From Methylotuvimicrobium buryatense 5G (GTDB lineage: Bacteria; Pseudomonadota; Gammaproteobacteria; Methylococcales; Methylomonadaceae), in assembly GCF_000341735.1 (NCBI RefSeq), contig NZ_KB455575.1:1807648-1871647 (forward strand): a DNA stretch of 64,000 bases. Reading direction: 5' to 3'. The position numbers and the translations under genes are program-made. Under the pieces are notes generated by a model. It saw only the letters and a program-made list of their open reading frames with translations. It searched no databases and had not been told where the DNA came from. How positions within the stretch are numbered: the stretch's first letter is position 1; every line of letters begins with the position of its first letter. This document shows, piece by piece, positions 1 through 64,000 of the stretch.

Positions 1-204
1 ATACCGGTCGTTATTTTGACTTCATCGCGCGAAGAAGGCGACCGGGCTTTATCTTACGATATCGGCGCTAATTCCTATCTGGTCAAACCCGTGTCGTTTT
101 CCGGCTTTATCGAAGTCATCAAGCAAATCGAAAACTATTGGTTAAGTCTAAATATCGGGCCGCCGCTCGGAGTTACCTCTAAACCTGAGGCTGAAAATGA
201 CTAA
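1..204 (+). CDS. CheY-like response regulator, C-terminal part (cut by window start)
   Basis: The reading frame is open from base 1 and ends at a TAA at 202-204. The 67 visible residues read as the last third of a receiver domain: a hydrophobic strand ending in LTSS (the conserved Thr/Ser switch), GANSYLVKPV with the conserved Lys-Pro, and a terminal helix. The tail IENYWLSLN and the short overall end are typical of stand-alone Rcp1/CheY-like regulators that pair with hybrid or phytochrome-type kinases; that pairing is family knowledge. The gene overlaps the next one by 8 bp, so the two are probably translated together. The phosphoacceptor Asp lies outside the window. Confidence 0.85.
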   Translation: MPVVILTSSREEGDRALSYDIGANSYLVKPVSFSGFIEVIKQIENYWLSLNIGPPLGVTSKPEAEND

Positions 205-2305
205 ATCATTTATGGAACGTAACGAAGTATTGCGTATTCTGATCGTCGAGGACGTCCCGGTCGATGCCGAGCTGATGGTATTACAATTGAAGGATGACGG
301 ATTAATTTTCGATTGGCAACGGGTTCAAAACGAAGAGGACTTTCTGCAAGCGCTCGATACCCGACCCGATTTGATTTTAACCGACTGGTGTCTGCCGCAA
401 TTTAGCGGCCTCAAAGTCTTGGAACTGCTTCATAACCGCGATAACGACATTCCTGTCGTCGTTGTTTCCGGCAGTATCGGCGAGGAAATCGCGATCGATG
501 CCTTGCAAAAAGGCGCTTTCGATTATGTGTTGAAAGACCGCCCTGCTCGCTTGGGCGCCGCGATCCGGCATGCGCTGGAGGAAAAAGAACTACGCGACGA
601 ACGCAAACGCTATCTCGAAAAGCTGCGTCTCGCCGACCAGGTCTTTGAATCGACCGGCGAAGGCATCATCGTTACCGACATCGACGCCAATATCGTAGCC
701 GTTAATCCGGCCTTCGAGCAAATCACCGGCTATACCAAGATCGAGGTGTTAGGCAAAAACCCCAGCATCCTGAAGTCCAACCACCAAGACAGGTCTTTTT
801 TTTTCGAGTTGTGGAATACTTTATTAGGCACAGGCCATTGGCGCGGCGAAGTCTGGAATCGGCGTAAAAACGGCGAAGTTTATCCGGAATGGTTGACTAT
901 CAGTGCGGTCAAAAACAGCGAAGGCACCACCACGCATTTTGTCGGCGTGTTCAACGATATCAGCTCGGTCAAGGAAGCCCAAGCGCAACTCGACTTTCTG
1001 GCTCATCACGATGCATTAACACGCCTACCTAATCGCACCTTATTCAGAGACCGTCTCGGGCATGCCTTGATCCATGCGCAACGGGAAAACAAGAATCTAG
1101 CCGTATTATTTCTTGATCTGGACCGGTTCAAAACAATTAACGACACTCTGGGTCACCCGGTAGGCGACGACTTATTGAAACAAGCCGCCGATCGTATGCA
1201 ACAAGCGATTCGAGCTGACGATACGCTGGCCCGACTAGGCGGCGACGAATTCGTTCTGCTGTTGGAAGACGATTCCACCGCGCATCACGCGGTCATCGTC
1301 GCACATAAATTATTGCAAATTTTTAACCGGCCGATGTTCATCGAGGACCACACGTTAACCGTGACCGCCAGCATCGGCATCGCACTGTTTCCGCAAGACG
1401 GCAAAGACGTCGACACGCTATTGAAACATGCCGACCTGGCCATGTATCAAGCCAAACAACAAGGCCGTAATACGTATCAGTTCTTTTCATCAGGCCTAAC
1501 TACCGGCGCTTTCGAGCGCTTGATCATGGAAAACGCTCTGCGCGGCGCAGTCGCCCGAAACGAGCTTTTACTTTACTATCAACCTCAAATTAATTTGATC
1601 GACCGTACGCTTGCGGGAGTCGAGGCATTAGTGCGTTGGCAACACGCAGAATTAGGCATAGTATCGCCGGGGCAATTCATTCCGTTAGCCGAGGATATGG
1701 GTATCATCGCCGAAATCGGCGAATGGGTTTTAAATGAAGCCGTCAGACAAATGGCCGAGTGGCAAGCGGAAGACCTTGAAGTTCCTCGCGTTTCGGTCAA
1801 CTTATCGATGCAGCAAATCGACCGGGAGGATCTCGCCGGACAAGTATCCGCAGCATTGGAGAGAATGAGTATCCCTGCCAAGCATTTGGAATTGGAAGTG
1901 ACTGAATCGATGATCATGCGCCAACCGGATCAAGCCATGCGCATTTTGGATAATTTGCGTCAACAAGGTATCTTGCTATCGATTGACGATTTCGGCACCG
2001 GTTATTCCAGTCTGGCTTATTTAAAAAACCTCCCGCTGGATCGGTTAAAAATCGATCAATCTTTCGTGCAGGACATCGGCCGCGATGAACACGGCGAAGC
2101 CATCGTTCGGGTTATCATCGCGCTGGCTCGAAACCTAGGGCTGGAAGCCGTCGCGGAAGGCGTCGAGTCCGAAGAGCAAGCTCAATTTCTTGAACGCGAA
2201 GGTTGTAATATCGCTCAAGGTTATTTATTCGCGCGCCCCATGCCGGCGGATGAATTGATCCGACAAAGCGATCGATATCGATGCTCCGGCGAGAAAGCGA
2301 ATTAG
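197..2305 (+). CDS. REC-PAS-GGDEF-EAL cyclic-di-GMP signalling protein
   Basis: This 702-residue soluble protein has four modules. A receiver domain (about 10-130) carries acidic residues E18/D19 and the likely phosphoacceptor D63 in LILTDW. A PAS domain with PAC tail follows (about 143-260). The GGDEF domain (about 265-430) has an intact GGDEF at 348-352 and an RADD sequence five residues before it, which fits the inhibitory I-site. The EAL domain (about 435-695) has EAL at 476-478 and DDFGTGYSS later. Both catalytic signatures look intact, so it could make or degrade c-di-GMP under phosphorylation control; which activity dominates cannot be read from sequence. It overlaps the upstream receiver gene, its likely operon partner. 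A second ATG at 212 is a possible start. Confidence 0.93.
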   Translation: MTKSFMERNEVLRILIVEDVPVDAELMVLQLKDDGLIFDWQRVQNEEDFLQALDTRPDLILTDWCLPQFSGLKVLELLHNRDNDIPVVVVSGSIGEEIAIDALQKGAFDYVLKDRPARLGAAIRHALEEKELRDERKRYLEKLRLADQVFESTGEGIIVTDIDANIVAVNPAFEQITGYTKIEVLGKNPSILKSNHQDRSFFFELWNTLLGTGHWRGEVWNRRKNGEVYPEWLTISAVKNSEGTTTHFVGVFNDISSVKEAQAQLDFLAHHDALTRLPNRTLFRDRLGHALIHAQRENKNLAVLFLDLDRFKTINDTLGHPVGDDLLKQAADRMQQAIRADDTLARLGGDEFVLLLEDDSTAHHAVIVAHKLLQIFNRPMFIEDHTLTVTASIGIALFPQDGKDVDTLLKHADLAMYQAKQQGRNTYQFFSSGLTTGAFERLIMENALRGAVARNELLLYYQPQINLIDRTLAGVEALVRWQHAELGIVSPGQFIPLAEDMGIIAEIGEWVLNEAVRQMAEWQAEDLEVPRVSVNLSMQQIDREDLAGQVSAALERMSIPAKHLELEVTESMIMRQPDQAMRILDNLRQQGILLSIDDFGTGYSSLAYLKNLPLDRLKIDQSFVQDIGRDEHGEAIVRVIIALARNLGLEAVAEGVESEEQAQFLEREGCNIAQGYLFARPMPADELIRQSDRYRCSGEKAN

Positions 2306-2326
2306 CCGACAATACACTGCATTAAT

Positions 2327-2453
2327 CCTGAAAAGAGCAGTTGGCATTTGTTGTAGACCGTTCGTGCTGAGCAAAGTCGAAGCATGAAGGGTCTACAACA
2401 CTTTCACCGGCCTGGTGAAGCCTCAAACTACCGTTCACCCTTCGACAGGGCTC
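2327..2453. repeat. Truncated copy of MITE family M (AGAGCAGTTG termini)
   Basis: It starts with CCTGAAAAGAGCAGTTGGCA and follows, nearly base for base, the reverse complement of the complete element at 36837-37005: hairpin-forming CCGTTCGTGCTGAG and GGTCTACAACAC segments, then CCTCAAACTACC. Similarity stops at GACAGGGCTC (2453), where unrelated repeat sequence begins. The missing right terminus suggests loss by insertion or recombination at this junction. Confidence 0.8.
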
Positions 2454-2491
2454 TCCTGCGAAAGGACGCCGTAAACCCAGAACCTTAACTC

Positions 2492-2746
2492 ACGAACTTT
2501 CACAGTAACGTTCATGAAGGCCTGGCCATCGCCCCGGCAAATGAAAGTTCTCTGGTGGGGAGGGTACGGTCACTAGCCCGACAGGACGCCGTGAATACGT
2601 CCCTGTAGGCTCGACGGCGGCTGTCCCTGCCGCCAACGCCTGTCGGTCGAGCAACCGCACCCTCTCCGGAACCGGCATTTGCTCTGTCGAGCGCCGTATA
2701 TCGAAAAATTAGATAAAGGGTCTATATCTACGAACTTTCACAGTAA
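2492..2746. repeat. Family B intergenic repeat unit with 17-bp direct boundaries
   Basis: A unit of about 238 bp is bounded on both sides by the same 17 bp, ACGAACTTTCACAGTAA (2492-2508 and 2730-2746). It contains the shared core GGACGCCGTGAATACGTCC followed by a GCTCGACGGCGGC hairpin arm. The same unit occurs twice in tandem at 24740-25196 in the opposite orientation. No convincing ORF lies in it. With the truncated family M element it fills most of the 562-bp gap between the EAL gene and the next CDS; nothing else is seen there. Confidence 0.8.
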
Positions 2747-2912
2747 ATATTTCAGCTTGCTTTGGTCATGTTCTAAATGTTTAGAACGGGGTTTCACGGG
2801 GTTTCAACTGCCGTCCTGCCAAGCATTGAATTGGCTTTACTCGGTTTAACTTTCGATTCGTGTTTTAGTGTATCCTAAGGTTCTTTATCAAAGCTTTACG
2901 GCCTATTGCTCA

Positions 2913-3563
2913 ATGAAACTTAAAACTCGATTATTTAAGCATTTTTTACAGATTCTTTGCATTGTCGCCTTGTCTTTACAAACCGCAGTAGCTCAGGACT
3001 TCCACACATGGAGTTACCATCGTAACCGGGACCACTTAGCTAACCTCGAATACACCCTAGCGCGATCGCCGCTACCGAAACGGGGGAAATATGATTTAAT
3101 CAGACTTGAAATCGTTTGCAAGGCGAATCAATTGCAACTAGTTGTCGATTCCAACAGTCTGATTACTTCTCAAAATCAGCCGTTCGACTTCGATTATCGA
3201 ATCGATAAACAAGCGCTCGTTACGATTGAAATGCGCACCTTTTCGGATACGAGACGAAGAGCCTATAACGACGAGCATGCTCTAGCATTTGCCGAGGCAT
3301 TACTAAACGGAAAATCGGTTTTCGTACGAATACATACCATGCTCAAAAACATATTGTCGGGGGCGATGCCGCTAGATGACGCACGCGAACCCATCACTCG
3401 TGTTCTCGCCGACTGCGGTATACAACGATCCGATTTGAGCAATGAAACAGCAGATTATGGCCTCACTGAATTCGAACGTGATCTAAAGCGATTGCCAACG
3501 ACGCAACAACGACAATTGCTAAATCGGATCCGACAAATGATAAAAGAACTTGATGCCCGCTAG
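2913..3563 (+). CDS. Hypothetical secreted protein (signal peptide)
   Basis: The frame is open from a GTG at 2868, but the ATG at 2913 is preferred because it places a classic signal peptide at the N terminus: KLKTR, a hydrophobic stretch of about 17 residues, then a cleavage site near TAVAQ. The mature protein of about 190 residues is hydrophilic and has no domain I recognise. It has a few Cys residues and a charged C terminus (NRIRQMIKELDAR). A periplasmic location is likely. It is followed by a half repeat and then the RND efflux pair; whether it belongs to that transcription unit is unclear. No strong ribosome binding site is visible before either start. Confidence 0.7.
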   Translation: MKLKTRLFKHFLQILCIVALSLQTAVAQDFHTWSYHRNRDHLANLEYTLARSPLPKRGKYDLIRLEIVCKANQLQLVVDSNSLITSQNQPFDFDYRIDKQALVTIEMRTFSDTRRRAYNDEHALAFAEALLNGKSVFVRIHTMLKNILSGAMPLDDAREPITRVLADCGIQRSDLSNETADYGLTEFERDLKRLPTTQQRQLLNRIRQMIKELDAR

Positions 3564-3597
3564 CCATAGTGGCTTTCCGGCTACCACGACCTCCGTC

Positions 3598-3660
3598 AAT
3601 GCCATTAAGTTAAGCCGTTCGTGGTGAGCTTGTCGAACCATGGACGGCTTAACTTATCGA
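3598..3660. repeat. Half copy of family F element
   Basis: It begins with TGCCATTAAGTTAAG, the family F terminus, followed by an inverted-repeat hairpin (GCCGTTCGTGGTGAGC ... ACCATGGACGGC) and ends at AACTTATCGA. It matches, in reverse complement, the second half of the complete element at 39489-39622. It lies directly before the efflux membrane fusion gene, and its sequence accounts for the spurious N-terminal extension of that reading frame. Confidence 0.75.
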
Positions 3661-3680
3661 CTCGGTATTTTAAACCTCAC

Positions 3681-4775
3681 ATGCTCAAACGTTTTCTTAT
3701 TCTAATACTATTCTCCGTGCTGATTTTTGGCGGCATTTTCGGACTGAAGTTTTACCAACTTCATCAAGAAGCCGGCCGATTTCAACCACCGCCTCCTGCC
3801 GTCGTTGCGGGTACCGAAGTCACCCAGGAAATCTGGCCTTCCACATTGTCCGCGGTGGGAAGCTTAACCGCCATTGCCGGCGTCGACGTCAGCAACGAAG
3901 TGGCCGGCAAAGTCGAAGCGATTCATTTCGACTCCGGTCAATCGGTTAAAAAGGGACAATTGCTGTTGGAACTGGATGCGTCGACCGATCGCGCGGAATT
4001 ACAAGGACTCCAGGCCGAAATGCGGCTCGCCAAGGTCCGCTTCGAGCGGAGCGAAAAACTAATAGGTAAAAACTTCATTTCCCAATCCGATTACGATCAG
4101 AACCATGCCCTACTCGACGAAACCGCCGCGGCCGTTCATGCTAAACGTACACTGATCGACAGAAAACGAATTCGCGCGCCTTTCACCGGCGAACTCGGCA
4201 TTCGTCTAGTCAACCTCGGCCAATACTTAACGGAAGGTTCGGCAATCGTGTCGCTGCAACAGCTGGACCCGATTTATTTGGACTTTACCGTTCCTGAACG
4301 CTATTTGAATCGACTCGTTAAAGGCCGCCAAGTCATTGCGACCGTGCAAGCTTACCCGGACCGAGAATTCAACGGCGAAATCAGCGCCGTGAGTCCGCTG
4401 ATCGACCAAGGCACGCGATCCGTAAAAGTTCGCGCCAAGCTAAGCAACAGCGAAAAACTGCTGCATCCGGGCATGTTCGCACAAACCGGCATTTTATCGG
4501 ACCAAGAACTCAAGGTACTGACACTACCCGATACCGCGATCACCTATAATCCTTACGGCAATTCGGTATTCGTGATCGAAGCAAACGAACACGGCCTGAT
4601 CGTTCAAAGCCGGCAAGTCGAAACCGGGCAAACACGCGCCGGCCGCGTGGAAATCATTAGCGGTTTGAAACTTGGAGAACGTGTCGTCAGCGCAGGCCAA
4701 GTCAAACTACGTAACGGCATGCCGGTTAAGTTGGATGATAAACCCGCCCCTGGCGAACGGGAGATTTCACAGTGA
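3681..4775 (+). CDS. RND efflux periplasmic adaptor (membrane fusion) subunit
   Basis: This 364-residue protein begins with a membrane anchor (MLKRFLILILFSVLIFGG). It then shows the adaptor architecture: a lipoyl-like half motif (VEAIHFDSGQSVKKGQLL), a short coiled-coil hairpin (about 95-145), the second lipoyl half (RAPFTGELGIRLVNLGQYL), and beta-barrel and membrane-proximal domains. The frame is open from 3621, but that extension is read from a family F repeat, so the ATG at 3681 is chosen. Its stop overlaps the start of the pump gene by 4 bp (GTGA), so the two form one translationally coupled unit. No outer-membrane factor gene is adjacent; a TolC-like protein encoded elsewhere is presumably used. 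Confidence 0.92.
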   Translation: MLKRFLILILFSVLIFGGIFGLKFYQLHQEAGRFQPPPPAVVAGTEVTQEIWPSTLSAVGSLTAIAGVDVSNEVAGKVEAIHFDSGQSVKKGQLLLELDASTDRAELQGLQAEMRLAKVRFERSEKLIGKNFISQSDYDQNHALLDETAAAVHAKRTLIDRKRIRAPFTGELGIRLVNLGQYLTEGSAIVSLQQLDPIYLDFTVPERYLNRLVKGRQVIATVQAYPDREFNGEISAVSPLIDQGTRSVKVRAKLSNSEKLLHPGMFAQTGILSDQELKVLTLPDTAITYNPYGNSVFVIEANEHGLIVQSRQVETGQTRAGRVEIISGLKLGERVVSAGQVKLRNGMPVKLDDKPAPGEREISQ

Positions 4776-7700
4776 AATTTACCGACCTTTTCATCGAACG
4801 GCCGGTCCTCGCCAGTGTTGTCAGCTTATTGATTTTAGTACTCGGCTTGAGAGCCATCACGGCGCTGGAACTCAGGCAATACCCCGAAACCGAAAATACC
4901 GTCGTCACGGTAAGGACGTCCTATCCCGGAGCCAGCAGCGATTTGGTGCAAGGCTTCATTACCACGCCCCTACAGCAGGCCATCGCCGAGGCCGACGGCA
5001 TCGATTATCTGTCCTCGAACAGCCGCCAAGGCGTTTCGACGATTGAAGCGCACATGCGTCTTAACTACGACCCCAATGCCGCGGTCGCCGAAATTCAAGC
5101 GAAAGTAGCAAGTCAACGCAATATCTTACCTGCCGAATCGGAAGACCCGGTCATTACATCGCAAGTCGGCGATACGACTGCGTTGATGTATGTTGCGCTT
5201 TATAGCGATACGATGAAGCCTTCGCAAATCAGCGATTACATGCTTCGCGTCGTTAAACCGAAAATTCAATCGATACCGGGCGTCGGCAAAGCCACTGTGC
5301 TCGGTAATAAAACCTTTGCGATGCGCATCTGGCTCGACCCCAAGCGCATGTCGTCGCTCGGCGTAACTGCCGAGGATGTCGCGAATGTGTTGCGCTCAAA
5401 TAATTACCTGTCGGGCGCCGGCCAAACCAAAGGAAATTTCGTTACGGTCGATTTGAGCGCGACAACCGATGTCGTCAGCGAACAGGAATTTCGTAATCTA
5501 GTCGTCGGCAATCGCGGCGGTACGCTAATCAGGTTATCCGATGTTGCCGATACCGAATTGGGCAGCGAAGATTACGACATGGTCAACTGGTATAAAGGCA
5601 AGACCGCGATTTTCATGGGTATCGAACAGGCACCCGGCGCCAACCCGCTGACGGTTGCCTATGCCGTCCGCGATATGTTGGACGAAATTGAAAAAGACTT
5701 GCCCGAAGCCATGCATATCCTGCTGCCTTATGATGCGAGCCGTTTTATCCAGGATTCGATCAACGAAGTCTTTCGTACGCTGGCCGAAGCATTGATCATC
5801 GTCTTATTGATCATTTATTTATCGTTGGGCTCGATTCGCGCCGCACTGGTTCCATCGATCACAGTCCCCCTTTCGTTGATCGGCGGCACTTTTTTGATGC
5901 TACTCATGGGGTTTTCGGTAAACCTGCTCACAATGCTGGCAATGGTGCTAGGCATCGGTCTAGTCGTCGACGACGCGATCATTGTCGTCGAAAACGTGCA
6001 TCGCCATATAGAATTGGGAAAATCCAAATTCGAAGCGGCGATCGAAGGCACGCGTGAGTTAGTATTACCGGTGATCGCGACTACGGTGGCGCTGGTTGCG
6101 GTCTATTTGCCGGTCGGTTTCATGGGCGGACTGGTAGGCACCTTGTTTACCGAATTCGCCTTTACCCTAGCCGGCGCGGTCGTCATTTCGAGCATTATCG
6201 CACTCACCCTCGCACCGATGCTGAGCTCCAAAATCCTGAAAGACCAAGGCAAGGCCGGTCGTTTCGAACATGCGGTCGAAGCAATCTTTAACGATTGGTC
6301 CGAACGTTACCGAAAATTGCTGCACCCGCTTCTGGAAACGCCATCTCTGGTACTGGCATTTGCGCTGATGGTCTTGATCAGCATTTATTTCATGTTCAGC
6401 CTGTCGCAAAAAGAATTGGCCCCAACCGAGGACCAAAGCATACTGTTTGTCATGGCGAGCGGTCCGCAAACTGCAACTTTGAATTATAATGAAGCCTATG
6501 CCGAAGAGTTGATCAAACAATTCGAATCGATACCGGAATACAACGAAAGCTTTATGCTGCTTGGCTTCGGCGGCAGCAACAATACCGTGTTCGGGGGCTT
6601 TAAAATGCCTTCGACGGCATTACGCAACCGTTCGCAAATGGCGATACAACCGGAATTGCAGGCCAAGGTCAACACCATTGCCGGCTTCCAAACCGCGGTC
6701 ATTCCACGGCCAAGCTTACCCGGCTCGGGAGGCGGCCTACCGCTACAATTCGTAATCGTCACCGATGCCGATTACGCATCGCTTGACCAAGTAGCGGACC
6801 TTCTGGTCGATCGTGCGACACAAAGCGGACGCTTCAATTTTTTGATGAAGGAAGTTAATTTCGACCGACCGAAAGCGACCCTTGTCATCGACCGGGATAG
6901 AGCGGCGGATTTGGGATTGACGATGCAAGACATCGGCAGCAACCTGGCATCTTTACTCGGCGGACAATATGTCAACCACTTTAGCCTGCAGGGGCGAAGT
7001 TATAAAGTGATACCGCAAGTCGACGATTTATCGCGCCTCGATACCAGTAAGTTCGATCATTATTATTTGCGAACCGCATCGGGCGGACAAGTACCGCTGT
7101 CATCGCTGGTGCATCTCGAACAATCGGTCGAGCCCAGCAAACGAACTCAATTTCAACAGCTCAACAGCCTGACCGTATCGGGCATGATGGCACCAGGCAT
7201 CACACTGGGCAATGCAATGGATTATTTGGAACAGGAAGCCGATGAGTTATTTCCGCGCGGTTATAGTTACGACTATACAGGCAGCTCCCGGCAATACGCA
7301 CAACAAGGCAGCGCTCTGGTCGCGACGTTTTTCATGTCGTTGTTGATCATTTATTTAATGCTGGCCGCACAATTCGAAAGCTGGCGCGATCCGTTGATTA
7401 TTCTGATTTCGGTACCGCTCTCGATCGCCAGCGCCCTAGCTTTCATCATGCTCGGCTTCGCCTCGATCAATATTTATACGCAAGTCGGCTTGATCACGTT
7501 GATCGGTTTAATTGCAAAGAACGGTATTTTGATCGTCGAGTTCGCCAATCAATTGCAGATCCGCGAAGGCTTGACCAAACGCGAAGCGGTAGAGCAAGCG
7601 GCAAAAATCCGGCTCCGGCCGATTCTAATGACGACCGTATCGATGATCGTCGCGATGGTCCCTTTACTGATCGCTTCGGGCCCGGGCGCTGCCAGCCGTT

Positions 7701-7840
7701 TCGATATCGGCTTGGTAATCACTAGCGGTCTCGGCGTTGGAACGCTATTTACGCTGTTCGTTGTCCCTTCGTTTTATCTATTACTGGCAAGAGACCGCTA
7801 CACCGAGCGTGAAGATCAATCTTGGATTCGAAACGATTGA
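4772..7840 (+). CDS. RND multidrug efflux transporter (HAE1-type, AcrB family)
   Basis: The 1022 residues match the full length of an AcrB/MexB-like inner-membrane pump. Visible features are the N-terminal helix (FIERPVLASVVSLLILVLGL), two large periplasmic loops, the proton-relay motif GLVVDDAIIVVENV in TM4 with adjacent aspartates, and the second half repeat with GLIAKNGILIVEF. The paired aspartates and the absence of metal-pump signatures favour a drug or hydrophobic-compound exporter (HAE1) over a heavy-metal (HME) pump. The start is GTG at 4772, inside the end of the adaptor gene. Substrates cannot be predicted. Confidence 0.93.
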   Translation: MKFTDLFIERPVLASVVSLLILVLGLRAITALELRQYPETENTVVTVRTSYPGASSDLVQGFITTPLQQAIAEADGIDYLSSNSRQGVSTIEAHMRLNYDPNAAVAEIQAKVASQRNILPAESEDPVITSQVGDTTALMYVALYSDTMKPSQISDYMLRVVKPKIQSIPGVGKATVLGNKTFAMRIWLDPKRMSSLGVTAEDVANVLRSNNYLSGAGQTKGNFVTVDLSATTDVVSEQEFRNLVVGNRGGTLIRLSDVADTELGSEDYDMVNWYKGKTAIFMGIEQAPGANPLTVAYAVRDMLDEIEKDLPEAMHILLPYDASRFIQDSINEVFRTLAEALIIVLLIIYLSLGSIRAALVPSITVPLSLIGGTFLMLLMGFSVNLLTMLAMVLGIGLVVDDAIIVVENVHRHIELGKSKFEAAIEGTRELVLPVIATTVALVAVYLPVGFMGGLVGTLFTEFAFTLAGAVVISSIIALTLAPMLSSKILKDQGKAGRFEHAVEAIFNDWSERYRKLLHPLLETPSLVLAFALMVLISIYFMFSLSQKELAPTEDQSILFVMASGPQTATLNYNEAYAEELIKQFESIPEYNESFMLLGFGGSNNTVFGGFKMPSTALRNRSQMAIQPELQAKVNTIAGFQTAVIPRPSLPGSGGGLPLQFVIVTDADYASLDQVADLLVDRATQSGRFNFLMKEVNFDRPKATLVIDRDRAADLGLTMQDIGSNLASLLGGQYVNHFSLQGRSYKVIPQVDDLSRLDTSKFDHYYLRTASGGQVPLSSLVHLEQSVEPSKRTQFQQLNSLTVSGMMAPGITLGNAMDYLEQEADELFPRGYSYDYTGSSRQYAQQGSALVATFFMSLLIIYLMLAAQFESWRDPLIILISVPLSIASALAFIMLGFASINIYTQVGLITLIGLIAKNGILIVEFANQLQIREGLTKREAVEQAAKIRLRPILMTTVSMIVAMVPLLIASGPGAASRFDIGLVITSGLGVGTLFTLFVVPSFYLLLARDRYTEREDQSWIRND

Positions 7841-8162
7841 GCCGACATTTTTTGCGAAAATGTTTTGTTGATCTTGCCTACGGGTTATACTTCCGAAAGT
7901 GATTTTTCGACAGTTAAAAATCAGGCTCAGAATAGCCCGGATTGAAGACTGCCGAAGACACGGACGGAGGTATGTCAAAACTCAAAGCTAGATTAATGAA
8001 ACTGAATACGGTAAGACACTAACATTCATTGAGACAGGCCAAAACATATAAAAACTAAATTCTTATCTAGAAGCCGTCAAAAGAAAATGGATGCCGTTAT
8101 GGAAACGTTTAGAATATGGCCGAAAATAACTTCCCGACTTCCATCGTTCCCACGCTCTGCGT

Positions 8163-8364
8163 CACTGCCATTAAGTTAAGGGAAACCCGTCATTCCGCCA
8201 TGGATTCACTCCGGGCTATCCTGCCCGGAGCCCTTCGAGTAAATGCAAATTCGTTCCATACGGATTTGTGGCGGAATCCAGTGCCATGGATGGCAGGCTT
8301 TTGAGGCACATTTGAGCATGAATGCCGGAATTACTTACTCTGTGACGGCTAACTTATACCAGTG
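8163..8364. repeat. Family F-terminus element with family E interior, nested in a GTTCCCACGC palindrome
   Basis: It begins CACTGCCATTAAGTTAAG and ends with the degenerate complement (GGCTAACTTATACCAGTG). Inside are CATTCCGCCATGGATTC and GGCGGAATCCAGTGCC arms of family E. Immediately outside are GTTCCCACGCTCTGCG on the left and CGCACTGCGTGGGAAC on the right, which together are the two arms of a family G palindrome, so this element appears to have inserted into it. The rest of the 663-bp gap between the RND pump and the transketolase gene shows no recognisable feature beyond a probable promoter region. Confidence 0.75.
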
Positions 8365-8504
8365 ACGCACTGCGTGGGAACCATTTGGGAAAATATTTTT
8401 TTACCTTATCTTTTAGATAGTACCTCGACCATCCGATTAATTGTCTTTGTAAAGAGAGAGCTTTCAAAGCACGTTTATTAACCAAACCGAAAAGAAGAAT
8501 AACT

Positions 8505-10409
8505 ATGTCTAAATTTCCAATCGATCTCGGCGCTTATCAGCGCATTTCACTCGATCCAAGCAGCAATGAACTGACCGCCGAACAAAAATCGGCGCTGCAG
8601 GCCAACATTCAATTATGCCGCGATGCGATCGTATTTTTCACGGCAACCGGCGCCGCCAGAGGCGTTGGCGGACACACCGGCGGCCCGTTCGATACGGTTC
8701 CGGAAGTCATGATTCTGGACGCACTGTTTCGCGGCAACGACGACAAATTCGTTCCTGTCTTTTTTGATGAAGCGGGACACCGTGTTGCCACCCAATACTT
8801 GATGTCCACGCTAAACGGCGATTTACCGGCCGAAAAGCTGATGCATTACCGCGAAGCGCATTCTCATCTTCCGGGCCATCCTGAATTAGGCTTTACGCCC
8901 GGCGTCAAATTCAGTTCCGGTCGCTTAGGTCACATGTGGCCTTACGTCAACGGCGTGGCGATGGCAAACCCTAGCAAGACATTATTCTGCCTGGGCTCCG
9001 ACGGCTCGCAACAAGAAGGTAACGATGCCGAGGCCGCGCGCCTTGCCGTTGCTCAACAACTAAACGTGAAACTTATCATCGACGATAACGATGTCACGAT
9101 CGCCGGTCACCCTTCCCATTACTTGGGCGGATGCAGCACCGCAAAAACACTGGAAGGCCATGGCGTTAAAGTGTTGGAAGGCGACGGCGAAGACCTCGAC
9201 GACTTGTACCGCCGCATCGTCACCGCGATCAACACGCAAGGTCCTGTCGCGGTCATCAACCACCGCCCGATGTGCCCTGGCATCAAAGGCCTGGAAGGCT
9301 CGACCCACGGTCACGATGTCATCTCGGTTAAACTGGCGCTCGAATACTTGGAAGCCAACGGTCAGCAAGCGGCGGTCGAACATCTGAAGTCCATCCAAGC
9401 ACCGAAACAAGACTACACCTTCCTCGGCTCCAGCGATAAATGGGATGCCAACCGCAACGTCTTCGGCGATGCGTCTGTCGCGATTTTGGGCCGATTGTCC
9501 GAAGCGGAACGTTTGGAAAAAGTCCGCGTGATCGACAGCGACCTCGAGGGCTCTTGCGGCTTAAAGAAAATTCATGATGCATACCCTGAAATCTTTATTT
9601 CTTCCGGCATCATGGAACGCGGTAACTTTTCTGCGGCGGCCGGTTTCGGGATGGAAGCCGGTAAACAAGGTATTTTCGGCACATTCAGCGCTTTCCTGGA
9701 AATGTGTATTTCCGAAATCACGATGGCGCGTTTGAACAATTCCAACGTGTTGTGTCATTTCTCGCATTCCGGTATCGACGACATGGCCGACAACACTTGC
9801 CATTTCGGTTTAAACAACATGTTTGCCGACAACGGTTTGAGCGACGGTTACGACACCAATCTGTACTTCCCGGCCGACCCGAATCAAATGAAAGCCTGCT
9901 TGGAAACTATTTTCTTCAACCGGGGTCTGCGTTTCGTTTTCTCTACCCGCTCCAAGGTGCCCATGATCCTGGATAGCGACGGGAACGATTTCTTCGGCGG
10001 CAATTATAAATTCGTTTCCGGCAAAGACGAAGTCATCCGCGAAGGGACGCAAGGCTATGTCGTCAGCTTCGGCGAATCGTTATACCGCGCGCTGGATGCG
10101 GTTGAACGTTTGAAACAAGAAGGCATCGATGTCGGCTTGATCAACAAACCGACATTGAACGTCATCGACGAAGATATGCTGACTAAAGTCGGAAAATCCC
10201 CGATGGTGTTGGTCGTCGAATCGTTCAACCGCAAAACCGGTCTGGGCAGTCGCTATGGCTCATGGTTGCTGGAACGCGGATACGCGCCTAAATTCGCTCA
10301 TATTGCCACGCACAAAGAAGGTTGCGGCGGCTTGTGGGAGCAATTCCCGCACCAAGGCATTGATCCGGCCGGAATCATGGCTAAAGTCAAGGATTTGCTC
10401 AAAGGCTAA
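8505..10409 (+). CDS. Divergent transketolase-like thiamine-diphosphate enzyme
   Basis: The 634-residue protein has a transketolase layout: N-terminal TPP domain, pyrimidine domain and C-terminal domain. The TPP/Mg motif is GSDGSQQEGN (164-173). Histidines equivalent to the catalytic set are visible: GGHTGG (H57 for the usual SGHPG), AGHRV (H92), LPGHPE (H125) and THGHD. The activating Glu of the second domain is probably in MERGNFS. Canonical transketolases have GDGCMMEG and SGHPGAP, so this is a distant branch. Family knowledge supports two-carbon ketol transfer between sugar phosphates; true donor and acceptor are uncertain. The gene stands alone, ends at a hairpin, and has no neighbouring pentose or RuMP gene. 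Confidence 0.8.
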   Translation: MSKFPIDLGAYQRISLDPSSNELTAEQKSALQANIQLCRDAIVFFTATGAARGVGGHTGGPFDTVPEVMILDALFRGNDDKFVPVFFDEAGHRVATQYLMSTLNGDLPAEKLMHYREAHSHLPGHPELGFTPGVKFSSGRLGHMWPYVNGVAMANPSKTLFCLGSDGSQQEGNDAEAARLAVAQQLNVKLIIDDNDVTIAGHPSHYLGGCSTAKTLEGHGVKVLEGDGEDLDDLYRRIVTAINTQGPVAVINHRPMCPGIKGLEGSTHGHDVISVKLALEYLEANGQQAAVEHLKSIQAPKQDYTFLGSSDKWDANRNVFGDASVAILGRLSEAERLEKVRVIDSDLEGSCGLKKIHDAYPEIFISSGIMERGNFSAAAGFGMEAGKQGIFGTFSAFLEMCISEITMARLNNSNVLCHFSHSGIDDMADNTCHFGLNNMFADNGLSDGYDTNLYFPADPNQMKACLETIFFNRGLRFVFSTRSKVPMILDSDGNDFFGGNYKFVSGKDEVIREGTQGYVVSFGESLYRALDAVERLKQEGIDVGLINKPTLNVIDEDMLTKVGKSPMVLVVESFNRKTGLGSRYGSWLLERGYAPKFAHIATHKEGCGGLWEQFPHQGIDPAGIMAKVKDLLKG

Positions 10410-10434
10410 AACCTTATAGGCAATCACACTGAAT

Positions 10435-10466
10435 AGAGGGCTTTCTTCGTTGAAAGCCCTCTTCTC
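10435..10466 (+). terminator. Probable terminator after the transketolase-like gene
   Basis: A perfect 11-bp stem (AGAGGGCTTTC / GAAAGCCCTCT) closes a TTCGTT loop and is followed by TTCTCG. The uridine run is weak, but the position, 25 bp after the stop codon, fits intrinsic termination. Confidence 0.65.
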
Positions 10467-10496
10467 GAGCCATAAGGAATTCGTGATGGCCATGTG

Positions 10497-10530
10497 TATA
10501 CCCAACGCAGATCAAAATTCGGTGCCGGGC
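10497..10530. repeat. One-ended remnant of family C element
   Basis: TATACCCAACGCAGATCAAA followed by ATTCGGTGCCGGGC is the left end of family C. Nothing of the rest remains; ntrC coding sequence ends just beyond, so this is a truncated copy between convergent genes. Confidence 0.7.
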
Positions 10531-10536
10531 TAACGA

Positions 10537-11946
10537 TCATTCCTCGATATCCAGTTCCTTAATCTTACGAGTTAGCGTATTCCTACCGTAACCCAAAAGC
10601 TTAGCCGCTTCGTGACGTTTTCCGCCGGTATAGTCTAACGCGGACTTAATCAAAATGGCTTCGACTACCGGTATCGTATGCTTGGCAATCTCCTGATCGC
10701 CCTTATGCAATTGGTACTCGATATTTTTCTTCAACACCCCTTGCCAATTCTCATCCGCCCCGCCCGACTCCTCCCGACTATGCAGCAATTCCGGCGGCAA
10801 TTCGTTCTTATGAATTTCACGACCCGAAGCCATTACGGTCAACCAACGACACAGATTCTCGAGCTGACGTACATTGCCCGGCCATTCCAGAGCCTTCAAG
10901 AATTGTTCGGCATCAGGCTTAAGCACCTTTAATTCGGTATTCAATTCGGCCGCGGCTTTACTTAAAAAATACTGCATTAGCAACGGAATATCTTCCCGGC
11001 GATCGCGAAGCGGCGGAATATGAATACGAATAACATTTAAGCGGTGAAATAAATCCTCGCGGAACCGGCCTTGAGCGACTAAGGCTTCAAGATTTTGGTG
11101 TGTCGCGGCAATGATCCGAACATCGACTTTGACCGATGAATGCGCACCGACAGGATAAAATTCTCCGTCCGCCAGCACTCTCAGCAAGCGTGTTTGCAGT
11201 TCGGCGGGCATATCGCCGATTTCGTCGAGGAACAGCGTTCCGTGATTGGCTTGCTCGAATCGCCCCGACCGTCGCGCTTGAGCACCGGTAAACGCACCTT
11301 TTTCATGCCCAAATAATTCGGATTCCATCAAATCCTTAGGGATCGCGGCCATGTTCAGCGCAATAAACGGATTACTCGCTCTTGGACTATGGCGATGTAA
11401 AGCCTTTGCCACCAATTCCTTACCGGTTCCGGACTCGCCATTGATCATCACAGTAATGTGGGAGCGGGCCAATCGGCCTATCGCCCTAAATACCTCTTGC
11501 ATCGCCGGTGCGGCACCGATAATTTCGGGTGTTGCTTCCGCGACATGGTTATTATGTATCGACTCCTGCCTTTGCTTGGAATGCTCACAGGCGCGACGAA
11601 CGACCTCAACGACTTCTTTTATATCGAACGGCTTGGGCAAATATTCGAAGGCTCCGCCGTGAAATGCCGATACCGCGCTTTCCAAATCGGAATGCGCGGT
11701 CATCACAATGACCGGTAAATCCGGATGACTGCTTTGCACGCTCTTCAACAACTGCAAGCCATCGATGCCGGGCATGCGAATATCGGTGATCAACGCGTCC
11801 GGTTCCTCGGACTTCAACGCTTCGAGCAACACGTTACCGTTAGCGAACGAACGGGTTTCGATCTCGGCTTTTTGCAGGGCTTTCTCTAATACCCAGCGGA
11901 TGGATTTATCGTCGTCGACGATCCAAACCATGCCCGAATTACTCAT
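10537..11946 (-). CDS. ntrC: Nitrogen regulatory response regulator NtrC (NR-I)
   Basis: This 469-residue sigma-54 activator has an N-terminal receiver with the DDD pocket and phosphoacceptor D55 (LITDIRMPG). A central AAA+ domain carries Walker A GESGTGKE and the sigma-54 contact loop GAFTGA. A Fis-type helix-turn-helix lies at the C terminus (HEAAKLLGYGRNTLTRKIKEL). It overlaps ntrB by 8 bp. Phosphorylated by NtrB under nitrogen limitation, it should act at the paired sites between glnA and glnK about 3.5 kb away. Closest family match is NtrC/GlnG rather than other enhancer-binding proteins because of the adjacent ntrB and glnA. Confidence 0.96.
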   Translation of the reverse strand: MSNSGMVWIVDDDKSIRWVLEKALQKAEIETRSFANGNVLLEALKSEEPDALITDIRMPGIDGLQLLKSVQSSHPDLPVIVMTAHSDLESAVSAFHGGAFEYLPKPFDIKEVVEVVRRACEHSKQRQESIHNNHVAEATPEIIGAAPAMQEVFRAIGRLARSHITVMINGESGTGKELVAKALHRHSPRASNPFIALNMAAIPKDLMESELFGHEKGAFTGAQARRSGRFEQANHGTLFLDEIGDMPAELQTRLLRVLADGEFYPVGAHSSVKVDVRIIAATHQNLEALVAQGRFREDLFHRLNVIRIHIPPLRDRREDIPLLMQYFLSKAAAELNTELKVLKPDAEQFLKALEWPGNVRQLENLCRWLTVMASGREIHKNELPPELLHSREESGGADENWQGVLKKNIEYQLHKGDQEIAKHTIPVVEAILIKSALDYTGGKRHEAAKLLGYGRNTLTRKIKELDIEE

Positions 11947-12988
11947 GGTGATTCTCCAGGGGTAAATAAATAGAAAAAACGGTACGACCAGGCTGACTAT
12001 CGCATTCGATCATGCCGTCATGTTGATTGATCAAAGACTGTGCGATGGACAAACCAAGCCCCGTACCGCTGGCCCGTCCGGTAATCATCGGATAAAAAAC
12101 CTTGCTCATCATCTCTTTATCGATTCCGGGACCGGTATCGATAATATCGATTTTCGCGGTCAATTTATTTCTCTTGCGACCGATCGTCATTTGCCGGCAA
12201 ACTCTGGTTTTTAAAGTCAGTATTCCGCTGCCTTCCATCGCCTGAACGGCATTTCTGACAATATTCAATACCGCCTGAATCAATTGATTCTTGTCGGCAA
12301 ACACTTCCGGAATACTAGGATCGTAATCCTGAATAACGCTCAGTTTTCCGTTCGCTTCGATAAGCACCAATTGCCTAACCCGTTCGACAACTTCATGAAT
12401 ATTTAATAGCGCTTTATTCGGTAGCTTATTAGGGCCGAGCATTTTATCCATTAAACCTTGAAGTCGGTCGGACTCGGCAATAATGATTTGAGTGTATTCC
12501 TTCAGTTCAGGATCATCCAATTCAAGATCCAGTAACTGTGCCGCGCCTCTTAGCCCTCCAAGGGGATTTTTGATTTCATGAGCCAGGCCTCTAACCAACA
12601 TTCGAACGGTTGATTGCTGAGATAATAATTGCTCTTCCTTAGAAATGCGTAAATGCCTATCCAGTTGTTGCAACTCGACAATGATCTCAGTAACCTGATC
12701 ATCATTGATAACGGGCGTCGCACTAAAATTGACAGTAATGCTCTGATTCATGATGTCCAGGGTTAATTCACGATCGACTAAGGGCTCATCCATTTGCAGG
12801 CATTGTTCCAGATCCAACCGCTGCTCCGAATCGACCGTCTTGAATAACTCCATGGCACTACTGCCCAACAAATGTCGAGCGCTATCGGCAAACAGCACCT
12901 CGCCGGCGGTATTGATATAAGTCAGTTTAAGCTGCCGATCGAATAGCAAAACCGCTTCATTTAAATGTTCGAGAATCTTTTTATACAC
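11939..12988 (-). CDS. ntrB: Nitrogen regulation sensor histidine kinase NtrB (NR-II)
   Basis: The 349 residues give a cytoplasmic kinase with an N-terminal PAS domain (about 1-115), a dimerisation/phosphotransfer helix with the H-box GLAHEIKNPLGGLRGAA, and an HATPase domain with N-box and glycine motifs (DTGPGIDKEMM, GTGLGLSI). There is no membrane segment, as expected for NtrB, which senses nitrogen status through PII proteins; two PII genes lie nearby. It starts an ntrBC unit that is separated from glnA by about 650 bp of repeats and the glnA terminator, so ntrBC needs its own promoter. I see no convincing sigma-54 site before it. Confidence 0.95.
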   Translation of the reverse strand: MYKKILEHLNEAVLLFDRQLKLTYINTAGEVLFADSARHLLGSSAMELFKTVDSEQRLDLEQCLQMDEPLVDRELTLDIMNQSITVNFSATPVINDDQVTEIIVELQQLDRHLRISKEEQLLSQQSTVRMLVRGLAHEIKNPLGGLRGAAQLLDLELDDPELKEYTQIIIAESDRLQGLMDKMLGPNKLPNKALLNIHEVVERVRQLVLIEANGKLSVIQDYDPSIPEVFADKNQLIQAVLNIVRNAVQAMEGSGILTLKTRVCRQMTIGRKRNKLTAKIDIIDTGPGIDKEMMSKVFYPMITGRASGTGLGLSIAQSLINQHDGMIECDSQPGRTVFSIYLPLENHHE

Positions 12989-13223
12989 GGTTTTTTAAAG
13001 TCATGAGCTTATCGATTAATCAAGGAAGACACATATAGGCAAGGAAAACGATCGCTTTACTAATATTAAGCAAATACTAGACCATAATAATTAGACATCT
13101 AATCGACAACCTCCGGCGATCATGGTTGGCAATAGGCATTCAGGTCCTTGAGACCCGAATCTCGGCAATTCCTGCCGTAATAACGATTTCCCTCGCTTCC
13201 ACGCTCGTCGTTATACATAAATT

Positions 13224-13336
13224 GTAGGGTACGCTACGCATACCCTCATGCCGTTAAGCACCGAATCCACCGGACCAAACCATAAGAGCTTGCCTTAGCA
13301 TTGGCGGGGTTACCATGGTAATCATAGCGTACCCCA
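13224..13336. repeat. Family G element (GTAGGGTACGC termini)
   Basis: The left end GTAGGGTACGCTACGC and right end AGCGTACCCC are inverted copies about 110 bp apart. The same terminus occurs at 37658-37751 and as a remnant near 53230-53275. The 654-bp ntrB-glnA gap consists of this element, a family E palindrome, a heptanucleotide tract and the glnA terminator; no gene is seen. Confidence 0.65.
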
Positions 13337-13379
13337 AGGGGCTAATCGCCAACCTACGGCAACCATGGTTGGCGATGGG

Positions 13380-13460
13380 CACTCAGGCTCTAATGCGCCT
13401 CAAAAGCTTGCCATCCATGGCCCTGAATTCCGCCAATCCATGGCGGAATGACGGGTTTCT
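13380..13460. repeat. Family E palindromic repeat
   Basis: The segment contains CCATCCATGGCCCTGAATTCC and CCAATCCATGGCGGAATGAC, the inverted arms seen in the interiors of the elements at 8163-8364 and 53363-53495 and at 53665-53735. It is a remnant without clear termini. Confidence 0.6.
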
Positions 13461-13485
13461 CATAACTTAGTGGCGCCCCCCCCAC

Positions 13486-13513
13486 CTTTCATCTTTCATC
13501 TTTCATCTTTCAT
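13486..13513. repeat. Heptanucleotide microsatellite (CTTTCAT)x4
   Basis: Four perfect head-to-tail copies of CTTTCAT follow a run of cytosines. The tract lies about 75 bp downstream of the glnA terminator. Such tracts change copy number by slippage; no gene is obviously switched by it. Confidence 0.85.
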
Positions 13514-13589
13514 CTTGCCCCTTTCACCATCATTTCCGATGCAAAGCGAGTTTAGCAGAAACTATTGAACAACATTTATGGTGCGCCCA

Positions 13590-13616
13590 AATAAAAAACG
13601 CCCCATTATGGGGCGC
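13590..13616 (-). terminator. Intrinsic terminator of glnA
   Basis: Read on the minus strand, a stem GCGCCCC / GGGGCG with an ATAAT loop is followed by TTTTTTATTT. It begins about 27 bp after the glnA stop codon and is a textbook rho-independent terminator that separates glnA from ntrBC. Confidence 0.88.
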
Positions 13617-13642
13617 TTCTTTGTTGTTATTTCGATTCGTAA

Positions 13643-15052
13643 TTACAAACTGTAATACATATCGAATTCAACCGGGTGCGTACTCATACGCAGACGAGTC
13701 ACTTCTTCCATTTTCAACGCAATATAACCGTCGATAGCATCATCGGTAAACACGCCGCCTTGCTTCAAGAATTCGCGGTCGCTATCCAACGCCTGCAAAG
13801 CTTGATCGAAAGCATGGCAGACTTGCGGAATCGCTTTTTCTTCTTCCGGCGGTAAATCGTACAAATCTTTATCCATCGCATCGCCAGGATGAATTTTGTT
13901 TTGAATACCGTCCAGACCTGCCATTAGCATTGCCGAGAACGCTAAATAAGGGTTAGCGGTCGAGTCGGGGAAGCGCACCTCGATACGGCGTCCTTTCGGA
14001 TTGGTAATAAAAGGGATACGAATCGATGCCGAACGGTTTCGCGCAGAGTACGCCAACATTACCGGCGCTTCAAAACCCGGCACCAAACGTTTATAGCTGT
14101 TCGTCGAGGCATTGGTAAATGCGTTCAATGCTTTGGCGTGCTTGATAATACCGCCGATGTAATACAACGCGGTTTCCGATAAGCCGCCGTATAAGTCGCC
14201 GGAAAATAGATTGACGCCATTTTTAGCTAAGGACTGATGAACATGCATACCGCTACCGTTGTCGCCTACAAGAGGTTTCGGCATAAATGTCGCCGTTTTA
14301 CCGTAAGCATGCGCAATATTGGTCACGACATATTTCAAATCCAACACTTCGTCGGCTTTTTTGACCAAAGTACCGAATTTAACACCGATCTCGCATTGGC
14401 CTGCTGTTGCGACCTCGTGATGATGCACCTCGGTAACCATGCCCATTTCTTCGAGAATCAAACACATCGCAGAACGCATATCCTGCAAAGAATCGACCGG
14501 GGGAACAGGGAAATAACCGCCTTTCACGCTTGGACGATGCCCCATGTTTCCGTCTTCATAGGCTTTTTCAGAGTTCCAACCGGCCTCGGAAGAATCGATC
14601 TTGTATGAAGCGCCTGAAATATTGGCTGACCAACGCACATCGTCAAACACGAAAAACTCGTTTTCGGGACCGAAGAAAGCCGCATCGGCAATACCCGTGC
14701 TAGCCAAATAAGCTTCGGCGCGTTTCGCGATAGACCGTGGATCGCGTTCGTAGCCTTGCATGTCGTTCGGCTCGATGATATCGCAACGCAGAATCAGCGT
14801 GTTATCGTCATAAAACGGATCCATCACTGCCGTACTTGGATCCGGCATCAGAATCATATCCGACTCGTTAATACCTTTCCAGCCCGCAACCGAGGAGCCA
14901 TCGAACATCTTGCCTTCTTCAAAAAGGTCTTCATCCACATCATGAGCAGGAAAAGTCACATGCTGTTCTTTGCCGCGCGTATCGCAGAAGCGAAAATCGA
15001 CAAATTTAACATCGTGCTCCTGAATCATTTTAAGTACATTTTCTACAGACAT
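13643..15052 (-). CDS. glnA: Glutamine synthetase type I
   Basis: The 469-residue protein matches dodecameric GSI-beta throughout. Visible motifs are FDGSSVAGW near the N terminus, the ATP/glutamate-site stretches [10 protein letters not shown] and NRSASIRIP, and the adenylylation loop [10 protein letters not shown] whose Tyr is the GlnE target. It condenses glutamate and ammonium with ATP hydrolysis. glnE is in the same window and the PII genes are divergent, so the complete covalent control circuit is encoded nearby. Transcription probably starts near 15298 from a sigma-54 promoter, giving a leader of about 245 nt that carries part of a family D repeat. Confidence 0.98.
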
Positions 15053-15185
15053 GTATGTTGTCTCCTAGGTTGATTGTCATTTGTAAATTGCTAAGAATAT
15101 TTCGCGATAACGATATCATTTTTTTAATGCGCAATATAGACGTCCGGAAAAGTTTTAGAGCCCTGCCCCAATAACCGGCTACTAA

Positions 15186-15240
15186 CCCGTTAGGAATATG
15201 CACAAAATAACTTCTACAAGTAGCTGGTTCTGCGGCGGTT
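15186..15240. repeat. Half copy of family D repeat in the glnA leader
   Basis: TAGGAATATGCACAAAATAA followed by CTTCTACAAGTAG and a GCGGCGGTT block matches the left end of the complete element at 39841-40030. The other terminus is absent. It lies between the inferred glnA transcription start and the start codon, so it would be transcribed into the leader. Confidence 0.65.
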
Positions 15241-15307
15241 GCCAGACCCCAAAACGATTGCTGCAAATAAATGAAAACGACTTTCGAAATCGCCACATAC
15301 TACTTAT

Positions 15308-15324
15308 AAGCACTTCATATGCCA
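15308..15324 (-). promoter_or_regulatory. Sigma-54 promoter of glnA
   Basis: On the minus strand the sequence is TGGCATATGAAGTGCTT, with the invariant GG (-24) and GC (-12) ten bases apart. It is closely similar to the divergent glnK promoter (TGGCA, four variable bases, GTGCTT). The inferred start site is near 15298. The two NtrC-type sites lie upstream at about -98 and -130. Confidence 0.8.
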
Positions 15325-15387
15325 TATAAGCAACTAATTGATCTCAATTACAAAAATAACGTCATTCACTGACCGCTCGGCTTGATT

Positions 15388-15404
15388 TGCATCTTTATGG
15401 TGCG
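15388..15404. promoter_or_regulatory. NtrC binding site 1 (glnA-glnK enhancer)
   Basis: TGCATCTTTATGGTGCG is an imperfect dyad close to the NtrC consensus TGCAC-N7-GGTGCA, with good half-sites at both ends. Its centre (15396) is about 98 bp from the inferred glnA start and 129 bp from the glnK start. Confidence 0.72.
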
Positions 15405-15419
15405 CAGTTTAAAGCATGT

Positions 15420-15436
15420 TGCACCATATTGATACA
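15420..15436. promoter_or_regulatory. NtrC binding site 2 (glnA-glnK enhancer)
   Basis: TGCACCATATTGATACA matches the consensus TGCACYATATTGGTGCA at most positions. Its centre (15428) is 32 bp, or three helical turns, from site 1. That spacing is suited to cooperative binding of NtrC dimers. Confidence 0.78.
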
Positions 15437-15498
15437 AAACATTATCTCCTGTTAAGGCAACTGCCCAAATCTTGGGTTAATAACATCCTTGGCTTGTA

Positions 15499-15514
15499 TG
15501 GCACGCTCTGTGCT
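15499..15514 (+). promoter_or_regulatory. Sigma-54 promoter of glnK-amtB
   Basis: TGGCACGCTCTGTGCT has the -24 GG and -12 GC at the required ten-base spacing and a near-consensus TGGCACG. The start site should be near 15525, about 33 nt before the glnK start codon. The NtrC sites lie at about -97 and -129. Confidence 0.85.
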
Positions 15515-15536
15515 TTAAACAAATTCGAGTTCGTAA

Positions 15537-15896
<360 letters not shown>

Positions 15897-15919
15897 TATC
15901 GTTAACGAGGAGATCGAAA

Positions 15920-17176
15920 GTGGATAAATTAGTTGAATTAAGTTACGCGCTCGATACATTTTATTTTTTGATGAGCGGCGCACTGGTCATGTGGATGGCG
16001 GCCGGGTTTGCGATGCTCGAAGCCGGTTTGGTCAGGGCCAAAAACACCACCGAAATTCTAACCAAAAACGTCGCCTTGTTTGCAATCGCTTGCATCATGT
16101 ACATGCTGGTCGGTTACAACATCATGTATCCGGACGAAGCCGTCAACAGCGTATGGCCCGGCATCAGCTTCTTGCTCGGCGATGACAATACGGTCGAGGA
16201 AGTCATGGGTAGCGAGGGAGAAACTTACTACTCCAACATGGCCGACTTTTTCTTTCAAGTCGTGTTTGTAGCTACGGCAATGTCGATCGTCTCCGGGGCC
16301 GTTGCCGAACGAATGAAACTCTGGTCGTTTCTGGTATTTTCGGTCGTAATGACCGGCTTTATTTACCCAATTCAAGGCTATTGGAAATGGGGCGAAGGAT
16401 TTCTCGATGAACTGGGCTTTCTCGATTTCGCAGGTTCCGGCGTGGTTCACATGTGCGGTGCTAGCGCAGCATTGGCGGGAGTCCTATTACTCGGTGCACG
16501 CCAAGGCAAATACGGCGCGGACGGCTCCATCAATCCGATTCCCGGCTGTAATATGCCGCTGGCAACTCTAGGTACTTTCATACTCTGGTTGGGTTGGTTC
16601 GGTTTCAACGGCGGTTCGGAATTGAAAATTTCCGATATCGGCGAAGCCAATTCGGTCGCGATGATATTCGTCAACACCAACACGGCGGCTGCAGGAGGCC
16701 TTGTTGCTGCCTTATTAACCGCGCACTTCATGTTCGGCAAGGCCGATCTTTCTATGACGTTGAACGGCGCTTTGGCAGGATTAGTCGCAATCACCGCAGA
16801 ACCTTTAACGCCATCGCCATTATTGGCCACTGTCATCGGCGCAGTCGGCGGCGTCATCGTAGTATTCTCGATCTTAACTTGGGACAAGCTCAAAATCGAC
16901 GACCCAGTCGGCGCGATTTCGGTCCATGGCGTCGTCGGCATGTGGGGATTGATCGCAGTCTGTTTCTCCAATGAGGAAGCCAGCTTTACAGCACAATTGA
17001 TCGGCATCGTAACGATCTTCGGTTTCGTTTTCTTGAGCAGCCTGTTAACTTGGTACTTAATCAAGCTGGCGATGGGCATCCGCGTCAGCGAAGAGGAGGA
17101 ATACAAAGGCGTCGATTTCTCCGAGTGCGGTATGGAAGCTTACCCCGAGTTTACGACTGAAGGCAGCAAACGCTAA
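15920..17176 (+). CDS. amtB: Ammonium transporter (copy 1)
   Basis: The 418 residues form about eleven membrane helices typical of Amt/Mep/Rh proteins. The twin pore histidines are in SGVVHMCGASAA and ISVHGVVGMWG. It lacks a signal peptide and begins directly with YALDTFYFLMSGALVMWM. With an insertion DNTVEEVMGSEGETYYSN in a loop, it resembles the longer Amt variants common in marine and methylotrophic bacteria rather than E. coli AmtB. It is in an operon with glnK copy 1 and ends at a strong terminator. The cytoplasmic tail is acidic (SEEEEYKGVDFSE). Confidence 0.95.
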   Translation: MDKLVELSYALDTFYFLMSGALVMWMAAGFAMLEAGLVRAKNTTEILTKNVALFAIACIMYMLVGYNIMYPDEAVNSVWPGISFLLGDDNTVEEVMGSEGETYYSNMADFFFQVVFVATAMSIVSGAVAERMKLWSFLVFSVVMTGFIYPIQGYWKWGEGFLDELGFLDFAGSGVVHMCGASAALAGVLLLGARQGKYGADGSINPIPGCNMPLATLGTFILWLGWFGFNGGSELKISDIGEANSVAMIFVNTNTAAAGGLVAALLTAHFMFGKADLSMTLNGALAGLVAITAEPLTPSPLLATVIGAVGGVIVVFSILTWDKLKIDDPVGAISVHGVVGMWGLIAVCFSNEEASFTAQLIGIVTIFGFVFLSSLLTWYLIKLAMGIRVSEEEEYKGVDFSECGMEAYPEFTTEGSKR

Positions 17177-17192
17177 CGGTTGACCTACTAAC

Positions 17193-17222
17193 AACGGGCG
17201 CGTCGTGCGCCCGTTTTTTTCG
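17193..17222 (+). terminator. Intrinsic terminator of glnK-amtB copy 1
   Basis: The stem AACGGGCGC / GCGCCCGTT with loop GTCGT is followed by a run of seven T. It lies 17 bp after the amtB stop and should separate the first glnK-amtB unit from the second glnK. Confidence 0.92.
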
Positions 17223-17289
17223 GAAAAAGTAACGCACCGCATCGGATTAAGCCTTATGAAATTGTAACTAGAAGGATATTTAACTATGA

Positions 17290-17691
<402 letters not shown>

Positions 17692-17973
17692 CCCTGCCTT
17701 AACAGATGCCTATCATAACACATTGATTATTAAGTAATAATAAACACTATGCACGACAATAACGACCCAGCCTTATTTGTAAAAGCCGGGTAAAAATTGG
17801 CATGACTTTTTGATTTATATAATTCAATGTTTTATACCATAGGCACATTGGTTAAGGCTGGGCTAAGCTCACGAACAAGCCTCATCCCAATCGGTACCTG
17901 GATATGATTTATTCCCGGTACCGACAATTCCGCGCGCGTCCACTAAAAACTTATAATAATTAACGAGGACAGC

Positions 17974-19266
17974 ATGACCCTTAACAAACTGAGCAGTTTT
18001 ATCTTACTGTTCGGCCTGCCACAACTTGCCGCGGCCGGTGAACTCAATCAAAGCAATACCGCATGGGTATTAACCTCCACTGCATTAGTGCTCTTCATGA
18101 CTCTGCCCGGGCTTTCCCTGTTCTATGGCGGACTCGTCAGAAGCAAAAACGTGCTATCGGTGCTAACGCAATGTTTCGCAATCACCTGCATCGTTTCGCT
18201 GCTATGGCTTGCAGGCGTCTATAGCCTAATTTTCGACGACGGAGGAGATTTGCAACAAGTCCTGGGTGGCACCCATAAATTTTTCGTACCCAGCCTGGTC
18301 ACGGATTCTCTAATCGGCGACATACCGGAGACCGTCTTTTTCATGTTTCAAATGACTTTTGCAATCATTACGCCGGCACTGATCGTCGGCGGTTTTGCAG
18401 AGCGCATGAAATTTTCCGCCATTCTCTGGTTTAGCTCCTTGTGGTTGCTGCTGGTATATGTGCCGATATGTCATTGGATCTGGGGCGGCGGCTGGCTCGC
18501 CGACTTGGGCGTCATGGATTTCGCCGGCGGCATTGTGATTCATGTCAATGCAGGCGTTGCAGCTCTAGTATCGGCCTTGGTTCTCGGCAATCGAAGAGGT
18601 TTCCCGACTACTGCAATGCCGCCACATAACATGACAATGGTGTTAACCGGCGCAGGCATGCTGTGGGTTGGCTGGTTCGGCTTCAATGGCGGCAGTGCGT
18701 TGACCGCCGACGGTTCAGCCGGCATGGCGATTCTGGTAACGCACACAGGTGCGGCAGCAGGCTCTTTAACATGGATGTTCATTGAATGGGTCAAATTCGG
18801 CAAACCCAGCGCATTGGGCATCGTGACCGGCATGGTTGCAGGATTAGGCACCATAACGCCGGCTTCCGGCTTCGTCGGCCCCGCAGGCGCATTGGTGATC
18901 GGCGTTACTGCAGGCGCCTTCTGCTTTGTAGCCACTCAATTCATGAAGCGAAAACTGAAAATCGACGACTCGCTCGACGTATTTCCTGTTCATGGCGTCG
19001 GCGGCATCGTCGGATCGCTTTTGACCGGCGTTTTCGCTGCCACCAGCTTAGGCGGATTGGGTTTGGATGAAGGGGTTTCGATCATGGATCAAGTCGGCGT
19101 GCAAGCACTGGCGGTCGGCGTCACGATTCTCTGGAGCGCTTTTTTTAGTTATTTGATCTTGAAAGCCCTGGATCTACTTATCGGTTTGAGAGTCACCAAA
19201 GACCAGGAACAACAAGGCCTGGATATCGCAACACACGAAGAAACCGGTTACCATAATCTAACCTAA
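17974..19266 (+). CDS. amtB: Ammonium transporter (copy 2, E. coli AmtB-like)
   Basis: The 430 residues start with a hydrophobic leader resembling a cleavable signal peptide (SSFILLFGLPQLAAAGE), then NQSNTAWVLTSTALVLFMT. The pore histidines lie in GIVIHVNAGVAAL and FPVHGVGGIVG, and the filter region around FYGGLVRSKNVLS is conserved. This is the standard AmtB subtype, in contrast to copy 1. The 282-bp gap upstream contains a small imperfect hairpin (17764-17791) and no good promoter match that I would call. The two Amt proteins may differ in affinity or in response to the two GlnK proteins; that is inference. Confidence 0.95.
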   Translation: MTLNKLSSFILLFGLPQLAAAGELNQSNTAWVLTSTALVLFMTLPGLSLFYGGLVRSKNVLSVLTQCFAITCIVSLLWLAGVYSLIFDDGGDLQQVLGGTHKFFVPSLVTDSLIGDIPETVFFMFQMTFAIITPALIVGGFAERMKFSAILWFSSLWLLLVYVPICHWIWGGGWLADLGVMDFAGGIVIHVNAGVAALVSALVLGNRRGFPTTAMPPHNMTMVLTGAGMLWVGWFGFNGGSALTADGSAGMAILVTHTGAAAGSLTWMFIEWVKFGKPSALGIVTGMVAGLGTITPASGFVGPAGALVIGVTAGAFCFVATQFMKRKLKIDDSLDVFPVHGVGGIVGSLLTGVFAATSLGGLGLDEGVSIMDQVGVQALAVGVTILWSAFFSYLILKALDLLIGLRVTKDQEQQGLDIATHEETGYHNLT

Positions 19267-19319
19267 TCTCCCCTACCGGAAAGGATGGACGGTTTCGTCC
19301 ATCCGCACCATGACGTAAA

Positions 19320-19477
19320 TATACCCATCGCAGATCAAAATTCGGCGCCGGGGTGTCCGTTCCGTCAAAGGACGCCGTGAATACATCCCTGTATGCCAGC
19401 TCCATGCTGGCAAAGCCTTTGCCGCACACCCCGGCGCCTGCTCAGGCACTGCCGAAATTTGAAGCGCGAAAGGTATA
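19320..19477. repeat. Family C element (TATACC...GGTATA), 158 bp
   Basis: The left end TATACCCATCGCAGATCAAA and right end with GAAATTTGAAGCGCGAAAGG TATA are imperfect inverted repeats of about 27 bp. TATA flanks both ends, consistent with target duplication of TATA or TA. The interior holds the shared GGACGCCGTGAATACATCC core and a GCCAGC / GCTGGC hairpin. Confidence 0.8.
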
Positions 19478-19504
19478 GTGAATAGTGAATAGTGAATAGT
19501 GAAA
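19477..19504. repeat. Heptanucleotide microsatellite (AGTGAAT)x3-4
   Basis: Three perfect AGTGAAT units and a fourth with one change start exactly at the right end of the family C element. The tract lies between the convergent amtB and phosphatidyltransferase genes, so a phase-variation role is not obvious. Confidence 0.8.
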
Positions 19505-19527
19505 TAATTTAGCATTTCACTCACTTG

Positions 19528-20130
19528 TCAAGCTCTGGCTTCCCCTTTCCCCTTCCGAATCACATGCCAAAGCGAACGAACATTGGAGCGAGGGTTTTTC
19601 AACAAAACAGTAATTGCGATCTCTTCAAATGCCGCAACTATACAAATGACCGCCGCAACGCGAAACGGCCAAACAGGCCCACCTAGAAACATCAAATATA
19701 AACCTCCCCCCATTGAAGCGGCGGCTAATTTAACGCCCCAGGTGTGATAACTGGTAAACCGGCCGAATTTCAAGAGCCCTGCCGCCGACGGCAGCAAGCA
19801 ACTAGCGACAATCAAGACGACATAAAGCCATTCGCGAGCAACGATTTCGGGCCACAACCACCAACAACTCAACGCGATCGTCAAATAGTTAATCACATCG
19901 GCCCAACTGTCGAGTACCGCGCCGAACTCTGAAACCTGTCCCGTCAAACGAGCCGTCCAACCGTCCAGCAAATCGGTTAAAAAAGCGACGGCCAACAAAA
20001 CCATAAACGCCACGGCATATCCGTTCCAGGCCAGCCACAATAAAATAGGCGCGGCAACAAAACGGAAGCCGGTCAATAGATTCGGTAAAGTCCATTTAGT
20101 AGTTTCACTAGGATCGAGCATTTGCTTCAT
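19528..20130 (-). CDS. CDP-alcohol phosphatidyltransferase family protein
   Basis: The 200-residue integral membrane protein carries the family signature DG-x2-AR-x8-G-x3-D-x3-D in DGWTARLTGQVSEFGAVLDS and following WAD. Several hydrophobic helices surround it. The family transfers a phosphatidyl group from CDP-diacylglycerol to an alcohol; the acceptor (glycerol phosphate, inositol phosphate or another) cannot be told. The longer frame to 20202 is rejected because ATG at 20130 overlaps the upstream stop by 4 bp (ATGA), a typical coupled start. The upstream partner is an EEP-family hydrolase, a pairing that hints at lipid headgroup metabolism. Confidence 0.85.
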   Translation of the reverse strand: MKQMLDPSETTKWTLPNLLTGFRFVAAPILLWLAWNGYAVAFMVLLAVAFLTDLLDGWTARLTGQVSEFGAVLDSWADVINYLTIALSCWWLWPEIVAREWLYVVLIVASCLLPSAAGLLKFGRFTSYHTWGVKLAAASMGGGLYLMFLGGPVWPFRVAAVICIVAAFEEIAITVLLKNPRSNVRSLWHVIRKGKGEARA

Positions 20131-20885
20131 ATTTCGAATGTAGCTGCCAGCGGCGAATGATCGGATAATACATGCCAAGGCGCATGAGCCAAACGCTCGC
20201 AAGATACCGGCACTAACCCTCGAAAATAGATTCTATCCATCGGCAAGATAGGCAACCAAGCCGGAAAAGTTCGGGCATAGCGGCCATGCGTGGTTCTGAA
20301 CACCTCCCTCAGTTCCAAGTGCTCGTAAAAATAACGCTCGGCCTGCCCCAACCAATCGTTGAAATCCCCTGCCACGATCAACGGTGCATCGTGCGGAACA
20401 TGCTCATCGATCCTTTCGCAAAGTTTGGCGACTTGCAGGCGACGCTCCTTGCCGGTCAACCCGAAATGGATACAAACGATGTGCAATGGTTGAATATCTG
20501 CTTTCAATCGAACTACGCCATGCAACAAACTTCGACTAGCCCACGGAAACGGCGACACATTGATATTTTCGTAACTCTCGAAAGGATATTTGCTCAAGAT
20601 GGCATTGCCATGATGACCGGCACTGTAGATCGCATTTTTGCCGTAAGCGTAATAAGGCCAAACACCTTCGGCGATGAATTCGAACTGCGTACGGTCTGGC
20701 CAATCCGGGATATTCTTTTCGCGGTGCACATGCTCGCCCTGCATTTCTTGCAAAAACAATAAATCGGCATCGGCGGCAATCAATGCCTCGCGAATTTGAT
20801 GCAGAACGAAGCGCCGATTACCGACATTAAAGCCTTTGTGAATGTTATATGTCAAAACCCGCAAGTGATTGTCTTTTAAGCTCAT
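20127..20885 (-). CDS. Endonuclease/exonuclease/phosphatase (EEP) family protein
   Basis: The 252-residue protein has the EEP fold signatures in order: LTYNIHKGF near the N terminus, LFLQEMQ (metal-binding Glu), GDFNDW (catalytic Asp/Asn) and SDHSPLAA at the C terminus (catalytic Asp-His). There is no signal peptide. Members hydrolyse phosphodiester or phosphomonoester bonds in nucleic acids, inositol phosphates or lipids; the substrate here is unknown. Its stop overlaps the start of the CDP-alcohol phosphatidyltransferase gene, suggesting a joint role in phospholipid turnover or synthesis, which is inference. Confidence 0.85.
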   Translation of the reverse strand: MSLKDNHLRVLTYNIHKGFNVGNRRFVLHQIREALIAADADLLFLQEMQGEHVHREKNIPDWPDRTQFEFIAEGVWPYYAYGKNAIYSAGHHGNAILSKYPFESYENINVSPFPWASRSLLHGVVRLKADIQPLHIVCIHFGLTGKERRLQVAKLCERIDEHVPHDAPLIVAGDFNDWLGQAERYFYEHLELREVFRTTHGRYARTFPAWLPILPMDRIYFRGLVPVSCERLAHAPWHVLSDHSPLAATFEI

Positions 20886-20945
20886 AAGGATTCAATAAGG
20901 GCGATTACGGATATGCAGGCGATATAAAAAGGAGTAGTACACTGG

Positions 20946-21160
20946 CAGCAATTCCCAGTTTGAGCAGTTTCGCCGATTTTAGGGTGTGGGGTATGCCTGT
21001 CGAGGAACGCCGTAAACCCATCCATGGGGGCTTGGCGGCAGCTCGAACGCCAAGGATGGCGTGAATGCAGATTTTGCATGGAGCAAAAATCTGCCCTGCT
21101 GCCGACATCCTCGCCAAGCATACCCCACACCCTTTTTGATCTCCAAATAGGGAATTGCTG
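20946..21160. mobile_element. Family K MITE with 10-bp target duplication
   Basis: A 215-bp element has outer terminal inverted repeats CAGCAATTCCC / GGGAATTGCTG and an inner perfect 16-bp inverted pair AGGGTGTGGGGTATGC (20981-20996 and 21118-21133). It is flanked on both sides by the same ten bases AGTACACTGG (20936-20945 and 21161-21170), which looks like a target-site duplication. The interior has a GCAGATTTTGC ... GCAAAAATCTGC hairpin and GTAAACCCATCC core variant. No transposase is encoded. It fills most of the 342-bp gap between divergent genes. Confidence 0.85.
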
Positions 21161-21227
21161 AGTACACTGGCCTTAGACTCGATTATTGAGAAAAATTCAG
21201 GTAACGTAGATCGCGAGCTTTAGACTT

Positions 21228-21680
21228 ATGAGAGAACCCATTATGCCGAAACCGATTACCCCTCTATTGGCCGCCGATGCCTTGATCGAATTAATCGACC
21301 GTCCGGGGCGCCCTTTCGTTCTGATCGAACGCGCCAACCCGCCGTTCGGCTGGGCCATCCCGGGCGGCTTTGTCGATATCGGCGAAACCGTTGAACATGC
21401 CGCCATACGTGAAGCCCGCGAGGAAACCAGCCTCGATGTTCGTCTGACCGCTCTGCTTGGTATTTATTCGAACCCGCAACGCGACCCTCGCAATCATACC
21501 GTCACTGCGGTCTATATCGCCGAAGCATCAGGCACGCCGAAAGCCGATGATGACGCGAAAAACCTCGATACTTTCACCTTCGACACGCTACCGGCAGAGT
21601 TGGCGTTCGATCATGCACAGGTGTTGGCCGATTATAAACGCTATCTCGAAACCGGCAATCCGGCGCCGCTTCGTATTTGA
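21228..21680 (+). CDS. Nudix hydrolase
   Basis: The 150-residue protein contains a complete Nudix box: GGFVDIGETVEHAAIREARE followed by ETSLDV, with the REAREE metal-binding core. The region before it (FVLIERANPPFGWAIPGGF) is typical of ADP-ribose or NADH/8-oxo-nucleotide pyrophosphohydrolases, which hydrolyse nucleoside diphosphates linked to another moiety. The substrate cannot be settled from the motif. ATG at 21243 (MPKPITPLL) is an equally good start, five residues in. It stands alone between divergent and convergent genes. Confidence 0.88.
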   Translation: MREPIMPKPITPLLAADALIELIDRPGRPFVLIERANPPFGWAIPGGFVDIGETVEHAAIREAREETSLDVRLTALLGIYSNPQRDPRNHTVTAVYIAEASGTPKADDDAKNLDTFTFDTLPAELAFDHAQVLADYKRYLETGNPAPLRI

Positions 21681-21726
21681 TTCCGCCTCGCTCGCTATAC
21701 AGGTAAAACGCCCACCTAGCTAATTA

Positions 21727-22293
21727 TCAAGCCCTAGACATAAATTTTCCGGTAACCGTATTGATCTTGATTATTTCGCCGGTCTTAAGATATTCCGGAA
21801 CCTGCACTTCCAAACCGGTCGTCAATCGCGCCGGCTTGGTTCTGCCGGTGGCCGTAGCGCCTTTGATTTCCGGTGCGGTCTCGACGATTTCCAACGCCAC
21901 AGAACTCGGCAGCTCGATACCCAGCACGGTATCGTCAAACAGCAACGCAACGATATCCTCGAGCCCTTCGGTCAAATAGCCTTTCTGTTCTTCCAAATCG
22001 TCCGCGCCGACCGTGTATTGACTGTAGTCCTCCATGTTCATAAATACGTAATTTTCGCCATCCATATAAGAAAACTGAACTTTCACGCGAACGCAATCCG
22101 CATCCTTGAAAAAATCGTCTCCTTTCAGGGTTTCATCGAGTTTTTGACCGGTCTTGAGATTATTGAACCGGACTTTATACAAGGTAGTCGCACCGCGCGA
22201 GGACGGACTTCTGACCTCGATTTGCTTAATCACATGCGGTACACCGTTAATCTCGACAACCATTCCACGCTTAAAATCACTGGCCTTTGCCAC
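21727..22293 (-). CDS. efpL: Elongation factor P-like protein EfpL (YeiP)
   Basis: The 188 residues have the three-domain EF-P fold, but the tip of domain I reads SPSSRGATTLYK, closely matching the SPTARGAATLYK loop of YeiP/EfpL. Classic EF-P has a modified Lys there, while EfpL has an Arg. The C-terminal half (LEIVETAPEIKGATATGRTK) is also YeiP-like. It should bind ribosomes stalled at proline-containing motifs and aid peptide bond formation. The start is GTG at 22293 with AGGAG six bases upstream; an overlapping ATG is out of frame. No EF-P modification genes are nearby, as expected for an Arg-type factor. Confidence 0.9.
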   Translation of the reverse strand: MAKASDFKRGMVVEINGVPHVIKQIEVRSPSSRGATTLYKVRFNNLKTGQKLDETLKGDDFFKDADCVRVKVQFSYMDGENYVFMNMEDYSQYTVGADDLEEQKGYLTEGLEDIVALLFDDTVLGIELPSSVALEIVETAPEIKGATATGRTKPARLTTGLEVQVPEYLKTGEIIKINTVTGKFMSRA

Positions 22294-22355
22294 GCATTGC
22301 TCCTAACAATTATTAATAATAAGAGTAATTATTCAGCATAAGTCATATATGAGAA

Positions 22356-22455
22356 GGTGTCAGGTATTGATTTATAAGGCTGTCTGCAACAGGACGTTGC
22401 AGTCAGAGCTTACAGGGATGTATTCACGCGTCCTTAGAAATCAATTCCTGACACC
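22356..22455. repeat. 100-bp MITE-like element with 18-bp termini
   Basis: The left end GGTGTCAGGTATTGATTT and right end AAATCAATTCCTGACACC are inverted repeats with one mismatch. The interior contains TTACAGGGATGTATTCACGC, a variant of the core shared by families B, C, D and K, yet the termini belong to none of them. It lies between efpL and recQ; nothing else is seen in that 260-bp gap. Confidence 0.8.
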
Positions 22456-22553
22456 AACCTACCGCATGCGCTGAATAGTTACTAATAAGAGAGCATATTA
22501 AACTGGCAATCGATCGATTTGACAATCTTCTGAAGCTCACTATTCGCCACAAA

Positions 22554-24689
22554 TCACTCATCGTCCAATTGCATTGCCGCTCGAACGCAACGCAACACGC
22601 CATAACTATATTGCCCATTAAATGCTTCGAAAATCGGCTTCAAAGCATTTCTTTGCTCATCCGGCATGCCTAATATGGCATCCTGAATCGCATGGATTTC
22701 GGCTTCGGACAAAGCGACCACCTCGGCCAATTCGACTATGCCTTGCTCCAGTGCTTGGGCCAAATGATTATAAATCGTATCCATGGTAAAGCCGCGTTGC
22801 TTGGCAATTTTTTCGGCGTCATAACCCAGTCGAAACAGATCGACGGTCTCCAAGACCGAATCCGACAAAGAAACCAAGGCTTCCGAAACTGTTCCGAACT
22901 CTTGAATCACGGCTAGAAAATCGTCGCCGTACAGCTCCAATTTACGTTCGCCAACCCCTGAAATTGAACGGAATTGCTGATGATTCATCGGCCTGCTTTC
23001 AACCATCTCCATTAAAGTGGCATCATGGAAAATCTGATACGGCGGAATATCCTGCTCATCGGCAAGCTCGCGGCGTTTAGTACGTAGCGCGTTCCACAGC
23101 AAGGTATCCTGCTCTTTTTGAAATTGCCGAACCGCGCCTTTCGAGCGCTTGCCGGATTCGACGGACAGATCTCGGCGAAGCATCAATTGCTGCTCGCCGC
23201 GCAGGACCGTGCGGCAAGATTCATCAAGGCGCAACGAACCGTGGCCTTCGATATCGACCGTCACCAAACCTTTGGCGACCAATTGCCGAAACACCGAACG
23301 CCATTGTTTTTCGTCGATGTCCTTGCCGATGCCGAAGGTCGACTGCCGATCGTGACCGAAATGCTTAAGCCGTTCGGTTTCTTTGCCGCGCAATACATCG
23401 ATCAAATAATTGACACCGAAACGCTGTCCGGTCCGATATATGCAGGATAAGGCCTGCTGAGCGGCGACCGTGCCGTCCCAAGTATTGACCGGTTCCAAAC
23501 AGGTATCGCAATTACCGCAATCGTCAGCCAATGGATCGCCGAAATAGCTCAACAAAGCTCTACGACGGCAGCCGACTTCCTCACAAAGCGCCAACATGGC
23601 ATCGAGTTTATGATATTCGAGGCGTTTATGGCTTTCGTCGGCATTGGAATTGGCCAACATTTGCTGCAGCGTGATCACATCCTGAAGACCGTACGCCATC
23701 CACGCGTCGGCCGGCAGACCGTCGCGCCCGGCGCGTCCGGTTTCCTGATAATAAGCTTCGATACTTTTCGGTAAATCGAGATGCGCGACAAAACGCACAT
23801 TGGGTTTATCGATGCCCATGCCGAATGCGATCGTCGCCACGATAACCAGACCCTCTTCCATCAAGAACCGGTGTTGATGTTGCTGCCTCGCCGCGTTATC
23901 CATCCCGGCATGATAAGGCAGCGCTCGGATGCCTTTACTTTGCAGCCATTCGGCCGTCGATTCGACTTTCTTGCGCGACAAGCAATAAACGATGCCGGCA
24001 TCGCCAAAATGTTCGCTTTGGATAAACTGCAGCAATTGCTGTCGGGCATTTTGTTTTTGCACGATACGATAACGAATATTCGGCCTATCGAAACTGCTGA
24101 CAAACAGCTTCGCTTGGTCGAGTGCAAGCCGACTGATGATTTCCTGACGGGTTCGTTCGTCGGCGGTCGCGGTCAACGCAATACGCGGAATACTCGGATA
24201 TCGCTCATGCAACATCGACAATTGCAGATAGTCGGCGCGGAAATCGTGTCCCCATTGCGACACGCAATGCGCCTCATCGATCGCGAACAGCGCGATATTC
24301 AGATTATCCAATAACGACAGCGTGCGCGCCGAATTCAAGCGCTCCGGCGCAATATAAAGTAAATCCAATTGATCGTCACGTAGCCTGTTTTCGATAGAAC
24401 GCGCCTCTTCGGCGGTCAGAGTCGAATTCAAAAAGGCCGCATTGACGCCCAATTGATGCAATGCGCTGACCTGATCTTGCATCAACGCGATCAGCGGCGA
24501 AATCACTATACCGACGCCCGGCCGCAACAATGACGGAATCTGATAACACAACGACTTGCCGCCGCCGGTCGGCATCAACACCAAAGCATCGCGTCCGGCC
24601 AACAACTCATCGATCACGGCCTGTTGCTGACCCCTGAAACGGTCGTAGCCGAAAACCGTATTCAGCACATCGAGCGGCTTACCCGGCAT
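22554..24689 (-). CDS. recQ: ATP-dependent DNA helicase RecQ
   Basis: The 711-residue protein has the RecQ order of domains. Helicase motifs: [12 protein letters not shown] (motif 0), [15 protein letters not shown] (Walker A), [14 protein letters not shown] (DEAH), and [10 protein letters not shown] (motif VI). The zinc-binding RQC region has [11 protein letters not shown] ... CGNCDTC. The HRDC domain is near residue 530-610. It unwinds DNA 3' to 5' and functions in recombination and fork repair. The frame extends to 24797, but that part runs into repeat DNA, so ATG at 24689 ([15 protein letters not shown]) is preferred. The C-terminal tail of about 90 residues after HRDC is helical. Confidence 0.95.
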
Positions 24690-24739
24690 GCAACACCCCC
24701 TGTCCACCGCGAATCCCAGTTTGCGCAGTTTCGCCAATC

Positions 24740-25396
24740 TTACTGTGAAAGTTCGCAGATTTGGACTCTTTATCTGATTTTTCGATAGATAACACAATGC
24801 CGGTTCCGGAGAAGGGGCGGTTGCTCGACCGACAGGCGTCGGCGGCAGGGAAAGCCGCCGTCGAGCCTACACGGACGTATTCACGGCGTCCTGTCGGGCG
24901 AGTGACCGCGCCCTCCGCCACCAGAGAACTTTCATTTGCCGGGGCGATGGCTAGGCCTTCATGAACGTTACTGTGAAAGTTCGCAGATTTGGACTCTTTA
25001 TCTGATTTTTCGATAGATAACACAATGCCGGTTCCGGAGAGGGGGCGGTTGCTCGACTGACAGGCGTCGGCGGCAGGGAAAGCCGCCGTCGAGCCTACAT
25101 GGACGTATTCACGGCGTCCTGTCGGGCGAGTGACCGCCCCCTCCCCACGCCACGAACGTTCATTTGCCGGGACAATGGCGAGGTCTTCATGATCGTTAGG
25201 GTATGGGGTATGCCTGTCGATGAACGCCGTAAACCCATCCATGGGGGCTTGACGGCAGCTAAGCGCCAAGGATGGCGTGAATGCAGACTTTGCATTACGC
25301 CACGGATGGCGTGTATTAGGGTAATGCAGGAGCAATTGCCGAGGAGCAAAAATCTGTCCCGCTGCCGACATCCTCGCCCAGCACACCCCACACCCT
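24740..25396. repeat. Tandem array: two family B units followed by a family K unit
   Basis: Two B units of about 228 bp lie head to tail (24740-24967 and 24968-25196), each starting TTACTGTGAAAGTTCGCAG. They differ at scattered positions. A K unit follows (25197-25396), bounded by AGGGTATGGGGTATGC and GCACACCCCACACCCT. The flanks, CCCAGTTTGCGCAGTTTCGCC on the left and CCCTTTTTGATCTACAAAT on the right, resemble the arms of the complete K element at 20946-21160, suggesting B units inserted inside a K element. A long frame across the array (24679-25449, minus) is read from repeat sequence and is not called. Confidence 0.82.
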
Positions 25397-25512
25397 TTTT
25401 GATCTACAAATTGAGAGTAGCTGACCTGTCCACGATAATATTTATTCAATTCTGTTAAACCTTTATAATGATCAGATTTTCTTCGGACTCACGGGCGATA
25501 AACGCCCCTAAT

Positions 25513-27099
25513 ATGACTCAATTGCACCATCATTTACCGGCGCGTTTTAATTTATTAGTCGACAACGGCTTTGAAAATTTATTAAAAAACGGCCTCAAAG
25601 GCATTGAAAAAGAAAGCCTCAGAATCGCCAAGAACGGCGTCATCGCGCACACGCCTCATCCGTCATTTTTAGGATCGGCTCTCACGCATCCGTATATTAC
25701 GACGGACTATTCCGAAGCCTTGCTCGAGTTCATCACGCCACCGTTTAAGGATATCAAAGAAACGCTGAATTATTTAAACACGATTCATCAATTCGTTTAC
25801 GATCATCTCGACGGCGAAATCCTGTTGGCCGCGAGCATGCCGTGCGGCATCGACGGAGACGAAAGCGTACCGATCGCCGAATACGGCAGCTCCAATATCG
25901 GCCGCATGAAACACATTTACCGCCGAGGACTTTGGTACCGCTACGGCCGGACCATGCAGGCCATTGCCGGTATTCATTTTAACTATTCGGTGCCGGAAGT
26001 TTTGTGGAGCAAACTACACGACTTGGAAAAATCATCGTCGAGCCTCGATCAATATATCGCGGACGGCTATTTCGGCATGATCAGAAACCTGCACCGCCAG
26101 GGCTGGCTAGTCTTGTATCTGTTCGGCGCGTCGCCAGCGATATGTAAAAAGTTTTTCAAAAGCCGCCCGCACATGATGGCACAATTCGACGAGTTCGACC
26201 GCCATACCTTATACCATCCTTACGCCACTTCGCTCAGAATGAGCGACATCGGCTATAAGAGCAAAAATCAGGCTTCGCTGCAAATCGACTATAACTCGTT
26301 GACCGGTTATGTCGACAGCCTAAGCCAAGCCATCAACACGCCCTACCCGGACTATGAAAAAATAGGTGTCAAGGTCGACGGCGAATACCGGCAGTTAAAC
26401 AGCAACATTTTACAAATCGAAAACGAATTTTACAGTACCGTCAGACCCAAGCAAATCGCTAACTCCTGCGAAAAGCCGACTCTAGCGCTCAAAAGACGTG
26501 GGGTTCGCTATATCGAATTACGATCGTTGGATCTGGACTTGTTTAGCCCCCTTGGCATACAAGATGAAACCGCACATTTCATCGAGGCATTTATGCTGAC
26601 TTGTCTGCTGCAAGACAGCCCGCCCAACGATTCGCGGCAGTTCATTCTCAATAACGCCAATCAACTTGCGGTTGCCCATCTCGGACGCCAACCCGGCCTC
26701 GTACTCGATAAACTCGACCGGAGAATTCCGCTCAAAGACTGGACCGAAGAAATCCTTGCCGACATGGAACCGGTTTGCGCGCTTTTAGACGGCGACAATT
26801 CCAAAAAACCTTATAGCGCTGCCTTAGCAGCCCAAAGAAAAGCCATAGAAAATCCAGACTTGACACCGTCCGCAAGAATTTTACGCGGTATGGGCGAAAC
26901 GCAAATGCCGTTCGCAACCTACGCCCTGAAAACCTCGGTCGAACATGCCAAAAACTTTCGCAGCCAAAAGCTGGATGAGCAAAATACCCGTACCTTCCAG
27001 GAAATGGCAAAAGAGTCTATCGCCAAACAGCTCGAAAAGGAACAAAGCGACGACTTATCTTTCGACGATTTTCTAGCGCATTATTTTTCACAACAATAA
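25513..27099 (+). CDS. gshA: Glutamate-cysteine ligase
   Basis: The protein is 528 residues from the ATG at 25513 (543 from 25468) and matches type I gamma-glutamylcysteine synthetase of gammaproteobacteria, about 520 residues. Recognisable blocks are [10 protein letters not shown] (nucleotide/metal-site Glu residues), [24 protein letters not shown] and [11 protein letters not shown]. It makes gamma-glutamylcysteine, the first step of glutathione synthesis. gshB is not in the window. It lies 26 bp upstream of the APS reductase gene, so cysteine and glutathione synthesis may be co-transcribed. The second ATG is favoured because family members begin close to that point. Confidence 0.93.
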
Positions 27100-27125
27100 C
27101 CGGAATTCAACCCAAAAAATCTATC

Positions 27126-27854
27126 ATGACCTCATTCGATATTGCCGCCCTGCAGGCCGAACTGCAGGGACAAAAACCCCGAAAAATTCTTAAGGCCGCG
27201 CTGGAACAATTCGATAATATCGCGATTTCGTTCAGCGGCGCCGAAGATGTGGTTCTGATCGACATGGCCGTCAAAATACGCCCCGATATTCAAGTCTTCA
27301 GCCTGGATACCGGGCGCCTGCATCCCGAGACTTATCGTTTTATTGAAAAAGTGCGCGAACATTACGGCATTCCAATCGAATTGTTGACGCCGGATCATGC
27401 CATCTTGGACGAGATGGTTAAGGCCAAGGGCCTGTTCAGCTTTTATCGCGACGGTCATCAAGAATGCTGCGGCATCCGCAAAGTAGACTCACTAAAACGC
27501 AAACTCGCGGGTCTCGATGCTTGGATCACCGGCCAGCGCAAGGATCAAAGCGTCGGTACGCGCCAAGACCTGCCCGAAATACAAATCGACACGGCTTTCT
27601 CGACTCCCGAACATCAATTGATCAAATTCAATCCGTTGGCTAACTGGAGCTCTGCGCAGGTTTGGGATCATATCGAAGCCTATCAAGTCCCCTACAACGA
27701 ACTGCACGAAAAAGGCTTCATCAGCATCGGCTGCGAACCCTGCACAAGACCGGTACTGCCGAATCAACACGAACGCGCCGGACGCTGGTGGTGGGAAGAC
27801 GCCACGAAGAAAGAATGCGGCTTGCACGCCGCGAACTTGGACCGGCAAGAATAA
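27126..27854 (+). CDS. cysH: Adenylyl-sulfate (APS) reductase, Fe-S type, thioredoxin-dependent
   Basis: The 242 residues fit the CysH family with the [14 protein letters not shown] nucleotide-binding loop and the catalytic ECGLH motif at the C terminus. It also has the cluster ligands CC (ECCGIRK) and CxxC (GCEPCTRP), which hold a 4Fe-4S cluster. That pattern marks enzymes reducing APS directly; E. coli PAPS reductases lack it. The reaction gives sulfite for cysteine synthesis with electrons from thioredoxin. It follows gshA closely and ends just before a repeat-filled gap. Confidence 0.92.
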
Positions 27855-27865
27855 CACTGGGTTCA

Positions 27866-28012
27866 GCGCGCCCCTTGAATACGCCCGTGTAGACTTGGCG
27901 GCGGCGACTGATTGCCATGGATGACATGAATGCAGATTTTGCAGGAGCAAAAATCTGCCCTGCCGCCGACACCTGCCAAGCGAGTAACCGACCCTCCTAA
28001 AATAGGAAAGTT
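27866..28012. repeat. Family D repeat copy
   Basis: It carries the D interior (GAATGCAGATTTTGCAGGAG, then CAAAAATCTGC hairpin arm, CGCCGACACCTGCCAAGCGAG) and ends with AGGAAAGTTATTTGC, a degenerate D terminus. It runs directly into the next family C element. Together they fill the gap between the convergent cysH and lipoprotein genes. Confidence 0.65.
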
Positions 28013-28029
28013 ATTTGCGTCCAAACCTT

Positions 28030-28190
28030 TATACTCATCGCAGATCAAAATTCGACGCCGGGATGCCCGTCAAAGGACACCGTGAATACGTCCATGTAGG
28101 CTCTATGCCAGCTCCATGCTGGCAAAGCCTTTGTCGAGCCCCCCGGTGCCTCCTTAGTCACCTGCCGAATTTTGAAGTACGAAAGGTATA
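28030..28190. repeat. Family C element, 161 bp
   Basis: TATACTCATCGCAGATCAAA at the left and GAAAGGTATA at the right, with TATA on both sides. The interior has the GTGAATACGTCCATGTAGGC core and the GCCAGCTCCATGCTGGC hairpin, as in the copies at 19320 and 37444. Confidence 0.8.
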
Positions 28191-28191
28191 A

Positions 28192-28971
28192 TTACAATGA
28201 CGCTTGAGTTTCTTCTAAATACTTCCGGTATTTGATTGAAAGCTTAACACCGGCAAAACGGCCGGCCATTCTGATTAATTCGTCCGTTTTTTTATCGAAA
28301 GTCAATTTCACGACGCTCAAGGCACGATCTTCATAACCTTTTTTTATGCCCATCGTCTCGAGTAAAAAATGATAAAGATAGATTTCTTGTTCATCGCTCT
28401 CGTCGATGATTTCTATCGGTTCGCCAAGCTCGGCTATGACCGATTTTTTTTTCGGTAAAGACGCAGAAATTTTTTCGATATGGTCGGCACTCGCCCGCAT
28501 TTGTTTAGCGCCTTCATTAATTTCTGCACCAGCCAGCGATCTCAAGGAAACTTCTAAAAATTCCGCCGGAGCGATACGCAAAAACAACTCTGAAAACGTC
28601 CACGCTATCAAGCGATTTTCTTTGTTGAAGTCGAGATTGAAAAAGAATTTGACTTCAGGAAGTATTGGTTTTTGATTCCGATCGACTTTATGAAACCAAT
28701 AACTCCAACGCCTTCCCTCGCCTAATGGATTGGAATAAGTCGGTCTCAAACCGGACAACGAAACGAAATCCTGACTAAACATAATCGGATTTTTAAACTC
28801 TAATGTGAAATTATCTGTATTGGCCACCGCGAAATTTTTATCGAATTGATCCAATTGGCGATAGGTTTGAAACGCCCGCCACCAGTACATACAGCCGGTT
28901 AAAGTAAAGCACAAAATCAGCACAAGTGTCCGGCTGAACCATAATTTGAACGTTTTATTATTTATCATCAA
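28192..28971 (-). CDS. Predicted lipoprotein of unknown function
   Basis: The 259-residue protein has an N-terminal hydrophobic segment ending in a lipobox (LTGC, Cys at about 27), so it is probably lipid-anchored in the periplasm. After it come YWWRAFQTYRQLDQF and a region of mixed strands and helices. I do not recognise a domain. Its start overlaps the end of hslO by 4 bp (ATGA), placing it in the same operon as the Hsp33 chaperone. It may therefore have a role in envelope or redox stress, but that rests on context only. Its stop lies 2 bp from a family C repeat. Confidence 0.75.
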   Translation of the reverse strand: MMINNKTFKLWFSRTLVLILCFTLTGCMYWWRAFQTYRQLDQFDKNFAVANTDNFTLEFKNPIMFSQDFVSLSGLRPTYSNPLGEGRRWSYWFHKVDRNQKPILPEVKFFFNLDFNKENRLIAWTFSELFLRIAPAEFLEVSLRSLAGAEINEGAKQMRASADHIEKISASLPKKKSVIAELGEPIEIIDESDEQEIYLYHFLLETMGIKKGYEDRALSVVKLTFDKKTDELIRMAGRFAGVKLSIKYRKYLEETQASL

Positions 28972-29837
28972 TGCCTCGTATCTGTTGCGTTAGTCACTGC
29001 GAGATCGGCAAACAAACCTTCGACATCTATCCGGTCGAATGAATAATTTTTTCCGCAGAATTCGCAATTGACCTCTATGTCGCCTCGAGTCTGCAAAATA
29101 TCCTCGAGATCGTCCCTTCCCAGGGAACGTAATGTGTTTTCAATTTTGGTTCGTGAACAAGCGCAACGAAACTGAACCGGTTCGGCGTCGAATACTCTGA
29201 CTTTTTCTTGGTTGAACAAACGATATAAAAGCGGCTCGCAATCCAGTTCCAATAATTCGTGATCCGTTACGGTTTGAGCCAACATTTCGATACGCGCCCA
29301 ATCTTCCCTGTCACCCTTCCGGCTCGGCAATTCCTGCAACAATAAGCCTGCTGCTTGATGTTGATCCGCAACCAACCAAACTCGAGTATTTAATTGTTCG
29401 GATTGACTGAAATAAGTCTCCAACGCTTCACCGAGATTTCGTCCCGCTAATGGAACCACCCCTTGATAGGGCGAACTATTTTCACTCTCGATCGTTAATA
29501 TTAATTGTCCTTGTCCATACATTTGCTCAAACGAAGCGTTATCGACATCCTCGTTACAGCGAACCAAACCGCGAATATTTCTTTCATCCGAGGATTGAGC
29601 CACCAACGTTCTGATAACACCGGCTCCTTGAGCCTGCAAAATCATCGAACCTTTAAATTTTACAATGGCGGACAACATGGTTACGGCTGCCAATGCTTGA
29701 CCCAACTGCTCAATGATAACCGGCGAGGCCTGCTGGTGTTCTATCGATTGACGCCAGCTTTCATTTAGCTTAACCCATTCGCCTCTAACACCCAGGTCTT
29801 CGAATATAAAACGACGTAATTGATCTTGTTCTTTCAT
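28968..29837 (-). CDS. hslO: Redox-regulated holdase chaperone Hsp33
   Basis: The 289 residues cover the whole Hsp33 family length. The C-terminal redox switch has the four zinc cysteines in CxC (CACSRTK) and CxxC (CEFCGK) spaced about 30 residues apart. Oxidation by hypochlorite or peroxide plus heat forms disulfides, releases zinc and activates the holdase. It is divergent from msrA (89 bp between starts), linking protein oxidation repair and protection. A lipoprotein gene overlaps its 3' end. Confidence 0.94.
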   Translation of the reverse strand: MKEQDQLRRFIFEDLGVRGEWVKLNESWRQSIEHQQASPVIIEQLGQALAAVTMLSAIVKFKGSMILQAQGAGVIRTLVAQSSDERNIRGLVRCNEDVDNASFEQMYGQGQLILTIESENSSPYQGVVPLAGRNLGEALETYFSQSEQLNTRVWLVADQHQAAGLLLQELPSRKGDREDWARIEMLAQTVTDHELLELDCEPLLYRLFNQEKVRVFDAEPVQFRCACSRTKIENTLRSLGRDDLEDILQTRGDIEVNCEFCGKNYSFDRIDVEGLFADLAVTNATDTRH

Positions 29838-29926
29838 GTTTTAATCATTTCATTAAATAAAGGTTATTATAAGGCATAGTTTTACTTAACCTGATTTAAA
29901 CAGCCACTGAACCAACGGTATTCATA

Positions 29927-30559
29927 ATGATCTTTAGCCATAAAAAAACCGTCATGGTCCCCCCGTCACAAGCCCTACCCGGCCGAGAAACTCCCATTAA
30001 CGTGACTCCGAATCATTTTGTCACCGGCAACACCATCGTTCCGCCTTTTCCCGATCACTTGACTCTTGCACTATTCGGCATGGGTTGCTTTTGGGGAGCC
30101 GAACGAAAATTCTGGCAATGCCATGGAGTTTACAGTACTGCGGTCGGCTACAGCGGCGGCTATACACCTAACCCTAGCTACGAGGAAGTCTGCACCGGCC
30201 AAACCGGTCACAGCGAAGTCGTTCGAGTAGTCTTCGATCCGAAACTCATTACTTATGATCAACTATTGAAATTATTTTGGGAATCTCATAATCCGACTCA
30301 AGGCATGCGTCAAGGCAACGATATCGGAACACAATATCGCTCCGGTATTTATTTCTACTCAACGGAACAGGCAGACGCCGCACGCTGGTCGCAAAGACAC
30401 TATCAACAGCAATTATCACAAAACGGTCACGGCCTGATTAGCACCGAAATATTACCGGCCGGCATTTTTTATTATGCCGAGGACTATCATCAACAATACT
30501 TGGCCAAAAACCCGGGCGGTTATTGCGGATTAGGCGGTTTAGGAGTTAGCTGCGATTAG
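29927..30559 (+). CDS. msrA: Peptide methionine sulfoxide reductase MsrA
   Basis: The 210 residues match the long MsrA type of E. coli. The catalytic Cys is in [13 protein letters not shown], followed by [21 protein letters not shown]. The C-terminal [13 protein letters not shown] holds resolving cysteines. It reduces methionine-S-sulfoxide using thioredoxin. Its partner msrB is about 5 kb away in another operon. It is divergent from hslO. Confidence 0.95.
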
Positions 30560-30611
30560 AGTGAAATAGCATGGAAAGCAGCCAACGGAACTACAATCGC
30601 TTTCCAGCAGG

Positions 30612-30642
30612 CAAAAAAAAGCGGTTTAAAAAAACCGCTTAA
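30612..30642. terminator. Hairpin with A/T-rich arms after msrA
   Basis: Inverted arms AAGCGGTTT / AAACCGCTT enclose AAAA. On the minus strand the stem is followed by eight T, an intrinsic terminator; on the plus strand there is no uridine run. It may protect against antisense readthrough or act in both directions for msrA. Confidence 0.65.
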
Positions 30643-30768
30643 GAAGATATTTAGGAAGGATATATAACGCAACTTTCAGCTTTGAGATTTAAAGTAAAAC
30701 CTCAAAAGTTAGATATATACTAGCAATATGAAATGCAAATAAAAATGTGGCATATTGTCGCAGCCTAA

Positions 30769-30930
30769 TATACCTATCGCACTTCAAATTTCGGCAGTGC
30801 TAGAGGAAGCGCCTGGGGGTCCGACAAAGGCTTTGGCAGTATGGATGCTGGCATAGAGCCTACATGGACGTATTCATGGCGTCCTTTGGCGGACGCCCAG
30901 GCGCCGAATTTTGATCTACGACGGGGATAC
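30769..30930. repeat. Family C element (opposite orientation)
   Basis: It starts TATACCTATCGCACTTCAAA and ends at TTTTGATCTACGACGGGGATA, with the TATA at the right degraded to GATA. The core appears as the reverse complement (CATGGACGTATTCATGGCGT). Confidence 0.75.
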
Positions 30931-30941
30931 TCAAAAAATGG

Positions 30942-31089
30942 TTGTAAGTATTCAGTCCCCCTCTTTGAAAAAGAGGGGCTAGGGGAGATTTTTTAAATAA
31001 ATCCCCCTCAATCCCCCTTTTTCAAAGGGGGAGGCCAACAATTACGCCTGAATTGGGGTAATTTGCCAACGGGGTCTGAATACTTACAA
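30942..31089. mobile_element. 148-bp MITE-like element with 14-bp termini
   Basis: Perfect inverted termini TTGTAAGTATTCAG / CTGAATACTTACAA are flanked by ATGG on both sides, a possible 4-bp target duplication. The interior is a long hairpin of C-rich and G-rich arms (CCCCCTCTTTGAAAAAGAGG ... CCCCCTTTTTCAAAGGGGG). No ORF is present. Confidence 0.78.
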
Positions 31090-31109
31090 ATGGTTAACTT
31101 TATGAAGAT

Positions 31110-31271
31110 ATAGGGGGCTAGCGAGTATGTCGGGCAACAGGGTGGTGGTTTTTTGCCCCTGCAAAATCTGCATTCACTCCTTACTTGGCGCGTAGCTGTC
31201 GTCAAGCCCCCATGTAAGACCATATATGGGTTCACGGCGGTCCTTGATAAACACATCCCATACCTTTTATT
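31110..31271. repeat. Diverged family K copy (reverse orientation)
   Basis: The right end CATCCCATACC and the interior (GCAAAATCTGCATTCACTCC, GTCAAGCCCCCATG) match the K elements at 20946 and 25197 in reverse complement. The left end is degraded. With the two preceding elements it fills most of the 873-bp msrA-alkB gap, where no gene is seen. Confidence 0.65.
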
Positions 31272-31432
31272 CTTAGACCCTTTTTCGATAAAAAGGGAGT
31301 AGGGTATCGAAATTTACCAATTTTCATGTCAGAAAAAATGACTGGCGCTTTATAACCTAATGATCATCAACAATTTCCAAGACTCTTTAAGCGAGTTATC
31401 GAATCCTCGACAAAGCTCATAGCTTCAGCAAG

Positions 31433-32101
31433 TTATTTATCGCGAAAGCCCCCTACGTCCTTGCACCTCATTGCCATTAAGTTAAGATCCAGGTGTTTTA
31501 ATCCCTTGATTTTCCTAAACGTCAAATTGATCCGAGGCGATTTCAACAGCCTGGTTTTTGGGATGGCATGACGCCAATGATGCTGAAGCGAGCCTACCAT
31601 GATCAATAAATCCCCATGCCCCAACACCAAGTCTAGCTTCTCCTTGGATTTGTTATGAACCAGCCTGAACAACCGTTCATCCCCCAAACTCAACGAAGCA
31701 ATCGCAGGATTCATACCCAGTTCTTTTTCGTTATCGGCATGGTAACCCATCGAGTCCTGTCCGCTTCGATACAGATTTGCCAGTACGCTATTGAAAGTAA
31801 ATGCAAAGTCCGATTGGATTCGTTGCCGTATCGCATTCAGTTCGGCCGTCCAAGACAATGGCTCATGCTTGACGCCGGAATAGAAATAAACCGCTTCAGG
31901 ATCGCCGTACCAGCATGTCAAACGCGGCACGTTAACCGGCTTACCAAACATCCATATCGACTCTTCCTGCCAAGACAGCCTATCGAGCAATATAGCAAAC
32001 AGTTTGTTCGCTTCATCTGACGAGTAATATTGCTTGAGCAAAAAAACCTCGCCATCCCGAGGCGCTAAATTGTTGAGGGCGGATGAATCGAATGACGGCA
32101 T
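31433..32101 (-). CDS. AlkB-like 2-oxoglutarate/Fe(II) dioxygenase
   Basis: The 222 residues fit the AlkB family (ALKBH2/3-like, as in many bacteria). Iron ligands are the His and Asp of YHADNEKELG and the His in HHWRHAIPK. The 2-oxoglutarate Arg lies in RINLTFR, and the substrate lid has NVPRLTCWYGD. It probably repairs alkylated bases by oxidative demethylation. The last 17 residues (LNLMAMRCKDVGGFRDK) are read from the family F terminus at 31469-31486 and the DNA beyond it, so the original C terminus has been replaced. The conserved fold ends before this tail, so activity may be retained. Confidence 0.88.
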   Translation of the reverse strand: MPSFDSSALNNLAPRDGEVFLLKQYYSSDEANKLFAILLDRLSWQEESIWMFGKPVNVPRLTCWYGDPEAVYFYSGVKHEPLSWTAELNAIRQRIQSDFAFTFNSVLANLYRSGQDSMGYHADNEKELGMNPAIASLSLGDERLFRLVHNKSKEKLDLVLGHGDLLIMVGSLQHHWRHAIPKTRLLKSPRINLTFRKIKGLKHLDLNLMAMRCKDVGGFRDK

Positions 32102-32135
32102 TTGTTTGACGGAATGAAAAGCCAGTGATCGTTTT

Positions 32136-34514
32136 CTATTGAGCCTTAGCGGCCAAATCGATCAACTGAAGATCTTGTAACAACACCGGCTTGCCGATTC
32201 CGTAACCTTGCGCATAATCGACACCCAACTCACTCAGTAGCTGTAAAATACGCTCGTTTTCGACGAACTCGGCAATGGTTTTCTTACCCATCACATGACC
32301 GACCTCATTGATAGATCGGACCATCGCCAAATCCACCTCATCGTCGATAATATCTTTGACGAACAAACCGTCGATCTTGAGAAAATCCACCGGTAAATTT
32401 TTCAAGTAGGCGAATGAAGACAAACCGCTACCGAAGTCATCCAACGAAAATAAACTGCCCCGCTCTCTCAGCATATGTATCGCACGCGTAGCATTCGATA
32501 AATTGGCAATCGCGGCAGTTTCGGTGATTTCGAAACAAATTTTATCGGTTGGAATTTCCCATTGCTTAAATTGATTGGAAATATATTCCAGCATCGTTTC
32601 ATCGGATAACGATAACCCCGACAGATTAATCGAACATAACGACATTTTATCGATAAACCTGGGACGCATCGCCAGCCATTCGAATAACGAAGCAATCACC
32701 CATTTATCTAAGGCGGCCGCCAAATTATAACGTTCCGCGGCCGGTAAAAAAGCGCCCGGCGGTACGATATGCCCGCTGTCGTCTTGGTATCGAATTAAGG
32801 TTTCAAAATGCAAACCTTCATTGTTATGACCGATAGGCACGATCGGCTGTCCGTACAGGCGAAATTGATGATTAGCGATACCTCGTTGAATTTTCTCGAC
32901 CCACTGCATTTCTCCTTGCCTGGAAGCCAATTCCTGATCATTGGGCCGAAAAAGGTGTACCCGATTGCGGCCTTTTTCCTTGGCCGCATAACAAGCCGCA
33001 TCGGCATCCTTAAGCGATTCGGTGCTATTGCCGCTGATGCTATTGATACCGGCAATGCCTATACTAACGCCGATTGAAAAAGTTCTATCTTCCCAAGCAA
33101 AACGAAACGCTTGTATCGCAAGACGGATTTTTTCACAGGTAATCGCGGCCTGCGTCAACAAACACCCTTTCATCAAAATACCGAACTCGTCTCCGCCCAG
33201 GCGCGCTAATAAATCATCCTGACGAATTTGACTTTTGATCAATACGCTCAATTGCCTCAATAACTCGTCTCCGGCCACATGACCGCATGTATCGTTAACG
33301 ACCTTAAATTGATCTAAATCGAGATAGCATAAGGCATATTCGGTTCTCGAGTTACGCGCGGAACGCAAAGCCTGCTGTATTTGTTTGTCGAATTCGGTTC
33401 GATTAAGCAGACCGGTCAAACTATCGTGTTGCGCTTGATAGGTTATTTGCTCGGATAATTTACGCGCCTCGGTTATATCTTCGCACACCAATAAAATATT
33501 CATTTTATTTTGAGCTCGAATCACCCTCGCCGCACCTCTGACCCAGATAATACTATTGTCCTGACAAATCATACGAACTTCGATTTTATTGACCCGGAGC
33601 GGGTCTTTCACACAAAGTCCAAACATCTCCTCCATCAACGTACGATCATCGAAATGAATGAAATTAAAAATCAACTCGCCTTGCAAGCGCCGGTCGCTAT
33701 GAATTAATTGTCTCGCTCCGAATTTATTGACGGAAATAATGCGTCCGTCCGGTTCGACATTAAAAATTATCGTCGGATTATCGTCATAAAGCAGTAAATA
33801 GCGATTCTTCGCTTCTATCAGCGCTGTATTCTGCGTTTGAACGGTCTCGATCATTGCATTGAAGGTATCGGCTAACACCCCCAACTCGTCGTCCGCAAAC
33901 TTTGTTGCCCGCAACGAATAATTCCTTCCGACATCGATTTTCTTTACGGTATCTAGCAAATGATTGATCGGTGCGACGATGAATCGAGACAGTTGGATTT
34001 TCAATAGTAGCGTCAACAAGATGCTTGCCAACACTGAGATCGAGAACCAACGGAATAAATGAATCCGCTCCCAAAACAAGGCCGATAAATCACCTACGAG
34101 ATATACCAAACCGACAGTCTCCTTATTGACTTTGATCGGAATACGGGCAATCGTTTGAAACCAATGATGTTCTTCTATCTTATAAAAGTCCGGGCATGGT
34201 TTCGAACCGTTTAAACTCGAAAAAACATTCCCCTGACTATCATAAACACACGCCAATTTAATGGCATTCAGTCGACTAGCCGTTTTCAATTCCTGCTCGA
34301 TAGGCCCATGCCGATTCATTGATATGGCTATTGCGCTGCGTTCGCTAATCGTCTCGGCTGCTGAGACCAGTGCAGTGGAAGTCGTCTGCTTTATTGCGAG
34401 TAGTTCAAAAAATGCCCACAACAGAAAAACCCATACGCCGATACAAAGAGCGGCGAAAAATGTCGCCATCGAAATTTTATGCTCAAGCGACAAGCTACGT
34501 ATCGAGCGCATCAT
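32136..34514 (-). CDS. Membrane-bound HAMP-PAS-GGDEF-EAL c-di-GMP protein
   Basis: The 792 residues begin with two transmembrane helices (about 14-38 and 155-175) around a periplasmic sensor region (FSSLNGSKPCPDF). A HAMP linker follows (about 175-230), then a PAS domain, then GGDEF (RLGGDEFGIL, with RQDD five residues before it as possible I-site), then EAL. The EAL signature is FETLIRY, so the central Ala is Thr but the metal-binding Glu is kept. DDFGSGLSS is conserved, and phosphodiesterase activity is plausible. It lies 34 bp after the alkB-like start on the same strand, so they may be one unit. Its input signal is unknown. Confidence 0.9.
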   Translation of the reverse strand: MMRSIRSLSLEHKISMATFFAALCIGVWVFLLWAFFELLAIKQTTSTALVSAAETISERSAIAISMNRHGPIEQELKTASRLNAIKLACVYDSQGNVFSSLNGSKPCPDFYKIEEHHWFQTIARIPIKVNKETVGLVYLVGDLSALFWERIHLFRWFSISVLASILLTLLLKIQLSRFIVAPINHLLDTVKKIDVGRNYSLRATKFADDELGVLADTFNAMIETVQTQNTALIEAKNRYLLLYDDNPTIIFNVEPDGRIISVNKFGARQLIHSDRRLQGELIFNFIHFDDRTLMEEMFGLCVKDPLRVNKIEVRMICQDNSIIWVRGAARVIRAQNKMNILLVCEDITEARKLSEQITYQAQHDSLTGLLNRTEFDKQIQQALRSARNSRTEYALCYLDLDQFKVVNDTCGHVAGDELLRQLSVLIKSQIRQDDLLARLGGDEFGILMKGCLLTQAAITCEKIRLAIQAFRFAWEDRTFSIGVSIGIAGINSISGNSTESLKDADAACYAAKEKGRNRVHLFRPNDQELASRQGEMQWVEKIQRGIANHQFRLYGQPIVPIGHNNEGLHFETLIRYQDDSGHIVPPGAFLPAAERYNLAAALDKWVIASLFEWLAMRPRFIDKMSLCSINLSGLSLSDETMLEYISNQFKQWEIPTDKICFEITETAAIANLSNATRAIHMLRERGSLFSLDDFGSGLSSFAYLKNLPVDFLKIDGLFVKDIIDDEVDLAMVRSINEVGHVMGKKTIAEFVENERILQLLSELGVDYAQGYGIGKPVLLQDLQLIDLAAKAQ

Positions 34515-34606
34515 AATGGCCTATATTGTTTGGCAGCGCTGATGTCATGACATTTCCAGCACATCCTCAGAGCAAATCTCAATCGACAACTTCGATCATA
34601 ACCGAA

Positions 34607-35908
34607 TCAATATTGAAAAAAACATTTGAACGCATCGATCATATAACCGTGATCCAAAACACCGGCGCTTTCGCGAATACTGTGCATCGCCCACATCGGA
34701 TTACCGACATCGACCGTACGGAGACCCAACTTGGCTGACGTCATCGGGCCGATGGTACTACCACAGGGCAAATCACTTCGATGAGAATATTTTTGATACG
34801 GTACGCCGGCTCGCTCGCACCAGCCCGCGAACATCGCCTCGGAAAGGCTATCCGAGGCGTAGCGTCGATTGGCATTGACTTTAATAACGGGCCCCTTGTT
34901 GACCAATACCTTATGATCGGGTTCGTAGAACATCGGAAAATTGGGTTGATAGGCATGCGCCATATCCGCGCTGATCATGAAACTCTGCGTCAATGCGCGT
35001 TGATAATCTTCGCCTTGCAATCCGGAAATCGTTGCAATCCGGCCCAACATATCCGGTAGAAAACTACCATCGGCGCCTTTGCAAGTCGTGCTGCCGATTT
35101 CTTCATGATCGAAAAACGCGCATACCAAAGTTTTACCCGATGTCAGCACCGTTTCGTCCAAAAAAGCCGTTAACGCGGCATGACAAGAGGCTAAATTATC
35201 CAGCTGACTGTCCGCATAGAATTCATCGTCCGCTCCCCAAAACGCACCTTTCTGCGTATCGTAGACGTTTAATTCGAAAGCCAGCAATTGCTCCGCCCTG
35301 ATATCGGAGACTTGTTCGAGTAATTCCGAAAAATAGGTCGGCGGCAACTGCTGTTCGGCGAACAACGAGAGTATTAACGGTAGTTCGAGTTGCTTGTTTA
35401 ATTTCAAGCCGTCTTCATTGACGCCTCGATTCATATGAATCGCCAAATTAGGCAAGCGCAGCAACGGCCGCTTGAAATCGATCAATTCAGTATGTATGCC
35501 ATCGCCGGACTTGTAACTAATTCGGCCCGCCAAACTTAAATCCCGATCGGTAAACGTAGCCAGAATCGGTCCGCCATACACTTCGACGCCGACTCTGATA
35601 TAGCCATCCAATAAATTCGCGGCATTCGGCTTGACTCGAAGCCCTGGGGAATCGGTATGCGCACCGATAATCTTGAAACCGGTAGCATCAAGCGGTTGAT
35701 GCCCTTGGACAAACACGACGACCGAGGAATCGTCGCGAACAACATAGTAGCGCCCGCCGGGTTCCAGGGACCATTTAGCAGCCTCGTCCAGCTTGACGAA
35801 TCCGTAAGGCAGCAAGGCTTGTTCAACCGTGCTTACGGCATGCCACGGGCTCGGGCTCGAATCGATAAAATCCAGTAATTGTTGAACCTGTAGACGTGAA
35901 TCGATCAT
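34607..35908 (-). CDS. apeB: Aspartyl aminopeptidase (M18 family)
   Basis: The 433 residues match bacterial M18 aminopeptidases. Zinc ligands appear in [13 protein letters not shown] (His), [10 protein letters not shown] (Asp), FFDHEEIGS (Glu pair) and [11 protein letters not shown], followed by the C-terminal His region ([11 protein letters not shown]). It removes N-terminal acidic residues from peptides. The frame is open to 36004, but ATG at 35908 overlaps the msrB stop by 4 bp (ATGA), so it is the third gene of a tightly coupled macrodomain-msrB-apeB operon. That association with oxidised-protein repair suggests turnover of damaged proteins; this is inference. Confidence 0.93.
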
Positions 35909-36294
35909 TTCTTTTTCAACTCCAATGCTGCCGAATTGATGCAATAACGAAGGCCGGTCGGTTCGGGACCGTCCTCGAAAACGTGCCCTAAATGCGCATG
36001 ACATGATTTACACGTCACTTCGACACGGCGCATGCCATGACTGCTATCCTCCGATTGAATTAAGCTGTCGGCGGAAAAGACATCCCAAAAACTGGGCCAA
36101 CCCGAACCTGAATTGTATTTAGTATCGGAATCGAAAAGCGGGTTTCCGCAGCAAACGCAATGATAAACCCCCTCCTCCTTACAATCGGTATATTTTCCGG
36201 TGAACGGCGGCTCGGTCCCTTTATTCCAACAGATGTTGTACTGTTCCGGCGTCAGTTTTTCTCGTAATTTTCGATCTTGTTTAGGCTCCGTCAT
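35905..36294 (-). CDS. msrB: Peptide methionine sulfoxide reductase MsrB
   Basis: This 129-residue protein has the structural zinc cysteines in CVCCGNPLF and [10 protein letters not shown] and the catalytic Cys in [19 protein letters not shown] is the conserved substrate loop. It reduces methionine-R-sulfoxide. Both flanking genes overlap it by 4 bp. The MsrA for the S-epimer is encoded at 29927-30559. Confidence 0.95.
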
Positions 36295-36815
36295 AGCACA
36301 CCTTTAATGCAGTTAAATTGCTCATGATAAGCCTTAAGTACCGGTTCGGCAAAACAGACCAAGTAAACCGTTTCCAAGTCGACACAATTTTGCAAATTAT
36401 CGGCTATCGAATTAATCGCGATTGCTGCAGCCTGGTCCACTGGATAGCCGTATACGCCGCATGAAATCGCAGGAAAAGCAATCGACTTGAATCCGTGCAC
36501 GGCTGCGATATCCAAACAAGAGCGATAGCAAGAAGCCAACAGCTGCGCCTCATCGCTGGCGCCTCCCGACCATATCGGCCCGACGGTATGAATCACGAAA
36601 CGGGCCGGCAAACGGAAGCCGGGCGTTATTTTTGCCTGACCGACTCGACAGCCATTCAGTTTTTTACAGGCATCGAGTAACTCCGGCCCCGCGGCACTAT
36701 GAATCGCGCCGTCGACGCCGCCTCCGCCCAATAACGAAACATTGGCCGCATTGACGATCGCGTCGACTTTAAGCTGGGTAATATCATCCTGGAGGATTGT
36801 TATAGTCGCCGTCAT
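36291..36815 (-). CDS. Macrodomain O-acetyl-ADP-ribose deacetylase (YmdB-like)
   Basis: The 174 residues form a single macrodomain with the ADP-ribose-binding loop [19 protein letters not shown] and the second conserved segment [10 protein letters not shown]. The pattern is that of YmdB/MacroD-type hydrolases that remove ADP-ribose adducts or deacetylate O-acetyl-ADP-ribose. A longer frame to 36920 is read from repeat DNA; ATG at 36815 has GGAG ten bases upstream. A MITE (36837-37005) ends just 21 bp before the start codon, so any promoter within 180 bp must lie in the element. Confidence 0.9.
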
Positions 36816-36836
36816 TTTGCTCTCCGAATAATTTAA

Positions 36837-37005
36837 CCTAAAAAGAGCAGTTGAGAGCCTCAAACTACCGTTCGCCCTGAGCCCTGTCGAAGGGTGTACG
36901 GTAGTTTGAGGCTTCACCAATCCGGTGTAAGTGTTGTAGACCCTTCATGCTTCGACTTTACTCAGCACGAACGGTCTACAACACATGCCAACTGCTCTTT
37001 TTAGG
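36837..37005. mobile_element. Complete MITE, family M, with TTTAA target duplication
   Basis: The 169-bp element has perfect 17-bp termini CCTAAAAAGAGCAGTTG in inverted orientation. TTTAA immediately flanks both ends (36832-36836 and 37006-37010). The interior holds two self-complementary blocks (CCTCAAACTACCGT ... ACGGTAGTTTGAGG, and GTGTTGTAGACC ... GGTCTACAACAC). No coding capacity is seen. It lies between the divergent macrodomain and oadG genes and probably carries or displaces their promoters. A truncated relative is at 2327-2453. Confidence 0.88.
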
Positions 37006-37091
37006 TTTAACGCTAAAACTTTGTCCGCGCCGTGTCGCTTGGCCTTATGATACAATTTCGCCATCGTAACTTTATAGATAAATCACAGACT

Positions 37092-37355
37092 ATGACTGAA
37101 ATGTTAATCAGGGGCGGTGAATTAATGGTGATAGGCATGGGAATTGTATTTCTGTTCCTTGCGATGTTGATTTTTGCCGTCAATTCGATGTCGACATTAA
37201 TCGCGCGCTTTATCGATGGACCGACAATTATTGCAGAAAATACTAAACCCGCTCCCGCACCTTCTCAAGGGGACATCGATCCCAGTCTAATCGCCGCTAT
37301 CTCATCCGCTGTTCATCAATATCGCAATAAAGCCCCCCAATCCACTCTTTCTTGA
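37092..37355 (+). CDS. oadG: OadG-like small membrane subunit (oxaloacetate decarboxylase gamma chain family)
   Basis: The 87-residue protein has one N-terminal transmembrane helix (GMGIVFLFLAMLIFAVNSMS) followed by a Pro/Ala-rich linker (TKPAPAPSQGD) and a C-terminal helical tail (IAAISSAVHQYRNKA). This matches OadG/PF04277-type subunits of Na+-pumping decarboxylases. In most genomes oadG is followed by oadA and oadB, but here the next 500 bp are repeats and then an unrelated gene. The partners may be elsewhere or lost. A longer frame to 37032 is not favoured, because ATG at 37092 has the conserved MTEMLIRG start. Confidence 0.78.
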   Translation: MTEMLIRGGELMVIGMGIVFLFLAMLIFAVNSMSTLIARFIDGPTIIAENTKPAPAPSQGDIDPSLIAAISSAVHQYRNKAPQSTLS

Positions 37356-37443
37356 TCGAAAAGCGTCTCACTATTTAAAGGTACGAGATATGCCTGGCGA
37401 TCTCGCCTCGGCAATTGCTACTGCATTGCCCTGCACCCTTATA

Positions 37444-37603
37444 TATACCCATCGTAGATCAAAATTCGGCACTGGGGTGTCCGTCAAAGGACGCCGTGAA
37501 TACGTCCATGTAGGCTCTATGCCAGCTCCATGCTGGCAAAGCCTTTGTCGGACACCCCGGCGCCTCCTCGGGCACTGCCGAAATTTGAAGTGCGAAAGGT
37601 ATA
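37444..37603. repeat. Family C element, 160 bp
   Basis: Ends TATACCCATCGTAGATCAAA and GTGCGAAAGGTATA, both adjacent to TATA. The core GGACGCCGTGAATACGTCC and GCCAGCTCCATGCTGGC hairpin are intact. It lies in the 503-bp gap downstream of oadG. Confidence 0.82.
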
Positions 37604-37657
37604 ACAAAAAATATATGCTGTTACCCAAGCTCCAGCTCTCATCGTTAAACATAAATT

Positions 37658-37751
37658 GTAGGGTACGCTGCGCGTACCAAAGCCGTGCCCTGGCGGTTCA
37701 ATTGGCACATGAATATCGCGGGATTACCATGGTACGCACAGCGTACCCTAC
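37658..37751. repeat. Family G element (GTAGGGTACGC termini)
   Basis: Inverted termini GTAGGGTACGC / GCGTACCCTAC are perfect at 11 bp and enclose 72 bp with GGTACGC and GCGTACC inner arms. The remaining part of the gap to the O-antigen ligase-like gene contains nothing recognisable. Confidence 0.75.
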
Positions 37752-37858
37752 GCGGTTCGTCTAGCGTTAGGTGATCCGCTGATGTTAAGTGACAATAAAT
37801 GGTATCGAGGTCTCATTGGTTAAGATTGCAAAAGGGTGATTTTTGACTTATGTATACT

Positions 37859-39130
37859 TTAATGACCTATCGTTTTCGTTTTGGTCGATGTTTTGTTTTG
37901 GTAACGGTATTCCACTGCAAATGCGATAAAAAGCAGCATCCATAACCAGGCAATGGACCGAACACCATAGAATTCCCAATGCATATTGAAAGGCAGCATC
38001 ATCGCGCCAGCCGCCAACCAAAACGGAAAAGCCTTGGTTTCATACCAAACCGAAACCGCAGCTTTCCAAAAAACCAAGCCAAAAGCGACTAGATAAGCAA
38101 TCAAACCGATAATACCGGTCACCATCAACACATCCAGTCCGTAAAGATGAGCATGCCCGAAAGAAATAGACGTATAGCCTCTCTGAAAACCTAAATCGCC
38201 CAATGCTTTAACTCCGACACCGGTAACCGGGTAGTCGAGAAATAATTGCCAGGCGCCCTGCCATGCCTCGATTCTCAATGAAGTCGCCGTATTAATGGCT
38301 TCCGGATCGGTCGATAAGCCGCTCAAGGTTTGTTCAAGCCGGTTTTTCAGCTTATCTGAAATCAACATACTTGTGCCGATTGATACGGCCAATATCAGCA
38401 AAATTTGCCCAATGGTTTTAATGTCGCGACGCCGTAGGAGAATCACGGCATATACAAACCACACGACCAACAATGTCAACCAAGCGGAACGGCTACCCGA
38501 TAACAAGACGACCGCAAAATAAGGCGCTAATAATAGCCAATGCCAATTTTGCCCAGAACGCAATGATAAGCGACGGCCCGCTTCGATCAAAAACGGCGAC
38601 AAATGAGCAAATACAATGCCGATTCTTATCTTAGGATGAAAAATCCCGGTCAAACGATAGCCGTTATAGGGCCACCCGAAAAGATTATGGCCAACGAAAT
38701 ATTGTATCAACGCATCGAATGTCCAAAACATCAAGATCGCGGCAATTCCATAAAACAAAAAATCGGCGCTGAAGCTTTTCGCAAACCGGCGAATCACATA
38801 GACCCCGGCTACTGTATACAACATAAAATACAATGTAGTAATGAGCGTTTTATCAACTTTATAGGCACTAACACTAGCAATCAGTAACGGTACCGTAAGC
38901 AACAAGGCGACACTCATATATAGCGATAAATTCGGTAGACTCCGAATACCTTCCCGATAAAAGCCGTTCAGGCTAAGCAACAGTAAAATAATAACCGGCA
39001 AATAAAAGCTTTCGCCAAACGGCTGCACAACCACGAAAAGAATGACCAGCAATTCGACATGACGGCGCACAAGCCAATCCCGCCAAAATGAAGTTGACGG
39101 TGAATCCGTAAAACGGTTTTCTGGTTTCAT
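37859..39130 (-). CDS. O-antigen ligase / polysaccharide polymerase-like membrane protein
   Basis: The 423-residue protein has about ten to twelve hydrophobic helices and a large loop that contains GSRSAWLTLL and, later, HAHLYGLDVLMVTG, both typical of the Wzy_C/WaaL superfamily. The His in the loop is often catalytic in these ligases. Such enzymes join O-antigen or other glycan chains to lipid A, or polymerise them; the choice cannot be made. No glycan genes are adjacent; both flanks are repeat-filled gaps, so the gene is isolated. Confidence 0.8.
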   Translation of the reverse strand: MKPENRFTDSPSTSFWRDWLVRRHVELLVILFVVVQPFGESFYLPVIILLLLSLNGFYREGIRSLPNLSLYMSVALLLTVPLLIASVSAYKVDKTLITTLYFMLYTVAGVYVIRRFAKSFSADFLFYGIAAILMFWTFDALIQYFVGHNLFGWPYNGYRLTGIFHPKIRIGIVFAHLSPFLIEAGRRLSLRSGQNWHWLLLAPYFAVVLLSGSRSAWLTLLVVWFVYAVILLRRRDIKTIGQILLILAVSIGTSMLISDKLKNRLEQTLSGLSTDPEAINTATSLRIEAWQGAWQLFLDYPVTGVGVKALGDLGFQRGYTSISFGHAHLYGLDVLMVTGIIGLIAYLVAFGLVFWKAAVSVWYETKAFPFWLAAGAMMLPFNMHWEFYGVRSIAWLWMLLFIAFAVEYRYQNKTSTKTKTIGH

Positions 39131-39199
39131 AAGAATATGAATAGATCAAGATAACAAGATTAAATGGCCGCAAAATAGACTTATCTGACTTTTCTGGTT

Positions 39200-39480
39200 C
39201 CCACGGTCCTTCGTAGGATTCCATACCTTCGCTGCCGAGGCAAGATCGGTATGCATTCCCTCGCAGAGTCTGGGAACGAGTGACACCCGCCATTCCGGCA
39301 TGGGCTGGCGGAATCCGGTGCTATGGAAGACATGCTTTTCTGGTTCCCACGGTCCTTCGCTCATCGTTATACATAAGTCAAAAATTACCCTTCCTATCGT
39401 TCCCACGCTCCGGCGTGGGAATGAAGACCGAGACGCTCTAGCGTCTCGCACCGCTGGAGAGGTACTCAGGCGTTCCCTCG
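39200..39480. repeat. Cluster of family G/E fragments
   Basis: This stretch contains CTTCGCTGCCGAGGCAAGATC and a CGGTATGCATTCCCTCGC block (also at 40275-40325), a family E fragment (CATTCCGGCATGGGCTGGCGG), and the palindrome GTTCCCACGCTCCGGCGTGGGAA. Boundaries between the pieces are not certain. The 1.23-kb gap 39131-40363 contains no gene, only stacked repeats. Confidence 0.6.
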
Positions 39481-39488
39481 CAGAGCCT

Positions 39489-39622
39489 CACTGCCATTAA
39501 GTTAAGGATTTTTCCGTTCGCCCTGAGCCTGTCGAAGGGTGAATGGAAAAATCCTGGGTCGATAAGTTAAGCCGTCCATGGTTCGACAGGCTCACCACGA
39601 ACGGCTTAACTTAATGGAAGTG
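39489..39622. mobile_element. Complete family F MITE, 134 bp
   Basis: Termini CACTGCCATTAAGTTAAG and CTTAACTTAATGGAAGTG are inverted with one mismatch in 18. Two hairpins lie inside: CCGTTCGCCCTGAGCC ... GGGTGAATGG, and GCCGTCCATGGTTCGAC ... CACGAACGGC. The 8-bp CGCAGAGC occurs on both sides (39479-39486 and 39624-39631), as if the element had inserted into a family G palindrome and duplicated part of it. Confidence 0.82.
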
Positions 39623-39677
39623 ACGCAGAGCGTGGGAACGATAATTGCCGGGGGACTGAATATTTGCCTCGTCGTTA

Positions 39678-39818
39678 TATACCTTTCGCACTTCAAATTT
39701 CGGCAGTGCCTAAGGAGGTGCCGGGGTGTTCGGCAAAGGCTTTGCCGGCATGGAGCCGGCATAGAGCCTACATGGACGTATTCACCCCGGTGCCGAATTT
39801 TGATCTGCGATGGGTATA
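39678..39818. repeat. Family C element, shortened copy
   Basis: TATACCTTTCGCACTTCAAA at left and TGATCTGCGATGGGTATA at right. It is about 20 bp shorter than other copies because the region after GTATTCA lacks part of the GGCGTCC arm. TATA flanks both ends. Confidence 0.8.
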
Positions 39819-39840
39819 CATAAGTCGTAAATACCCCATC

Positions 39841-40030
39841 TTAGGAATATGCACAAAATAACTTATACAAGTAGTAGGCTTTGTGGCGGTTTGGTGACTC
39901 GCTTGACAGGACGCAGTGAATACGTCCATGTAGGCTTGACGGCGGCTACCCCTACCGCCGACACCTGTCAATCGAGCCACCAACCCCCCTTCCGACAGTT
40001 GTCTAAGTTATTTCATGCTCGTTCCTTAGC
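39841..40030. mobile_element. Complete family D element, 190 bp
   Basis: Left end TTAGGAATATGCACAAAATA and right end complement CTAAGGAACGAGCATGAAAT are imperfect inverted repeats of about 28 bp, both continuing into AACTTAKACAA. The interior has GTGAATACGTCCATGTAGGC, the shared core, and TGACGGCGGC arms. A half copy is in the glnA leader (15186-15240). Confidence 0.75.
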
Positions 40031-40073
40031 TAATGTGACTTCGGTACCATTTATTGTTACCTAACGTACCCGA

Positions 40074-40155
40074 CTTCGAAATCGCGATCTGGGGATCGCT
40101 CCCACAGAGCACCCTACCCCCTTGTGGGAGCGACGCCTTCGTCGCGATTTCGAAG
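40074..40155. repeat. 82-bp palindromic element with 14-bp termini
   Basis: Perfect inverted termini CTTCGAAATCGCGA / TCGCGATTTCGAAG enclose a second inverted pair (GATCGCTCCCACA ... TGTGGGAGCGAC). Similar TGTGGGAGCGAC repeats are known REP-like sequences in Pseudomonas. It is the last large repeat before ilvE. Confidence 0.78.
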
Positions 40156-40363
40156 CCACTGATGTTCAATATCCGCAGATTTATCAAACAGCACCGCTTC
40201 CAAGTATACGGCGACCTCTGTTTAGCAAGTTTACCGATATTTGGGTATAACGGCGAGCGGTCCTCCATGGGAACCCATACCTTCGCTGCCGAGGCAAGAT
40301 CGGTATGCATTCCCTCGCTGAGCGTGGGAACAGTAGCGAATAGGGAAGTTATACAGCCATATC

Positions 40364-41284
40364 CTAAACGTAACTCAACCATTCTTGATGGTCGGCGCGT
40401 CTGCCATGCACGTAGTCGAAATACAGCGTTTGCAGTTTTTCGGTTATAGGTCCTCTAGTACCGTTTCCGATGGACCGACCGTCCAATTCGCGGATCGGCG
40501 TCACTTCGGCTGCGGAACCCGTAAAGAAGGCTTCGTCGGCGACATAGATTTCGTCGCGCGTGATACGTTTTTCAGACACTTCAAAGCCCTGCTCTCTCGC
40601 AATCGTTATTACCGTATCGCGGGTAATGCCTTCAAGCGCCGAAGTAGTTTCCGGAGTATAAATTTTACCGTTACGAACGATAAATAAATTTTCGCCGCTG
40701 CCTTCCGCCGCAAAACCTTCATGATCGAGCAATAAAGCTTCGTCATAACCGGTCGCCAAAGCTTCCTGGAGAGCCAAGATCGAGTTGATATAATTGCCGT
40801 TCGCCTTGGCCTTGCACATCGTACTATTGACATGATTGCGCGTATAAGAGGATGTCCTGACGCGAATGCCTCGCTCCATGTTTTCGGCGCCGAGATAAGC
40901 GCCCCATTGCCAGGCCGCGATCATGATATGCACTTTCAGGTTATCGGCTCGAAGCCCCATTCCTTCGGAACCGTAAAAACACATGCTTCTGATATAGGCG
41001 GTTTCCAGATTATTTTTGGAAACAGCTTCGCAATGCGCTTGATTGAGCTCTTCCTTACCGTAAGGCATGGTCATATTGAGAATCTTTGCGGAACGAAACA
41101 ATCGGTCGGTATGTTCGGCCAACCTGAAAATCGCCGTGCCTTGCTCGGTCTTATAAGCCCGTAAACCTTCGAAAACGCCGGCACCGTAATGCAGCGTGTG
41201 CGTCAACACATGGACTTTGGCCTCCCGCCACTCCACCCATTTGCCGTCCAACCAAATCAGCCCGTCTCTATCGTCCATCGTCAT
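40364..41284 (-). CDS. ilvE: Branched-chain amino acid aminotransferase
   Basis: The 306 residues match class IV PLP aminotransferases of the IlvE type. The N-terminal GLIWLDGKWVEWREAKVHVL and HYGAGVFEGLRAY are diagnostic, the PLP Lys lies in CKAKANGNYINS, and the C-terminal half has EGSGENLFIVRNGKIYTP. It catalyses the last step of Val, Leu and Ile synthesis. A GGAG is about nine bases before ATG 41284; a second in-frame ATG six bases on is also possible. It is 37 bp after glnE on the same strand and may be co-transcribed with it. Confidence 0.94.
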   Translation of the reverse strand: MTMDDRDGLIWLDGKWVEWREAKVHVLTHTLHYGAGVFEGLRAYKTEQGTAIFRLAEHTDRLFRSAKILNMTMPYGKEELNQAHCEAVSKNNLETAYIRSMCFYGSEGMGLRADNLKVHIMIAAWQWGAYLGAENMERGIRVRTSSYTRNHVNSTMCKAKANGNYINSILALQEALATGYDEALLLDHEGFAAEGSGENLFIVRNGKIYTPETTSALEGITRDTVITIAREQGFEVSEKRITRDEIYVADEAFFTGSAAEVTPIRELDGRSIGNGTRGPITEKLQTLYFDYVHGRRADHQEWLSYV

Positions 41285-41321
41285 TATCGTGTCTCCACTT
41301 CAACTTGAAAAATGCTTGTCA

Positions 41322-44192
41322 TTATTCCATCACCTGTTGCCATATGCGTTCCACATGAGCTCTCAATACTGCAAAATCCTCTTCCGAAGCCACGGCCTTA
41401 TCACCTTGCAGTGCTTGTTTGTGCCCGTAGTCGCGATAGCAACAATAAGCCCGTTTGAGCTGCTCGGTCACCGGCTCCGATAAAGTCCCGATTTGAGCCA
41501 ACCCATCCAACAATCGAACATTATCGGTATAGGTTACCAAGGACCCGTTAGCTGCCGCCTGATCTAAAATGCAGAATTGTACTATAAACTCAATATCGGC
41601 AATACCACCTTTGCTTTGTTTTAAGTCGAACTCGCCGGCTTTGGTCGTATCGAGATTTTCACGCATTTTTTCGCGCATCTCACGCACTTCCTTTTTCAAG
41701 GAATAATGATCCCGGGGCATGCACAGAATTCTGTTGCGAATCGCCTCGAACTCGGTTTTTATCGCAGGGTCGCCGGCAATAAAGCGCCCTCTCACCAAGG
41801 CTTGATGTTCCCAAGTCCAAGCATTATCGCGCAGATAGTCCTCGTAAACATCGACATGATTGACCAATAAGCCGGCATTGCCGCTTGGCCGCAAACGCAT
41901 GTCGACTTCATACAAAATCCCGGACAACAGACGCGTATTGAGCATCTGCATGACTTTTTGCCCGAGCCGCCCGTAAAAATGCGAACAACTGATCGGTTTA
42001 GCGCCGTCGGTCAGCGCATGAGTATCCTTGCTGTCGTACAAAAAGACCATATCAAGGTCGGAACCATAGCCTAGCTCGATACCGCCCAATTTACCGAAAC
42101 CCAAAACACCAAAGCCGATCGAAACATTATCGGTATTCGGCGGAGCGCCGTGTTTGTCGGTCATGATCCGCCAACATAGCGAGACGGTGCGCTCGACAAT
42201 TGTTTCGGCGATATAGGTCAAATAATCGCTGACCACCATGATAGGGATAATACCCATGATATCGGCGGCGGCTACCCTAAGCAGATTGATATGCTTAAAC
42301 TTACGGAGCACCATCATCAATTGCTCTGTATCTTGAATGTTGATATCGGCCAACATCTCGGCAAGTTCGGCTTGCAAGGCTTGCTTTTTCAGAGGTTCGT
42401 ACAACGAACGGGTATCGAGCAATTCATCGAACAACACCGGATAGTGAGCCAAATAATCGCAAATCCAAGGACTTGCCGCGGACAATTTGACCAATTGCGT
42501 CAGCGCTTCGGGATTTTCGTAGAGCAATGATAAGTAGACATTGCGCCCGGCTACCGCTTCGAATAAACGTAAAAGACGCTTCAAGGTTTCATCCGGGTTT
42601 TCGACTTGCCGCACCGACTCCAGCAGTTGCGGCATCAAGCGGTCCAGCACAGCCGCCCCTTTGGCGGTGAGCCGTTTGACAGCCGGCGATTTCTTGAATT
42701 CACGGATTTGAAGCAATATTTCTTCGGCACTGCTAAACCCTAAATCCAGCAGTTGCAAACAAAGCTCTTCGTCGTCCGCATGCCCAGCCCAAATCGATTC
42801 GGCCTCGAGATTTCTTTTATCTTGTTTGGAAAGCGAAAAAACCAGATCGAATTCGTCATGGACTTGCCGGCGAATATCGTCCAGCTTCGCTTTAAATTGC
42901 GGCCAATCAGAAAAACCCATTGAATAAGCCAGGATGAGTTGAACCGGGGGATCTTGCGGCAGATCGTGAGTTTGTCGGTCTTGATATTGTTGAATGTGAT
43001 TTTCGGCTTCGCGCAGAAACCGGTAATGACCGATCAATTGCTCGGCATCCTGGGGCGCCAATAACTCCATCTCGCCCAACCGCTGTAAAACCTCGAGGAT
43101 ACGTCTATTTTGCAAAGACTTTTCCTGGCCGCCGCGGATTAATTGAAAAGCTTGTCCGATAAATTCGATTTCGCGAATGCCGCCGGGACCGAGTTTAATA
43201 TTGTCGAGCCTGTCCTTGCGCTGCAACTCTTGCGTGATTTTATACTTTAACGAACGCAGTTCCTCGAACGCGCCGTAATCGAGATAACGGCGATACACGA
43301 ATGCATGCAGCATCTTCATCAATTGCGGACCGGTGTATTCATCCCCTGCAACCTGACGGGCTTTGATCATCGCATAGCGTTCCCATTCGCGCGCCTGGGT
43401 CAGATAATAATTTTCCATGCCGTCGAAGTTCATGATCACAGGACCGCTATCGCCAAACGGCCGAAGCCTGATATCGGTTCTGAACACGAAACCGTCGGCA
43501 GTGGTTTCATCCAACATCTTGACCAGCTTACGGCAAATTTTGCTGAAAAATTCGCCATACGTGGTTTGTTTTCTATCGCTTAAAACTCCGTCTTCGGCGA
43601 ATGCGAAAATCAAATCGATATCGGAAGAATAGTTCAATTCATAGGCGCCGAGCTTACCCATGCCGAGCACCACCATTTGCTGGGCTTGGCCGCTTGTAAG
43701 CATTGGCGTGCCGAATTTATCGCAGGCTTGCCGGTATAAAAAATCCAAGACAAAACGAATGCAAGCTTCGGCTAGCCATGTCAACTCATGCAAGGTTTCT
43801 TCGAGCGTCGCCCAACCGGCCAGATCGCGCCAGGCAATACGGACCATTTCCCTATTACGCAAGCGTCGCAGCGACACCATCAATTCGGCTTCGCTCTCAT
43901 CCGTCAATTTCGATAGCTTTTCGGCATACTGCGTCTCGGCATAAGCCTTAAACAACTCGTCCGACTCGATCAAATCGAACAACATTTCGGGTCGGCGAAT
44001 GCAACTATCGGCCACGAAAAGGCTCGATGTCCAAACCTTAACCCACGAAGCTAATAAGAGTTCGGGATAATCCGGAACGGTCGTTAATAATGCGGTTTGC
44101 TCGTCCCATTGCTGCAATTTTGCCTGCACGTTTTCACTCAGTTCAGGAGGGAGCTTTTGCAATTGCGATTGAAGTTGGTCGATTAAAGTCAT
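41322..44192 (-). CDS. glnE: Glutamine synthetase adenylyltransferase/deadenylylase
   Basis: The 956 residues fit the two-headed ATase. The N-terminal nucleotidyltransferase-like domain (adenylyl-removing) has SSDIDLIFAF, and the C-terminal one (adenylylating) has GSDLDMVFLYD. A linker and PII-binding helical regions lie between. It attaches or removes AMP on the GlnA tyrosine (KDLYDL) in response to PII/PII-UMP and glutamine. The target glnA and two PII genes are 26-28 kb away in this window. ilvE follows closely. Confidence 0.96.
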   Translation of the reverse strand: MTLIDQLQSQLQKLPPELSENVQAKLQQWDEQTALLTTVPDYPELLLASWVKVWTSSLFVADSCIRRPEMLFDLIESDELFKAYAETQYAEKLSKLTDESEAELMVSLRRLRNREMVRIAWRDLAGWATLEETLHELTWLAEACIRFVLDFLYRQACDKFGTPMLTSGQAQQMVVLGMGKLGAYELNYSSDIDLIFAFAEDGVLSDRKQTTYGEFFSKICRKLVKMLDETTADGFVFRTDIRLRPFGDSGPVIMNFDGMENYYLTQAREWERYAMIKARQVAGDEYTGPQLMKMLHAFVYRRYLDYGAFEELRSLKYKITQELQRKDRLDNIKLGPGGIREIEFIGQAFQLIRGGQEKSLQNRRILEVLQRLGEMELLAPQDAEQLIGHYRFLREAENHIQQYQDRQTHDLPQDPPVQLILAYSMGFSDWPQFKAKLDDIRRQVHDEFDLVFSLSKQDKRNLEAESIWAGHADDEELCLQLLDLGFSSAEEILLQIREFKKSPAVKRLTAKGAAVLDRLMPQLLESVRQVENPDETLKRLLRLFEAVAGRNVYLSLLYENPEALTQLVKLSAASPWICDYLAHYPVLFDELLDTRSLYEPLKKQALQAELAEMLADINIQDTEQLMMVLRKFKHINLLRVAAADIMGIIPIMVVSDYLTYIAETIVERTVSLCWRIMTDKHGAPPNTDNVSIGFGVLGFGKLGGIELGYGSDLDMVFLYDSKDTHALTDGAKPISCSHFYGRLGQKVMQMLNTRLLSGILYEVDMRLRPSGNAGLLVNHVDVYEDYLRDNAWTWEHQALVRGRFIAGDPAIKTEFEAIRNRILCMPRDHYSLKKEVREMREKMRENLDTTKAGEFDLKQSKGGIADIEFIVQFCILDQAAANGSLVTYTDNVRLLDGLAQIGTLSEPVTEQLKRAYCCYRDYGHKQALQGDKAVASEEDFAVLRAHVERIWQQVME

Positions 44193-44302
44193 AGATAGTC
44201 GAAGAATTGAATAAGGCGGATACGCAAGAGCTTTTTATCCTAGAAAAAGCATTTCACCATGAAGATCATGAAGAATAAGGGAGTCAATTTAATAACTTAT
44301 TA

Positions 44303-44455
44303 CCTGATTAGCAAGATGCTTCAGCTTGCCGAAGCCAAGTGTCCGAGCTGAGGCCAGTTGTAGCCGCAGCCACTTCTGCGGGACGGGGTTGAAAACCCTG
44401 TCCTGCTAGGATCTCCTGGTTTTTGGGCTTTAGCTGAAGAAACTTGCTAATCAGG
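44303..44455. mobile_element. Family I MITE-like element, 153 bp
   Basis: Termini CCTGATTAGCAAG / CTTGCTAATCAGG are perfect at 13 bp and the homology continues into CTTCAGCT. The interior has an inverted GGGACGGGGTT / AACCCTGTCC hairpin. It fills about half of the 309-bp glnE-yadH gap. A related copy starts at 53496. Confidence 0.78.
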
Positions 44456-44501
44456 ACTTGTTATCCGTTTAGTATTAATTTCAACTTTACGAGAACATAA
44501 C

Positions 44502-45266
44502 CTAATTTTTTATACCGACGCCTTTATGCAACAAATACAGACTAAATAGAGAAAGAAAAACGATAAAACCGCCGGTAATCGCAAACGCTATTTGAATATC
44601 GACATCGGTCACGTCGATCAGGCCATAACGAAAGGCGTTAATCATGTAGAGTATCGGATTACCCAACGAGATTTTTTGCCAGATGCCCGGCAGCATCGAT
44701 ACCGAATAAAACACGCCGCCGAGATAACTCAACGGCGTGAGCACGAAACTAGGTATGATCGCAATATCGTCGAAACTGTCGGCAAATACCGCATTGATGA
44801 AACCGGCCAATGAAAACAAGGTTGCGGTCAACACGAATACGGCAACGGCAATCCAAGGATGAGCGACATCAATGCGAGTAAACAGCAGCGAAATTAAGGC
44901 AACGACCAAACCGACCATAACGCCTCTAACGATACCGCCGCAGACATAACCGGCCAGAATCACCCAATTCGGCACCGGTGCAACCAACAGCTCTTCGATA
45001 TGCCGCTGAAATTTAGTCGAATAAAACGACGAAACGACATTCGCGTAGGAATGGCTAATCACCGACATTAAAATAATTCCGGGTACGATGTATTCCATAT
45101 AACTCGCGCCATCGATAGCACCGATGCGATCGCCGATCAATTTACCGAAGATCAAAAAATACAATGCTGTGGTTACGGCCGGCGGCAAGAGTGTTTGCGG
45201 CCAGATGCGGGTAAATCGGCGCACTTCTTTGACTACGATGGTTTTGAATGCAATAGCGCTGTTCAT
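44502..45266 (-). CDS. yadH: ABC-2 type exporter permease (YadH-like)
   Basis: The 254-residue protein has six hydrophobic helices and the ABC-2 membrane signature around PLSYLGGVFYSVSMLPGIW and NPILYMINAFRYG. It pairs with the ATPase immediately upstream: the stop and start share one base (TAATG). The family exports lipids, polysaccharides or drugs; the substrate of YadGH is not established. Translationally coupled genes suggest a heterodimeric 2+2 exporter. Confidence 0.9.
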   Translation of the reverse strand: MNSAIAFKTIVVKEVRRFTRIWPQTLLPPAVTTALYFLIFGKLIGDRIGAIDGASYMEYIVPGIILMSVISHSYANVVSSFYSTKFQRHIEELLVAPVPNWVILAGYVCGGIVRGVMVGLVVALISLLFTRIDVAHPWIAVAVFVLTATLFSLAGFINAVFADSFDDIAIIPSFVLTPLSYLGGVFYSVSMLPGIWQKISLGNPILYMINAFRYGLIDVTDVDIQIAFAITGGFIVFLSLFSLYLLHKGVGIKN

Positions 45267-46195
45267 TAAGTGGCTCCTTGCTGCTTCGTCGAATCGATCA
45301 AATCCATAAACAATTGCTCGAGCCGATTCGATTTATTTTTGAGACTGGCGACCTGAATGTTTTGTTCGGACAGCAACGCAAACAACTTATTCAGCCCCTC
45401 CTCTTTCGGCACGCCGACGTCCAATGAACGCTCGGACAGTCTTTCGATTTGATAGCCGGGTATCACTGGTGCCGAAGCTATCGGAGCGGCCAAATCCAAT
45501 AAGAAATGATTGACATGCAAGCGTTCCAACAATCCGGCCATATCAGAATGTTCGACGATACGCCCATGATTGATGATTGCAATATTGCGGCACAGGCTTT
45601 CGGCCTCTTCAAGATAGTGCGTCGTCAAAATAATCGTCGTGCCCTGCCGGTTGACTTCCTGCATCATTTCCCACATCGAACGCCTGATTTCTATATCCAC
45701 GCCGGCAGTCGGTTCATCGAGAATCAATAATTTCGGCGCATGCACCATTGCCCTGGCGATCATCAAGCGCCGTTTCATACCTCCCGACAATCGCCTCGAC
45801 ACATCGTTGCGCTTATCCCATAAATCCATTTGCTTCAAACAAATTTCGGTGCGCCGAATCGCTTCTTGACGCGGCATGCCGTAATAGCCGGCCTGATTAA
45901 GTACAATCTGTCGCGGCGTTTCGAATTGATTGAAATTGACTTCTTGCGGCACGATGCCGATACAGTTTTTAGCCTGATTTCGTTGTTTCTTCAAATCGTA
46001 ATCGAATATCGTCACATCTCCGCCAGATGCTGTGACAAGAGAACTGACGATACCGATAGTGGTCGATTTACCTGCGCCGTTCGGCCCGAGCAATGCAAAA
46101 AAATCGCCGGCTTGAACATCGAGATCGATGCCTTGCAACGCTTGAAAACCGTTATTATAAATTTTAGTAAGATTACGAATGGATAGAGCATTCAT
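45266..46195 (-). CDS. yadG: ABC transporter ATP-binding protein (YadG-like)
   Basis: The 309 residues include a full nucleotide-binding domain: Walker A GPNGAGKST, Q-loop, signature LSGGMKRRLMIARA, Walker B LLILDEPTAGVD and the H-loop TTHYLEEAE. The C-terminal 80 residues are a regulatory extension typical of ABC-2 partners. Sequence order and wording closely follow E. coli YadG over the whole length. It is the first gene of a two-gene operon with yadH. Confidence 0.92.
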   Translation of the reverse strand: MNALSIRNLTKIYNNGFQALQGIDLDVQAGDFFALLGPNGAGKSTTIGIVSSLVTASGGDVTIFDYDLKKQRNQAKNCIGIVPQEVNFNQFETPRQIVLNQAGYYGMPRQEAIRRTEICLKQMDLWDKRNDVSRRLSGGMKRRLMIARAMVHAPKLLILDEPTAGVDIEIRRSMWEMMQEVNRQGTTIILTTHYLEEAESLCRNIAIINHGRIVEHSDMAGLLERLHVNHFLLDLAAPIASAPVIPGYQIERLSERSLDVGVPKEEGLNKLFALLSEQNIQVASLKNKSNRLEQLFMDLIDSTKQQGAT

Positions 46196-46356
46196 CGGAA
46201 AAGTAACACTTAACGCAAACCTGCAAATAAGTTAAATTAGGCGCCTGCCCGCCGTATATTACGATACGCGTTTGGCTTCGATATTTCGATTTAGCAGACA
46301 AAACCGTGCAATTCTATCAGAAACCCAACATTCTCGCCGACTAAACTGGAAAGACA

Positions 46357-47856
46357 GTGCCTCAAAAAATACCCGAAATCGTAGCCGCCGTGGACCTCGG
46401 GTCCAACAGCTTCCATATGATCGTGTGCAGCTTAAAAGACGGCAAACTACATATTATCGACCGAATCAAAGAAATGGTCCGACTAGCTTCCGGTCTCGAT
46501 AAAAAGAATCATTTAAATTTGACCACACAGAAAAGAGCCCTCGAATGTCTTGAGCGATTCGGTCAGCGCATTGGTAATCTTCCTCCCGAAAGCGTTCGTT
46601 GCGTCGGGACTAGTACCTTACGCAACGCGACGAATTCAAGACAATTCATTCTCAAAGCCGAACGCGCATTAGGCCACCCGATTCATATCATTTCCGGCGT
46701 CGAAGAAGCGCGCTTGATTTATCAGGGTGTCGCCTACAGCTTAAGCAGCAGCGCCACGAAACGATTCGTGATGGATATCGGCGGCGGCAGCACCGAATAT
46801 ATCATCGGCACCGATGATAAGCCACGAATCAAGGAAAGTTTGAATATGGGCTGCGTGTCGGTCAGCAACTTGTTTTTCCCGGACGGCAAACTGTCCGTAC
46901 AAGCGGTCAATGACGCACTACTGTTTGCCCAACAAAAACTCGAACCCCATCAAAAGTTTTATAACCGAAAAAACTGGGATGAAGCCATCGGCGCGTCGGG
47001 TAGTTTAAGGGCTATTCAAAAAGTCTTGGAAGCTACCGGTTGGAGCAATAACGGCATTACGCAAGATGGGCTCGACAAGTTAATGGAACGAATCAGATCG
47101 GCAAAGCACATTAACGAACTGAACCTACCGGAACTCGACCCGGAACGCTTGCCGGTATTCCCTGGCGGCGCCGTGATCGTCGCCGCAACCTTCAAAGCCT
47201 TGGGTATCGAGCAAATGACGATATCCGATGGCGCTTTACGCGAGGGTTTGGTCTATGACCTATTGGGGCGCATCTATAATCGGGACATACGTTCCGAGAC
47301 CGTGCAAATGCTAAGCGAACGCTATCACACCGATCAAGCTCATGCGGACCGCATTAAAAAAACATTACATACGATGCTGAAACAAATCGAACTTTTTTCG
47401 GATGACGATAACAAAGAAAACGGCATTAACTTTTTGAATTGGGCCGCCGACTTGCATGAAATGGGCCGAGACATCGCACACAGCCAATACCATAAACATG
47501 GCGCCTATATTATCGCTAATGCCGATCTTGCCGGCTTTTCCAAACAGGATCAAGCCATAGTATCGGTTTTAATTAAATCGCATCGCAGAAAATTTTCAAT
47601 GGAACGCTTCGAAGGACTTTCCGACCCATGGCGACAATATGCGCCGTTCATGACAATATTGCTTAGACTTGCGATATTGCTCCACCGCAATCGTAATGAC
47701 ATTGAATTACCCGAATTTTCAATAACAATCGTTAAAACTAAACTAAAATTAACCTTCCCTGAAGACTGGCTCGACCAGTCGCCGCTGACCCGTGCCGATT
47801 TAAAAAAAGAGGCCGATTATCTAAAGGCAGCCGGATTCAAACTATCCTGTTGCTAA
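46357..47856 (+). CDS. ppx: Exopolyphosphatase (Ppx/GppA family)
   Basis: The 499 residues have the Ppx/GppA actin-like ATPase fold: the N-terminal AAVDLGSNSFHMIV phosphate loop, MDIGGGSTEYI (phosphate 2), and a C-terminal HD-like domain (LHEMGRDIAHSQYHKHGAYII). It hydrolyses polyphosphate from the end, and members may also act on pppGpp. The start is GTG. The next gene begins 6 bp after its stop, so the two are probably co-transcribed. Distinguishing Ppx from GppA by sequence is not safe, but length favours Ppx. Confidence 0.92.
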   Translation: MPQKIPEIVAAVDLGSNSFHMIVCSLKDGKLHIIDRIKEMVRLASGLDKKNHLNLTTQKRALECLERFGQRIGNLPPESVRCVGTSTLRNATNSRQFILKAERALGHPIHIISGVEEARLIYQGVAYSLSSSATKRFVMDIGGGSTEYIIGTDDKPRIKESLNMGCVSVSNLFFPDGKLSVQAVNDALLFAQQKLEPHQKFYNRKNWDEAIGASGSLRAIQKVLEATGWSNNGITQDGLDKLMERIRSAKHINELNLPELDPERLPVFPGGAVIVAATFKALGIEQMTISDGALREGLVYDLLGRIYNRDIRSETVQMLSERYHTDQAHADRIKKTLHTMLKQIELFSDDDNKENGINFLNWAADLHEMGRDIAHSQYHKHGAYIIANADLAGFSKQDQAIVSVLIKSHRRKFSMERFEGLSDPWRQYAPFMTILLRLAILLHRNRNDIELPEFSITIVKTKLKLTFPEDWLDQSPLTRADLKKEADYLKAAGFKLSCC

Positions 47857-47862
47857 CTTTTA

Positions 47863-49113
47863 ATGTTACTGCTTACCCGTTTTTTATTCGCCTTATTCAC
47901 CGCACCGCCGGTACTTTTGGCCTTAGTCATACTGTATGCAGTAGAGCCCGAACCTTCGGTTCAAGCCGATTGGCAAATGAATGACGAGGATATCGAACGG
48001 GCTAAAGAAATTTTCGAAGGCAGCCCGGTTAGCGACAACATCAGAACTGTCGAGCTAAACGAACGGGATTTGAACATAGCGCTGGACTACATTCTCGATA
48101 ATTATCTAAGCAGTCATTCAATACTTACACTTGATGATACATCGATAGGTTTTAAAATATCACTGCACTTACCGAAAAATCTCTTCGGTAAATATCTTAA
48201 TCTGCAGTTCAACTTAGCCAAAACGAACGGCTCGACACACATTCATTCATTAAAGATTGGGCTCGTCGAATTCGCCGACGAACTTGCCGAGTGGCTGATT
48301 AAGAAAACCATCAAATATGCCCACCTAAAACAGCACTATATACTCGTAACCGAGCAAATTCTGGATTTTCATTTCACCAAAGAAAACCTGAGATTAACCT
48401 ACATCACCGATCCGGCTTTCGCCGAACACACGGCCGATTTATTACATCGCGCCAAAGACCGTCAATCGATGATTTTTTATCAACAAAAACTGACCGAAGT
48501 GATCGATAATCACGATCCTGAGTGGCTTTTATCGCTAGCGGACCTGATTCAACCGCTGTTCAAACTCGCCCATCAACGATCCAGCCTAAAGACGGCCATC
48601 AAGGAAAACCGAATCGTGATTTTCACGATCAACAGCTATGTCAACAAACACGAAACGATGCCCTATCTACCTAGAAATATCACCGCCAAGCCGCACACTG
48701 AATATCCGGTATTTTTGTATCGAAGAATCGATCTAGCCAAGCATTTCATCGCATCGGCAACACTAACCGCAACCGGCGGCGGTCATTTGGCGAATATGAT
48801 AGGACTGGAAAAAGAATTGAGTGATGCGAGAAGCGGCAGCGGGTTTAGTTTTGTCGATTTAGCCGGCAATCGTGCCGGCATGCGTTTCGGTCAACTGGCC
48901 GTATCGAACCCTGAAAATGCGCGCCGTTTGCAGCAGGCGATGGCTGAAATCAAAGACTACACGGCGTTCATGCCGGATGTCAGGGATTTGCCTGAAAACC
49001 TAGACCGATCCGCGTTCAAAAAAAACTACGGAACGGTTTACAGCCCGAAATATCAAGACATGTTGATGTTGATTGATAATCGTATCGATCAACTGGAGAT
49101 CTATCAGGATTAG
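47863..49113 (+). CDS. Hypothetical membrane-anchored protein downstream of ppx
   Basis: The 416-residue protein starts with a hydrophobic helix (FLFALFTAPPVLLALVILYAV), probably a signal anchor, and the rest should be outside the cytoplasm. It has no domain I recognise. A C-terminal region (LTATGGGHLANMIGLEKELS, SGFSFVDLAGNRAGMRFGQLA) is glycine-rich and looks conserved in character. It starts 6 bp after ppx, which suggests a link to polyphosphate or phosphate metabolism by context only. Confidence 0.75.
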   Translation: MLLLTRFLFALFTAPPVLLALVILYAVEPEPSVQADWQMNDEDIERAKEIFEGSPVSDNIRTVELNERDLNIALDYILDNYLSSHSILTLDDTSIGFKISLHLPKNLFGKYLNLQFNLAKTNGSTHIHSLKIGLVEFADELAEWLIKKTIKYAHLKQHYILVTEQILDFHFTKENLRLTYITDPAFAEHTADLLHRAKDRQSMIFYQQKLTEVIDNHDPEWLLSLADLIQPLFKLAHQRSSLKTAIKENRIVIFTINSYVNKHETMPYLPRNITAKPHTEYPVFLYRRIDLAKHFIASATLTATGGGHLANMIGLEKELSDARSGSGFSFVDLAGNRAGMRFGQLAVSNPENARRLQQAMAEIKDYTAFMPDVRDLPENLDRSAFKKNYGTVYSPKYQDMLMLIDNRIDQLEIYQD

Positions 49114-49144
49114 CGAACGTCTAGCGCAACAAGCTAGACGTTCG
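49114..49144. terminator. Inverted repeat between convergent genes
   Basis: A 12-bp perfect stem CGAACGTCTAGC / GCTAGACGTTCG with loop GCAACAA lies between the hypothetical and ccpA stops. There is no clear U run on either strand, so it may be a weak bidirectional terminator. Confidence 0.6.
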
Positions 49145-49158
49145 AATTAAATAAAAGC

Positions 49159-50163
49159 TTATTTGGCAAGACGCCCCGGAGTACTCGGCAATATCGGCAT
49201 ACTTTGTTTTGGAAATTGCCCCGTCAGTCCGTTCAAGAACGCAACGATATCTTCAATATCCTCATCCGGTAAATCTTTGTCCAACTGCAATTTGCCCATC
49301 ACTTTAACGGCTTTCTCCAAAGTAGAGACCGAACCGTTATGGAAATAAGGTGCGGTTAACGCTATGTTGCGCAAAGTCGGTACTTTCCACATATGTTCGT
49401 CTTCTGGATTATTGGTAACTTCGGCGCGGCCTTTGTCTCTTTTGAATTTATATTGCGCTTCAAAATAACCGTTGCTGTTCACAGGAAATTTTTGATACGT
49501 ACCTGCACCGTTGAATGCCGGCCCGCTATGACAAGCCGTGCAACCCAGTTCAGCCATTTTATTCATGCCGCGAACTTGTTGTTCGGTGAGGGCCGATTTG
49601 TCGCCATTGACATATTTATCATAAGGGCTGTTCGGAGTAATTAGCGTTCTTTCATAAGCGGCTATCGCCTTGGTAACGTTTTCTTGGCTGATCGAATTTT
49701 CACCGAACACCTTAGTAAACGCCTCATGATAACCCTCGATAGCTTTCAAACGGGCAACCACGGCGTCCCAGTCTTTCATACCCATTTCGATAGGATTGGC
49801 CACGGGGCCTGCGGCCTGTTCCTCGAGACTCGCAGCACGGCCGTCCCAAAACTGCACTTTGTTGAAGGCCGCATTCCAAACAGTCGGCGCGCTTCTGCCA
49901 CCGGTCTGGGCGTTTACGCCCATAGAATTCGGACGATTGTCCTCGCCGCCGAGCATCGTGTTGTGACAAGAAGCACAAGACACAGTACCCGTTGAAGACA
50001 AGCGAGGGTCATGATAAAGCATTTGACCTAGTGCCACTTTTTCAGCAGTCGTTGGATTATCGGCAGGCTCCGGCGCCTTCGTGGGCAATGCTTCCCAAGC
50101 ATAAGCACCCGATACCGAACCGGCTAAAACCAGAGCTGTCACCAGCGAACGAATTTTAAACAT
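49159..50163 (-). CDS. ccpA: Di-haem cytochrome c peroxidase (MauG/CcpA family)
   Basis: The 334 residues begin with a Sec signal peptide (cleavage near AYAWEA). The two haem c sites are CASCHN and CTACHSG, in the usual spacing for bacterial cytochrome c peroxidases. The segments GGRSAPTVWNAAFN and YFHNGS match the family. It reduces periplasmic H2O2 with electrons from small c-type cytochromes. The first Met is followed by a typical KIRSL. A MITE (50213-50373) ends about 50 bp before the start codon. Confidence 0.93.
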   Translation of the reverse strand: MFKIRSLVTALVLAGSVSGAYAWEALPTKAPEPADNPTTAEKVALGQMLYHDPRLSSTGTVSCASCHNTMLGGEDNRPNSMGVNAQTGGRSAPTVWNAAFNKVQFWDGRAASLEEQAAGPVANPIEMGMKDWDAVVARLKAIEGYHEAFTKVFGENSISQENVTKAIAAYERTLITPNSPYDKYVNGDKSALTEQQVRGMNKMAELGCTACHSGPAFNGAGTYQKFPVNSNGYFEAQYKFKRDKGRAEVTNNPEDEHMWKVPTLRNIALTAPYFHNGSVSTLEKAVKVMGKLQLDKDLPDEDIEDIVAFLNGLTGQFPKQSMPILPSTPGRLAK

Positions 50164-50212
50164 ACTATCCTCCTAATTATTATTAAACTTATTAAACGAC
50201 ATAAGTCGACAT

Positions 50213-50373
50213 ATACTTCGCGCGGCCACATTTTCGGCTTTCTGACTCGCTCTTTTGTCCGATAGCTGCGTTACGAAAACAGTTACATAGCTTGCTATGC
50301 GCCTGTTTTCGCGCCTTGCTACCGAACAAAATAGCATTGCCATAAAATCCGTAACCATGGCCGCGCGAAGTAT
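50213..50373. mobile_element. 161-bp MITE with perfect 16-bp termini
   Basis: Termini ATACTTCGCGCGGCCA / TGGCCGCGCGAAGTAT are exact inverted repeats, and TATA flanks both ends when the termini are read from CTTCG. The interior has a second inverted arrangement (GAAAACAGTTACATAGC ... GCTATGCGCCTGTTTTC). It lies immediately upstream of ccpA and probably affects its promoter. Nothing else is seen in the ccpA-flavin reductase gap. Confidence 0.85.
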
Positions 50374-50514
50374 AACCGGAACATCAATTCGCGATGAATG
50401 ATCGAACCAGCTTTGCACACTGCACACGAATTGTATGCCAAGCAATCAGTTAGGTAAAACCGAAATCGTTACATCGCGCCAACCGCATAACGTAGCGCGC
50501 TCAATGCCTTAACC

Positions 50515-50997
50515 TTATTCCGACAAAGCGCGATAAGCCGACCGGAAATAAAGCAACGGCGAACCTGATCGGCACACGACATCCTGTACTTCGCCAATCA
50601 TAATCCAATGAGTGCCCGCTTTGACTTTTTCGACAACCTTGCATTCCAGACTTGCGAGGCAATCGTTTAAAATCGGCATACCGCAAATGCCATTTTCCCA
50701 CGATACATTCGCAAAACGCTCTTCCTGACTAGCGCCGCCGGCAAATTGATTAGAAACCTCTTCTTGTTCCGCAGTGAGAATATTGACCGCGAAATGCCGA
50801 CTTTCTTCAATACCGTCACCGGTATCCGCATTTTCATTGATGCAAACCAAAATTTGCGGCGGCTCCAGCGAAACACTGCAAAAAGAAGTTGCGGTCATGC
50901 CTTGCGTGCCGTAGCGTTCGGTATTTGTTGTAATAACCGTCACACCGCTCGCCCAAAGTTGCAGAGCGTTTTTAAATTCATTTGCTTCAACAGCCAT
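50515..50997 (-). CDS. Flavin reductase family protein
   Basis: The 160 residues begin with ASGVTVITTNTERYGTQGMTA and continue with SFCSVSLEPPQILVCI and AVNILTAEQEEVSNQFAG, the FMN-binding split-barrel signatures of NAD(P)H:flavin reductases. The C terminus has LECKVVEKVKAGTHWIMIGEV, also typical. It would supply reduced FMN/FAD to a monooxygenase or other partner, but no monooxygenase is adjacent. Whether it is a reductase component or a flavin-containing oxygenase-like protein is undecided. Confidence 0.87.
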   Translation of the reverse strand: MAVEANEFKNALQLWASGVTVITTNTERYGTQGMTATSFCSVSLEPPQILVCINENADTGDGIEESRHFAVNILTAEQEEVSNQFAGGASQEERFANVSWENGICGMPILNDCLASLECKVVEKVKAGTHWIMIGEVQDVVCRSGSPLLYFRSAYRALSE

Positions 50998-51314
50998 TTT
51001 TTTCTTTGTATCCTTTTTAAGTGATTGGACAGATGCCGATTGAATATAAGGCCGGACATTATAGGGTAAATTGTTTTCATATTGAAAAACTTAGTCGGTT
51101 TTTCGAGAAGATAGGAACATAGCATGACATCAAAACGATGCCAATAAAAAGCTCGGTTAGTTGACTGAAAGCTCATTAATACGAAAAAATCCGACCGGAA
51201 CCAACCTGACGATGTTAACTTTATTCACAAAAGATGTTTGAATCGTATTAAAAGACCATAATAGACATTCTATAAAAGCAAGTCGATTCCCAAGAACAAT
51301 CCCGAGAAAAAGCG

Positions 51315-51752
51315 ATGAAGTCAATCCATATTGCCTGCCCTGATTGTAATGCGATCAATCGGTTATCGTCGGAGCGCATCAAAGACCATCCTGTTTGCGG
51401 CCGATGCAAAAAACCGTTATTCACCGGAAACCCCATCGAATTAAACGATCAAAATTTTACTCGACATATCGAACGCAACGATATTCCGGTCGTCGTCGAT
51501 TTTTGGGCCCCTTGGTGCGGGCCCTGCAAGACCATGACACCGGTTTTTAAAACCGCCGCAAAAAACCTGGAGCCGGCCTTACGTTTCGCTAAACTAAACA
51601 CCGATCAAGCACAAGACATTGCCGCGCAATACAGTATTAAAAGTATCCCGACTTTGATTGTATTTGCTTCGGGAAAAGATATTGCCCGACAATCGGGCGC
51701 GATGGGGCAAACTGATCTGATTCGTTGGTTGAAGCAATTTTGTAACGCTTAA
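51315..51752 (+). CDS. trxC: Thioredoxin 2 (zinc-finger thioredoxin)
   Basis: The 145-residue protein has an N-terminal zinc finger with two CxxC pairs (CPDCNAINRLSS ... CGRCKKPLF), the feature that separates TrxC from TrxA. The active site is WAPWCGPCKT, followed by the cis-Pro region IKSIPTLIVF. TrxC is an oxidative-stress reductant and may serve MsrA, MsrB, CysH and peroxidases encoded here. It stands alone. The 5' region of about 300 bp contains no recognisable repeat or operator. Confidence 0.94.
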   Translation: MKSIHIACPDCNAINRLSSERIKDHPVCGRCKKPLFTGNPIELNDQNFTRHIERNDIPVVVDFWAPWCGPCKTMTPVFKTAAKNLEPALRFAKLNTDQAQDIAAQYSIKSIPTLIVFASGKDIARQSGAMGQTDLIRWLKQFCNA

Positions 51753-51842
51753 TGAAAGCTTCCACATCTAGCCGGCTAGGTCGAGTTAAGCGGAGTCGAA
51801 ATCCGACATATCGATGGAGAAAATGTCGGGTTACGCTAGTGA

Positions 51843-51876
51843 TGTAGCCCGGATGAAGTGAAACGAAATCCGGGGC
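51843..51876. repeat. REP-like palindrome (TAGCCCGGAT...ATCCGGGG)
   Basis: Inverted arms TAGCCCGGAT / ATCCGGGGC enclose GAAGTGAAACGAA. Repeats of this kind (GTAGCCCGGATG...) are widespread in gammaproteobacteria. It lies between trxC and cbpM. Confidence 0.65.
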
Positions 51877-51924
51877 TTTTGAAGCGCCCAATTTCTCGTA
51901 TTCCGCTTACGATAGCTGTCACAC

Positions 51925-52227
51925 TTAGCTTCCGTACCGTTGCCGTAGCATTTCGATTTCTTCAAGCAGCTCGAGCACCAATGCAGCACCGGGTAGATTT
52001 ATGCGAAGATCGCGCTGAAGCCGTTGAACGGCTTGAAGCCTTTTCAGCGCGTCCGCCCCGAAACGCCAGTCGCCGATTTGAGAACCTTCCGGCTCCAAAA
52101 CGCCCTCCTCGACCAGTTCGATTATCCACTCGGCGCTGGTTTGTCCGAGCATGCACAATTCAAGCAACGTAAAACGGGTATTATCATCCAGAACGGTTAC
52201 GCTGCTTATGATAATTTCATTGCTCAT
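51925..52227 (-). CDS. cbpM: Chaperone modulator CbpM
   Basis: The 100-residue protein is a MerR-like helix-turn-helix modulator with LCMLGQTSAEWIIELVEEGVL and GALRINLPGAALVLELLEEI-type helices (RDLRINLPGAALVLEL). In E. coli CbpM binds the J-domain of CbpA and inhibits its activity. Its start lies 1 bp after the cbpA stop, so the pair is co-translated. Confidence 0.9.
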   Translation of the reverse strand: MSNEIIISSVTVLDDNTRFTLLELCMLGQTSAEWIIELVEEGVLEPEGSQIGDWRFGADALKRLQAVQRLQRDLRINLPGAALVLELLEEIEMLRQRYGS

Positions 52228-52228
52228 A

Positions 52229-53182
52229 CTAGACTCCCATCCCGACTCTCGGATTCAGCGGCATCGCTTTTGCCATTTGTTCGTAAATCGCTTTATCGGC
52301 ATCAGACTTGGCTGGAGGCACGACAACTTTCAAAACGGCAAACTGATCGCCGGGCGGATTGCCGGGTAAGCCTCGCCCTTTCAACCGCAGCTTATGGGCG
52401 GTTTGCGAACCGGGCGGTATTTTCAATTCGACCGCGCCGCCCAGCGTCGGCACGGCAACCGTTGCGCCCAAGGCAGCCTCCCAAGGCGTTACCGGCAGTT
52501 CCAAATAGATATCGAGCCCTTCGGCATGAAAAAGACGATGCTTTCTGAACGCAATTTCGAGATACAAATCGCCTTGCCTACCATGTCCGATGCCGGGCCC
52601 GCCTTGACCGGTCAGACGGATTTGTTGCCCAGCCTTCACGCCTTTGGGAATTTTGACGTTCAATGTGCGCGTTTTATTGATCATGCGCCCGGCTTCATCG
52701 AGCTCAGGGATTTGTAAGCTAATTAGGCGAGAAGCGCCGTGATAGGCATCTTCGAGATCGATCAGAATTTTAGCGCGATGGTCTTGTCCTTGTGCCGAAA
52801 ACGACCGGCTATAGGCTTGTCTGCCTGCACCGAACGGCCCGCCTCGCCCGAACAGCGATTCGAAAAAGTCGCTGAAACCCGACGTGTCGCCGCCGGTAAA
52901 GCCGCCGCCGGAAAATTCGAAACCGACATCCCAATCGGGCGGCGGCGTAAAAGGCTGACCTTCGCGCCATTGACTGCCGATGCGGTCGTAGGCTGCTCTT
53001 TTTTGAGGATCTTTCAGGACTTCATAAGCCTCGCCGACTTCCTTGAATTTTTGTTCGGCATCGGGCTCCTTGCTGACATCGGGATGATATTTTCGCGCCA
53101 GTTTACGATAGGCGCGCTTGATCTCGTCTTGAGTCGCGGTTTTTTCGACGCCCATTATTTTGTAATAGTCTTTGTATTCCAT
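52229..53182 (-). CDS. cbpA: Curved DNA-binding protein / DnaJ-like co-chaperone CbpA
   Basis: The 317 residues start with a J-domain ([20 protein letters not shown]) containing the HPD motif ([11 protein letters not shown]), followed by a G/F-rich segment ([20 protein letters not shown]) and two beta-rich C-terminal domains. There is no zinc-finger region (CxxCxGxG), which distinguishes CbpA from DnaJ. It acts as a DnaK co-chaperone and nucleoid protein. cbpM follows immediately. The gap before it (53183-53794) contains only repeats. Confidence 0.94.
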
Positions 53183-53362
53183 CGATAAACCTTTCCTTAT
53201 CTGTTTCTATCCTACAGGTTTCATGACTCCATAGGGTACGCTGCACTTAGAGCACCCTACAATTTATGTGTAAAAACGAGCGACTTAACATGGGGCCGTT
53301 TAGTGCCGCTTCTGAGGCACGGGAATCAGAGCGTCCCTGACAGCATTCCCACGCCGGAGCGT

Positions 53363-53495
53363 CACTGCCATTAAGTTAAGGGCATTTCGTCATTCCGACA
53401 TGGACTGGCGGAATCCAGTGCCATGGATGGCAGGCTTTTGAAGCACATTAGAGCCTGAATGCCAACATTACTTATTCTGTGACGGCTTAACTTAA
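53363..53495. repeat. Family F-terminus element with family E interior
   Basis: Starts CACTGCCATTAAGTTAAG and ends GACGGCTTAACTTAA, with the E-type arms (CATTCCGACATGGACTGG, GGCGGAATCCAGTGCC) inside. To its left is ATTCCCACGCCGGAGCGT, a family G arm, so it too appears inserted in a palindrome. It abuts a family I element at 53496. Confidence 0.72.
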
Positions 53496-53735
53496 CCTGA
53501 TTAGCAAGTTTCTTCAGCTAAAGCCCAAAAACCAGCATATCCCTAGCAGGACGGGGTTTGCAACCCCGTCCTAAACGTTTTGACTTTGGCCGAAGTCAGC
53601 CGAAATGTTTAGGGCAAACCGAAACGTTGGGGACGGGTTAAATAACCCGTCCCGCAGAAGGGAATCTCGTCATTCCGCCAGGGATTGGCGGAATCCAGTG
53701 CCATGGATGGCAAGCTTTTAGGCACATAAGAGCCT
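53496..53735. repeat. Family I element followed by a family E fragment
   Basis: The left terminus CCTGATTAGCAAG and interior (GCAGGACGGGGTTTGC, then GGGACGGGTTAAATAACCCG) match the family I element at 44303 and REP palindromes near 57915-57940. From about 53665 a family E fragment follows (CATTCCGCCAGGGATTGGCG). The right terminus of I is not seen. The 612-bp gap between cbpA and sdhE holds no gene. Confidence 0.6.
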
Positions 53736-53794
53736 AATATTTATTTAAATTAAGGCAGAGCCTCCAGAGCGTAAAAAAAACAACCGAAAACAGC

Positions 53795-54043
53795 TCAACG
53801 ACTGCCTTGCATCAAGCCCCGAATTTTTGCGACTAGCTCCGCTTGCATGCCTGGCGCGGGTTCGCAATCGCCCATCAATAACGGCAAAAGCAACGAATCT
53901 TCCAAGTTCAGCAAGGCTAGAAACGTTTTTTTTTCGTCGTCCTCGGCGGCCAAATAACCATACTCGAGATAATTGATCAACATGATATCCAGTTCCAGCG
54001 TGCCGCGTCGGCATCTCCAACGAAGTTTGGCCAATTCGCTCAT
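53795..54043 (-). CDS. sdhE: Succinate dehydrogenase flavinylation factor SdhE
   Basis: The 82-residue protein contains the conserved RGxxE motif (RRGTLELD) and the downstream LEYGYLAAEDDEKKTFLALL. SdhE (SDHAF2 family) promotes covalent attachment of FAD to SdhA. Its start shares one base with the sdhB stop (TAATG), so it is the last gene of the sdh operon. Confidence 0.93.
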   Translation of the reverse strand: MSELAKLRWRCRRGTLELDIMLINYLEYGYLAAEDDEKKTFLALLNLEDSLLLPLLMGDCEPAPGMQAELVAKIRGLMQGSR

Positions 54044-54828
54044 TACCCCAGCTTTCGTTGCACCAGCAGTTTTTTAGTTTCCGCTATCGCCTTGGCCGGA
54101 TTCAAGCCTTTAGGACAAGTGTCGGTACAGTTCATGATCGTATGACAACGGTACAGCTTGAACGGGTCTTCCAATTCGTCGAGACGTTCGCCGGTACCTT
54201 CATCGCGGCTGTCGACTAGCCATCGATAAGCCTGCAACAAAATGGCCGGACCCAAATAGCGCTCGCTGTTCCACCAATAACTCGGACAACTGGTCGAACA
54301 GCAAGCACACAGCACGCATTCGTATAGCCCGTCCAGTTTTGCCCTATCCTCCCGGCTCTGTAGCCGTTCGGAATCGGCCGGCGGCGGTGTTTGCGTTGCC
54401 ATCCACGGTTTGATCGAGGCGTATTGCGCATAGAAATGCGTCATATCGGGAACCAAGTCTTTGACGACCGCCATATGCGGTAACGGAAAAATCTTGATCG
54501 TGCCCTTGTATTCGTCGATCGCCTTGGTACATACCAAGGTATTTTTACCGTTGACATTCATCGCACAAGACCCGCAAACCCCTTCGCGGCACGAGCGCCG
54601 GAACGTCAAGGTGCTGTCGATCTCGTTTTTAATCTTGATAATGGCATCGAGTACCATCGGGCCGCAACTGCCGACATCGACTTCATAAGCATCGATGCGC
54701 GGATTTTCACCCGAATCGGGGTCCCAGCGATACACCTCGAATCGCCTGACATTCGTTGCGCCGTCGGGAGCCTTAAAAAATTTGCCCCGGGTCAACTTGG
54801 AATTTTTCGGCAGTGTAAACTCAACCAT
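54043..54828 (-). CDS. sdhB: Succinate dehydrogenase iron-sulfur subunit
   Basis: The 261 residues have the 2Fe-2S site [15 protein letters not shown] ... C, the 4Fe-4S site [16 protein letters not shown] and the 3Fe-4S site [17 protein letters not shown], in the order of SdhB/FrdB. At 261 residues it is slightly longer than the E. coli subunit (238). It passes electrons from FAD to ubiquinone and haem b. Its start overlaps the sdhA stop by one base (TGATG) and its stop overlaps sdhE. Confidence 0.95.
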
Positions 54829-56612
54829 CAGTAAACCCTCTCTTTCGGCGGAATGGCTTCGACTTCATCGGTCAAGGTGTATAAATGCACCGGCCGATAG
54901 TCGATTTTGACTTCATTATCGTTTAACCAAAGCAAACTATGTTTCAGCCAATTCGCATCGTCGCGCTGACTGAAATCCTCACGGGCGTGCCCTCCCCGGC
55001 TTTCGGTTCGATTCCCGGCCGCCGCCATCGTCACAACAGCCTGACTCATCAAATTATCCAATTCCAAGGTTTCGACCAGATCGGTATTCCAAATCATCGA
55101 CTTGTCGGCCACGCTCACATCGGCAAAGGTTTCTCGAATGGCTTTGAGCTGCGAGAGCCCTTCCGCCAATGTCGACCCGGTCCGAAACACGGCCGCCTTG
55201 CTTTGCATGACGCGCTGCATGTCGAGACGGATCTCGGATGTCGTTCGGCTGCCGTTGGCATTGCGCAATTTGTCGAACCGCTCCAAGGCCTTGTCGCATG
55301 CATCATTCGCGAGCGGTTTATGAGCCGTGCCGGGCTTGATCAATTCAGCGCAGCGAATCGCCGCCGAACGTCCGAAGACGACCAAATCGAGCAGCGAATT
55401 AGACCCCAAGCGATTGGCGCCATGCACCGACACGCAAGCCGCTTCGCCGATCGCCATCAAGCCCGGTATCACTTTGTCGGGATCGCCGTCTTTCAGCGTG
55501 ACGACTTCGGCTTTGTAATTGGTCGGAATGCCGCCCATGTTGTAATGCACGGTCGGCAGTACCGGAATCGGCTCCTTGGTGACATCGACGCCGGCGAATA
55601 TCCGTGACGTCTCGGCGATTCCCGGCAGACGTTCGTGAATGATCGCCGGATCCAAATGTTCGATGTGTAAATACACATGGTCCTTGAGCGGACCGACACC
55701 GCGGCCTTCATTGATTTCGACCGTCATCGCTCGGCTCACGACGTCGCGGGATGCCAGATCTTTCGCCGACGGCGCGTACCTTTCCATGAAGCGTTCGCCT
55801 TCGGAGTTGGTCAAATAACCGCCCTCCCCGCGCACGCCTTCGGTAATCAAACAGCCCGAACCGTAAATACCGGTCGGATGAAACTGCACGAACTCCATAT
55901 CCTGCAATGCCAAACCGGCCCGCAGCACCATCGCATTTCCGTCGCCGGTCACGGTATGCGCCGACGTGCAAGAAAAATAACTGCGCCCGTAACCGCCTGT
56001 CGCCAGTACGGTCATGTGACCCTTGAAAAGGTGCAAGGAACCGTCATCCAAACACCAAGCCAGCACGCCCCTGCATTCTTCGCCTTCCATGATCAAATCG
56101 AGCGCGATATATTCGACGAAAAATTCGGCGTTATGCTTCAAAGACTGCTGATACAAGGTATGCAAAATCGCATGACCGGTCAGATCGGCCGCCGCGCATG
56201 TGCGTTGCGCCTGCCCTTTTCCGAAATGCGTGGTCATGCCACCGAACGCGCGTTGATAAATCTTGCCTTCCGGCGTTCTGGAAAACGGCACGCCGTAATG
56301 CTCCAACTCGATCACGGCTGGAATCGCTTCGCGGCACATATATTCGATCGCATCCTGATCGCCCAGCCAGTCCGAACCTTTGACCGTGTCGTACATGTGA
56401 AAACGCCAGTCGTCCTCGCCCATGTTGCCGAGCGCGGCGCTGATGCCGCCTTGAGCAGCCACGGTATGACTGCGGGTTGGAAAGACTTTCGAAATACAAG
56501 CGGTCTTCAAGCCTTTTTCAACCATCCCGAAAGTCGCACGCAGCCCCGCACCTCCTGCGCCGACCACCACCACGTCGTAACTGTGTTCGATAATCTTATA
56601 ACTTCCCGTCAT
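54828..56612 (-). CDS. sdhA: Succinate dehydrogenase flavoprotein subunit
   Basis: The 594 residues match SdhA: the FAD-binding [17 protein letters not shown], the covalent FAD His in [10 protein letters not shown], and the active-site block [21 protein letters not shown]. It oxidises succinate to fumarate. The frame is open to 56687, but ATG at 56612 ([20 protein letters not shown]) gives the family start, two bases after the sdhD stop. A covalent flavin is expected because sdhE is encoded in the operon. Confidence 0.96.
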
Positions 56613-56614
56613 GT

Positions 56615-56995
56615 TTAGCCTGCTAGAGATATTTGTAAAACAGCGAACAATGCCGCGACAGCGATTGCCGTAAACAGTAAATGGCACGTCCAGACCGCAA
56701 TGATTTTAGCGCCTTCGGCGGAAACATAATCCTCGATGACCACTTGCACGCCCAATGCCGCATGGAAACATACCGCCAAAATCCATAGCGCGATAACAAC
56801 CGCATTAAACGGCGACGCCAACCAGGTTATCGTTTCTTGATAGGTCGCGGTGGTAGCGAGTTTGAGTAACATAACCAACCAAAACGACAAGGGGATTAAA
56901 GCCGCGGCGGTAACGCGCTGCATCCACCAATGTTCGGTACCGGATTTAGCCGAGCCCAAACCGCGCGCTTTCGAAATCGGAGATCGATAGTCCAT
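56615..56995 (-). CDS. sdhD: Succinate dehydrogenase membrane anchor subunit SdhD
   Basis: The 126 residues have three membrane helices and the quinone/haem motif [19 protein letters not shown], with [14 protein letters not shown] at helix I. It anchors SdhAB in the membrane and helps bind ubiquinone. It lies between sdhC (9-bp gap) and sdhA. Confidence 0.92.
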
Positions 56996-57004
56996 ACTTG
57001 ACTC

Positions 57005-57385
57005 CTAAAGAATGAAAAATGCAAAGGTGGCTGCTGTCAAAACCAGCGAAACGAAAAGCTCGATTAGCGCATACCGGTTCAATGTTTCGTTGTCGAAACT
57101 GCAACCGGCATCCCAAATCAGATGACGAACGCCGTGACATAAATGAAAAAACAGCGCATACATAAAGCCCCAAAGTACGATTTGCAGCAAAATCGAATCG
57201 GTCATCGCCTGCATTGCCGCGAAGGCTTCGGCGCCGCCGGCAATCGCATAAAGCATGCATAAAAATAGGATCAAGCCTAAAGAAAGCATGACGCCGGTCA
57301 TGCGATGGGTAATGGAAATGAGGCCCGTCAAGGGCAATCGGTAGACTTGTAGATGAGGGGATAAAGGTCTGTTAGTACTGTTCAT
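57005..57385 (-). CDS. sdhC: Succinate dehydrogenase cytochrome b556 subunit SdhC
   Basis: The 126 residues begin RPLSPHLQVYRLP and contain SITHRMTG (quinone-site residues) and HLCHGVRHLIWD (haem b ligand His) with three helices. Together with SdhD it holds the haem and ubiquinone site. It is the second gene of the operon, after the 56-residue DUF1674-like gene. Confidence 0.93.
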   Translation of the reverse strand: MNSTNRPLSPHLQVYRLPLTGLISITHRMTGVMLSLGLILFLCMLYAIAGGAEAFAAMQAMTDSILLQIVLWGFMYALFFHLCHGVRHLIWDAGCSFDNETLNRYALIELFVSLVLTAATFAFFIL

Positions 57386-57445
57386 AACCGCCGCCTGCTG
57401 TTATTGAAAGCCACATACTACCCTTAGCATAGGGAATTTTCCAGG

Positions 57446-57616
57446 TTAAAAGTCGATACACCGGCCTTTCTTTTCCCAATCGCCGTATCGGGTCGGTTCA
57501 GGGCCAGGAGCGCCTCCTATTTCGGGAGTAGAATTCGATTGCGTGGAATCCGGCTCTAAAGGCCTTTCTTTGTCTTGCTCGTTGGTTTGGCGTTCTTTAT
57601 TCGGGTCGTTTTTCAT
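57446..57616 (-). CDS. Small DUF1674/SDHAF4-like succinate dehydrogenase assembly protein (56 aa)
   Basis: This short gene is easily missed at 56 residues. Its N-terminal half is charged and low in complexity (NDPNKERQTNEQDKERPL). Its C-terminal half has GGAPGPEPTRYGDWEKKGRC and ends IDF, the conserved signature of the DUF1674/SDHAF4 family. In mitochondria SDHAF4 binds free flavinylated SDH-A and aids its assembly with SDH-B. It lies 60 bp upstream of sdhC on the same strand, the first gene of the sdh operon, so the operon has assembly factors at both ends (this one and sdhE). An upstream GAGTAAACG is a weak ribosome binding site. Confidence 0.88.
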   Translation of the reverse strand: MKNDPNKERQTNEQDKERPLEPDSTQSNSTPEIGGAPGPEPTRYGDWEKKGRCIDF

Positions 57617-57716
57617 GTCGTTTACTCCTAAATTATATAGCGACTTAAGCCAGGTTCATGGCAGGGCGGGTTGAATAACCATACGCATCAAGCTAAAAAC
57701 GGCCAACCCGCATCCC

Positions 57717-57945
57717 GCTCTTTCCCAAGCTCCAGCTTGGGAAACACACCCCGGAAGCTCCAGCTTCCAGAGACCGAAACAACCGCAACCAAACCCGACT
57801 TGCTCGTTCAATCTGCCTGATCGTCGGGAAGCTAGAGCTTCCTGAACAGGTTACCCAAGCTGGAGCTTGGGTAACAGCATAAAAGTTTCGACCGTGGCCA
57901 AAGCAAGTCGGAACGTTTGGGGCGGGTTGAATAACCCGCCCCGCG
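57717..57945. repeat. REP palindromes of family H (upstream cluster)
   Basis: Several palindromes: TTTCCCAAGCTCCAGCTTGGG (57721-57741), GGAAGCTCCAGCTTCC (57752-57767), GGAAGCTAGAGCTTCC (57833-57848) and TTACCCAAGCTGGAGCTTGG (57851-57870), then a GGGCGGGTTGAATAACCCGCC hairpin. The pairs are the same as those next to the transposase at 59228-59761. They fill most of the 518-bp gap before the diguanylate cyclase. Confidence 0.8.
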
Positions 57946-58081
57946 CTAGACTTACCGCATTATTCGATTTCCGATTCTTAAACCGGCCTGCAGATAGGGG
58001 CGGCAAGATTTTGCCATCGATCCCGTCATGTTATTGACGCAATTAATTCATAACATTGATATAAAAAGATTTTTTATGTTT

Positions 58082-58097
58082 TGGCACGATCATAGCT
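58082..58097 (+). promoter_or_regulatory. Sigma-54 promoter of the diguanylate cyclase gene
   Basis: TGGCACGATCATAGCT has consensus TGGCACG at -24 and GC at -12 with exact ten-base spacing. The inferred start site is about 27 bp before the ATG at 58135, and a GAGG ribosome binding site lies between. An enhancer-binding activator site was not identified. Confidence 0.75.
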
Positions 58098-58134
58098 GTA
58101 ATCCTACAAACAAATCTTTATCGAGGATTTAGCC

Positions 58135-59019
58135 ATGCAAAAAAAAGCCGCCAATCTTGCCGTTGTCACTAATAACACATTCGAAGCCTTCAAAGCGGAT
58201 AATTTGACTCATTATGACATTAGCAGCGCCTTGCAAACCACACTGGAGTTCGATGAATTGGTTCATATCTTCAGTAATAAAATCCAAAATCTGATACCAC
58301 ATAGCGGCTTTGTTTACAGCAACGAAGAATTCGATCTCGAAATCAAAAACGGCATAGTCACTCGAAGCTCATGCTCTTATGCAATGAAAGTCGAAGAACA
58401 GCAACTCGGCGAACTAAAATTGATGCGTCGTCAGAAGTTTTCCGAACAAGAATTAACAATGATTGAAACGTTGCTTTGTTGCTTGATTTATCCGCTCAGA
58501 AACGCGACCTTATTTCAGCAAGCAATGAATCTGGCATTTACCGATGTGCTAACGCAAACACGAAACCGTTCCGCCTTCAATGACATCGTTCGCCGCGAAA
58601 TGCGCCTTGCACATAGAAACGGCAACCATCTATCGGTAGTATTTATCGATATCGACCATTTCAAAAGTATCAACGATAATTATGGACATCAATGCGGCGA
58701 CCTTGCATTAACATCTGTCGCCAAATGGATCAATGAAAGCATTAGAAGCAGCGACATCGTGTTTCGTTATGGCGGCGAGGAATTCGTCGTTCTTCTCAGC
58801 GAGACCGATTTAGACGGCGCCGAATTGTTGGCGGAAAGAATTCGGCAAAACATCGAAAATCATATCTTCGCTTACGGACTGGAAACAATACGCATGACCG
58901 CAAGCCTCGGCACCAGCACATTACGCGGCGACGACACGCTAGATAAATTTATCGATCGGGCCGATCAAGCCATGTACCGGGCCAAACAAACCGGCAGAAA
59001 CCGAGTCGTCACGGCTTAG
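58135..59019 (+). CDS. Diguanylate cyclase with N-terminal GAF-like domain
   Basis: The 294 residues have a soluble N-terminal sensor region of about 115 residues, probably GAF-like, then a GGDEF domain with intact YGGEEF and an RSSD sequence five residues before it (possible I-site feedback inhibition). There is no EAL domain, so it should make c-di-GMP. It follows a good sigma-54 promoter, which links it to an enhancer-binding protein such as FleQ or NtrC; which one is unknown. It lies between repeat-filled gaps. Confidence 0.9.
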   Translation: MQKKAANLAVVTNNTFEAFKADNLTHYDISSALQTTLEFDELVHIFSNKIQNLIPHSGFVYSNEEFDLEIKNGIVTRSSCSYAMKVEEQQLGELKLMRRQKFSEQELTMIETLLCCLIYPLRNATLFQQAMNLAFTDVLTQTRNRSAFNDIVRREMRLAHRNGNHLSVVFIDIDHFKSINDNYGHQCGDLALTSVAKWINESIRSSDIVFRYGGEEFVVLLSETDLDGAELLAERIRQNIENHIFAYGLETIRMTASLGTSTLRGDDTLDKFIDRADQAMYRAKQTGRNRVVTA

Positions 59020-59085
59020 TGATGATTTTTCGCCTGAAACCAAAGCGCCAACATCATCAACAAGCTGTTTCCCAAACTCCAGCTT

Positions 59086-59165
59086 CACTGCCATTAAGTT
59101 AAGGATTTTTCCGTTCGCCCTGAGCCTGTCGAAGGGTGAATGGAAAAATCCTGGGTCGATAAGTT
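59086..59165. repeat. Half copy of family F element inside a REP palindrome
   Basis: CACTGCCATTAAGTTAAG, hairpin, and GGGTCGATAAGTT match the first half of the 39489-39622 element. Left of it is CCCAAACTCCAGCTT (a broken REP arm) and right is CAGCTGTTTCCCAAGC, so the half-element sits inside the REP array next to the RAYT gene. Confidence 0.75.
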
Positions 59166-59170
59166 CAGCT

Positions 59171-59222
59171 GTTTCCCAAGCTCCAGCTTGGGAAACCCAA
59201 CCCGGAAGCTCCAGCTTCCCGA
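59171..59222. repeat. REP palindromes flanking the RAYT gene (3' side)
   Basis: TTTCCCAAGCTCCAGCTTGG (59172-59191) followed by GGAAGCTCCAGCTTCC (59204-59219), just after the transposase stop codon. They are the likely substrates of the adjacent transposase. Confidence 0.8.
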
Positions 59223-59227
59223 GACCC

Positions 59228-59761
59228 TCACCATTGCCGAATCACTTCGATCATCCCTTCTTGCCCTAAATAGTTTCGCGCACTGGAATAACGCCAATGT
59301 TCCGGCTTATCTACATAGCCGCGTTTAACGGGGTTTTGATGAATATATTCCAGCTTTTGACGCATAACCTTCTCTGACTCTATTATTTGCGGATGGCTGC
59401 CTTCTTCCCAAACCTGATAGTCACTATCATGCTTGTGTACCCGTTTAAATAATGCCAGTAATTCCAATAACCTATTTGAACGATGCTGTTCAAGATGGGC
59501 AATGAGTTGTTTTGCCGTGTATGACTTAAATCGTTGGATATCACGGCTTAAATTTTCGGAAGCGGCAATCAGATGTAAGTGATTTTCAAGGATGACATAA
59601 CCGTAAAGTTGAAAATTGTCATTGCGCTGGAGATAACGCCAGGAGTCAAGCACGATATCGACTAACTTTGGATTTGTGAACAATGGCAGCCAGTGGTTTA
59701 TTGTTGCTGTCAGGAAATGCGGGCAAGGGTTGGTTAACACTCGATAACTGCTTCTTGGCAT
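59228..59761 (-). CDS. REP-associated tyrosine transposase (RAYT, IS200/IS605-like Y1)
   Basis: The 177-residue protein has the HUH motif NHLHLIA, a following YTAKQL-type region with the catalytic Tyr probably in FKSYTAKQLIAHL, and the family end YIHQNPVKRGYVDKPEHWRY with SSARNYL. RAYTs cut single-stranded REP hairpins and are single-copy domesticated transposases. REP palindromes of family H lie directly on both sides (59171-59222 and 59783-59860), forming a REPtron-like unit. The start is ATG at 59761. Confidence 0.92.
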   Translation of the reverse strand: MPRSSYRVLTNPCPHFLTATINHWLPLFTNPKLVDIVLDSWRYLQRNDNFQLYGYVILENHLHLIAASENLSRDIQRFKSYTAKQLIAHLEQHRSNRLLELLALFKRVHKHDSDYQVWEEGSHPQIIESEKVMRQKLEYIHQNPVKRGYVDKPEHWRYSSARNYLGQEGMIEVIRQW

Positions 59762-59782
59762 GTTTTTGCACCTTAATTAGGA

Positions 59783-59860
59783 CGGGAAGCTAGAGCTTCC
59801 GGAACCGGTTTCCCAAGCTGGAGCTTGGGAAACAGCAAAAATCTGGAGCTTGGGAAACCG
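59783..59860. repeat. REP palindromes flanking the RAYT gene (5' side)
   Basis: GGGAAGCTAGAGCTTCC (59784-59800) and TTTCCCAAGCTGGAGCTTGG (59810-59829) then a third partial arm (CTGGAGCTTGGGAAAC) lie between the transposase start and the asparagine synthetase-like gene. The loop sequences (TA, TGG) differ from the other side. Confidence 0.78.
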
Positions 59861-59871
59861 CGAATTACGGC

Positions 59872-61671
59872 TTAGTGATGATTTTTCGCCTGAAACCAAA
59901 GCTCCAGCATCATCAAGATCCAAATCAATTCGCCGTAATAGGCCGCATGTATGCTTTGGTGCATCTTAACGGCATGATCAAGAAAATCGGTGCGAAAATA
60001 ATCGCGCTTTTTCAAGGCGCCGATACTATCGTAAGCGAGTTCTTTCAACGGTTGATGATCCTGCAACCAAATCCCGAACGGCAAACCGAAACCATGCTTG
60101 GATTTGTTGATAATGGCTTCGGGCAAAAAACCGCGCATCGCTTGCTTATAAAACCAACGCAATTGCTGACCTTTCAACTTTTCCGAAGACGGTACCCGAC
60201 AAGACAAATCGACAATCGCGTTGGTCAGCAACGGATAACGCACCTCGACACCGACCATCTCGCACATTCGGTTGACCTTGACCAGATCATTGTCATGCAA
60301 GGTCGTTTTCCAGTCCATGTACAACATACGGTTTAAAGCCGATGCATTTTCAGGACGGTGATAACAATCCCGCAGACTCTGAATCGGCCGGTCGATATCG
60401 ATGCCTGCCAGAAAATCGCCGGTAAAAATCTCCTGAGCCGGATGTCGGTTCAGGAAGTTATAGTCTTGCAAGCGGTCCGGTAACGGCACTTCGGCTTGCT
60501 CGACATAGCGCTTGGCTTTAAAAAGAATTTTATTTTTCAGCAGCGCATCGGGCGCATTGTACAGACCGGTTCTCAGAAACGTTCTGGCAAAGCCCGGAAT
60601 ACGATAATAACGGTCGAACAACAATTGTTTCGCATAACGCTCATTGCCCGCGAACAACTCATCGCCGCCGTCGCCGGCCAGCATTACCTGAATGCCGTTC
60701 TCTTTAGCCAATTTGGCGCAATAATAAGCCGCCAACGCAGACGAATTACCGAACGGTTCGTCGTAAAACGCGGCAATTTTCGGCACGGCTGCCACGGTAT
60801 CCTCCGGCGTCACATAATATTCATGCGGCCGGGTTTTGAAACAATCGACCGCAATACGCGCATACTCGATCTCATCGTAGCCTTCAACCGGAAAACCCAT
60901 CGTAAAAGTTTTGGCTTGCTCCGGATACACTTTAGACAATGCACCGGCAACGCTCGAACTGTCCAGGCCGCCGCTCAAAAACGCGCCGGTCACATTCGAA
61001 TCGGCAGCCGACTGCCGGACAGCTTCGATGATTTCATTCCGTAACTCTTGTCCGGATTTCTCGAGTGAATAAGCCCCTTGTTCGGAAAAAACCGGCATCC
61101 AGTAATACTGCAGAGCGATTTTTCCATCTTGATAAGTCAATAATTGCCCGCCCTCCAATTTTTGGACTTGCCGATAAATCGTATGCGGGCTCGGGCAATG
61201 ATGAAAATAGACATAATCGTAAATCGATTGGCGGGAAATCTCCGAACTGACTTCGGGATGCGCAACGACACTATCGGCCGTCGAACCGAACACGATTCCG
61301 TTCGGCGTTTGCGCATAATAGAGATTGTTTTGCCCTAGGCGGTCTGTCGCCAACAACAAGCGTTTCTCGGATTCATCGAAAAACATCAAGGTAAATGCGC
61401 CTTGCATATCCTTGATAAAATCGGCGCCCTTAGCTTTATAGTTTTCGACAATCGCTTCTAGCGGACCGAAACCGTGACCGGTGAGCGCAAGCCGACAACC
61501 CCCCTGTTCAAGCGACCGTTTATCATCGGAGACTAAAACAAACGAATCGGTTATCCGTATGCCGATCGTTTTTTTAGTCGACTCGGGCGCGCAACCTTTC
61601 AGCGATTCGGCAAGCTCAGACGCTTGATTTCGATCGATACCGGTACCAAACCAGCCAGCAATAAATCCCAT
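59872..61671 (-). CDS. Asparagine synthetase-like protein lacking the glutaminase cysteine
   Basis: The 599 residues show the two-domain AsnB layout. The synthetase half is intact: the PP-loop SGGLDSSS (233-240), GDGGDELFAG and the C-terminal helices. The N-terminal half looks degenerate. The start reads MGFIAGWFG, whereas active amidotransferases have Met-Cys-Gly so that Cys2 is the nucleophile. The NGEIYN-type glutamine-binding motif is replaced by LALTGHGFG. It may use ammonia from a partner, act on another acyl substrate, or amidate a glycan or protein. It lies with glycosyltransferases, in the arrangement of exopolysaccharide (exosortase-type) clusters. Confidence 0.85.
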   Translation of the reverse strand: MGFIAGWFGTGIDRNQASELAESLKGCAPESTKKTIGIRITDSFVLVSDDKRSLEQGGCRLALTGHGFGPLEAIVENYKAKGADFIKDMQGAFTLMFFDESEKRLLLATDRLGQNNLYYAQTPNGIVFGSTADSVVAHPEVSSEISRQSIYDYVYFHHCPSPHTIYRQVQKLEGGQLLTYQDGKIALQYYWMPVFSEQGAYSLEKSGQELRNEIIEAVRQSAADSNVTGAFLSGGLDSSSVAGALSKVYPEQAKTFTMGFPVEGYDEIEYARIAVDCFKTRPHEYYVTPEDTVAAVPKIAAFYDEPFGNSSALAAYYCAKLAKENGIQVMLAGDGGDELFAGNERYAKQLLFDRYYRIPGFARTFLRTGLYNAPDALLKNKILFKAKRYVEQAEVPLPDRLQDYNFLNRHPAQEIFTGDFLAGIDIDRPIQSLRDCYHRPENASALNRMLYMDWKTTLHDNDLVKVNRMCEMVGVEVRYPLLTNAIVDLSCRVPSSEKLKGQQLRWFYKQAMRGFLPEAIINKSKHGFGLPFGIWLQDHQPLKELAYDSIGALKKRDYFRTDFLDHAVKMHQSIHAAYYGELIWILMMLELWFQAKNHH

Positions 61672-61681
61672 TTTTCACCCT

Positions 61682-62905
61682 TTAATCGATTTCTGTTTTT
61701 TCTATAATCTGCTTAAATTCGGCAACCAAAGTATCGACACGGTGATGCCACGCGTTCTGCTCGGCATAATGCCTGATCGCCTGTCTATCCCACCGTTTAT
61801 TAAACGCATCCGATAAAGCAAGCCGTAATGCCGAAGCATCGCCGAAGGGCACGATCGTACCTAGTGACGCATCATTGACGACTTCGCTATTGCCGCCGAC
61901 ATCGGTGGTTATCACCGGCAAACCGCAAGCCATCGCCTCCAAAAAAACATTGGCCCACCCTTCATTGGCCGTCGACAATACAAATACATCCGATGCCGAT
62001 AACGGCGATTTCAATTGCTCGGAAGGCAACGGCCCTAAAAAGCGGACATGGTTTTGCAAATTCAAATCGGCGACTTGTTGTTCCAATTGCTTTCGATTAT
62101 TACCCTCGGCGCAAGCCCCGCCGACGATCAAATACATCAAGTCGGGAAATTCTTTGAGCAATAACGGCAATACTTCGATAACCCGATGATAGCCTTTGCG
62201 ATCGACCAAACCGCCCACCGATATCAATACTGGCGCATCCTCAGGCAAATTCAAATCTCGCCTGGCTTCGGCGCGATCAACCGGTTGAAACTTATCGGCA
62301 TCGACGCCGTTACCGACGACTTGTATTTTGTTCGAATCGATGCCCAACGCAACGACGTGACGCTTGAGCGAATCGGCCACCGAAAATATTTTCGTGGCCC
62401 ACTGCAAGGCCGAAACAATCCGAAGTTTGCGTGCCGGAAACTTCGACAAACTGACTTCGGTCCCTCTTAATGTAATCGTCACCGGTACCTTGAACCATTT
62501 ACCGAGCCATGTCGCGGCATAACCGTCCGGATAGGCGAAATGCGCATCGATCAAATTAAATCGGTGTTTCCGCTTCAATCGGACCATGATCGGCAATGAA
62601 CCCAAAGCCATCATAAAACCGTCCCACTGCTTTAATAGCCCCGGAATCGACAAAAAACGAGGATAATAAACCTCAACACCCTGTTGTAATTCAAATTTCG
62701 GCGGCTGAGGCCGAAAACCCGGCTTCACAAAACGGATCAGGCCTTGCAACGGAAACCAGGCAACCGGCGACACGACGACAATCGGCAATTGCTGACCGAC
62801 CCGAAACATGCGTTCACGAATGAATACACCGGAATTCGGTTGCGCGGAACTGGGAAACAAAGAACAAAAAACGACAATGCGAGGAGTTTTATCGGTCATG
62901 GACAA
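61682..62905 (-). CDS. Family 4 glycosyltransferase
   Basis: The 407 residues form a GT-B fold: N-terminal acceptor domain (IVVFCSLFPSSAQPNSGVFI) and C-terminal nucleotide-sugar domain (PVLISVGGLVDRKGYHRVIE, SEGWANVFLEAMACGLPVITT), with the E-x7-E motif. There is no membrane segment. It probably adds a sugar to a lipid-linked glycan. Its gene is 10 bp from the asparagine synthetase-like gene and adjoins a second glycosyltransferase gene. Sugar specificity is unknown. Confidence 0.9.
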   Translation of the reverse strand: MSMTDKTPRIVVFCSLFPSSAQPNSGVFIRERMFRVGQQLPIVVVSPVAWFPLQGLIRFVKPGFRPQPPKFELQQGVEVYYPRFLSIPGLLKQWDGFMMALGSLPIMVRLKRKHRFNLIDAHFAYPDGYAATWLGKWFKVPVTITLRGTEVSLSKFPARKLRIVSALQWATKIFSVADSLKRHVVALGIDSNKIQVVGNGVDADKFQPVDRAEARRDLNLPEDAPVLISVGGLVDRKGYHRVIEVLPLLLKEFPDLMYLIVGGACAEGNNRKQLEQQVADLNLQNHVRFLGPLPSEQLKSPLSASDVFVLSTANEGWANVFLEAMACGLPVITTDVGGNSEVVNDASLGTIVPFGDASALRLALSDAFNKRWDRQAIRHYAEQNAWHHRVDTLVAEFKQIIEKTEID

Positions 62906-64000
62906 TCATTTTTGAAGCAAACGCTGATAGACATTTTGATAACGACTTACGCTATAGGCCCAATTCCGTTTTTCCTCGACGAAACGGCGCCCGTTCGCGC
63001 GAATCGCATCCCACTGGGAACGATTGCTCAACAAGCGTAGAACCGTTTGCGCGAGACTTTCGGCATTTCCCGCTGCAAATAAATAACCGGTCTTTTCATC
63101 GTCGATCAATTCTTTATGCCCGCCGACATCGGACGCTACGACCAATCGCCCTTGCGCCATCGCCTCCAACGGTTTGAGCGGCGTAACTAAATCAGTCAAA
63201 CGCATCGACAGGCGCGGATAAACGAAAATATCGACCTGATTGTAATAGCCTTGCACTTGATCGTGCGGCACTCGCCCGGTAAAAACGACCTTGTCCTGCA
63301 AACCCAAATCGCGGGCCTTTTGCTTAATCGCGGCATCCTGAGGACCGCCGCCGACCAACAATAAACGAACATCCGGAATTTCCTTCAGAATCGCGGGCAA
63401 GGCATCGAGCAATAAAGGAATGCCTTCATAGGCATAGAACGAACCGATGAATCCCAATACCACCTTATCCACCAATCCCAGTTGTTCGCGCAATGGCAGG
63501 TCCGGCTCAACCCCGTAGATGAATTTATCGATATCGACCGCATTCGGAATCACGGTAATTTTGCTATCGGCAACGCCCCGGCCGATAATGTCGTTTCGCA
63601 GGCCCTCGCAGATCGTCGTCACGGCATCGGCATTTTTAAATACATGGGTTTCCAGAAAATGAGTCACGCGATAACGCAAACTGCCTTCGGTCGTCGATCC
63701 GTGATCGACAGCCGCGTCTTCCCAAAACGCGCGGCATTCGTAGACCAATGGAATATTGTGTTTTCGTGCCGCTTTCAGAGCGGCCAATCCGTTCAACGCG
63801 GGGGAATGCGCGTGCAAAACATCGGGTTTAATTTCAGGAATGATTTCATCCAAGCGTTTACCGAGCGATTTTACAATCGCCCATTGATTCACAATCGGCC
63901 AATCGGCCCAAAAAAATCGCGGCATCGGCGACCGGTAAAAAAGCAGCCCGTCGACTTCTTCAACCGCTTGCTCGGCGATTTTATGTTTGGCCGAAGTCAG
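62906..64000 (-). CDS. Family 4 glycosyltransferase, exosortase-A-associated type (5' end beyond window)
   Basis: The frame is open to the window edge, adding 25 codons upstream of the first ATG (63925) that read on naturally (KHKIAEQAVEEVDGLLFYRSP), so the true start lies outside. Visible features are HAHSPALNGLAALKAARKH, ECRAFWEDAAVDHGSTTEGS and the C-terminal EAMAQGRLVVASDVGGHKEL. The AFWEDAAVDHG stretch resembles the glycosyltransferase family associated with exosortase A/PEP-CTERM exopolysaccharide clusters. That assignment is from memory of the family, not a search. It is adjacent to the other glycosyltransferase gene. Confidence 0.88.
   Translation of the reverse strand: MTSAKHKIAEQAVEEVDGLLFYRSPMPRFFWADWPIVNQWAIVKSLGKRLDEIIPEIKPDVLHAHSPALNGLAALKAARKHNIPLVYECRAFWEDAAVDHGSTTEGSLRYRVTHFLETHVFKNADAVTTICEGLRNDIIGRGVADSKITVIPNAVDIDKFIYGVEPDLPLREQLGLVDKVVLGFIGSFYAYEGIPLLLDALPAILKEIPDVRLLLVGGGPQDAAIKQKARDLGLQDKVVFTGRVPHDQVQGYYNQVDIFVYPRLSMRLTDLVTPLKPLEAMAQGRLVVASDVGGHKELIDDEKTGYLFAAGNAESLAQTVLRLLSNRSQWDAIRANGRRFVEEKRNWAYSVSRYQNVYQRLLQK

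Follow-up and report, generated by a model that had tools for sequence, protein, structure and literature searches.

A MITE family of Methylotuvimicrobium inserts preferentially into palindromic repeats, probably by way of a symmetric target motif

RESULTS

Analysis of a 64,000-nucleotide stretch of DNA from Methylotuvimicrobium buryatense 5G (the window) and of related genomes showed that family F, a MITE with ends CACTGCCATTAAGTTAAG, has a strong, though not exclusive, preference for insertion into palindromes; the same preference is seen in the transposase-bearing partner IS of a relative, genome G111. A symmetric sequence motif probably accounts for most of this preference, while the structure of the target may make a minor contribution. 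We consider it likely that an IS4-family transposase reads a dyad-symmetric motif and that palindromic repeats matching this motif are hit repeatedly.

Copies of family F in the window

The window contains one complete element (Table 1), whose opposite end is the terminus at 39605–39622. A search of the window for the terminus, allowing up to three mismatches, produced seven matches (six left termini and one right) against 0.04 expected in shuffled sequences. The terminus is exact at the four positions named by the original prediction (8163, 39489, 53363 and 59086) and carries one mismatch at two others (3597 and 31469). The claim that four of six copies sit in palindromes agreed with our reading as well: four left flanks lie in a palindrome arm, with the 53363 and 59086 copies being judged on the left flank only, because their right ends are lost. 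The string CGCAGAGC, said to be duplicated on both sides of the 39489 copy, turned out to be the central part of an 11-bp target duplication whose two copies differ at two positions.

Table 1. Family F copies in the window, with the features flanking the complete copy
Feature	Position	Strand	Remarks
Complete 134-bp MITE (family F)	39489..39622	.	Both 18-bp termini, two internal hairpins
Left copy of 11-bp target duplication, TCGCAGAGCCT	39478..39488	+	9/11 identical to right copy
Right copy of 11-bp target duplication, ACGCAGAGCGT	39623..39633	+	9/11 identical to left copy
Left arm GTTCCC of palindrome interrupted by the 39489 copy	39472..39477	+	
Right arm GGGAAC of palindrome interrupted by the 39489 copy	39634..39639	+	
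Two-ended copy, degenerate right terminus	8163..8364	+	Inside GTTCCC-ACGCTCTGCGT / ACGCACTGCGT-GGGAAC
Copy with right end lost	53363..53495	+	Left flank is half of ATTCCCACGCCGGAGCGT palindrome; end read directly
Copy truncated on right side	59086..59165	+	Left flank TTTCCCAAACTCCAGCTT; end read directly
Left-end remnant with one hairpin, terminus CAATGCC	3597..3661	+	End read directly
Isolated left terminus CATTGCC	31469..31486	+	

The reconstructed target of the 39489 copy is GTTCCC-N11-GGGAAC, with the insertion point at its centre. Both flanks of the 8163 copy lie in a palindrome of the GTTCCC..GGGAAC kind (arms 8143–8167 and 8360–8384), and its duplications, 8152–8162 and 8365–8375, are 10/11 identical when read directly. 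The 59086 copy adjoins an intact GTTTCCCAAGCT/AGCTTGGGAAAC palindrome; no palindrome was seen in the flank of the 31469 terminus.

The interior of the MITE folds well as single-stranded DNA (z -7.7). The copies at 39489–39622 and 3597–3661 contain hairpins with CCGTTCG..CGAACGG-type stems and CTGAGCCTGTCGAAGG-like loops; here, therefore, palindromes are nested in palindromes. Rfam models at gathering thresholds had no match in the window.

Family F in the genome and the genus

Family F elements are short and multicopy, with terminal inverted repeats and target duplications; given the length of 134 bp, we take the family to be non-coding. The genome of the window (G000; 5,067,278 bases, two contigs) carries 161 exact occurrences of the 13-base inner terminus CCATTAAGTTAAG (none of the reversed control). 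The 18-mer terminus was present in all six genomes of the genus, G000 included, and in 23 of the 61 genomes searched.

Copies were counted in 2,565,739 bases of the G000 chromosome: a contiguous 2.0 Mb, taken regardless of copies, and other stretches situated around listed copies and hence selected for exact termini. These bases held 200 termini (up to three mismatches), with 77 two-ended copies and 46 single ends; one of the 77, a 1460-bp pair, is of another kind than family F. This pair (C1:2961631–2963090) was considered as an autonomous copy and rejected, its longest stop-to-stop frame being 166 aa and, by eye, not transposase-like.

Copy sizes are mostly 134 or 140–143 bp, the commonest being 134 bp (27 copies) and 142 bp (17 copies). 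In the 133–134-bp class, 29 of 30 copies were aligned, with a mean pairwise identity of 98.6%, and 13 match the consensus exactly; in the 140–143-bp class, 27 of 28 were aligned, with 88.5%. The remaining copy of each class was omitted because its orientation could not be set. Clear target duplications flank 52 of the 77 two-ended copies: 32 of 11 bp, 19 of 12 bp and one of 10 bp. Several of the 25 copies without a clear duplication have hybrid flanks. At C1:142269, 1517979, 1649803 and 2506392 we saw two-ended copies whose flanks are halves of different palindrome variants; these copies look as if they had recombined.

Insertion into palindromes

Each reconstructed target received a stem score for inverted repeats lying no more than 4 bp from the centre of the duplication. 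A stem score of at least 7 was reached at 15 of the 52 G000 sites versus 2.6% of 20,000 sampled intergenic positions (about 11-fold enrichment, binomial tail 2e-12), and a score of at least 9 at 10 of the 52 versus 0.9% (about 21-fold, 5e-11). The comparison of palindromes with intergenic DNA that the original prediction had called for thus came out in favour of a preference. The preference has limits, with scores of at least 5 at 27 sites and below 5 at the other 25. Several palindrome families are used as targets. A plain regex count of palindrome arms in the flanks picked out 21 of the 49 insertions of the 2.0-Mb segment; made without a control, it serves here as secondary evidence only. 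No pair of outer flanks (300–800 bp away) among the 51 G000 sites compared had a match over 300 bp; the insertion sites are therefore separate loci.

Joined flanks of three G000 sites, out of ten prepared, were searched against the six genomes of the genus. Among the matches listed, site 1880901 (ATTCCC-N11-GGGAAC) is unbroken across the junction in G003, G004 and G005 (94–97%), and an insertion is present there in G002. For site 3381178, the matches listed are unbroken in G004 and G005 (86–90%) and, over 236 bases across the junction, in G002; the site is occupied in G003 and G001. For site 850855, the matches listed include one in G005 unbroken across the junction (query 97–401, 88%), an occupied site in G002, and G003 and G004 with one side only. 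Two of these three loci are TTCCC/TTTCC..GGGAA palindromes. Unoccupied sites in relatives, to which the original prediction had also pointed, were thus found unbroken at all three loci tested, and at these loci they show insertion into pre-existing sites directly.

Two side observations belong here. The insertion is shared between G000 (C1:850655–851199) and G002 (C2:2186631–2187175), with flanks 100% identical for ∼200 bases on each side. Near G000 C1 1880800 (query positions about 892–1035) lies a composite palindromic repeat of ∼145 bp, made of two TTCCCAYGC palindromes around GACGCTCTAGCGTC and ACCGCTGGAGCGGT; it accounts for most of the matches listed, and the whole query with this repeat has 69–77 matches in each of five near-complete genus genomes.

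A symmetric motif in the target

Targets with duplications numbered 74 (52 of G000 and 22 of relatives); they were collapsed into 22 clusters of 11-bp and 15 clusters of 12-bp sites, with two 10-bp sites left out. Symmetrized frequencies lean to A-S-S-C...G-S-S-T between the edges CCY and RGG, and a central TA stands at 80% in the 12-bp clusters. Among the 37 clusters, seven have both edges, 11 have one and 19 have neither; in the intergenic control both edges occur at 0.1% of positions and one edge at 5.0%.

Matrices tested with the site's own cluster left out placed 26 of 32 11-bp sites in the top 0.6% of intergenic positions (the half-palindrome 1202995, half of a REP-A palindrome, being kept in training) and 12 of 19 12-bp sites in the top 1.2%. 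We also trained a matrix on the 13 non-palindromic 11-bp clusters (stem score <5), with half-palindrome 1202995 removed. This matrix put all 21 palindromic 11-bp targets (15 of G000 and six of relatives) in the top 1%, at a median of 0.008%; as these targets form five clusters, with 16 targets in one of them, they are not 21 independent proofs. All 13 unoccupied REP-A dyads likewise reached the top 1%, as against only 9 of the 52 other centred stems in intergenic DNA. With 14 clusters, 1202995 kept, the figures were unchanged. The non-palindromic clusters themselves, each left out in turn, reached the top 1% in eight of 13 cases.

The 12-bp matrix is weaker: 8 of 15 palindromic targets fell in the top 1% and 13 in the top 5%, and of the 16 unoccupied REP-A dyads seven reached the top 1%. 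Two perfect CCCACGG..CCGTGGG 12-bp targets scored poorly with their own cluster left out. At equal matrix score palindromes were still in excess: in the 11-bp top bin (1202995 again kept in training) they made up 8 of 17 cases, the background share being 15.7% of 51 positions, and in the 12-bp top bin three of four, against 5.7% of 35. Complementarity of the arms within a site slightly exceeded that of permuted arms, the observed values being reached by 442 and 226 of 5000 permutations.

At the six sites of the TCACCTA..TAGGTGA family, the centre of the duplication lies 2.5–3 bp off the dyad; half-palindrome 1935573 was also hit, with a perfect duplication. TTCCC..GGGAA-like arms were found by the arm regex at 26 of the 74 sites, and at 25 of the 26 the length of the duplication equals the arm spacing (13 with 11 bp, 12 with 12 bp); the one exception is ambiguous because of a C-run.

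Transposase-bearing partners

The exact ends of family F flank IS4-family transposase genes in relatives (locus L217, genomes G111 and G032, and others). On first impression the ends also resemble, as we presume, those of IS4 itself. The partner is a DDE transposase of the IS4 family with a duplication of about one helix turn. PF01609 is over its cut-off in partner transposases, NF033592 gives 171.2, 161 and 187.8 bits for L234, L236 and L239, respectively (cut-off 115), and the Y(2)R(3)E(6)K motif reads YYLRWGIETFYGLLK in L234, with equivalents in L233, L235 and L236. Partner ISs are 1395–1437 bp long. Matches to the partner clade were found in eight of 151 genomes, G004 included, and among them are relatives in other genera.

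In the genus, the family search found L217 of G004 (Methylomicrobium sp. wino1), a gene of the IS4 family enclosed by exact ends in an element of 1395 bp. The gene has an in-frame TAG and a G in place of the catalytic E; read through the stop, it is over the NF033592 cut-off, the 279-aa piece alone scoring 94.8, below 115. Half a palindrome flanks the element on each side, and the two halves come from different palindromes. With the 279-aa query, G000 gave no match to a transposase of the partner clade at E <= 1e-30.

Fourteen of the 15 matches in G111 are full-length 1404-bp elements with exact ends. Thirteen of them have perfect duplications of 11–12 bp (L251 has none), and ten sit at the dyad of TTCCC..GGGAA palindromes; as to other copies, L246 lies in GCACCCCAAGGGGGGTGC, and L234 and L255 have no evident palindrome at the site. 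A strict pattern, TTCCCAYGCN(2-5)GCRTGGGAA, describes 12 further palindromes of the same genome that are intact and unoccupied; since nine of the ten occupied palindromes would fit this pattern, the occupied fraction is about 9 of 21. In G032, G133 and G109 the partners are inserted in different palindromes: CCCCGGCTTACCGGG, CCCCCGGCAGAGCCGGGGG and ATTCCC-ACGGAGACCGT-GGGAAC.

Another IS4-family element of G000 (NF033592), L042, has TAATGCCACTAAGTTAAG ends similar to those of the MITE (differing at 3 of 18 positions on the left and 4 of 18 on the right) and an 11-bp duplication, CCCCCAACCCC; it is 22% identical to the G111 transposase (alignment A1). TAATGCC-ended L042 would have been the obvious partner and was rejected, the exact ends having been found on another clade. 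L195, a TAATGCC-ended IS4-family copy at G000 C1:4274694–4276314, is situated at the centre of palindrome AAAGGGGTCAGACCCCTTTT, so the related IS may share the palindrome habit.

DISCUSSION

The original prediction had proposed targeting of hairpin-forming or REP sequences. The preference for palindromic, REP-like sites is real; recognition of the hairpin as such did not gain support: palindromes fit a dyad-symmetric motif that can be learned from non-palindromic targets. If extruded hairpins or cruciforms were what the transposase recognizes, one would readily understand the enrichment of stems at insertion points, the use of several palindrome families, the two palindromic 12-bp targets with poor sequence score, the excess of palindromes that persists in the top matrix bins and the small residual complementarity within sites. 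Such recognition is difficult to reconcile, however, with the prediction of palindromic 11-bp targets from non-palindromic ones alone, by a score that few other centred stems share, as well as with the off-dyad insertions in the TCACCTA family, the perfect duplication at half-palindrome 1935573 and the low stem scores (below 5) at 25 of 52 sites. We regard a structural mode of recognition as unlikely.

Two explanations that do without target choice were weighed as well. Palindrome arms and MITE could form one composite repeat spreading as a unit, the association being mere hitch-hiking; the flanks of several copies do belong to the ∼145-bp repeat unit, of which there are many per genome. Against such a unit speak the direct duplications at 74 sites (37 target clusters and the two 10-bp sites), the lack of matches over 300 bp between outer flanks of the 51 G000 sites compared, the unbroken unoccupied sites at the same three loci in relatives, and the transposase-bearing copies, which target the same kind of site; we find hitch-hiking highly improbable. 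We give equally little credence to a bias that is intergenic only, whereby insertions in genes would have been lost and palindromes would merely be common between genes. It is true that 24 of the 26 sites with duplications in the 2.0-Mb segment lie outside ORFs, as crudely called, and that palindromic repeats are frequent between genes; yet the control positions were themselves intergenic and from the same segment, the enrichment at both stem thresholds remained, and the insertion position within the palindrome is fixed.

Observed directly were the ends, the duplications, the genome-wide enrichment, the empty sites at three loci, the transposase-bearing copies with identical ends, the motif and the agreement of duplication length with arm spacing. 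MITEs would be moved by a cut-and-paste DDE transposase recognizing the 18-bp ends, such chemistry being assumed by analogy with the IS4 family. We infer that the transposase itself selects the target and that it reads duplex rather than extruded DNA. A symmetric transposase complex would read a dyad-symmetric motif in the duplex, with edges of approximately CCY and RGG and, between them, a spacer of the kind ASGCWWWGCST (11 bp) or ASSCCTAGGSST (12 bp); cuts made at the edges of the motif would lead to duplication of the spacer. Abundant palindromic repeats (TTCCCAYGC..GCRTGGGAA and others) would represent near-perfect versions of the motif and for this reason be hit repeatedly, the insertion falling at the centre of the palindrome when the motif does and beside it when the motif is displaced.

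Our inference as to which transposase moved the uniform 134-bp copies of G000 takes two possible forms, a lost partner or cross-mobilization by an element of the L042 type. One could further speculate, with considerable doubt, about a variable gauge: each subunit would read one CCY/RGG half-site and the distance between half-sites (11 or 12 bp) would set the length of the duplication, making palindromes dedicated landing sites that spare genes.

Landing in palindromes has seldom been described for this known transposon family; here it is found in a methane-eating genus with partners in neighbouring genera. The dozens of separate insertions with duplications, the empty sites and a partner IS of which one genome has 14 full-length copies make up a clean natural data set. 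Family F, presumably non-coding, also illustrates how such elements can reach high copy numbers with most insertions falling between genes. In the open-licence PMC literature we found no earlier account of such insertions in this genus, nor of REPs occupied by an IS4-family MITE; within this literature the MITE set, the use of several palindrome families, the 11/12-bp duplications following arm spacing and the test of sequence versus structure appear to be new, none having been found in print.

Comparison with known systems

Targeting of REPs by an IS4-family element is already known. Passages of Tobes and Pareja (2006; PMC1525189) describe ISRm22 of Sinorhizobium meliloti as inserted in REP sequences at the axis of palindromy in 10 of 10 cases, with direct repeats of six bp, in the REPs of one host; copies with imperfect repeats were interpreted there as recombinants. 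Family F resembles ISRm22 in its IS4-family affiliation and in insertion at the axis of REP-like palindromes; unlike ISRm22 as described in these passages, it has 11/12-bp duplications, uses several palindrome families, is present as many-copy MITEs and is not exclusive in its choice of site. No MITE is mentioned in the passages on ISRm22.

For the IS4 and IS4Sa subgroups, the relevant passages of De Palmenaer (2008; PMC2266710) give a DDE triad with Y(2)R(3)E(6)K, a single ORF and duplications of about one turn, and they note for some IS4-subgroup elements a 'spectacular apparent insertion specificity' in the target arms. Compared with the signatures given in that paper, the ends of family F and its partner fit that of IS4Sa (CA------T) fully and that of IS4 (-AATR--------WTW) except for position 3. 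The 11–12-bp duplications match IS4 (10–13) and not IS4Sa (8–10), while the partner lengths, 1395–1437 bp, straddle the lower bound of IS4 (1400–1650) and are inside the IS4Sa range (1150–1750) reported there.

Other REP-targeting ISs named in passages of PMC1525189 are ISPsy8, ISPa11, ISPpu9, ISPpu10 and ISRm19, along with IS1397, ISKpn1 and IS621. All of these have, like family F, a fixed point of insertion in repeated palindromes, and their transposases are other than that of the family F partner; according to the same passages, the first five belong, unlike family F, to the IS3 or IS110 families, and the repeat of ISPsy8 is three bp. To the old question of whether REP-targeting elements read a sequence or a hairpin, family F gives an answer that leans to a symmetric sequence motif.
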